This document shows, piece after piece, positions 1-30,280 of a stretch of 30,280 bases of DNA; within the stretch, counting starts at the first letter, position 1, and every line of letters begins with the position of its first letter. Made by a program: the position numbers and the translations under genes. Source of the stretch: a virus; the IMG/VR virus record IMGVR_UViG_3300001097_002273, positions 1 to 30,280 of that record; one strand, 5' to 3'. Below the pieces are notes generated by a model. That model was not told where the DNA came from, ran no database searches, and saw only the letters and a program-made list of their open reading frames with translations.

Positions 1-90
1 ATAAAAATAAATAAAAGGTAAAATAAAAACAAAAAAACTTATAGAATAGATTCATAGCCTATTCGATTTAAAATATAATATAAGCATCTG

Positions 91-120
91 TGGCGCTTCT
101 AATTTGGAGTTGCCACTTTT
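91..120 (+). terminator. Possible weak terminator of an upstream gene
   Basis: The arms TGGC and GCCA, extended by a G-T pair and a second short pairing block with one mismatch, flank a small AT loop and are followed by CTTTT. The T-run is short and no upstream gene is visible in the window, so this is a weak call. Nothing else recognisable lies in positions 1-120, which are A/T-rich. Confidence 0.3.
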
Positions 121-124
121 AGTT

Positions 125-138
125 CGTATATTTAACAG
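125..138 (+). promoter_or_regulatory. Promoter-like box CGTATATTTA upstream of the FAD dehydrogenase
   Basis: TTCGTATATTTA lies 29 bases before the ATG at 156. TATATTTA fits the TAnnTTT core of the Bacteroidetes -7 element. The same TCGTATATTTA string recurs at about 2128 and 28477, each time in front of a gene, which supports a real signal. Confidence 0.45.
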
Positions 139-155
139 TTAATAAAAAACACACA

Positions 156-1499
156 ATGGGAAAAAACGTAGTAATAATTGGTGCTGGAGTAGCGGGTGTA
201 AACGCTGCCACAAAATTAGTTGACAATAACTTTGATGGAAAAATTACCATTATCGATATGGGACACAATCCATATAATCGACCTTACGACGATGTAATGA
301 CTGGTTTTTTAGGAGCTGGTGGTTGGTCTGATGGTAAATTAACTTACCACACAGAAATCGGAGGTCAATTATCAAAATATTGTGGTGATGAAAAAGCAAT
401 GGAGTTGATGAACCAGGTAATCGAGAATTTTAAACGTTTTCACCCTAAACCAGAAGAAGTACAATGCTCAAACCCAATAGAGGAACCAGATTTCATTAAA
501 CCTTATTTCGGTTTACGTTTATTCCCTGTATGGCACGTTGGAACAGATTATCTACATGAAATAGGTAAAAATTGGTTCGATTTTTTAGAATCTAAAGGTG
601 TAGAGTTTATATGGGAAACTAAAGTAACGGATATTGATTTTGAAGATAATAAAATATATTATCCTGAAGTAGCAAAAATGGATAGTGGTGGATTACCTGG
701 AGGTATGAAATGGTTTAATAATAAAACATTAGAATATGATGAATTAATATTTGGTGTAGGTAAATCAGGCATAGACTTTGGTAAGAAATTAGCAGAAAAA
801 TATGATTTACCAACGGAAGCCAAATCAGTCCAAATTGGTGTTAGGTTCGAGGCACCACAAGAACATTTCCAAAAACTAATCGATGTATCTTACGATTTTA
901 AATTATATAGAAAATACGAGGATAAAGGCGTATCTCTACGTTCATTCTGCACAAACAACAATGCTGCATACGTTGCCGTAGAAGACACTTATGGTAACCA
1001 TAGTTACAATGGTCACGCTAGAAAAGACGAGAAATATAGAAACAACATGACAAACTTTGGTATCTTAATGGAGATTCAAGGTATAGAAAACCCATTTGAA
1101 TGGTCAAGAAAGGTTGTATCAAAATTACAGAAAGAAGGTACGGGACTATACTATAGTCCAACAAGAAAACCATCAACCACTTCTGAAGGTAAAAATGTAT
1201 CATCTATTGAAATAGATAGACTACACGAGGTAACCAAAATTATGCAACCATATTTCCATTATATATTAGATTTTATCGAGGATATGAAGAAAGTATTCCC
1301 AACATTAAAAGACGATTGGGGTATTTACATACCAGAAGTTAAATATTTATCCCCTGAACCTTTAGTTAATTATTCTAATTTAAGCCTTACAAAATATGAA
1401 AATGTTCACTTCGTAGGAGACGCTCTCTCAGCTAGAGGAATAACTGTTAGTGGTGCGCAAGGTATTTATGTAGCAGAATCAATATCAAAAGAGGAATAA
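156..1499 (+). CDS. FAD-dependent dehydrogenase, COG2509-like
   Basis: This 447-residue protein starts with a Rossmann dinucleotide-binding motif, GAGVAG at residues 9-14. It carries the GxGGWSDGKL segment near residue 55, the RSFC segment near 264 followed by an NGHA-type segment, and a C-terminal VGDALSARGITVSGAQG block. This order matches the uncharacterised FAD-dependent dehydrogenases of COG2509. The substrate of that family is unknown, so the role here, probably a redox reaction that modifies host metabolism or cofactors, is inference. The protein looks full length and should be cytosolic, as there is no signal peptide or membrane segment. It is followed 7 bases later by a short ORF whose start overprints a decayed copy of this gene's 3' end. 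FAD binding is well supported; physiological function is not known. Confidence 0.75.
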   Translation: MGKNVVIIGAGVAGVNAATKLVDNNFDGKITIIDMGHNPYNRPYDDVMTGFLGAGGWSDGKLTYHTEIGGQLSKYCGDEKAMELMNQVIENFKRFHPKPEEVQCSNPIEEPDFIKPYFGLRLFPVWHVGTDYLHEIGKNWFDFLESKGVEFIWETKVTDIDFEDNKIYYPEVAKMDSGGLPGGMKWFNNKTLEYDELIFGVGKSGIDFGKKLAEKYDLPTEAKSVQIGVRFEAPQEHFQKLIDVSYDFKLYRKYEDKGVSLRSFCTNNNAAYVAVEDTYGNHSYNGHARKDEKYRNNMTNFGILMEIQGIENPFEWSRKVVSKLQKEGTGLYYSPTRKPSTTSEGKNVSSIEIDRLHEVTKIMQPYFHYILDFIEDMKKVFPTLKDDWGIYIPEVKYLSPEPLVNYSNLSLTKYENVHFVGDALSARGITVSGAQGIYVAESISKEE

Positions 1500-1589
1500 C
1501 AGTTATATGAAAATATTCACTCCATCAGAGACGCTCTCTCAGTTAGAAGAACTCCAATATTTAGTTCACAAGGAATCTACGTTGCCGAA
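1398..1589 (+). repeat. Direct repeat of the dehydrogenase 3' end (1398-1478 and 1509-1589)
   Basis: Bases 1398-1478 and 1509-1589 align without gaps over 81 positions with about 58 matches by hand count (about 72%), including 15 identical bases (GAGACGCTCTCTCAG). The spacing is 111 bases, so the second copy is in the dehydrogenase frame but beyond its stop codon. Translated in that frame it reads ENIHSIRDALS...QGIYVAE, against ENVHFVGDALS...QGIYVAE in the gene. It looks like a decayed tandem duplication. Confidence 0.8.
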
Positions 1590-1755
1590 GGACTTATCAA
1601 ATGAAGAACTCGGGCAAATGTTAGAGGCTGTTGATTTACATTTTTTATATAACTACAATTCCGATTCACTTTTCTCTAAAAAATTTGAAGAAATAAAATT
1701 ATTTTTAGATTTACGCAGTGAAGTTATAGAGAAGTATAATATTATGGGTGACTAA
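1507..1755 (+). CDS. Small hypothetical protein overprinting a duplicated gene end
   Basis: This is an 82-residue soluble protein of unknown function, rich in Leu and Glu and probably helical. It starts 7 bases after the dehydrogenase stop, with no strong ribosome binding site. Its first 28 or so codons run in a different frame over a duplicated copy of the dehydrogenase 3' end (1509-1589). Its N-terminus therefore appears to have been created from frame-shifted duplicated DNA. The remaining part, through FLYNYNSDSLFSKKFEEIKLFL, has no relation to the dehydrogenase. It could be a real gene whose start was rebuilt by the duplication, or a fortuitous ORF. The clean spacing to the next promoter-like box favours a real gene. 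Confidence 0.55.
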   Translation: MKIFTPSETLSQLEELQYLVHKESTLPKDLSNEELGQMLEAVDLHFLYNYNSDSLFSKKFEEIKLFLDLRSEVIEKYNIMGD

Positions 1756-1765
1756 TATATTTATA
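1756..1765 (+). promoter_or_regulatory. TATATTTATA box before the 107-residue membrane protein gene
   Basis: TATATTTATA starts right after the stop of the preceding gene and ends 17 bases before the ATG at 1783. It contains the core TATTTATA shared by many upstream regions in this window. Confidence 0.4.
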
Positions 1766-1782
1766 TATGTTAAAACCTCATA

Positions 1783-2106
1783 ATGGAAGAAAATTTATTT
1801 ACTACAATCATAGCCATTGCCTCTTCCGTTGGATCGGTTGGAGCATGGAGGTTTTATGAAGCAAGGTTAAAATATAAAGCTGATAGAGAATCACACCCCC
1901 AAAGAGCTAATGAACGTTTTATATTAGATCTTCAATCCCGTGTTACTAAACTTGAAGCATTATTAATCCAATCCTCAGAAGATAAAGATATTATGAGGGA
2001 AACTATAACAGACCTATCCTCAGAAGTAGCTGCACTTAAAGTCAAAACTAAATTCCTTGATGAGGAAAATAAAAGTTTAAAAGATAAAAGAAATATACGA
2101 AAATAG
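1783..2106 (+). CDS. Small membrane-anchored coiled-coil protein
   Basis: This is a 107-residue protein. Residues about 4-22 form one hydrophobic segment (TTIIAIASSVGSVGAW), followed by basic and polar residues. From about residue 45 to the end there is a heptad-like, charged helix that predicts a coiled coil. The architecture suggests a bitopic inner-membrane protein with a soluble coiled-coil tail. I do not recognise the family. Lysis accessory protein or membrane anchor are possible, but nothing in the neighbourhood decides between them. A GAAA-loop hairpin follows the stop codon, and a promoter-like box precedes the gene, so it may be transcribed on its own. Confidence 0.6.
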   Translation: MEENLFTTIIAIASSVGSVGAWRFYEARLKYKADRESHPQRANERFILDLQSRVTKLEALLIQSSEDKDIMRETITDLSSEVAALKVKTKFLDEENKSLKDKRNIRK

Positions 2107-2110
2107 TAGG

Positions 2111-2131
2111 AGGAGCGAAAGCTCCTTCGTA
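2111..2131 (+). terminator. GAAA-tetraloop hairpin, possible terminator
   Basis: AGGAGC and GCTCCT form a 6-bp stem closed by a GAAA tetraloop, immediately after the stop of the 107-residue gene. The following T-tract is interrupted (TTCGTATATTT), so termination may be inefficient. The downstream promoter-like box begins inside this tail. Confidence 0.45.
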
Positions 2132-2140
2132 TATTTACGT
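2128..2140 (+). promoter_or_regulatory. Promoter-like box TCGTATATTTA before the 41-residue gene
   Basis: The box sits directly downstream of the hairpin and about 35 bases before the ATG at 2165. It shares TCGTATATTTA with the sites at 125 and 28477. Confidence 0.45.
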
Positions 2141-2164
2141 GTTAAAAAAAAACAAATAAAGGTT

Positions 2165-2290
2165 ATGGATTACAACTTAGATCACATTTTTGGAAATGTA
2201 TTAGAACAGTTTAACGATATAGTTGAAACTGGAGAAAAATTAATAAAAAAATTAAAAGAAGATAAAGAAAATTTGGATTCACAAATTTAA
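2165..2290 (+). CDS. 41-residue acidic/basic helical small protein
   Basis: This short ORF starts at an ATG preceded by AAAGGTT, a possible weak ribosome binding site, and ends with TAA at 2288-2290. The protein begins MDYNLDHIFGNVLEQFND and continues as a Lys/Glu-rich helix. It is bracketed by a promoter-like box upstream and another before the next gene, which is the main evidence that it is expressed. It has no recognisable family, membrane segment or signal peptide. Its function is unknown. Confidence 0.5.
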   Translation: MDYNLDHIFGNVLEQFNDIVETGEKLIKKLKEDKENLDSQI

Positions 2291-2295
2291 GTTAA

Positions 2296-2305
2296 TATAT
2301 TTACA
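2296..2305 (+). promoter_or_regulatory. TATATTTACA box one base before a start codon
   Basis: The box begins 11 bases before the ATG at 2307, so a transcript starting downstream of it would have almost no leader. Confidence 0.35.
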
Positions 2306-2306
2306 T

Positions 2307-2558
2307 ATGAAAAAGAGTACACAAGAAGAATGGTCAACTAGAAATATTACCACTCCTGAAGGGGTGAAGATTACATTTTTTGATAATAAATTTCATAACT
2401 GGAATGGTCCTGCTATTAAATATCCAAGAAGTGAAAATAAACCTGATGAATATTATCTATACGGATTCGAATATGATAAAGAAACATGGTTAGAATTCAG
2501 AAGAGATAGAAATGGTGTAGCCCCTGATAAAAACCCACAAGTTCAATCAAGATTTTAA
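2307..2558 (+). CDS. Small protein with an NGPA/YYL-G motif
   Basis: This is an 83-residue soluble protein. The central segment, HNWNGPAIKYPR followed by EYYLYGFEYDKETW, resembles the short W-x-NGPA...YY-x-G-x-x-hydrophobic repeat found in many small phage and bacterial proteins of unknown function (one repeat is visible here). No catalytic motif is evident. It has no signal peptide or membrane segment. It lies 11 bases upstream of the P-loop gene and may be co-transcribed with it. The function is unknown. Confidence 0.55.
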   Translation: MKKSTQEEWSTRNITTPEGVKITFFDNKFHNWNGPAIKYPRSENKPDEYYLYGFEYDKETWLEFRRDRNGVAPDKNPQVQSRF

Positions 2559-2569
2559 AAAGAAAAATT

Positions 2570-3100
2570 ATGAAAATAGGAATGTGCGGAACAGTTTCAG
2601 TTGGCAAAACCACTTTAGTGAATGCTTTAAAAGATTTAGAACAATTTGAGGGTTATGAATTTGCTACTGAACGTAGTAAATATCTTATGGGATTAGGTAT
2701 CCCATTAAATACTGATTCTACATTAAAAGGTCAAACGGTATTCTTATCCGAACGTTGTTCTGAATTAATGAAGGAAAATGTTATAACAGATAGAACTATA
2801 ATTGATGTAATGGCATTTACACAAAGTGCTAAATCCATTGATTTAAAGGATAAAGAATATTTTATAGAGTATGCTGTAAATTTTTTAAAAGAATATGATT
2901 ATATATTTTATATTTCTCCTGAAGGTGTTGATATTGAAGATAATTCAATAAGGGAAACCAATGAAGATTATAGAAATTTAATAGATAATACAATTACACA
3001 TTTTACTAGAATATATGGGCATAGAATTAAAAATCTACATATGTTGAAAGGTACAACTAATGAGCGTATTGAGCAAATGCTTGGGTTTATTAAATCATAA
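2570..3100 (+). CDS. P-loop nucleotide kinase-like ATPase (AAA_28/NadR-like)
   Basis: This is a 176-residue protein. A Walker A motif, GTVSVGKTT, is at residues 7-15, right at the N-terminus. A segment ending in TDRTIIDVMAF (residues 73-83) fits the DR-type motif of the kinase-like AAA_28 group, which includes NadR-type and deoxynucleoside-kinase-like ATPases. The remainder is alpha/beta with a C-terminal HMLKGTTNERIEQML element that fits the terminal helix of these kinases. The expected role is phosphoryl transfer to a nucleotide, nucleoside or related small molecule in the cytosol. The substrate cannot be read from the sequence. Phages often carry such enzymes for nucleotide supply. Confidence 0.65.
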   Translation: MKIGMCGTVSVGKTTLVNALKDLEQFEGYEFATERSKYLMGLGIPLNTDSTLKGQTVFLSERCSELMKENVITDRTIIDVMAFTQSAKSIDLKDKEYFIEYAVNFLKEYDYIFYISPEGVDIEDNSIRETNEDYRNLIDNTITHFTRIYGHRIKNLHMLKGTTNERIEQMLGFIKS

Positions 3101-3116
3101 TATTTATGTATAAATA
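3101..3116 (+). promoter_or_regulatory. Overlapping TATTTATG and TATAAATA boxes
   Basis: Right after the kinase-like gene, TATTTATG (3101-3108) is followed immediately by TATAAATA (3109-3116). The second matches the T4 late promoter box in the sense direction, 10 bases before the ATG at 3126. It is the only intergenic sense-strand TATAAATA I noticed; most others are TATTTATA. Confidence 0.4.
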
Positions 3117-3125
3117 ATATATCAT

Positions 3126-3779
3126 ATGGAAGATAATTTTAGCATTATAAATTGGAAAAACCAAACTCTTTATAAAGAATCATACGATGGTAATGATCAT
3201 TATGTGAAATATTCAAAAACCAACGATACTTACCAAGTATGGAAAGGTAATGAAATTGTAACAGATTTTTCAACTAAGGAAAGAGCAGAAACTGAATCTA
3301 ATAGACTTAATCTTTTATCTTCTATAGAAATTGCTAATAGAGAACAAGATGAATTTGAAATGCCTTCTCAACAGTATGTAACACGTTATCTTGAAAGTAA
3401 AGGAAAACAACTTCATTACCTTTATAGCAAACCCTTAAAGGATTGGGATGAATATGACCGGTCTAACTTTATAAGCATGTCTAGAAAATTAAAAGAACAA
3501 GACGATTTCGAGGACGATGAAATATCAGTTGAAATCCCTGGTGACGAAGATAATGCACCCGCTGGTGATAAAGAACTAAACAAAAAACTATCCAGACAAG
3601 ATATCACAATTAAAAAATATAAAGAAATAAGTGCCAAAATGCAGTTAAATCTTCAAAATTTTAAGAATGCTACCAATAACAATGATAAAGAAATAGCCAA
3701 AAACTCATTAAAACAACTTACTCCTGAATACCAGGCAATTAAGAAAGCGTATGAGGATTTAAAGGGTATTAATATATAA
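3126..3779 (+). CDS. Hypothetical phage protein with acidic middle and helical C-terminus
   Basis: This is a 217-residue soluble protein. Residues 1-60 look beta-rich, with aromatic-polar alternation (HYVKYSKTNDTYQVWKGNEI). Residues about 120-150 are strongly acidic (DDFEDDEISVEIPGDEDN). Residues 150-215 are predicted helix with coiled-coil character. I do not recognise the family. It directly precedes the membrane/coiled-coil pair and the terminase, and the spacing to the next gene is only 2 bases. It sits near where T4 has the small terminase gp16, but the sequence gives no reason to call it that. Confidence 0.6.
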   Translation: MEDNFSIINWKNQTLYKESYDGNDHYVKYSKTNDTYQVWKGNEIVTDFSTKERAETESNRLNLLSSIEIANREQDEFEMPSQQYVTRYLESKGKQLHYLYSKPLKDWDEYDRSNFISMSRKLKEQDDFEDDEISVEIPGDEDNAPAGDKELNKKLSRQDITIKKYKEISAKMQLNLQNFKNATNNNDKEIAKNSLKQLTPEYQAIKKAYEDLKGINI

Positions 3780-3781
3780 AA

Positions 3782-4159
3782 ATGTTATACAAAAATAGGT
3801 TTGTGGTATTATTCATAGTAGGGGTATGCTTAATAATGTACTTTTTCCTTAAGACTAAAAATACCTATATAGAGGAGTATAACTCTAAAATAAAATCACT
3901 AGAAGCTAAGGTCGATTCCCTACATATTGAAAATAAACTTTTAGACAACAATATATTTGAACTTAACCTTCAAATATCAAACCTCGATAATAAGATAGAC
4001 CTACAAGACAATAAGGTAGTCTATTTAAAACAAAAAACAAATGAAAAAGTTAGTTCTGTCGATCTTTTTAATGATGATGAGCTTAGTAGGTTCTTCACAG
4101 ACCGTTACAAACACCTCCACGATTCAATTACAAAAACCAATAGCAAGATTAGTAATTAA
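3782..4159 (+). CDS. Spanin-like inner-membrane coiled-coil protein
   Basis: This is a 125-residue protein. Residues about 6-23 form a single N-terminal membrane segment (VVLFIVGVCLIMYFFL) after a short basic start. The rest is a long polar coiled coil with regular Leu/Ile spacing (residues 30-95). This is the architecture of an inner-membrane spanin such as Rz, which links to an outer-membrane partner and fuses the membranes at lysis. The next gene starts inside this one in another frame (4041), as Rz/Rz1 pairs commonly do. Assignment rests on architecture and overlap only, without sequence similarity that I can name. It could also be a membrane-anchored structural protein. Confidence 0.5.
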   Translation: MLYKNRFVVLFIVGVCLIMYFFLKTKNTYIEEYNSKIKSLEAKVDSLHIENKLLDNNIFELNLQISNLDNKIDLQDNKVVYLKQKTNEKVSSVDLFNDDELSRFFTDRYKHLHDSITKTNSKISN

Positions 4160-4448
4160 AGATCTTATTATAGGAGACGCTTTAAAAGAAGAAATCTCTA
4201 TATTAAGTGTTAAGATTGGATTATTAGAAAATAAAGTTATTTTAAAAGATGGCGTTATATATAATCTTAATTCTAAAGTTATAAATTATGAGAGTATACT
4301 AAATGTTAAAAATAGTCAAATTCAACTTTCCCAAGAATTATCTAAAAAACTACAACAAAATTTAAAAAAATCTCAATTTAAAAATAAAATTTTAGGTAGT
4401 AGTACAGGTTTATTGTTAATAGTAGGTGCTGTAATTTTAATCAAATAA
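4041..4448 (+). CDS. Secreted coiled-coil protein with C-terminal membrane segment
   Basis: This is a 135-residue protein whose first 119 bases overlap the preceding gene in a different frame. A signal peptide is clear (MKKLVLSIFLMMMSLVGSSQ), with no lipobox cysteine, so it is not a classical o-spanin lipoprotein. Residues about 45-110 are a heptad-patterned helix, and residues about 117-134 (STGLLLIVGAVILI) form a C-terminal membrane segment. This would place a coiled coil in the periplasm anchored at its end. With the preceding gene it may form a two-component lysis or envelope complex. Alternatives are a holin-like or structural membrane protein. It ends one base before the terminase start. 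Confidence 0.5.
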   Translation: MKKLVLSIFLMMMSLVGSSQTVTNTSTIQLQKPIARLVIKDLIIGDALKEEISILSVKIGLLENKVILKDGVIYNLNSKVINYESILNVKNSQIQLSQELSKKLQQNLKKSQFKNKILGSSTGLLLIVGAVILIK

Positions 4449-4449
4449 A

Positions 4450-6033
4450 ATGGCAGATAATATAAAACAAATAATCCAACAAGAATTCATAAAATGTGCT
4501 CAATCACCAGTATATTTTATGAAAAAGTATTATATGATTCAAAACCCTAAACAAGGTAGAATCAAGTTTAATCTTTACCCATTTCAAGAAAAGGTACTTC
4601 AACATATGCAGAATGAAGACTACCTTATTATAAACAAATCTCGCCAATTAGGTATATCAACACTATGTTCAGCATTTTCATTATGGATGATGTTGTTTCA
4701 AAAAGATAAGAACATATTATGTATCGCTACTAAGCAAGAAACAGCGAAAAATATGGTAACCAAAGTCCGATTCGCATACGATAATCTACCTAAATGGTTA
4801 CAAATTAAAACCGTTGAACATAATAAATTATCCCTACGCCTAGCAAATGGTTCCCAAATAAAAGCCACATCAGCCTCATCAGATGCAGGTCGTTCAGAAG
4901 CAGTATCATTACTTCTAATTGATGAAGCTGCATTTATTGATAATATTGATGAAATATTTGCATCTGCCCAACAAACACTTGCTACCGGAGGAGGTTGTAT
5001 AGCTTTATCTACACCCTATGGTACAGGAAATTGGTTTCACTCTACCTGGATAAAAGCAGAAGCAAGAGAAAATACTTTTATTCCTATAAGATTACCATGG
5101 ACTGTCCATCCTGAGCGAGATAAAGAATGGAGAGATAAACAAGATATTATATTAGGCCCTCGTATGGCTGCCCAAGAATGTAATTGCGACTTTAGCACAT
5201 CAGGAGATACTGTTATTGAACCTGATACCCTTAATTTTTATGAATCTACCTTTATACAAGACCCTGTTGAAAGAAGAGGTGTTGGAGGAAATTTATGGAT
5301 ATGGGAAATTCCTGATTATTCTAAATCATATGTGGTAGTAGCGGATGTTGCTAGGGGAGATGGGCAAGATTTTTCTGCATTTCATGTACTAGATACAGAA
5401 TCAGCAACACAAGTAGCCGAATTTAAACAACAAATATCCACAAAAGATTTTGGTAATGTATTATTTTCAATAGCAACTGAATATAATGATGCTTTACTCG
5501 TAGTAGAAAACGCAAATATTGGTTGGGCTGTAATTCAACAATTAATAGATAGAGGATATCGCAACCTTTATTATTCCCCCAAAATGGATATGGGAATGGG
5601 TAATGCAGATCAATACATTTCTCGCTTTGAAAATGGACAAGGAATGATACCAGGTTTTACTACATCAATGAAGACAAGACCACTTGTTATATCCAAAATG
5701 GTTTCGTATATTCATGAACGTTCCGTTACAATACGTTCAAAACGTTTATTAGAAGAACTAAGAACTTTTGTTTGGAAACATGGTAAGGCCCAAGCCTTAG
5801 GAGGATATAATGATGATTTAACTATGGCTTTTGGTATTGGTATGTTTTTAAGAGATACAGCATTAAGATTTCAACAACAAGGTATAGATATGACAAGGGC
5901 AACACTAGGTAGTGTTCACTCTACTAATTATAAAACCCCAACTATATTTCAAACCGGTGGACAGATTTCAAACCCTTATGAGATGATAAATCCTCATGGG
6001 GATAAAGAAGATATTTCCTGGTTATTAGGATAA
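4450..6033 (+). CDS. 17: Terminase large subunit (gp17-like)
   Basis: This is the DNA packaging motor: an ATPase plus nuclease that docks on the portal and cuts and pumps DNA into the prohead. The protein has 527 residues (T4 gp17 has 610). The ATPase domain shows a Walker A variant SRQLGIST at 64-71, Walker B LLLIDEA at 154-160 with catalytic Glu159, and the coupling motif STPYGTGNW at 187-195. The RNase H-fold nuclease has acidic residues in VADVARGDGQD (Asp299 and nearby Asp307), VVEN (Glu353) and YNDDLTMA (Asp455/456). The ATG lies one base after the stop of the preceding gene. The portal gene follows directly, whereas T4 has sheath and tube genes 18 and 19 in between. Confidence 0.95.
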   Translation: MADNIKQIIQQEFIKCAQSPVYFMKKYYMIQNPKQGRIKFNLYPFQEKVLQHMQNEDYLIINKSRQLGISTLCSAFSLWMMLFQKDKNILCIATKQETAKNMVTKVRFAYDNLPKWLQIKTVEHNKLSLRLANGSQIKATSASSDAGRSEAVSLLLIDEAAFIDNIDEIFASAQQTLATGGGCIALSTPYGTGNWFHSTWIKAEARENTFIPIRLPWTVHPERDKEWRDKQDIILGPRMAAQECNCDFSTSGDTVIEPDTLNFYESTFIQDPVERRGVGGNLWIWEIPDYSKSYVVVADVARGDGQDFSAFHVLDTESATQVAEFKQQISTKDFGNVLFSIATEYNDALLVVENANIGWAVIQQLIDRGYRNLYYSPKMDMGMGNADQYISRFENGQGMIPGFTTSMKTRPLVISKMVSYIHERSVTIRSKRLLEELRTFVWKHGKAQALGGYNDDLTMAFGIGMFLRDTALRFQQQGIDMTRATLGSVHSTNYKTPTIFQTGGQISNPYEMINPHGDKEDISWLLG

Positions 6034-6037
6034 TTAA

Positions 6038-6050
6038 TATTTATTATATA
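6038..6050 (+). promoter_or_regulatory. TATTTATT box between terminase and portal genes
   Basis: TAATATTTATTATATA fills the 25-base gap, about 21 bases before the portal ATG at 6059. Confidence 0.4.
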
Positions 6051-6058
6051 TACATAAA

Positions 6059-7993
6059 ATGGTAGATACCTCATTATTTGGTAAATTAAAAAGATTATTT
6101 TCAACGGACGTTATAATACGGAATGTGGGGGGTAACCAATTAAAAGTAGTTGATTCAAATCAAATCCAATCTTTAGGCCAACTCCAAACTAATTCATTAT
6201 TTGATAAGTTTAATAAACTTTATAGCACATCCGGGGCTTTAAATTATAACCAAACTCAAAACATAAACTTCCCAGCATCAAGAATACAACTCTATACGGA
6301 TTATGAATCTATGGATACCGATGCCATTGTAGCCTCTGCTCTTGATATTGTAGCCGATGAATCTACTCTAAGAAATGACATGGGAGAAGTATTACAAATC
6401 CGTTCATCAGATGAAAGTATTCAAAAAATATTATACAACTTATTTTACGACATACTTAACATAGAGTTTAATCTATGGTCATGGTCTCGTAATATGCTTA
6501 AATACGGAGATTTTTATTTAAAATTAGAAATCTCAGAAAAATTTGGAGTGTATAATGTTATACCATTTTCCTCATATACTATAATGAGATTAGAAGGAAT
6601 GGATATTGAAAATCCTGCCGATGTTAAATACAAATATGATCCCACATATTCTGTATCTGAAAGTCCTTTAGGATTTCAAACCATAACAGCTGGTATGCGT
6701 TCTGTAGCAGGAAAGGAAATTATATTTGATAATTACGAAATGGCGCATTTTCGTTTATTATCTGATTTTAATTATCTCCCTTATGGTCGATCTTACTTAG
6801 AACCAGCGAGAAAAATATGGAAACAAATGACACTTATGGAAGATGCCATGTTGATCCATAGAATAGTTCGAGCACCTGAAAAACGCACTTTCTACATTAA
6901 TGTTGGTAATATTCCACCTAATGAAGTTGAGACATATATGCAACGTATGATCAACAAAATGAAAAAAACACCATATGTTGATCCCCAAACCGGAGATTAT
7001 AATTTAAAGTTTAATATGCAGAATATCTTAGAGGATTTTTATATTCCTGTAAGAGGTGGTGACCAAACCACACGTATTGAAAACACTAAAGGTTTAGAGT
7101 ACGCCGCTATTGATGATGTAACCTACCTTAGAGATAAATTATTTTCTGCTTTAAAAGTTCCAAAAGCCTTCTTAGGATATGAAGCTGATTTAGAAGGTAA
7201 AGCTACATTAGCTGCTGAAGATATTAGATTCGCAAGAACTGTTGAAAGAATCCAACGTATTCTTGTATCTGAATTAACAAAAATAGCACTTGTACATTTA
7301 TATGCTCAAGGGTATGATGGAGCCTCTTTAACAAATTTTGAATTATCATTAACTACACCTTCTATTATATATGATCAAGAAAGGATAGCATTAATGAAAG
7401 AAAAAGTTGATCTAGCGGGTCAAATGATGGACTTAAAATTAATGCCTACAGATTGGATATATGATAATGTATTCCATTTCAGTGAAAATCAATACCAAGA
7501 ATATAGAGATTTAATTATAGAAGATCAAAAACGAGCCTTCCGTCAAAAACAAATATCAGAAGAAGGAAACGACCCAGCTGAATCTGGAGAAGCATATGGA
7601 ACTCCTCATGCTTTAGCATCACTATATGGTTCAGGTAGATACCCAGAAAGTAAAGGTGTCCCAACAGGATATGATGTAAACGACCCTAATTACCCAGAAT
7701 CTGCTTTAGGTCGTCCTAAAGAAAGTTCATCAACATATAATACCCAAGATAGTAATCTAGGTAAGGATAGATTGGGAGCCTCACGTATGAAAAGTAGTGG
7801 AGAAGCTGAGGATAGACCAGGTATGCCTAGTTCTAAATCAGGCAATGGGTTAACATTAGAAAATATAAATACTAAAGCAATTTTTGCTCAAAATGAAAAA
7901 ATGCTTAAAAAATTCTTCCCAAAACAAAAAGTATCTTTATTTGAAGGTGAAAATTTACTAAATGAAGACAATATTCGTGAGGAAATTAAATAA
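6059..7993 (+). CDS. 20: Portal protein (gp20-like)
   Basis: This forms the dodecameric ring at one head vertex through which DNA enters and to which the neck attaches. The 644-residue protein (T4 gp20 is about 524) has the T4-type core: ASALDIVADESTLRN near residue 100, KYGDFYLKLEI, the DFNYLPYGRSYLEPARK segment, DQTTRIENTKGLEYAAIDDVTYLRDKLF split over residues about 338-365, and the KATLAAEDIRFARTVERIQ helix. The C-terminal part, about residues 500-615, is a low-complexity Ser/Gly/Pro/Glu-rich extension that explains the extra length. It ends with a Lys-rich tail. The assignment is strong. Confidence 0.92.
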   Translation: MVDTSLFGKLKRLFSTDVIIRNVGGNQLKVVDSNQIQSLGQLQTNSLFDKFNKLYSTSGALNYNQTQNINFPASRIQLYTDYESMDTDAIVASALDIVADESTLRNDMGEVLQIRSSDESIQKILYNLFYDILNIEFNLWSWSRNMLKYGDFYLKLEISEKFGVYNVIPFSSYTIMRLEGMDIENPADVKYKYDPTYSVSESPLGFQTITAGMRSVAGKEIIFDNYEMAHFRLLSDFNYLPYGRSYLEPARKIWKQMTLMEDAMLIHRIVRAPEKRTFYINVGNIPPNEVETYMQRMINKMKKTPYVDPQTGDYNLKFNMQNILEDFYIPVRGGDQTTRIENTKGLEYAAIDDVTYLRDKLFSALKVPKAFLGYEADLEGKATLAAEDIRFARTVERIQRILVSELTKIALVHLYAQGYDGASLTNFELSLTTPSIIYDQERIALMKEKVDLAGQMMDLKLMPTDWIYDNVFHFSENQYQEYRDLIIEDQKRAFRQKQISEEGNDPAESGEAYGTPHALASLYGSGRYPESKGVPTGYDVNDPNYPESALGRPKESSSTYNTQDSNLGKDRLGASRMKSSGEAEDRPGMPSSKSGNGLTLENINTKAIFAQNEKMLKKFFPKQKVSLFEGENLLNEDNIREEIK

Positions 7994-7999
7994 TATTAA

Positions 8000-8007
8000 T
8001 ATTTATA
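8000..8007 (+). promoter_or_regulatory. TATTTATA box downstream of the portal gene
   Basis: The perfect core sits within AATATTTATAG, 26 bases before the ATG at 8026. Confidence 0.4.
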
Positions 8008-8025
8008 GTTAGTAGTACACTACTT

Positions 8026-8874
8026 ATGAAAGTAAAACACAATAAATATAAAAACACCGGTATTTTATTTGAATTATTAGTAAGGAAAATTACTTCCGAC
8101 ACTATGTCAAATAATAATAGTAAAGCAGCAACTTTAGTAAAAAAATATTTTACAAAAAGTGAATTAGCAAACGAAAATAAACTATACCAAACCATTAACA
8201 ATTCCATATCTCTATCTGAGGGGAAGGCTGAAACTATAATTTCTACCATTTTAGAAATGTCTAAAAAATTAGATAGAGAAAAACTGGCTAAAGAAAAATA
8301 TAACTTAATCAAAGAAATCAAAGAAAATTTTGATATTGATGATTTTTTTCAAGCAAAAATTAAAAATTATAAATTATTATCATCAACCTATACTTTACTT
8401 GAATCAATCAATGATAAAGAATTTGGAAACCCCGAAATAATTATAAATTCCAAAATTAATATATTAGAATATATAACATCAACACCAGATACTAAAATTT
8501 CATTAACACCTCTAGTAGAGGAATTAATGGCTTTAGATAAAGGTACTCGTTCTTTAGCATATAAAATCATGCTTGAAAAATATAATACAAAGTTTGATGG
8601 ACTTAACCCCGAGCAAAAAGAAATATTAAAAGAGTACATAAATAGTGCATCAGATGTTCCCAAACTTAAAAGTTATTTAAATGAAAAATTCATTAAAATA
8701 TCAGAAAATTTAAAAAAGAATTTAAAAAGAGTGGATGATGCTGCTTTAAAAATTAAGATAAAAGAAGTTATAAGTCTAATTACCCCTATAGTAGAAAGTA
8801 AAAAATTAAGAGATGATCATTTAGTTGCTTTACTACAATATGTAGAACTTTCTAAGGAAATGGAGTTAGTATGA
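8026..8874 (+). CDS. Helical head-region protein of unknown function
   Basis: This is a 282-residue, Lys-rich, almost entirely helical protein starting MKVKHNKYKNTGILFELLVRKI. There is no membrane segment or signal peptide. It lies between portal and protease, where T4 has the small prohead core genes 67 and 68, so a role in prohead core or packaging is possible by position. Its length is far greater than gp67 (80 residues) or gp68 (141). Its stop overlaps the next start by 4 bases (ATGA), suggesting translational coupling. I do not recognise a family. Confidence 0.65.
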   Translation: MKVKHNKYKNTGILFELLVRKITSDTMSNNNSKAATLVKKYFTKSELANENKLYQTINNSISLSEGKAETIISTILEMSKKLDREKLAKEKYNLIKEIKENFDIDDFFQAKIKNYKLLSSTYTLLESINDKEFGNPEIIINSKINILEYITSTPDTKISLTPLVEELMALDKGTRSLAYKIMLEKYNTKFDGLNPEQKEILKEYINSASDVPKLKSYLNEKFIKISENLKKNLKRVDDAALKIKIKEVISLITPIVESKKLRDDHLVALLQYVELSKEMELV

Positions 8875-9638
8875 AAAAACTAAATTTAAAAGGTTTAAAA
8901 AAAGAAATGAGTACTACTGGAACTGGTGCATCATTTACACCAGGTAATGGGGCTCAATATTCCACCCCTAAAGCATTTAAAAAGCAAAAAAACGAAATTG
9001 GTGAACCTTTTACAACACCAAACCCATCTATCCCTAATAGAAAATCAGATGTTATAGATTATAAGAAGTTGTTTGAAAAAACATTTAGGGAAATGCTTGA
9101 ATCTGAGGTAGGAGATACTAAAATATCAAGAGGTATTCAATCTACCGTAACTAATGTTGATCCTTCAACAGGGCAAATAACATGGGATATAGAATACACA
9201 CCAGCATTTGATTCTGTATTTAAAGAATTTGATGATTTACGTAAAGCTATTTCTCAACTTGATCAAAAAACAAATGATCCTGTTATAGACGATATAGCTT
9301 CTATAATTATGTTACAATTTAATAAATATCGTACACATATTAGAAAAAATTATCCTGATTCTTATAAGAAATTTGCAGTAAACGAGGCTAGATATTCACA
9401 ATTTAAATCAGAAACTAAACTACGTACACCCACTGAACAAATTCATAGGGCTGTAAGTGAAATAAGACGTAAAATAGACGATATAGTTAAGGTAGTGACT
9501 CATACCGAAAGAATAAAAAATGAATTAAAATCCAATAATGAAGGCATTTCATATCTAAAACGTACTAGCAACTCAATCAATAAAATCTCAGAAAAATTAC
9601 AAGACTTAAATAATAGAATAAAAGGTTTAACAGAATAA
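8871..9638 (+). CDS. Head-region protein with a gp23-like STTGTGASFT motif
   Basis: This is a 255-residue protein. After a short basic N-terminus (MKKLNLKGLKKE) comes STTGTGASFTPGNGAQY at residues 14-30, nearly the same peptide that follows the presumed maturation cleavage site of the major capsid protein (residues 63-79 there). The rest is polar, with a long helical/coiled-coil C-terminus (residues 185-255). The position between portal and protease and the shared peptide suggest a prohead component processed by gp21, cut after Glu12. This is inference. The family is not recognised. It overlaps both neighbours, by 4 bases upstream and 1 base downstream. Confidence 0.65.
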   Translation: MKKLNLKGLKKEMSTTGTGASFTPGNGAQYSTPKAFKKQKNEIGEPFTTPNPSIPNRKSDVIDYKKLFEKTFREMLESEVGDTKISRGIQSTVTNVDPSTGQITWDIEYTPAFDSVFKEFDDLRKAISQLDQKTNDPVIDDIASIIMLQFNKYRTHIRKNYPDSYKKFAVNEARYSQFKSETKLRTPTEQIHRAVSEIRRKIDDIVKVVTHTERIKNELKSNNEGISYLKRTSNSINKISEKLQDLNNRIKGLTE

Positions 9639-9775
9639 TGGCTAAAGGAATTCAAACTCTCAATTATAGAGGTAGTACTAAGAAGAAAAGACCGGGTGTT
9701 CATGCTAAAAGCAAGACATCTAAATTGAAGAATTCTAAAAACTACAAGAAATTAAATGTAGGTCAAGGTAAATAA
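9638..9775 (+). CDS. 45-residue highly basic protein
   Basis: The start overlaps the previous stop by one base (TAATG) and the stop is TAA at 9773-9775. The protein begins MAKGIQTLNYRGSTKKKRPG and continues with KSKTSKLKNSKNYKK. About one third of residues are Lys or Arg, with almost no acidic residues, which suggests nucleic-acid binding. It lies inside the prohead gene block just before an acidic protein gene. A role as an internal head or core protein that neutralises DNA or the acidic scaffold is possible. The tight coupling to its neighbour supports a real gene. Confidence 0.65.
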   Translation: MAKGIQTLNYRGSTKKKRPGVHAKSKTSKLKNSKNYKKLNVGQGK

Positions 9776-9783
9776 TATTTATA
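9776..9783 (+). promoter_or_regulatory. TATTTATA box 11 bases before a start codon
   Basis: TAATATTTATATATATG runs straight from the stop of the basic protein gene into the ATG at 9787. If it is a -10-type element, the mRNA would be close to leaderless. Confidence 0.35.
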
Positions 9784-9786
9784 TAT

Positions 9787-10665
9787 ATGACAACACAAGA
9801 TTTATATACTAAACTTTCAAAAGGTGAAATTACAGAACAAAAATTTCTGTATGAAGTGCGTCGTGATTCTAATTTACCATGGATCACATCACATAATTCC
9901 TTTAAAGATACAATCAAAATCCTTAAAAATAAGGGTATGATATCTGAAAAACAAACAAAAGAATCTATAGGTAAACAAGAAGTAGAAATTATAGCTAAAA
10001 CTATTGATATGGTTAACCCATATGAATATTCAAAAGGTATGAATTTTGAACTTGATCTAACCCACAATTCAGCGGGTCAATCTAATATATCAGAAGAAGA
10101 AGTATTAAAAGCACAGAAAAAAGTACTTAAGAATCTTACCACCAACCCAAGTCATTACACACAAAAATTATCTATGGAAATGGATGGTGAAAGTATGTGT
10201 GATGTAGAAGTAAATGATAAATCAATTGCTGATTTAATAAAGAAAAATAAAAGTAAAAAAGGTAAAATCATTCGTGAACATGGTGCTGAATATGATAAAG
10301 TAGCAAATGTAAACTCATCTTCTACTATGCTTGAAGATGATGATTTTGAATCAGAAGACGATAGAGAAAACTATTACTTAGATTTAGATGATGTAAATGA
10401 ACATGGTGAAGATCATAGTAGAGTAGCTGATGTAAACTCTAGTTCTTCCCCATTAGAAGAAGAAGATGTTGAGGAATTAGGGAGAATGCGTGATTCTATA
10501 TATGAAAAATACGCTAAAAAATATGGTGTTGATGTTAACGAGCTAAAAGATAAAGTTGAAGCACATAAAATGAAAACTGAAGTCATTGAAGTAGATAATG
10601 AAGAAGACGCTATCAATATCCAAAAAAAATCTCCTGACGCTAAAGTTAAAATAGTAAAAAAATAA
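9787..10665 (+). CDS. Acidic prohead-core-like protein with an internal repeat
   Basis: This is a 292-residue protein. Residues 1-60 form a compact helical N-terminus (MTTQDLYTKLSKGEITEQKF...). The central part holds two copies of a unit 41 residues apart: EHGAEYDKVANVNSSS at about 164-179 and EHGEDHSRVADVNSSS at about 205-220, each followed by an acidic run (EDDDFESEDD and EEEDVEEL). The C-terminus is a Lys/Glu helix. Acidic, repetitive proteins next to the protease and scaffold genes are usually prohead core components, so I infer a scaffold-associated or protease-processed role. It is followed one base later by the protease gene. No named family is recognised. Confidence 0.6.
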   Translation: MTTQDLYTKLSKGEITEQKFLYEVRRDSNLPWITSHNSFKDTIKILKNKGMISEKQTKESIGKQEVEIIAKTIDMVNPYEYSKGMNFELDLTHNSAGQSNISEEEVLKAQKKVLKNLTTNPSHYTQKLSMEMDGESMCDVEVNDKSIADLIKKNKSKKGKIIREHGAEYDKVANVNSSSTMLEDDDFESEDDRENYYLDLDDVNEHGEDHSRVADVNSSSSPLEEEDVEELGRMRDSIYEKYAKKYGVDVNELKDKVEAHKMKTEVIEVDNEEDAINIQKKSPDAKVKIVKK

Positions 10666-10666
10666 A

Positions 10667-11284
10667 ATGGCTCAAAGACTACTATTAGAATATTCGGTTT
10701 TTACTCCTAAACTTACTCAATTATCTGAGGGGATTAGTGGTTTAAAAAATATGATTGTTGAAGGTGTTGTTCAAAGAGCAGAAGAATTCAATCATAATGG
10801 AAGACGCTATCCTTACGATGTTTTAAAGAGAGAAGTAGATAAATACATGGGAGGTCCAATTGCTGAAAACAGAGCATTAGGTGAATTAGACCACCCAGAA
10901 TCCTCAATCATTAACCTAAAAAACGCATCACATAATATTAAAGAATTATGGTGGGATGGTAACGATTTGATAGGTAAAATAGAAATATTAACTACCCCAT
11001 CAGGAAATATACTTAAAGAATTATTTAAAAATAATATTACGGTAGGTATTTCATCTCGAGGTATGGGTTCTGTTTCACAATTAGGTGAAGGCAGAGTAGA
11101 AGTAGAAGATGATTTTGAATTATTATGTTGGGATTTCGTATCAACACCTTCAACACATGGTGCCTTTATGAAACCAACAGGTCTAAATGAAAATCGCACA
11201 TACCAACCAAATAAATACAGTAAATTAAATTCAATAGTATCTGATATCATATGTATCCAATCAGGTATTTGTTGTTTAAGATAA
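10667..11284 (+). CDS. 21: Prohead maturation protease (gp21-like)
   Basis: This is the serine protease that assembles in the prohead core and cleaves scaffold and capsid proteins during maturation. The 205-residue protein matches the T4 gp21 type (212 residues). It has a catalytic His in GELDHPE (His76), a nucleophilic Ser in VGISSRGMGS (Ser129/130) and a third acidic residue in CWDFVSTPS (Asp156). The N-terminal segment, GVVQRAEEFNHNGRRYP, is typical of phage prohead proteases. The C-terminus ends unusually Cys-rich (IICIQSGICCLR), which I cannot explain. A strong terminator follows at 11318. Confidence 0.9.
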   Translation: MAQRLLLEYSVFTPKLTQLSEGISGLKNMIVEGVVQRAEEFNHNGRRYPYDVLKREVDKYMGGPIAENRALGELDHPESSIINLKNASHNIKELWWDGNDLIGKIEILTTPSGNILKELFKNNITVGISSRGMGSVSQLGEGRVEVEDDFELLCWDFVSTPSTHGAFMKPTGLNENRTYQPNKYSKLNSIVSDIICIQSGICCLR

Positions 11285-11317
11285 TTCCTCGGACGCTACC
11301 GAAGGCAGATGTCGATT

Positions 11318-11351
11318 CCCTTACAGAAATGTAAGGGTTTCTTTGTTTTTT
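11318..11351 (+). terminator. Intrinsic terminator after the protease gene
   Basis: CCCTTACA and TGTAAGGG form a perfect 8-bp stem with a GAAA tetraloop, followed by TTTCTTTGTTTTTT. It separates the packaging/protease block from scaffold and capsid genes, which probably need their own, stronger transcription. Confidence 0.85.
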
Positions 11352-11363
11352 AGAAAACTTATA

Positions 11364-11371
11364 TATTTATT
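11364..11371 (+). promoter_or_regulatory. TATTTATT box just after the terminator
   Basis: TATATATTTATTAACAG lies between the terminator and the scaffold gene, about 106 bases before its ATG. The remaining leader (11372-11469) contains GGAAAT/ATTTCC inverted arms near 11384-11402 and a TTTACA element near 11411. It is the longest leader in the head region, consistent with a promoter for abundant late products. Confidence 0.4.
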
Positions 11372-11469
11372 AACAGATATGATAGGAAATTTCTAATATT
11401 TCCTCCCTCTTTACAAACATTCCTATATTACTTGCTTAATAAGTAATTTCACAACAAATTTATTAAAAA

Positions 11470-12450
11470 ATGTCAAACACAAAGTTTTTCAACGATGCTA
11501 TCGCTGAAGCTAAAGCTATCCGAGAAACGGCTCTTGCTAACGCTAAACTAGCATTAGAAGAAGTCTTTACCCCACAAATCCAATCTATGTTAGAAAAAAA
11601 ATTACAACAAGAGGCAGATGAAATGGATGAAGCAAAAGATGACATGGATGAAGCAAAAGACATGGATGAAGCGAAAGCTAAAGATATGGATGAAGCTAAG
11701 GACATGGAAGAAACAAAAGAAATGGAAGAAACCTACGTAGAAGAAGGTGAAGACATGGATGAAGGATCAATGGAAGAAATTGATCTAGATGAACTACTTG
11801 CTGAATTAGAATCTGCTGAAGAAATGAAAGCACCTGATTCAAAAGTCGAAACATCTACAATGAGTAATAAACCAGTAGTTGAAGCAGAAGCTGATGACGA
11901 AGTTGGTGAGATTACTGTAGATGAATTAAAAGACATTATCCGTGATATCTTAGCTGATGTAATGGGTGGTGGTGCTGCTGAAGAAGAAATGGATCTTGAT
12001 ACCGAAATGGAAGATGGTGATATGGGAATGGATGCTGATGAGGAAATGGGGGGTGATGAGATTAATATCGCTGAAAAGAAAGAAGTTGAAAAAGCTAAAG
12101 CTGAATTAAATGAAGCTATAAACGTAATCAAAACTTTAAAATCAGAATTAAACGAAGTTAATCTTTTAAATGCCAAATTACTTTATGTTAATAAATTATT
12201 CCGTAACAAAACCTTAACAGAAACACAAAAAGTTAAAGTAATTAATGCTTTTGATCGTGCTGAATCTGTTAAAGAAGTAAAGAATATTTTTGAAACATTG
12301 AAAGAAGGAATGACAAATGTTGAAGTTAAAAAACCAATGAACGAAGTTCGTTCTTTTGCTTCGAAACCAGCAGGTGTTGCTCCTAAAAAACAAATTGTAG
12401 AAAATAACGATTTTGTTGCTAGAATGCAAAAAATCGCTGGAATTATTTAA
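11470..12450 (+). CDS. 22: Prohead scaffold protein (gp22-like)
   Basis: This is the main internal scaffold on which the capsid shell assembles; it is degraded by gp21 during maturation. The 326-residue protein is very acidic and helical. It has an N-terminal FFNDAIAEAKAIRETALANAK helix, a long Asp/Glu/Met/Ala/Lys low-complexity middle, and a C-terminal segment (INVIKTLKSELNEVNLLNAKLLYVNKLFRNKTLTE split over residues about 217-255) that strongly resembles the conserved gp22 C-terminus. Its position directly before gp23 is the same as in T4. A Met-Asp-Glu-Ala-Lys-Asp type repeat makes the middle region prone to length change. Confidence 0.88.
   Translation: MSNTKFFNDAIAEAKAIRETALANAKLALEEVFTPQIQSMLEKKLQQEADEMDEAKDDMDEAKDMDEAKAKDMDEAKDMEETKEMEETYVEEGEDMDEGSMEEIDLDELLAELESAEEMKAPDSKVETSTMSNKPVVEAEADDEVGEITVDELKDIIRDILADVMGGGAAEEEMDLDTEMEDGDMGMDADEEMGGDEINIAEKKEVEKAKAELNEAINVIKTLKSELNEVNLLNAKLLYVNKLFRNKTLTETQKVKVINAFDRAESVKEVKNIFETLKEGMTNVEVKKPMNEVRSFASKPAGVAPKKQIVENNDFVARMQKIAGII
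11623..11733 (+). repeat. Degenerate MDEAKD/MEETKE coding repeat in the scaffold gene
   Basis: About six units of ATGGATGAAGCAAAAGAC-type sequence, 18-24 bases each, encode MDEAKDD, MDEAKD, MDEAKAKD, MDEAKD, METKE-like units. They are in frame and confined to residues about 52-88. Confidence 0.75.
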
Positions 12451-12470
12451 TCTTAAAAAAACAATTATAA

Positions 12471-13457
12471 ATGTCAAACATAGTAAATCAACTATTAGAG
12501 TCCGCAAACCCTTATCAGTCAGTACAAAAAGATGCTGCTAGATTATCAGGGAAATGGGCTAAGTCAGGTTTGTTAGAAGGAATTGCTAACGATACCGACA
12601 GAGCTAACATGAGTATCATGTTAGAAAACCAAGCTAAACAACTTGTTGTTGAAGCTAGCACAACTGGAACAGGTGCATCTTTTACAGCTGGTACAGGTGA
12701 GCAGTATGCTGCTGTAGCTTTACCATTAGTAAGAAAGGTATTTGGACAAATTGCTGCTAAAGAATTTGTTTCTGTACAGCCAATGTCTTTACCTGCAGGT
12801 TTAGTATTTTATTTAGATTTCCAATATGGAACAACTAAAAAACCATTTACCGCTGGTGATTCAATGTACGGAACTCCTTCAGAAAATTTTGGAAACAAAG
12901 CAGAAGGTGGTTTATATGGTTCTGGTAGATTTGGTTATTCATCTAACCAATTCTCAGCATCAGTTAACGGTGTAGCAGTAGCTACAGGATCTTGGGCAGA
13001 CGTAAATTTTACATCTGAACTATCAGCTTCAGCCGCAGCTGGACAAATTAAAACAATTACATTAGCTCCTGCTTCTATCTCTGTTAATTTAGATGGTGAT
13101 GCAGTACGTTCATTTGCAGTATCTTCTGGTTCAGTTCTTGAATCAAGACAATTACCTTCATTCACTAAGCAAGATGCTTCAGGAAATATAACTTTTGCTT
13201 TCACAGGTTCTACTGCTGAAATCACAAGTGGTAATGGCTATGTAGTACATTATTCTAAGAAAACCGCTGACAATGCCAGAGGTGATTTTGAAGAAGGTGC
13301 TGCATATTCTAATCAAAGTGGTGCTGCTGGTGGTTCAATTTCAATCCCATCAATAGATGTTCAAATGAGATCTGAAACTATTGCTGCCAAAACTAAAAAG
13401 TTAAAAGCACAATGGACACCAGAATTCTCTCAGGATTTAAATGCTTTCCACAGTTGA
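12471..13457 (+). CDS. 23: Major capsid protein gp23, N-terminal part before a frame break
   Basis: This encodes residues 1-328 of a T4-type major capsid protein. Landmarks are LLEGIAND, MLENQAKQLVVEAS (residues 50-63, with a gp21-type cleavage site expected after Glu61), ALPLVRKVFGQIAAKEFVSVQPMSLPAG and FYLDFQYGT. The variable middle (residues about 140-280) is Ser/Ala/Gly-rich. The frame ends abruptly in SQDLNAFHS-stop (TGA 13455-13457), where gp23 proteins normally continue into a DAEAEL segment. That segment is present in the +1 frame from 13441. Alone, this product would lack about 40% of the capsid protein. A sequencing or assembly indel, a true mutation or recoding could explain it. 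Confidence 0.9.
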   Translation: MSNIVNQLLESANPYQSVQKDAARLSGKWAKSGLLEGIANDTDRANMSIMLENQAKQLVVEASTTGTGASFTAGTGEQYAAVALPLVRKVFGQIAAKEFVSVQPMSLPAGLVFYLDFQYGTTKKPFTAGDSMYGTPSENFGNKAEGGLYGSGRFGYSSNQFSASVNGVAVATGSWADVNFTSELSASAAAGQIKTITLAPASISVNLDGDAVRSFAVSSGSVLESRQLPSFTKQDASGNITFAFTGSTAEITSGNGYVVHYSKKTADNARGDFEEGAAYSNQSGAAGGSISIPSIDVQMRSETIAAKTKKLKAQWTPEFSQDLNAFHS

Positions 13458-14097
13458 TGCTGAGGCTGAATTAACATCTATCTTATCTGAGTATATTTCA
13501 TTAGAAATTGATTTAGAGATCTTAGATATGTTAATTGAAAACGCTCCAACAACAGAAGTATGGTCTGCTAAAGTAGGTAACCAACTTAATGCTGCTGGAA
13601 ATGGATTTGATTCTAACACATCAGGTGTATACTACACTCAAATGAGCTGGTTCCAAACTCTTGGAATTAAATTACAAAAAGTATCTAACATCATTCACCA
13701 AAGAACCTTAAGAGGTGGTGCTAACTTTATGGTTGTTTCTCCAACTGTAGCTACTATATTAGAGTCAATCCCTGGATTTGCTGCTGATACTGATGGTGAT
13801 GTAACAAAAAATTCTTACGCTTTTGGTGTACAGAAAATCGGTGCTTTAAATAGTCGTTACAAAGTATATAAGAACCCATACATGACAGAAAATACTATCT
13901 TGATGGGATTCAGAGGTAACCAATTCCTAGAATCAGGTGCTGTATATGCTCCGTATATTCCTCTTATCATGACTCCATTAGTGTACGATCCTAATACCTT
14001 TACGCCACGCAAAGGAATAATGACAAGATATGCTAAGAAGATGGTAAGACCTGAATTCTACGGAAAAGTGTTTATATCTGACTTGAATGTAATCTAA
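13441..14097 (+). CDS. 23: Major capsid protein gp23, C-terminal part in the +1 frame
   Basis: This encodes VDAEAELTSILSEYISLEI and the rest of a gp23-type C-terminus, with RGGANFMVVSPTVATILES, YKVYKNPYMTENTILMGFRG, GAVYAPYIPLIMTPLVYDPNTF and KKMVRPEFYGKVFI (split here for brevity). The in-frame ATG at 13441 overlaps the N-terminal ORF by 17 bases and is probably not a genuine start, because the codons before VDAEAEL read MLST rather than the expected AFHS. Joined with the upstream part, the length would be about 544 residues, normal for gp23 (T4 521). A clear terminator follows at 14124. Confidence 0.88.
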   Translation: MLSTVDAEAELTSILSEYISLEIDLEILDMLIENAPTTEVWSAKVGNQLNAAGNGFDSNTSGVYYTQMSWFQTLGIKLQKVSNIIHQRTLRGGANFMVVSPTVATILESIPGFAADTDGDVTKNSYAFGVQKIGALNSRYKVYKNPYMTENTILMGFRGNQFLESGAVYAPYIPLIMTPLVYDPNTFTPRKGIMTRYAKKMVRPEFYGKVFISDLNVI

Positions 14098-14123
14098 TTA
14101 ATAGATTAATATCTTGAAAAGGT

Positions 14124-14149
14124 GCCTAGCGAAAGCTAGGCATTTTTTA
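14124..14149 (+). terminator. Intrinsic terminator after the capsid gene
   Basis: GCCTAGC and GCTAGGC form a perfect 7-bp stem with a GAAA tetraloop, followed by ATTTTTTAT. It closes the scaffold-capsid unit. Confidence 0.88.
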
Positions 14150-14227
14150 TCTATACAAAAATTTGGATAATGTCCTCTCCTTTTACACATTTGTTAGATA
14201 TGAATTAAATTTCCCTTAAATTCTTTA

Positions 14228-14235
14228 TATTTATA
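14228..14235 (+). promoter_or_regulatory. TATTTATA box in the leader of the PhoH-like gene
   Basis: The perfect core sits in CTTTATATTTATATGAG, 50 bases before the ATG at 14278. The leader (14150-14277) holds no further gene that I can support. A TCCTC...TTTACA pattern near 14172 weakly recalls one upstream of the scaffold gene. Confidence 0.4.
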
Positions 14236-14277
14236 TGAGACGTTCTTATATAATTTTAATTAACCAAAAAATGTTTT

Positions 14278-16038
14278 ATGGCAAGTAAACCTCACACTGA
14301 CGAAGTATATCGTCCCAAAAGAGTAGTAAAAAACCCAATTAATTTTAAAATTCAACTAAACGAAGAACAAAAAGAAGCAAAAGCCAAAATTTTAAACCAC
14401 ACTATTACCTTATTAGCGGGTCAAGCAGGTTCAGGAAAAACCTTATTAGCATGTAATATAGCCTTAGATGGTTTAATGAGAAGAGAATATAGTAAAGTTA
14501 TAATTACTCGTCCTACAGTCTCAAAAGAAGATATAGGTTTCCTCCCAGGAGATATGAGAGAAAAAATGGATCCATGGGTTCAACCCATATATCAAAATAT
14601 GTTTATCTTATATGACAAAGAAAAAGTTAAAAAACTTATACAAGATGAGCAAATAGAGATTGTACCTGTATCATTTATGAGAGGAAGGGCACAACCACTA
14701 ACATCTGTTATATACACTCCCGAAGGTAAGAAGTTAATGGGGGAAATATTAGTGGGTGATGAGGTTTTAGGGTCTGATGGTCAACCTATCAAAGTTACAC
14801 AAATTTTCCCTCAAGGAGAGAAAGATATATATAAAATCACCTTTTCTGACGGTTCATCTACTGAGTGTTGTGATGAACATTTGTGGGATGTAAAATTAAT
14901 CACCTCCAAAGGTTCTAAATATAAAACATTAGAATTAAAAGATTTTAAAGATGATTTGAAGTATAGGAATATTAGAAGAAAATACCAAATTCCCATAATA
15001 TCAAACCCAGTAAATTTTATTTCAAAAGAAACAACTATAGATCCCTATACCTTAGGGTGTTTGTTAGGTGATGGGTCTATTACTGGTGCTGTTACTCCTA
15101 CCTTTTCTACAAATGATATTGAAATTTTAGATTATTTTAAACTTCCAAATAATTATAATATAATTAAAAATAAAGGGGATAATTATGATTATAGATTAAG
15201 TTCCATAGATAGAAACAATATTTTAACATCCCAACTAGAAGAATTAAAATTATTAGGTACCAAATCCCACAATAAATTTATACCTGAACTTTATAAGTAT
15301 AATTCAATTGAAACCAGATTAGAAATCCTTAGGGGAATTTTAGATACTGATGGTGATATTGGTACCCACCCAAACAACACTTGTAGAATTAATTATAATT
15401 CCGTAAGTATTAATTTAATAGAGGATGTTATAGAAATAGTAAATTCTCTGGGGGGGATTACAACTTCCCCAAGAGTTTGTAGGAAAAAAGGAGAAATAAC
15501 CAAATGGAGGGATAAAGTTATAAGATGTAATTATGACTGTTATAGAATTAATATCACCCTCCCACCCAAACTCAATCCTTTTAAATTAATTAGAAAATCA
15601 ACCCAATATAAAAATACTACAAATCTTTATAGAACAATAGATAAGATAGAATTAACATCCAAAAAAGACACCCAATGTATATTAGTAGATTCTAAAGATC
15701 ACCTTTACCTAACTGATAATTTTATAGTTACTCATAATACATTCGTTGATTCACTCATCATAGTAGACGAAGCTCAAAACGTTACACACGAGCAAATGGA
15801 AATGATCGCCACCCGTATTGGAAAACATTCTAAAATGATTATATGCGGTGATACTTACCAAGTGGATTTAAAAAATAAATCTGAATCTGGGTTTAAATTT
15901 TTATACAATGCTGCCCGTAAAATAAAAAACATGGAGGCTATCACTCTATTAACCAATAATAGAGATGAAATTGTTCAAGATTTAATTAATTATTACAATG
16001 AGGCCTATGAAAAAACTAAAACAAATATTTATAAATAA
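14278..16038 (+). CDS. phoH: PhoH-like ATPase interrupted by an intein
   Basis: The extein is a PhoH-family P-loop ATPase of about 236 residues after splicing. Walker A is GQAGSGKT at 48-55, followed by VIITRPTVSKEDIGFLPGD, typical of PhoH. The intein is inserted between MRGR (residues 134-137) and TFVDSL (488-493), exactly at the conserved MRGRTF motif and just before Walker B (LIIVDEAQN, 493-501). The C-terminal extein continues with KMIICGDTYQVDL. PhoH-like proteins are common in marine T4-like phages; their role is unclear, with RNA metabolism or phosphate-stress helicase functions suggested. The ATG at 14278 was chosen over 14271, whose frame stops at once. Confidence 0.9.
   Translation: MASKPHTDEVYRPKRVVKNPINFKIQLNEEQKEAKAKILNHTITLLAGQAGSGKTLLACNIALDGLMRREYSKVIITRPTVSKEDIGFLPGDMREKMDPWVQPIYQNMFILYDKEKVKKLIQDEQIEIVPVSFMRGRAQPLTSVIYTPEGKKLMGEILVGDEVLGSDGQPIKVTQIFPQGEKDIYKITFSDGSSTECCDEHLWDVKLITSKGSKYKTLELKDFKDDLKYRNIRRKYQIPIISNPVNFISKETTIDPYTLGCLLGDGSITGAVTPTFSTNDIEILDYFKLPNNYNIIKNKGDNYDYRLSSIDRNNILTSQLEELKLLGTKSHNKFIPELYKYNSIETRLEILRGILDTDGDIGTHPNNTCRINYNSVSINLIEDVIEIVNSLGGITTSPRVCRKKGEITKWRDKVIRCNYDCYRINITLPPKLNPFKLIRKSTQYKNTTNLYRTIDKIELTSKKDTQCILVDSKDHLYLTDNFIVTHNTFVDSLIIVDEAQNVTHEQMEMIATRIGKHSKMIICGDTYQVDLKNKSESGFKFLYNAARKIKNMEAITLLTNNRDEIVQDLINYYNEAYEKTKTNIYK
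14689..15738 (+). mobile_element. Class 3-type intein with LAGLIDADG homing endonuclease
   Basis: Residues 138-487 of the PhoH ORF, 350 residues long. It begins with Ala138 (AQPLTSVIYTPEG) rather than Cys or Ser and ends VTHN with Thr488 as the +1 extein residue. The Trp-Cys-Thr signature of class 3 inteins is visible: Trp203 in ECCDEHLW, Cys467 in TQCILVDS and Thr485 in VTHN. Two dodecapeptide motifs, LGCLLGDGS (259-267) and LRGILDTDGD (351-360), mark a LAGLIDADG endonuclease with both acidic residues intact. It is therefore probably active in splicing and homing, although activity cannot be proved from sequence. The frame is uninterrupted. Confidence 0.92.
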
Positions 16039-16045
16039 ACATTAA

Positions 16046-16447
16046 ATGCCCGCTGGAAAATATTCTTTTATAATAGAACAAGGATCAACTACTAATTTTG
16101 AACTCATATACAGAGATTCAGAAAATCAACCCGTAGATCTTACATCATATAGAGCAAGGATGCAAATCAAACCTTCAGTAGACTCAGATGAAGTATATTT
16201 AACCTTATCCTCTAGTCTACAATCAGATGGAACGGGTTTAAACCTTAGCGGATCAACAGGCCTTAACCCCCCAGAGTCTGGTTCCATAGGTATTTTTATT
16301 TCATATTTAACTTCATCAGAATTAAATTTTACTCAAGGGTATTATGATCTAGAAATAGCATCAGGTGTTGGGGAGAATACAATAGTAACAAGGATTTTAG
16401 AAGGTGTAATACAGTTGTCTAAAAATATTACTACAGGAACCTTTTAA
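16046..16447 (+). CDS. Small beta-rich tail/baseplate structural protein
   Basis: This is a 133-residue protein beginning MPAGKYSFIIEQGSTTNFEL and continuing YRDSENQPVDLTSYRARMQIK. This start resembles the beta-sandwich N-terminal module found in many phage baseplate or tail proteins (BppU N-terminal-like), which usually attach fibres or baseplate parts. The rest is beta-rich and polar. It overlaps the next fibre gene by one base (TAATG), supporting joint expression with fibre parts. The specific function is not established. Confidence 0.6.
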   Translation: MPAGKYSFIIEQGSTTNFELIYRDSENQPVDLTSYRARMQIKPSVDSDEVYLTLSSSLQSDGTGLNLSGSTGLNPPESGSIGIFISYLTSSELNFTQGYYDLEIASGVGENTIVTRILEGVIQLSKNITTGTF

Positions 16448-17145
16448 TGGCAAATAATGTAACAATAAAACCCCACACAAACCAGGTTAAAGCCCAAGGT
16501 TTAAATAGATATATTACAGTCACTAATAATACGACTGGTACTAGTGTCAATTTAACCCAAACCAACCTAGAAGTAATTCAAATCACCTCACCCGGTCCCT
16601 CAGGTTTATCTGGTACTAGTGGTACTTCGGGTACTAGTGGGGTAAGTGGAGCATATATTACGGGTTCAAATATAGAAGGTGGTATACCCTTAACTGTAGC
16701 AGGTTCAGATGAATTAAGTGTTCAAACTAATTTAACATTTGATGGTGAAGTGTTAAATGTTTTAGGGGATGTTTTTGTGAGAGGTACATTAAATGCTTCA
16801 ACAAAAAATTTTAAAATAGATCATCCAACCCTTCCTGAATATTATTTAATTCACTCCTCTCTTGAAGGACCCGAAAGGGGAATGTATCTTAGAGGTAAAT
16901 TAGAAACAATTAATACTATTATTCTTCCTGATTATTGGGAAAAACTAACTAAAGTAGAGGATATTACGGTACAACTAACATCTATAGGAGAACCATCCCA
17001 ACATTATGTAAAATCTATAAATGGGAGGGAAATAGTAATAGGTTCTAACTACAATAAAATCCATTGTTTTTATATAATAAATGCACAACGATACAATGAA
17101 GGAGAATTTAATTTATTAGAACCTAAAAATTCTAAACTTTTATAA
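16447..17145 (+). CDS. Fibre-type structural protein with a short collagen-like repeat
   Basis: This is a 232-residue protein. Residues 53-68 are a Gly-Thr-Ser collagen-like stretch (GLSGTSGTSGTSGVSG). After it comes SVQTNLTFDGEVLNVLGDVF, which closely resembles NLTFDGNTLNILGSI in the 671-residue fibre (22449-24464), so the two share a module. The C-terminal 100 residues (FKIDHPTLPEYYLIHSSLEG...) look like a distinct globular domain, with EYYLIHSSLEGPERGMYLRG resembling the C-terminal heads of some phage fibre-like proteins. It is likely a virion fibre or decoration protein. Confidence 0.65.
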   Translation: MANNVTIKPHTNQVKAQGLNRYITVTNNTTGTSVNLTQTNLEVIQITSPGPSGLSGTSGTSGTSGVSGAYITGSNIEGGIPLTVAGSDELSVQTNLTFDGEVLNVLGDVFVRGTLNASTKNFKIDHPTLPEYYLIHSSLEGPERGMYLRGKLETINTIILPDYWEKLTKVEDITVQLTSIGEPSQHYVKSINGREIVIGSNYNKIHCFYIINAQRYNEGEFNLLEPKNSKLL

Positions 17146-17147
17146 CA

Positions 17148-17155
17148 TATTTATA
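17148..17155 (+). promoter_or_regulatory. TATTTATA box before the gp13-like gene
   Basis: The perfect core sits in the 20-base gap, 18 bases before the ATG at 17166. Confidence 0.4.
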
Positions 17156-17165
17156 TCAAAACATT

Positions 17166-18317
17166 ATGCCTCAAACCCCAATAATATGGACCGGAAATTC
17201 AATATTCACCCCAGGACAAACTCCTTTTGGGTTTTATGATTATGATTCAAATTTCCAAACAGATGCTGATAAAGTATCAAACTTCTGTGCTGTTCGTATA
17301 GGCTACCCCACAGTAGATGTTGAAATGGGTAGTGGTTCGTTTTATGCTTGTTTTGAAGAAGCTATTACAACCTATGGTAATGAACTTTACTTATATCAAA
17401 TTCGAAATAATTTTTTAAATTTAGAAGCCTCAAATACAGGCTCATCCCTAAATCAATCTGTTATTCAACCTAATTTAGGTAATATTGTTCGTTTAGCAGA
17501 AGATTATGGATCTGAAGCAGGATCAGGGGGAAATGTAACATGGTATTCAGGTTCAATACCTCTATCCCAATCAGTTCAAGAATATAATATGGATGCCTGG
17601 GCTAAATCTAAAGGTATAACAGGTTCCATTGAGTTAAAACAAATATTTTATGAAAACTCACCAGCAATTGTTAGGTATTTTGATCCTTATGCTGGTACAG
17701 GATATGGTTCTCAACAACTATTAGATACATTTGGATTTGGAAATTTTTCACCTGCATCTAGTTTCATGTTAATGCCTATATATTACGATATATCTGTAAT
17801 ACAGGCCATTGAGATGAATGATACAGTAAGAAAATCAGCATTTTCATTTGAACTTTTAAATAACAATTTAAGAATTTTCCCAATCCCAAATAGAAGTGGT
17901 CAATTATTCTTTAAATATATTAAAGTTAATGAAAGAAATGCTCCAACATCCTCAAAACACCCCGGAAATAATCTAGTAACAGATATATCAAATGTTCCTT
18001 ATGAAAATCCCACATATGCTTATATAAATGCACCTGGAAGATATTGGATATTTGAATATACCTTAGCATTGGCTAAGGAATTATTAGGATATATTAGGGG
18101 GAAATATTCTACCATCCCAATACCAGGGGCAGAAGTATCTCTTAATCAATCCGACCTACTATCATCATCATCAACCTCAACATTAGCATTAATTGAAAAG
18201 TTAAGAACTGATTTAGATGAAAGTTCAAGAAAAATGCAACTTTTACGCAGAGCTGAAGAAGCAGATGCCATGAAAACTACATTAGACCAAGTTCCATTAC
18301 CAATATTTATAGCATAA
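17166..18317 (+). CDS. Probable neck protein (gp13-like)
   Basis: This is a 383-residue protein. Features include TPFGFYDYDSNFQTDADKV near the N-terminus, VRIGYPTVDVEMGSGSFYACFEEAITTYG (split: residues about 43-71), a central domain binding-type region with many aromatic residues, and a C-terminal IPIPGAEVSLNQSDLL followed by a long helix ending LDQVPLPIF. This arrangement matches the neck protein found before gp14 in marine T4-like phages. The following genes look like gp14 and gp15, giving the T4 order 13-14-15. The neck seals the filled head and joins it to the tail. Length exceeds T4 gp13 (309), so the assignment is moderate. Confidence 0.55.
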   Translation: MPQTPIIWTGNSIFTPGQTPFGFYDYDSNFQTDADKVSNFCAVRIGYPTVDVEMGSGSFYACFEEAITTYGNELYLYQIRNNFLNLEASNTGSSLNQSVIQPNLGNIVRLAEDYGSEAGSGGNVTWYSGSIPLSQSVQEYNMDAWAKSKGITGSIELKQIFYENSPAIVRYFDPYAGTGYGSQQLLDTFGFGNFSPASSFMLMPIYYDISVIQAIEMNDTVRKSAFSFELLNNNLRIFPIPNRSGQLFFKYIKVNERNAPTSSKHPGNNLVTDISNVPYENPTYAYINAPGRYWIFEYTLALAKELLGYIRGKYSTIPIPGAEVSLNQSDLLSSSSTSTLALIEKLRTDLDESSRKMQLLRRAEEADAMKTTLDQVPLPIFIA

Positions 18318-18320
18318 TAT

Positions 18321-18812
18321 ATGTCACTATACGGAAGAAGTAAAGATATAGCATTATTTCAAGGTTTAAATACCGAACTATTGCACAGAATTATCGAACA
18401 GCAGGTGGGGTACTACAAGGTAAAACTCGATAATACTCCCTCTAATATGTACGGTGAGGCTCAAAATAAGTCATTTATAGGCCCTGTTTTACTTAAATGT
18501 CTTCTTGAAAGAGGAGACCAGACTTCCACAAACGATAATTTTGGTGTTGATAGAAATAGAACATTAACTGCTCGCTTTTTAAGAAATGATTTAGTATCAA
18601 CTGGAATTGTGCCTGAAATTGGAGATGTACTTTTATGGAATGAGGATTATTATGAAGTAGATAATTTAGTAGAAAATCAATTAATAGTAGGTAAAGACCC
18701 ATCATACCCATATAGTGATACAGTGGATAATTTTGGTTCTAGTTTATCAATTATAGTACAATGCCATTACACAAGACCAGAAAAGGTTGGAATTAAAGAA
18801 CAAAGATTATAA
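18321..18812 (+). CDS. Probable neck/head-completion protein (gp14-like)
   Basis: This is a 163-residue protein. The N-terminal YGRSKDIALFQGLNTELLHRIIEQQVGYYKV (split: residues 4-34) and the later PEIGDVLLWNEDYYEVDNLVE resemble the gp14 pattern of an N-terminal helix and a GDL-x-F/Y-x...FEI-x-x-VE strand pair. It is shorter than T4 gp14 (256). It lies between the gp13-like and gp15-like genes and overlaps the latter by one base (TAATG), supporting a neck-assembly role. The assignment is by pattern and order. Confidence 0.5.
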   Translation: MSLYGRSKDIALFQGLNTELLHRIIEQQVGYYKVKLDNTPSNMYGEAQNKSFIGPVLLKCLLERGDQTSTNDNFGVDRNRTLTARFLRNDLVSTGIVPEIGDVLLWNEDYYEVDNLVENQLIVGKDPSYPYSDTVDNFGSSLSIIVQCHYTRPEKVGIKEQRL

Positions 18813-19690
18813 TGGATTTTAAACCAAGACCATACACAAAACGAGAGTTCTTATCTAAAATTAAGGAACCCTACGTTAACCCAGAAACTAAGGAAATATC
18901 TAATCCTTCACCACCTTTATCTTCTATTGAAGTTAAACCTGGTCAACCTGAATTTAATAGAGCTGAACAAGTATCAATGAAAGATGATACAAATCACAAA
19001 GTTATTTCAATTGGTTTAGAGGATATAGATAATGCTATAATGTATTATTTGAAGGATGTTATAAAACCTACAGTAATGCAAAATAATAAACAAATTGAAG
19101 TCCCAGTAATATATGGATCTCCAGAAAGGTGGAAATCAATGCAAGCTGATGGATTTTATAGAGATAAAAATGGTAAAACCATGATACCTCTTATTATGTT
19201 TAAAAGAGATAGTTTTACTAAAAATAATACATTAGGAAATAAATTAGATGGTAATAGGGTAAATAATGTAGAGTATTTTGAAACACAATATTCAAGACGC
19301 AATATATATGATAATTTCTCATTATTAAGAGGACAAAAACCCCAAAAAGAATATATACTTGGAATAATTCCTGACTATATAGACATAACATATAGCTTAT
19401 CTATTTATACAGATTTTACAATACAAAATAATAAATTAGTTGAAGCTATAGAATTTGCAGCTAATTCATATTGGGGTGATCCTGAAAGATTTATGTTTAG
19501 AACAAATATAGATACATTCTCTACTCCAGTATTACTTGAAAATAATTCAGATAGAGCTAATAAAACAGATATAACATTACTTGTTAAAGGATACATAATT
19601 CCTTCAGGAATAAATGCCGCTATGGCTGGTCCTAATCCTAAATCCTATAATGTTACTAAAACAATATTTAAAGAAACAGTAAAAACTTAA
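18812..19690 (+). CDS. 15: Tail terminator / proximal sheath stabiliser (gp15-like)
   Basis: This is a 292-residue protein; T4 gp15 (272) caps the tail tube and sheath and connects to the neck. Matching blocks in order are VPVIYGSPERWKSM (T4 VPITYASKEHF), MIPLIMFKRDSF (ILPRINLHLVDF), IDITYSLSIYTDF (KMIYELSIFTRY), KLVEAIEFAANSYW (the QIVEQILPYFQP helix) and ITLLVKGYIIPSG (LTFEVNGWMYPP). The order and spacing of blocks agree well. Residues 1-60 are a polar extension. It follows the gp14-like gene with a one-base overlap. Confidence 0.68.
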   Translation: MDFKPRPYTKREFLSKIKEPYVNPETKEISNPSPPLSSIEVKPGQPEFNRAEQVSMKDDTNHKVISIGLEDIDNAIMYYLKDVIKPTVMQNNKQIEVPVIYGSPERWKSMQADGFYRDKNGKTMIPLIMFKRDSFTKNNTLGNKLDGNRVNNVEYFETQYSRRNIYDNFSLLRGQKPQKEYILGIIPDYIDITYSLSIYTDFTIQNNKLVEAIEFAANSYWGDPERFMFRTNIDTFSTPVLLENNSDRANKTDITLLVKGYIIPSGINAAMAGPNPKSYNVTKTIFKETVKT

Positions 19691-19693
19691 AAG

Positions 19694-20080
19694 ATGGCAA
19701 CAATAAGCACAGCAGGCATAGCAAGTGGTAGTTTAATTTATCCTGAACACGTTTTAAGGTCAATAGAAGCCTTAAATGGATCTTCTGGACCTTATGACAT
19801 CACAATATCAGGATCTTTATCTATATCAGGTAGTATAAAAATTAATTCAGGCAGCACCTTACCTATCCCAAATCCTAATACATACCTTTCATACAATACA
19901 TCTTCAGGTGATATTTATTTCACTACTGCTTCCCTTACATTTCCAACTTTAAAGTTAAAAGATTTAGATGTTTTACCAGGCTCGGGTCCTTTAAAAGGAA
20001 CATTAGCTATGAAAGGTTCAGATTTAGCTTATCATGATGGAAATACTTGGAAGAAAATTTTAACAGGAAGTTTTGACTAG
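19694..20080 (+). CDS. Short fibre-type protein, paralogue of the large fibre N-terminus
   Basis: This is a 128-residue protein. Its first 30 residues, ATISTAGIASGSLIYPEHVLRS, are clearly related to TTISTSGIASGSVIKSEHLQR in the 671-residue fibre at 22449. Strand-turn repeats SGSLSISGS follow, and the C-terminus, LAYHDGNTWKKILTGSF, resembles the closing strand of phage tail proteins. It probably uses the shared N-terminus to attach to the same tail position, as a short fibre, adaptor or trimer cap. It precedes the glycosyltransferase gene. Confidence 0.65.
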   Translation: MATISTAGIASGSLIYPEHVLRSIEALNGSSGPYDITISGSLSISGSIKINSGSTLPIPNPNTYLSYNTSSGDIYFTTASLTFPTLKLKDLDVLPGSGPLKGTLAMKGSDLAYHDGNTWKKILTGSFD

Positions 20081-20107
20081 ATAAAAAATTTATGTATATT
20101 AAAGGTT

Positions 20108-22405
20108 ATGAAAATATTAGTATCAACAAGTTTAATAGGTACAACAGGATATGCTAACCATGCACAATCCTTTTTTACTGCTTTAGATAAATTAACACCT
20201 ATTAAGGTAAGAAATTTTACTATTGGCAAGTCCTGGAATTGGCCTAATATAGAACCTCATAATGGTGAACCCTATATAACTCCCCAAATAAAATCAATGC
20301 TTCACCAACAAACATTGTGGGAAGCAGACGGTAGTCGAAGAGATTACCCAATATATAATTCTAATAGTTTTACCCCTGAAATTAATATTGTTCTAAACGA
20401 ACACAACCACCACTACTTTTACGATTCATATAAAGGATACAAAATAGCATACAATGTATGGGAATCCACTTTATATTCAGATGAATATTTCGAACAGCTA
20501 AAAACATTTGACGAATTATGGGTACCCACAGAGTGGCAAAAAGATATATCAATAAAACAAGGCTACCCACATAATAAAATATTTGTAATACCCGAAGGTG
20601 TAGATGGTAATATATTTAAACCAAAGCTAAATTTACCCAAGAGAGATAAGTTTATATTTGTTGTTGTAGGTAGGTGGGATTATAGAAAAGGCATTAAAGA
20701 AAGTATTGAAGGGTTTTTAAAAGCATTTCCCACAAACCCTAATGTAGAACTACACATATCTGTCGAAAACCCATACTCAGTGGATGGTATGTTCTCAACA
20801 AAGGAACGTTTAAAACATTATGGTTTAGAGGATGATAGAATTAAAATCTTAAAATTTCTCAATAGAGAAGATTATATAAAACTATTACAAGAAAGTCATG
20901 TATTTTTATCCTGTGCTCGTGCTGAGGGATGGAATTTACCCTTAATAGAAGCATTAGCTTGTGGTATACCCTCTATATACACTAAATGTAGTGGACAATT
21001 AGAATATACTAAAGGTAAAGGATTAGCAGTAAAAATACTTGGGGAAGAACCAGCCACAAATGGGGAAGGACTTACATTCGAACACAATATCCCAGGTAAT
21101 TTCTATACCCCCGATCTAGATAATTTAATTAATGTAATCCAAGATGCTTACAATAATTGGGATATTTGGAAAAAATGGCATATAGCACGTTCTGTCGAGA
21201 TTCGTAAGGAATATTCATGGAAAAATCAATCCAAAATAGCATATAAAAGGTTACAACAAATAAAAATACAACCAAACCCTTCTATGGCTAAATTAGATGT
21301 ACATTTTGCAGATGGTCCATTTGTTACATTACAAAATGCAACTGATGATCATTTTATAGAGTTTATAAAAGATGGTGAAGTGGAATTTTCAACTAAGTTA
21401 GAAAATAACCAATGGTCTAAAACATATCATAAGTATTTTATAGATTGGGAAATTAACTTAAAAGATAAACAAGGTAATCTAGTAGATTCTTATAGATATA
21501 ATGCTACAGGTAAACGTGTATATATAGCTTTAGGTTCAAAAGCATTAGGAGATACACTAGCATGGTTTCCTTATGTTTTAGAATTTCAAAATAAACACAA
21601 ATGTAAAGTTATAGTATCAACTTTTTGGAATAAATTTTTTGAAGGACAATACCCTGAACTTGAATTTGTTTCTCCTGGCTCTAAAGCAAATAATATTTAC
21701 GCTATGTACGAATTAGGGTGGTATTATAAGGACGATAAAGTTGATTATTTTAAACAACCTACAGATCCCAAAACCCTTACATTACAACAAACTGCAACTA
21801 ATATATTAGGTTTAGAGTATAAAGAAATTATACCATCAATAAATATTCCTATTAAAAAACGCCCATGGAAAGAAAAATATATATGCTTTTCACCACACGC
21901 TTCAGCATCAGCCAAATATTGGCATAACGAAGCTGGATGGCAAACTGTAATTAATTATGTTAATAATGTATTAGGTTTCAAGATGGTAATGATATCAAAG
22001 GAGCTATACGATAGTGAATGGGAAACAAATAAATTGCCCCAAAATATAAAATTTGAAGGAATAGTTGACGCCACCGGAGATCACCCCATAGAAGATATTA
22101 TGAATATCATTAACCATTCAGAAATGTATATTGGAGTTTCAAGCGGATTATCTTGGTTATCTTGGGCTCTTCATAAGCCTGTAGTGATGATATCGGGATT
22201 TAGTTCATCTTGGACAGAATTTAAAACAAAAATGCAACGAATTATAAATAAAGATGTATGTAATTCATGTTTTAATAACTCCAAATTAGATGCTGGAGAT
22301 TGGGATTGGTGCCCTAATCATAAAGATACTCCAAGACAATTTGAATGCACTAAAAAGATAACTCCAGAACAAGTCATAGAAGGCATTACTCGTATTCTTA
22401 TGTAA
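20108..22405 (+). CDS. Double glycosyltransferase: GT4 fused to a TibC/Aah-like O-heptosyltransferase
   Basis: This is a 765-residue two-domain enzyme. Residues 1 to about 390 are a GT-B/GT4-type glycosyltransferase, with an N-terminal STSLIGTTGYANHAQ, VVVGRWDYRKG and the donor-binding SCARAEGWNLPLIEALACG motif. Residues about 395-765 match bacterial autotransporter heptosyltransferases (BAHT: TibC, Aah; GT9-related): the HFADGPFV strand module, ALGSKALGDTLAWFPYV, FSPHASASAKYWH, GVSSGLSWLSWAL and a C-terminal cysteine cluster, C718-x2-C721-x13-C735-x11-C747, which in TibC holds an iron ion. BAHT enzymes O-glycosylate serines on repetitive strand-loop-strand surfaces. Lying among Ser/Thr-rich fibre genes, this enzyme probably glycosylates virion fibres; the sugars and targets are unknown. 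It is cytosolic. Confidence 0.85.
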   Translation: MKILVSTSLIGTTGYANHAQSFFTALDKLTPIKVRNFTIGKSWNWPNIEPHNGEPYITPQIKSMLHQQTLWEADGSRRDYPIYNSNSFTPEINIVLNEHNHHYFYDSYKGYKIAYNVWESTLYSDEYFEQLKTFDELWVPTEWQKDISIKQGYPHNKIFVIPEGVDGNIFKPKLNLPKRDKFIFVVVGRWDYRKGIKESIEGFLKAFPTNPNVELHISVENPYSVDGMFSTKERLKHYGLEDDRIKILKFLNREDYIKLLQESHVFLSCARAEGWNLPLIEALACGIPSIYTKCSGQLEYTKGKGLAVKILGEEPATNGEGLTFEHNIPGNFYTPDLDNLINVIQDAYNNWDIWKKWHIARSVEIRKEYSWKNQSKIAYKRLQQIKIQPNPSMAKLDVHFADGPFVTLQNATDDHFIEFIKDGEVEFSTKLENNQWSKTYHKYFIDWEINLKDKQGNLVDSYRYNATGKRVYIALGSKALGDTLAWFPYVLEFQNKHKCKVIVSTFWNKFFEGQYPELEFVSPGSKANNIYAMYELGWYYKDDKVDYFKQPTDPKTLTLQQTATNILGLEYKEIIPSINIPIKKRPWKEKYICFSPHASASAKYWHNEAGWQTVINYVNNVLGFKMVMISKELYDSEWETNKLPQNIKFEGIVDATGDHPIEDIMNIINHSEMYIGVSSGLSWLSWALHKPVVMISGFSSSWTEFKTKMQRIINKDVCNSCFNNSKLDAGDWDWCPNHKDTPRQFECTKKITPEQVIEGITRILM

Positions 22406-22413
22406 TATTTATT
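22406..22413 (+). promoter_or_regulatory. TATTTATT box before the large fibre gene
   Basis: TAATATTTATT follows the glycosyltransferase stop, 43 bases before the ATG at 22449. An AGGG-AACAA-CCCT mini-hairpin lies just downstream. Confidence 0.4.
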
Positions 22414-22448
22414 AGGGAACAACCCTTGGCAAATCGAAATCATAATAA

Positions 22449-24464
22449 ATGACTACAATAAGCACCTCAGGTATAGCGAGCGGAAGCGTAATTAAATCTG
22501 AACATCTTCAAAGAATAATAGACTCCTTATCTGGGATAAAATTAAATGAAATATTAATAAGTGGTTCTTTAGGAATTACAGGAAGTTTTGGTATAGGAGG
22601 CTTAGTTGAAACTGGAGTAGGAAATGCACCACAATTATTAGCTTATAATACAGGGAGTGGAGAAGTAACATTTACTCAACGAAGTTCAACATCAGGAACT
22701 TCAGGTACAAGCGGTACATCTGGTACTACAGGTACAGATGGTTCATCTGGTACATCTGGTACTTCTGGCACAAGTGGCACATCTGGTACATCAGGAACAA
22801 ATGGTACATCAGGAACAAACGGTACAAATGGTACATCAGGAACATCCGGTACAAGTGGTACATCAGGATCTTCGGGTACATCAGGTACAAGTGGAGAAAG
22901 AGGAGGTGTAACATATGATTTTGATAATACAACAACAGATACCAACCCAGGTAATGGAAATTTAAAATATGACAACTCTACTATATCAAGTGTTAGTTTT
23001 ATTTACATAAATAATATAAACCAAAATGGAATTACTCAAACTCCATGGTATGACAGTTGGGATGTTTCAAATAATACAAGTAATTTAGGACAACTACTTA
23101 TCCAAAGTAGAGATAACAATAACGTTACTAATATATTTAATATAACAGGAGATGTAATCCCTTCATCAGGTTATTATAAAATACCTGTAGCTCATATAAG
23201 TGGAGATCTTCCTTCAAACTTAGACTTACTATCTATTACATTTTCCCAATCAGGTAACGTAGGTACATCTGGTACTTCAGGAACATCTGGTGGTGTATCT
23301 ACAATAGAAAATAATTTAAATGGAAGAGTACTACTATCAGCGGCATCTCTAAACGTGATTAGTGGTAGTGATGATCTACAAGTATTAAATGGATGGGTAA
23401 CAGCATCAAACCTTTTAATAGAAGGTAATGCCACTATCATAGGCACAGCATCAATAGGATTCCTTAGAACAATAACAGGTTCAGCAACCATAATTGGGGA
23501 TGCTTTTATTCTCTTAAATTCAGATTCACCAACCCAAAGATATGCGGGTATAAAAGTAATAGATACAGGATCTGCAAATTCATCCTCATCCTTTATATAT
23601 GATGGGTTTGATAGTAAATGGGTGTGGGAATATGAAAAAGATAGTGTTGTTGGTACTTCTGTGGGAATATTTGGTCAATATACAACAGGAGGACTAGGTA
23701 CAGAGGTTGGGTTAACTCAAAACACCATACCTAAAGCAACCACTACCCCTGGTGGTTATCATATAGGAGATTCTAATATTACAGATGATAATAATGTTGT
23801 ATCTATAGGCATAAACACTACCATAACTGGAAATTTAGAAGTATCTCAAAACATAACATCATCTTTCTTTACAGGTACATTCATAGGAGATGGATCTAAC
23901 CTATCAGGACTACCCCCAGGTTATATTGTATCAAATTCAGCAAATAATAGAATTATAACATCAGTAGATTCTACTAATGGTAATGCTGAAGAAAATTTAA
24001 CATTTGATGGCAATACCTTAAACATCTTAGGAAGTATATCTGCTAGTGCAGGATTTAGTGGATCATTTGAAGGTAATGGATCTAACCTAACAGGATTAGC
24101 AGCTTTCCCATTTACAGGGTCGGCCCTAATAACAGGATCACTTATAGTAACGGGTTCAATATTTGCTACAACTATAACAGAAACCTCAGCTGAACGTTTT
24201 AAAAACAACATCCAATCCATTGAACCTCAACTAGATAATATTTTAAAATTAAACCCTGTTACTTTTGATTGGATTGATGATAAGAGTGAAGATATGGGTT
24301 TAATAGCAGAACAAGTACAAACCATATATCCCAAATTAGTAAGTTCAAATTCTGATGGTGAAATTCAAGGTATTAAATACAGTAAAATAGTCACTGTTTT
24401 AATTAAAGGTATTCAAGAACTTAAATCCGAAATAGAAGATTTAAAGTCACAAATAAATAAATAA
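22449..24464 (+). CDS. Large collagen-like fibre with S74 intramolecular chaperone
   Basis: This is a 671-residue fibre. Residues 1-45 are the ISTSGIASGS attachment-type module shared with the gene at 19694. Residues 81-153 are a Gly-X-Y collagen-like stretch, mostly GTS. A beta domain with more GTSGTSG (about 271-281) follows, then strand repeats, FIGDGSNLSGLPPGY, FEGNGSNLTGLAAFPF and TGSLIVTGS. The last 95 residues (from 577) are a Peptidase_S74 chaperone: TSAERFKNN with the expected Ser580/Lys585 dyad, NPVTFDWI, GLIAEQVQTIYPKLV and IKYSKIVTVLIKGIQEL. S74 domains trimerise fibres and then self-cleave. This is probably a main host-recognition fibre. Confidence 0.85.
   Translation: MTTISTSGIASGSVIKSEHLQRIIDSLSGIKLNEILISGSLGITGSFGIGGLVETGVGNAPQLLAYNTGSGEVTFTQRSSTSGTSGTSGTSGTTGTDGSSGTSGTSGTSGTSGTSGTNGTSGTNGTNGTSGTSGTSGTSGSSGTSGTSGERGGVTYDFDNTTTDTNPGNGNLKYDNSTISSVSFIYINNINQNGITQTPWYDSWDVSNNTSNLGQLLIQSRDNNNVTNIFNITGDVIPSSGYYKIPVAHISGDLPSNLDLLSITFSQSGNVGTSGTSGTSGGVSTIENNLNGRVLLSAASLNVISGSDDLQVLNGWVTASNLLIEGNATIIGTASIGFLRTITGSATIIGDAFILLNSDSPTQRYAGIKVIDTGSANSSSSFIYDGFDSKWVWEYEKDSVVGTSVGIFGQYTTGGLGTEVGLTQNTIPKATTTPGGYHIGDSNITDDNNVVSIGINTTITGNLEVSQNITSSFFTGTFIGDGSNLSGLPPGYIVSNSANNRIITSVDSTNGNAEENLTFDGNTLNILGSISASAGFSGSFEGNGSNLTGLAAFPFTGSALITGSLIVTGSIFATTITETSAERFKNNIQSIEPQLDNILKLNPVTFDWIDDKSEDMGLIAEQVQTIYPKLVSSNSDGEIQGIKYSKIVTVLIKGIQELKSEIEDLKSQINK
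22689..22907 (+). repeat. Collagen-like GTS coding repeat
   Basis: This is a run of about 24 Gly-X-Y codon triplets (GGTACATCT/GGAACTTCA variants), encoding mainly Gly-Thr-Ser with some GTN, GTT and GSS. Shorter stretches of the same repeat occur at 16606-16650 (232-residue protein) and about 23260-23292 (same fibre). Thr and Ser in every unit give a dense array of possible O-glycosylation sites. Confidence 0.9.
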
Positions 24465-24470
24465 AAATAG

Positions 24471-24848
24471 ATGGCCAAAAATATTAGAATAGTACCAACA
24501 TCAGGTTCTATCTATTTTAAAGGGGATGGGTTTAATATTGAAGGTTCTTTACAATTAAAAGTTGTAGGAGATACTGAAGATATACAATTTTTAAATGGAG
24601 AAAATAATGAATCCATATTACTTATCAATAAATCCAACCACAGAATATCTATAGGTTCTCCTTCGGCTTCAGCAAAATTAGATATATCATCACAAGATAA
24701 TGAAGATCTACTCTTAATCCATACCCCAAACTCCGGAATTAAAGTAAATAATGAAGGAGTATTACAGTTCTTAGAATATGATGGTATCCCAACTATAGTA
24801 AGTGGAGGATTTTATTATAGTGCTTCAAACTTCTTCATAGGGATATAA
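24471..24848 (+). CDS. Small fibre-associated beta protein
   Basis: This is a 125-residue protein beginning MAKNIRIVPTSGSIYFKGDG. It is beta-rich, with VGDTEDIQFLNGENNESILLI and ISIGSPSASAKLDISS, a wording typical of phage fibre shafts that end in S74 or glycine-rich heads. It starts 7 bases after the large fibre stop and ends before a promoter-like box, so it is probably transcribed with the large fibre. It may be a fibre tip or a partner of the chaperone-processed fibre. No family can be named with confidence. Confidence 0.6.
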   Translation: MAKNIRIVPTSGSIYFKGDGFNIEGSLQLKVVGDTEDIQFLNGENNESILLINKSNHRISIGSPSASAKLDISSQDNEDLLLIHTPNSGIKVNNEGVLQFLEYDGIPTIVSGGFYYSASNFFIGI

Positions 24849-24856
24849 TATTTATA
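24849..24856 (+). promoter_or_regulatory. TATTTATA box before the 370-residue fibre gene
   Basis: ATAATATTTATACAAG overlaps the preceding stop, 44 bases before the ATG at 24893. Confidence 0.4.
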
Positions 24857-24892
24857 CAAGATTAACAACCACATCATAATTCAGTATTTAAA

Positions 24893-26005
24893 ATGGCAAA
24901 TTGGAAAAAAATAATAGTATCTGGTTCAAATATTTCCCAATTAAATAACGATTCAGAATATCTTAAATCTACAGGTACTATAAATTCAGCATCTATTGCT
25001 GAAAGAGCTACTACCTTAAGTATAGATGCAACAGCATCATTCGCTGTAGTAGCAGCTACATCTCGACTATCAGATTCAGCATCAGTAGCATATAGAGCCA
25101 CTACTTTAAGCGAGGAAGCAACGGCTTCCTACGCATTATATGCAGTTACTGCTTCTCATGCACTCAATGTCCCAAGTACATCTTCTCATGCTTTATCTGC
25201 AGTTAGTGCTTCAATTGCGGATGAAATATCCCAATTAGCCACATCATCTTTTGCGATATTATCATCAAACTCAAGAACATCAGATAGTTCTTCAGTAGCA
25301 GTACGAGCTACTACCTTAAGTGTTGATGCCACAGCATCATTTGCAGATGTTGCAGGCTTAGCAAGAGGAGTTGAAGCAAATTCAATTACATTAGGGACAG
25401 ATACAACAGGAAATTATATTGCTGCTCTAGGAGTAGGGACAGGGGTAAGTATTGCTTCAAATGGTGGTGAAGGTTCAACCCCTACTATTACTGTGGACTA
25501 TGGTTCATCTCCAAACAATGCAGTTGAAGGTAATACAACCTTAACCCTTCAAGGTACTACTAATGAAATTTCAATTAGTGGTGGTAATATTACTTTAGGT
25601 AGTGGAGGGACAGCAACCATAGGTTTACCAAGCAATGTTAAAATTAGCAATAACTTAATTGTATCTGGGGATTTAACTGTTAATGGTACAACTACTAGCA
25701 TCAATACACAAAACATATTTATAGAAGATAAATTAATCCTTTTAAATTCAGGAAGCATAAACCCAGATGGGGGTGGTATTGTAATAGATGGGGGAAATGG
25801 TATTGGTCATGCATTTATATTTAATAGTGATTCATCACGTTTTGGATTTAAAGCTTCACTAGATTCAACATCTAATTCAATAATACCTGATGTATTTTCA
25901 GCGGCAGTTATAGATGAGATATCAGGTCATTCAGATATAGCAGAATACCAAAAATCCGGTAATATTAAAGTCTCCTCAAATGGTGATATATTCATATTTT
26001 CATAA
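24893..26005 (+). CDS. Ala/Ser-repeat tail fibre protein
   Basis: This is a 370-residue protein. The N-terminus, MANWKKIIVSGSNIS, is shared with the gene at 26337 (MPNWKKIIVSGSDAS). Residues about 30-150 are Ala/Ser/Thr-rich repeats, with ATTLSIDATASFA, ATTLSEEATASYA and ATTLSVDATASFA as three copies of one unit. Residues 160-290 are predicted beta shaft (VKISNNLIVSGDLTVNGTTT). The last 80 residues (LILLNSGSINPDGGGIVIDGG...) form a distinct C-terminal domain. Fibres of this style are common in marine myoviruses. No S74 domain is present. Confidence 0.7.
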   Translation: MANWKKIIVSGSNISQLNNDSEYLKSTGTINSASIAERATTLSIDATASFAVVAATSRLSDSASVAYRATTLSEEATASYALYAVTASHALNVPSTSSHALSAVSASIADEISQLATSSFAILSSNSRTSDSSSVAVRATTLSVDATASFADVAGLARGVEANSITLGTDTTGNYIAALGVGTGVSIASNGGEGSTPTITVDYGSSPNNAVEGNTTLTLQGTTNEISISGGNITLGSGGTATIGLPSNVKISNNLIVSGDLTVNGTTTSINTQNIFIEDKLILLNSGSINPDGGGIVIDGGNGIGHAFIFNSDSSRFGFKASLDSTSNSIIPDVFSAAVIDEISGHSDIAEYQKSGNIKVSSNGDIFIFS

Positions 26006-26024
26006 AACCTTAAAAAAAAATGTT

Positions 26025-26234
26025 ATGGGATTGCTAAATAAAATTAAAAACAACCAACCAACACTGCCTTCACCACCTAACACCTCTAATGAAGACTTAA
26101 TATTAGATAAAGAAGAATTAAAATATTTACTTTCCACCATCAGCCAATCCACTTTCCCTGGTAAAGATATAGAAGTTTTATATAATTTAACTTGGAAATT
26201 GCAAAAAGCATATTTATATTTAGATAAAGACTAA
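26025..26234 (+). CDS. Small helical protein within the fibre cluster
   Basis: This is a 69-residue protein, MGLLNKIKNNQPTLPSPPNT, followed by a helical, acidic second half ending LQKAYLYLDKD. I chose ATG 26025 because the upstream in-frame ATG at 25980 lies inside the end of the preceding fibre gene, and 26025 follows an A-rich leader like other starts here. The function is unknown. Its location suggests a fibre assembly helper or chaperone, but the sequence does not prove it. Confidence 0.55.
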   Translation: MGLLNKIKNNQPTLPSPPNTSNEDLILDKEELKYLLSTISQSTFPGKDIEVLYNLTWKLQKAYLYLDKD

Positions 26235-26261
26235 CACATTAATTTCTTTATATATTTAAAA

Positions 26262-26269
26262 TATTTATA
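26262..26269 (+). promoter_or_regulatory. TATTTATA box before the 191-residue fibre gene
   Basis: The perfect core sits in AAAATATTTATAAATG, 75 bases before the ATG at 26337. The leader between them holds a 14-codon ATG-initiated ORF (26271-26315) and a CAGTT-AA-AACTG hairpin; neither can be assigned a role. Confidence 0.4.
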
Positions 26270-26336
26270 AATGACATTATTGGCTCGTAAGAGAAGTGGG
26301 CAGTTAAAACTGTAACCAACCATAATAAAATAAAAT

Positions 26337-26912
26337 ATGCCTAATTGGAAAAAAATAATAGTATCAGGGTCTGATGCTTCTCTCAATAACCTTAATGTAG
26401 GAAATTCTGTAACTGCTTCATTTTTTAAAGGAGATGGTTCACAAATCACAGGTATAATTGCAAATGTTATAGGTTCTTCCAATAATGTTACTCTATCAGC
26501 AGACTATACAGCCTTACCTAATATATATAATTCCCTTTTTGGTCCTCTTTATGTAGAAGATGATGTTTCTGTAACTGTAGAAGATGGTTCTTTTTTAAGA
26601 ATAGAAAACTTTACACCAGAACAACAAATTTCTTCATCCCATTCAGAGACAGCATCATATTTTGGTGGAGAGGTTAAAAATGCCATCAGTGCCTCATATG
26701 TAGAAAATGCCATCAGTGCCTCATATGTAGAAAATGCCATCAGTGCCTCATATGTCAAAAACTCTGAATCATCTTCATTTTCCTTACTATCCTCTAAATC
26801 CATAAACAACAATGCATCAAGTGGTAGCTTATCATTTTGGCAAGGTTCCCAATCAGAATATAATTTAATATCAGCATCTGCAGATAACAGTACAATATAC
26901 TTTATAACTTAA
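26337..26912 (+). CDS. Fibre-type protein with a perfect short tandem repeat
   Basis: This is a 191-residue protein. Residues 1-15 repeat the NWKKIIVSGS start of the 24893 gene, followed by SFFKGDGSQITGI, a strand-turn motif related to GDGSNLTGL in the other fibres. A beta domain (residues 50-95) leads into three ENAISASYV units and a Ser-rich C-terminus ending NLISASADNSTIYFIT. It looks like an attachment module joined to a small tip domain. It could be an alternative or accessory fibre using the same docking site as the 370-residue protein. Confidence 0.65.
   Translation: MPNWKKIIVSGSDASLNNLNVGNSVTASFFKGDGSQITGIIANVIGSSNNVTLSADYTALPNIYNSLFGPLYVEDDVSVTVEDGSFLRIENFTPEQQISSSHSETASYFGGEVKNAISASYVENAISASYVENAISASYVKNSESSSFSLLSSKSINNNASSGSLSFWQGSQSEYNLISASADNSTIYFIT
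26676..26756 (+). repeat. Three 27-bp tandem repeats (ENAISASYV)
   Basis: The unit is 27 bases long (AATGCCATCAGTGCCTCA plus TATGTAGAA). Copies start at 26676, 26703 and 26730. They are identical apart from the first two codon positions of copy 1 and the last base of copy 3. Such near-perfect identity points to recent slippage or recombination. Confidence 0.92.
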
Positions 26913-26913
26913 T

Positions 26914-27864
26914 ATGGCTATATTTTTTAGAAATAATATTATATCTAAAGCCTTTTTGGGTAAAAGGGAAATTAAACAAATCTTTAAATTAAACAAACGT
27001 TTAATTAATAAATCCTTATATAATTTTAATTCGCATACATTTACAAATGCATCTGCTGCTGGTAGATTTGGCCCTACCCTTCCTAATTGCTTAACTGCGT
27101 ATAGTTCAACGGAGTGGGCAAATAACCCTCTATTTTTTAATATGGCTACACAAGGTATCCAATTATGGACAGTTCCACAAACTGGTAATTATACTATAGA
27201 AACTTGGGGAGCAAGAGGAGGAAATATTACAGATAATAATTATTTAGGAGGGTTTGGATCTAGAATGAAAGGAACATTTAATCTTACCTCTGGAGATATT
27301 CTTAAAATTTTAGTAGGACAAATGGGAGGAGCCTTATATGGTGGTGGAGGAGGTATGACAGCTGTTGCTATGTCAACCAATATTCCATTAATCATTTCTG
27401 GTGGTGGAAATACTACATCCCCATGGAGTTCTGTTATAGTTCATGCCGTTACTACTACAAGTGGGACTTCTGGACAATCCACATCTAATGGAGGTATAAA
27501 TGGAAATGGTGGTGGTACTGGTCGTAGTGGGTCTTGTAGTGGTGGTGCTGGGTTTTTTACTAATGGTGTCTCAAATGGTTCTAATGCTTCACCTCAAAGC
27601 TTTTTAAATGGAGGTAATGGTAACATTAATTCATGTAATAACTCAATTGGTGGTTTTGGTGGTGGTTCTGCGTCTGATGGATGTTCTTTAGGACAAAGTG
27701 GTCCTGGTGGTGGATATTCTGGTGGGGGAGCAGGCTTAAGAAGTAGCAATTTTGGAGGTGCAGGAGGATCATACAATGACGGAACAGATCAAGATAATAG
27801 TGCAGGAAATGCTGGAACAGCAACTTTACCAAACAACGGAAGGGTAATAATAACCAAATTATGA
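26914..27864 (+). CDS. Glycine-rich adhesin-like protein
   Basis: This is a 316-residue protein. After a basic N-terminus (NIISKAFLGKREIKQIFKLNKR), residues about 85-120 read TQGIQLWTVPQTGNYTIETWGARGG. Then come FNLTSGDILKILVGQMGG, IPLIISGGGN, many GGxG clusters and a final GTATLPNNGRVIITKL. This order fits the bacterial/phage glycine-rich (Gly_rich, ALK-type) domain family. In T-even phages a glycine-rich adhesin at the fibre tip binds the host receptor; a similar receptor-binding role is likely but unproven. It lies between two fibre genes and contains three or four cysteines (SGSCSGG, NSCNN, DGCS). Confidence 0.7.
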   Translation: MAIFFRNNIISKAFLGKREIKQIFKLNKRLINKSLYNFNSHTFTNASAAGRFGPTLPNCLTAYSSTEWANNPLFFNMATQGIQLWTVPQTGNYTIETWGARGGNITDNNYLGGFGSRMKGTFNLTSGDILKILVGQMGGALYGGGGGMTAVAMSTNIPLIISGGGNTTSPWSSVIVHAVTTTSGTSGQSTSNGGINGNGGGTGRSGSCSGGAGFFTNGVSNGSNASPQSFLNGGNGNINSCNNSIGGFGGGSASDGCSLGQSGPGGGYSGGGAGLRSSNFGGAGGSYNDGTDQDNSAGNAGTATLPNNGRVIITKL

Positions 27865-27894
27865 TAAACAAATTAGGAATATAAAAATAATAAA

Positions 27895-27902
27895 TATTTA
27901 TC
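27895..27902 (+). promoter_or_regulatory. TATTTATC box 14 bases before a fibre gene start
   Basis: The box is ATAAATATTTATCAAC, close to the ATG at 27909. Confidence 0.35.
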
Positions 27903-27908
27903 AACATA

Positions 27909-28454
27909 ATGAGCACATTAAAAGTAAATAATATAGAACCTTTATCTGGAATTCTTTCCATTACGGGTTCGTTTAGTGGAGATGGATCTAACTTAACAGG
28001 ACTAGCAGCTTTCCCATATACGGGTTCAGCTACAATCTCAGGATCACTTAATATAGAGGGAGACCTTCTTATAGATGGTTTACCCTTATCAGTCAATCCT
28101 TTCCCATATGTGGGAACTGCATCAATTTCAGGATCACTTATAGTAACAGGATCAGCTTTTGTTACAAATTTAACAGAAACTTCTGCTAAAAAATATAAAA
28201 AGAATATAAAAAGTTTAGATTCTCAAACCCACAATGTTTACCAACTGCGCCCTGTTAATTTTATCTGGAAAGACACTAATCTCCCAGATTATGGTTTAAT
28301 TGCTGAAGAAGTCCAAAAAATATACCCTGAATTAGTTACTACAGGTGATAGTGGAGATATTTTAGGTATAAAATATACTAAATTAACATCTATACTAATC
28401 AAAACTATCCAAGAATTAACAGATAGAGTAAATAAATTAGAAAGCAAAAATTAA
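27909..28454 (+). CDS. Short fibre with S74 intramolecular chaperone
   Basis: This is a 181-residue protein, a minimal version of the large fibre: strand repeats (FSGDGSNLTGLAAFPYTGSA, ISGSLIVTGSAF) followed directly by a Peptidase_S74 domain from residue 89 (TSAKKYKKN with Ser92 and Lys97, RPVNFIWK, GLIAEEVQKIYPELV, IKYTKLTSILIKTIQEL). The junction closely matches the 671-residue fibre in DNA as well as protein, which indicates duplication or recombination of this cassette. It may be a small fibre, or a free chaperone-tip that can recombine with other shafts. Confidence 0.75.
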   Translation: MSTLKVNNIEPLSGILSITGSFSGDGSNLTGLAAFPYTGSATISGSLNIEGDLLIDGLPLSVNPFPYVGTASISGSLIVTGSAFVTNLTETSAKKYKKNIKSLDSQTHNVYQLRPVNFIWKDTNLPDYGLIAEEVQKIYPELVTTGDSGDILGIKYTKLTSILIKTIQELTDRVNKLESKN

Positions 28455-28476
28455 TTTGGCTTTAAGATAAACTTGT

Positions 28477-28488
28477 CGTATATTTATA
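28477..28488 (+). promoter_or_regulatory. Promoter-like box TCGTATATTTATA
   Basis: TTGTCGTATATTTATATT lies 38 bases before the ATG at 28517. It combines the TCGTATATTTA seen at 125 and 2128 with the TATTTATA core. Confidence 0.45.
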
Positions 28489-28516
28489 TTAAATTAATAA
28501 TCAAATTCTATAAACA

Positions 28517-28765
28517 ATGAACTATTACCAAATCCAAAGTACTGGGAAGGGTTTTATCACCCACGAAGATAATGAAAAAAATCACATCTCTGGCTTTCCT
28601 GGAGATATATGGGCCACTGAAAATTCAAGTTGGGCATCTCGTGTTGGTGCTGTCGTAAAAACAAAAGCCCAAGCACAAGCTATTGTAGATTTAGCAGTGG
28701 AAGAATCAAACCAAGGAGTAGTTGAAAATACTCAAACAGTACAACAATCCCCACAATTACCATAA
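28517..28765 (+). CDS. Small hypothetical protein
   Basis: This is an 82-residue protein. The first half, MNYYQIQSTGKGFITHEDN..., looks beta-rich with conserved-looking GFPGDIWATENSSWASRVG. A helix follows (KTKAQAQAIVDLAVEESN), then a Gln/Pro-rich polar tail. No membrane segment is present and I do not recognise a family. It has its own promoter-like box and is followed 23 bases later by the next gene, suggesting a small operon with the two downstream genes. Confidence 0.55.
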   Translation: MNYYQIQSTGKGFITHEDNEKNHISGFPGDIWATENSSWASRVGAVVKTKAQAQAIVDLAVEESNQGVVENTQTVQQSPQLP

Positions 28766-28788
28766 TTAAATTATAAAAGAAGTTATAG

Positions 28789-29463
28789 ATGAAAGAAACA
28801 GAACTTACAATTACAGAAGATTTAAGACCTATTCTAAATTTACTCTCGGAAGAGGATGCTAAATCTATTCTAGTATTGAAAGAAGAATTAGCAGATAATT
28901 GGAGAAAAAAACAAATATTCCGTACCGAAACTGAAATGCGTGTTTCTGTTTTAAATGATGGAAAACATCCAACACAAGCCTCCAAATATTGGCAATCGGT
29001 AAGAGAACAAAATTCAATGTTTGAATCTCTAATCCACTTATCATTCGATATAAGACGAAATGATATATCTCGTTTAAAATTATCAAGAAAAATAGAAAAA
29101 TCTATTGCAGAAGGTAAAGACCTAAAGAAAATGGAATTACAAGTAGATCTTGATGAAAATCTTTTTAGTAAAGCATCTATGGAACAAGTCGCTAAAGATA
29201 GGGTACGAGAATTGAATATGTGGTCTACAATAAAGCAAGAACTAAACGATGGCACGTTTGATGATAAAAATGTAAATTCACACCAATCAGACAGTCTGCA
29301 ACTTTATTTTATAAATCGTGTAAAGTCCTTAGGTCCCAATTCTGAATCTGCTGAGGTGATGAATGCTGTAGGTCCTCTTCAAACTCTTGAAAGATTAAAA
29401 ACTAAAGAAGGAAAACTATTAAACTTTAAAGAATCAAAAAATTTGATAGAATCTAAAAAATAG
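28789..29463 (+). CDS. Helical hypothetical protein
   Basis: This is a 224-residue, almost fully helical protein rich in Lys and Glu. It includes EMRVSVLNDGKHPTQASKYW, QNSMFESLIHLSFDIRRNDI and VAKDRVRELNMWSTIKQEL. It is soluble, with no catalytic motif visible. Such helical proteins occur in many marine T4-like phages without known function. It ends 5 bases before the oxygenase gene. Confidence 0.6.
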   Translation: MKETELTITEDLRPILNLLSEEDAKSILVLKEELADNWRKKQIFRTETEMRVSVLNDGKHPTQASKYWQSVREQNSMFESLIHLSFDIRRNDISRLKLSRKIEKSIAEGKDLKKMELQVDLDENLFSKASMEQVAKDRVRELNMWSTIKQELNDGTFDDKNVNSHQSDSLQLYFINRVKSLGPNSESAEVMNAVGPLQTLERLKTKEGKLLNFKESKNLIESKK

Positions 29464-29468
29464 GTAAA

Positions 29469-30059
29469 ATGTTTATATATACAAAAGAGGGTGGAATTTC
29501 ACCTGAGTTATGCAATTCGTTCATTCGAACATTTGAACAATCTGATGAAAAAAAAGAAGGAGTATTATATGGCCCTAGTGGCCTCTCCTCTACCTCAGGT
29601 AAAAAATCAACAGATATAACATTCCACCCCGGATATTTAAATCACCCACAATGGGGACATCTATTAAAAACATTACTACCTATAATAGAGGAGACTCAAG
29701 CAGAATATGTTGAAAAACATCTAACTGCTATGCAGAAGATGGATGAGTTTCGCATCCATTCCCACTTCAACATCCAACGATATTTACCAAATGAAGGCTT
29801 TTCAACATACCATTGTGAAAGAGCAGGATTAAAACATTCTGATAGAGTATTAGTATGGATGGTATATCTAAATGATGTAACTGATGGTGGTGAAACAGAA
29901 TTCTTCTATCAAAACCATCTAGAAAAACCACGACAAGGTAATATAGTAATATTTCCATCAGATTGGACTCATTTACATCGTGGAGTAACATCCAAATCCC
30001 AATCTAAATATATATTAACAGGATGGTCAAATCATTATAACCCAGAAGTAAAACAATAA
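29469..30059 (+). CDS. 2-oxoglutarate/Fe(II)-dependent oxygenase, prolyl-hydroxylase type
   Basis: This is a 196-residue enzyme. The cupin core shows iron ligands His115 and Glu117 in TYHCERAG (an HxE variant of HxD), and a distal His in WTHLHRG (His170, or less likely His168). The 2-oxoglutarate-binding basic residue is in SKYILTGW (Lys180). The LNDVTDGGETEF segment is typical of prolyl-4-hydroxylase-like phage oxygenases. It hydroxylates an unknown substrate with O2 and 2-oxoglutarate. Candidates include proteins, small metabolites or nucleic-acid bases. A second oxygenase gene follows 3 bases later, so the two are probably expressed together. Confidence 0.8.
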   Translation: MFIYTKEGGISPELCNSFIRTFEQSDEKKEGVLYGPSGLSSTSGKKSTDITFHPGYLNHPQWGHLLKTLLPIIEETQAEYVEKHLTAMQKMDEFRIHSHFNIQRYLPNEGFSTYHCERAGLKHSDRVLVWMVYLNDVTDGGETEFFYQNHLEKPRQGNIVIFPSDWTHLHRGVTSKSQSKYILTGWSNHYNPEVKQ

Positions 30060-30062
30060 GTT

Positions 30063-30280
30063 ATGGAATTTAAAGTATATGAAAAATTGTGGTGGGCTAC
30101 TCCATTATGGGAGTGTCCCGTATCTGAAATAGATAATAAATCAATATTAGATTATTGTTTAAAAACAAAAGAACAATACCCCGGAGTTTCAATTTCAAAT
30201 AGAGGTGGATGGCACAGTAAAGAACTGCCAACACCAATCCCCACAGATTTACAAAAATTATTTGACGATTTAACTATATT
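30063..30280 (+). CDS. 2OG-Fe(II) oxygenase-like protein, truncated by window end
   Basis: 72 codons are visible from the ATG at 30063. WWATPLWEC near the N-terminus and YPGVSISNRGGWHSKE further on match the start of the putative 2OG-Fe(II) oxygenase family (2OG-FeII_Oxy_5 type), whose members show F-x-TP-L and SN-x-GGW-x-S motifs. The iron ligands would lie beyond the window, so catalytic competence cannot be judged. It follows the complete oxygenase gene by 3 bases. Confidence 0.65.
   Translation, partial: MEFKVYEKLWWATPLWECPVSEIDNKSILDYCLKTKEQYPGVSISNRGGWHSKELPTPIPTDLQKLFDDLTI

Follow-up and report, generated by a model that had tools for sequence, protein, structure and literature searches.

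The window analysed here is a 30,280-nucleotide stretch of viral DNA (IMG/VR record IMGVR_UViG_3300001097_002273), with genes in the order terminase, gp20 portal, prohead protease, gp23 and PhoH. Gene order and best matches indicate a T4-like phage akin to Flavobacterium phage immuto, with which it shares 60% identity in the terminase and 56% in PhoH (intein-free in immuto), and we infer the host only from this kinship. A deletion of 2 bp near 13454 splits the major capsid gene gp23 into frames 12471-13457 and 13441-14097 (overlap 13441-13457), while the near-identical record L127 encodes an intact 542-aa gp23. This deletion may have arisen in assembly or mark a genuinely defective variant, and, given its effect on gp23, the window assembly may contain errors. 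Long GTSGTSG-type repeats were also seen in predicted structural proteins (22449-24464 and 16447-17145).

The phoH gene is a single open frame of 586 aa on the plus strand (14278-16038), whose ends match PhoH and whose middle does not. The flanks scored 190.5 bits against Pfam PhoH (PF02562, cut-off 27), and when joined they matched the solved PhoH structure 3b85 (residues 38-228, E 7e-39); with an ATPase domain bearing both Walker A and Walker B, they belong to the PhoH family. The middle scored 28.2 bits against Pfam LAGLIDADG_3 (PF14528, cut-off 22.5). Its features are collected in Table 1. Insertion took place between the two Walker motifs, 18 bp ahead of Walker B, and because it separates them, unspliced PhoH is likely to lack ATPase activity. 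The borders were fixed independently, as the uninterrupted PhoH of a near-identical record equals the two flanks joined. The preliminary description, which had read an intein in PhoH at MRGR/TF, was thus exact in its coordinates and residues, as judged from the translation and from the near-identical empty record.

Table 1. Features of the interrupted phoH gene, in window positions.
Feature	Position	Strand	Basis or remark
PhoH N-extein	14278-14688	+	Residues 1-137, MRGR last; Pfam PF02562 and PHROG 170; protein identical to uninterrupted L046 PhoH
Walker A GQAGSGKT	14419-14442	+	Inside N-extein
Junction Arg codon AGG, putative co-conversion tract	14686-14688	+	CGT in intein-free L046 and in next relative L047
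Class 3 intein, 350 aa, Hint splicing domain with nested LAGLIDADG endonuclease	14689-15738	+	Translation, family alignment, tree, AlphaFold model, Foldseek/VIA-align matches
Ala1, N-terminal nucleophile absent	14689-14691	+	Sequence; Ala start also in 158/182 distinct relatives
Block B CCDEHLW (C60-C61-D62-E63-H64-L65-W66); His64; Trp66 is W of WCT	14866-14886	+	Family alignment
LAGLIDADG motif 1 DPYTLGCLLGDGSI, D128	15040-15081	+	Sequence; G127-D128-G129 invariant in alignment
LAGLIDADG motif 2 LEILRGILDTDGDI, D221	15319-15360	+	Pfam PF14528 over intein residues 209-278; alignment
Cys330, block F (TQCILVD), C of WCT, proposed branch-forming nucleophile	15676-15678	+	Invariant; aligned with catalytic Cys of class 3 DnaB inteins
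Block G Thr348-His349-Asn350: T of WCT, penultimate His, cyclising Asn	15730-15738	+	Invariant
PhoH C-extein, +1 Thr first, includes stop	15739-16038	+	
Walker B IIVDEAQN	15757-15780	+	Inside C-extein

Splicing class and endonuclease domain

The insert was compared with the Trp-Cys-Thr (WCT) signature of class 3 inteins as defined previously (PMC7664689, PMC6195587). Position 1 is Ala, not Cys, Ser or Thr, and the block B His (H64), penultimate H349, terminal N350 and +1 Thr of the class are in place; W66, C330 and T348 align with DnaBi1. H64, W66, C330, T348, H349 and N350 were invariant in an alignment of 14 family members. In a set of 182 distinct relatives drawn from IMG/VR and from the genomes of bacteria, the block B H-x-W was found in 181, the block F Cys and terminal THN in all 182, and the full Trp-Cys-Thr pattern in 181; the intein pattern was confirmed as lying far beyond chance. 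The WCT residues, Ala1, +1 Thr and two intact dodecapeptide motifs that had been noted from the sequence were all present, both in the translation and in the 14-member alignment. The best matches of solved sequence include the class 3 DnaB inteins 6rix and 6bs8 and an engineered WCT gp41-1.

The class 3 type had been proposed with phylogeny named in advance as a refuting test. In a tree of splicing domains the window intein grouped with mycobacterial class 3 DnaBi1 and was split from nine class 1 inteins (GyrA and DnaBi2) at 98/95, upholding the proposal. For a class 1 intein with a WCT pattern arisen by chance nothing speaks beyond the shared Hint fold, and there is next to no probability of it, in view of a position 1 without Cys, Ser or Thr, the conservation of WCT across the family and the tree separation, by which class 1 assignment was ruled out.

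An AlphaFold model of the intein (pLDDT 89.9, pTM 0.90) gave a splicing domain that superposed on M. smegmatis class 3 DnaBi1 with Z 20.0 and 1.5 Å over 123/125 residues. This DnaBi1 and M. chimaera DnaB1 (6bs8 and 6rix, Z 20.0 and 19.4) share with the window intein the splicing-domain fold, Ala1, WCT and the terminal HN; unlike it, they are mini-inteins without endonuclease, lie at the DnaB Walker A GK/S site and have DxxH in block B, where the window intein has CxxH. As a whole chain the model matched PI-SceI, the yeast VMA1 intein, with Z 26.9. Both have a Hint domain with a nested two-motif LAGLIDADG endonuclease, but PI-SceI is class 1, with Cys1, eukaryotic and only 20% identical. The endonuclease fold matched PI-SceI and I-DmoI (Foldseek/VIA-align), and the acidic residues D128 and D221 are retained in the two motifs, as in LAGLIDADG homing inteins.

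Near the block B His in sequence lies a pair of cysteines, Cys60-Cys61 (14866-14871), of which Cys61 occupies the Thr position of TxxH; CxxH was found in 142/181 relatives with readable block B. The pair is a possible candidate as redox partner for the catalytic Cys. Redox-responsive splicing has been reported for mycobacterial DnaBi1.

By the class 3 route, attack of Cys330 on the peptide bond between Arg and Ala1 would produce a branched thioester, the N-extein would then be handed to Thr+1, cyclisation of Asn350 would free the intein, and an acyl shift would yield uninterrupted PhoH. For its spread, the endonuclease would cut intein-free phoH at MRGR/T, and repair templated by an intein-bearing allele would bring in both the intein and the Arg codon beside it. 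We infer both splicing by this route and spread by the endonuclease from the anatomy and from knowledge of the family.

An intein-free near-twin and the junction codon

The preliminary description had predicted a 236-residue spliced product and had proposed a search for intein-free PhoH alleles. When IMG/VR was searched with the predicted spliced PhoH, the record IMGVR_UViG_3300000525_000104 (L046) was found to match it over 236/236 residues at 100% identity, with no insert. The predicted product, as a sequence, thus occurs as a real uninterrupted gene, and the allele sought exists, with a changed junction codon. A near-identical intein-free IMG/VR record encoding exactly the predicted PhoH is what is new here. 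L046/L127 and the window match over 15,355 bp (14,687 bp before the insert and 668 bp after it) at about 99.9% identity, with 11 substitutions and one 2-bp indel, and the intein is absent; such an insertion polymorphism, with an empty site in a near-identical allele, is a further mark of a LAGLIDADG homing intein.

Within phoH, the window and L046 differ at only two bases, and both of these belong to the Arg codon bordering the insert. In L047, the next relative in line, the AGG codon and the intein are likewise absent. At about 7 differences per 10 kb, our own arithmetic gives a chance of about 1.5e-6 that two would fall in the three bases beside the insert, although a pair of substitutions 2 bp apart also exists at 12051/12053, so that the junction is not the only place with such a cluster. 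The junction pattern is most simply read as the mark that recent homing, with one codon co-converted, would be expected to leave. Active homing, raised earlier as a possibility, is strengthened by this twin allele and its altered codon.

Alternatively, the intein-free record could be the derived one, an ancestral intein having been precisely lost in L046. A colinear uncultured phage, L001, has a PhoH with a 71% identical intein, as such an ancestry would allow. However, precise loss would leave the junction codon unchanged and so fails to explain AGG against CGT, for which reason recent gain is preferred. Moreover, L046 and L047 have CGT and the lack of an intein in common, and all 80 of the 80 best PhoH relatives are empty at the site, in a list whose ranking by uninterrupted alignment favours empty genes. 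We consider loss very unlikely.

An IMG/VR search with the occupied C-terminal junction sequence gave no match for the immediate donor. L001 carries its intein in the same gene at the same site, but its junction codon is CGA, not AGG, and since its exteins are about as diverged as its intein (70% aa), it is not the immediate donor. Against L001, the endonuclease domain showed no decay, with dN 0.19 and dS 1.15, values similar to the rest (dS is saturated, so that dN/dS is only rough), roughly indicating purifying selection, and its conservation equalled or exceeded that of the splicing domain.

A further explanation keeps class 3 splicing but supposes an inactive endonuclease, the intein having arrived by ordinary homologous recombination between co-infecting phages. 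It would agree with an altered tract of a single codon on one side only and with the negative donor search, and purifying selection can act on the splicing fold alone. On the other hand, both LAGLIDADG motifs are intact with their acidic residues, the conservation of the endonuclease domain is no lower than that of the splicing domain, and ordinary recombination with a diverged donor would be expected to leave longer flanking differences. We hold this explanation to be improbable. Taken from the sequence, the element is very probably a class 3 intein that bears a LAGLIDADG homing endonuclease and has recently entered the phoH MRGR/T site of a T4-like phage related to the Immutovirus of Flavobacterium.

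Insertion sites among relatives

In the similarity-ranked lists, whose counts are not frequencies, 99 of the 182 distinct relatives lie at the Walker A GK/T or GK/S of assorted ATPases (17 of the 99 in PhoH), the site of most relatives outside PhoH, and 72 lie at PhoH MRGR/T. Nearly all of the latter belong to Actinomycetota (Streptomyces, Mycobacterium, Glycomyces, Amycolatopsis and others), the non-actinobacterial ones including a Myxococcales MAG and Omnitrophota MAGs. Besides the window, the phages with an occupied MRGR/T are L001, L160, L310 and L311, and a degenerate MRGR/AQP search of IMG/VR returned only L001 and the PhoH genes of L310 and L311. M. fortuitum and M. xenopi are published carriers of class 3 inteins in PhoH (PhoHi; PMC6195587). 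Mycobacterial PhoH inteins resemble that of the window in class, gene and MRGR/T site (read in Mycobacterium genomes such as L222, L256 and L288) but lie in a chromosomal bacterial host gene and are about 34-39% identical to it. As many PhoH genes of actinobacteria carry an intein at MRGR/T and class 3 inteins of PhoH are on record, the site is not special to the window phage, and site and intein type are known in outline. Other class 3 LAGLIDADG inteins in phage PhoH (L007, L008, L010, L017 and others), 38-43% identical, are inserted at Walker A GK/T, not at MRGR/T.

The window intein and that of L001 form their own branch (100/100), placed apart from bacterial PhoH inteins in the trees, although a grouping of all MRGR inteins was not rejected (p-AU 0.586 and 0.40). 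This pair joined the Walker A inteins L150 and L173 at 95/82 in the splicing-domain tree but not in the full-length tree; a grouping of the pair with L150, L173 and L164 was not rejected either (p-AU 0.154). It is conceivable, though doubtful, that class 3 inteins at Walker A GK/T have jumped more than once to PhoH RGR/T, as both sites share a Gly-Lys/Arg-Thr context, that the phage lineage is independent of the actinobacterial PhoH inteins, and that the two block B cysteines, close to the catalytic Cys, may render the splicing of PhoH redox-responsive.

Three other observations were made among the relatives. L311, a phage PhoH intein at MRGR/T, is basal to the PhoH inteins of bacteria (100/100), a position that suggests intein exchange between phages and bacteria. 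In L148 (match 2501-3565) a phage PhoH class 3 intein occupies an apparent third site, LPG/TM, upstream of MRGR, and the contig ends soon after. L002, L132 and L166 are class 3 inteins that keep WCT with Cys at position 1.

phoH as a marker gene and the matched alleles

The sites of the phoH survey primers vPhoHf and vPhoHr (PMC6351560) lie outside the insert, at 14424-14443 (4 mismatches) and 15832-15851 (2 mismatches), and the predicted amplicon is about 1,428 bp with the intein against 378 bp without it. Surveys that choose the band of expected size would miss intein-bearing alleles, and an intein at Walker A would interrupt the site of the forward primer. Moreover, because vPhoHf is mismatched near its 3' end in the window phage, the primers may fail to amplify this group altogether. 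An intein between the standard primer sites is thus a caution for those who gauge phage diversity by phoH. Among the papers examined, the phage literature naming both PhoH and intein concerned terminase inteins (Marshall, Mic1).

The intein is an element of an ordinary class, of a known but uncommon chemical type and not a new kind, to which the near-identical empty allele adds usefulness. The near-identical phage sequence without the intein shows what appears to be a very recent arrival, a natural snapshot of a known process. Window and near-twin are matched natural alleles, nearly identical over 15 kb except for the 1,050-bp intein and one flanking codon, and with them target recognition, the length of co-conversion and the requirement of PhoH for splicing become directly testable.
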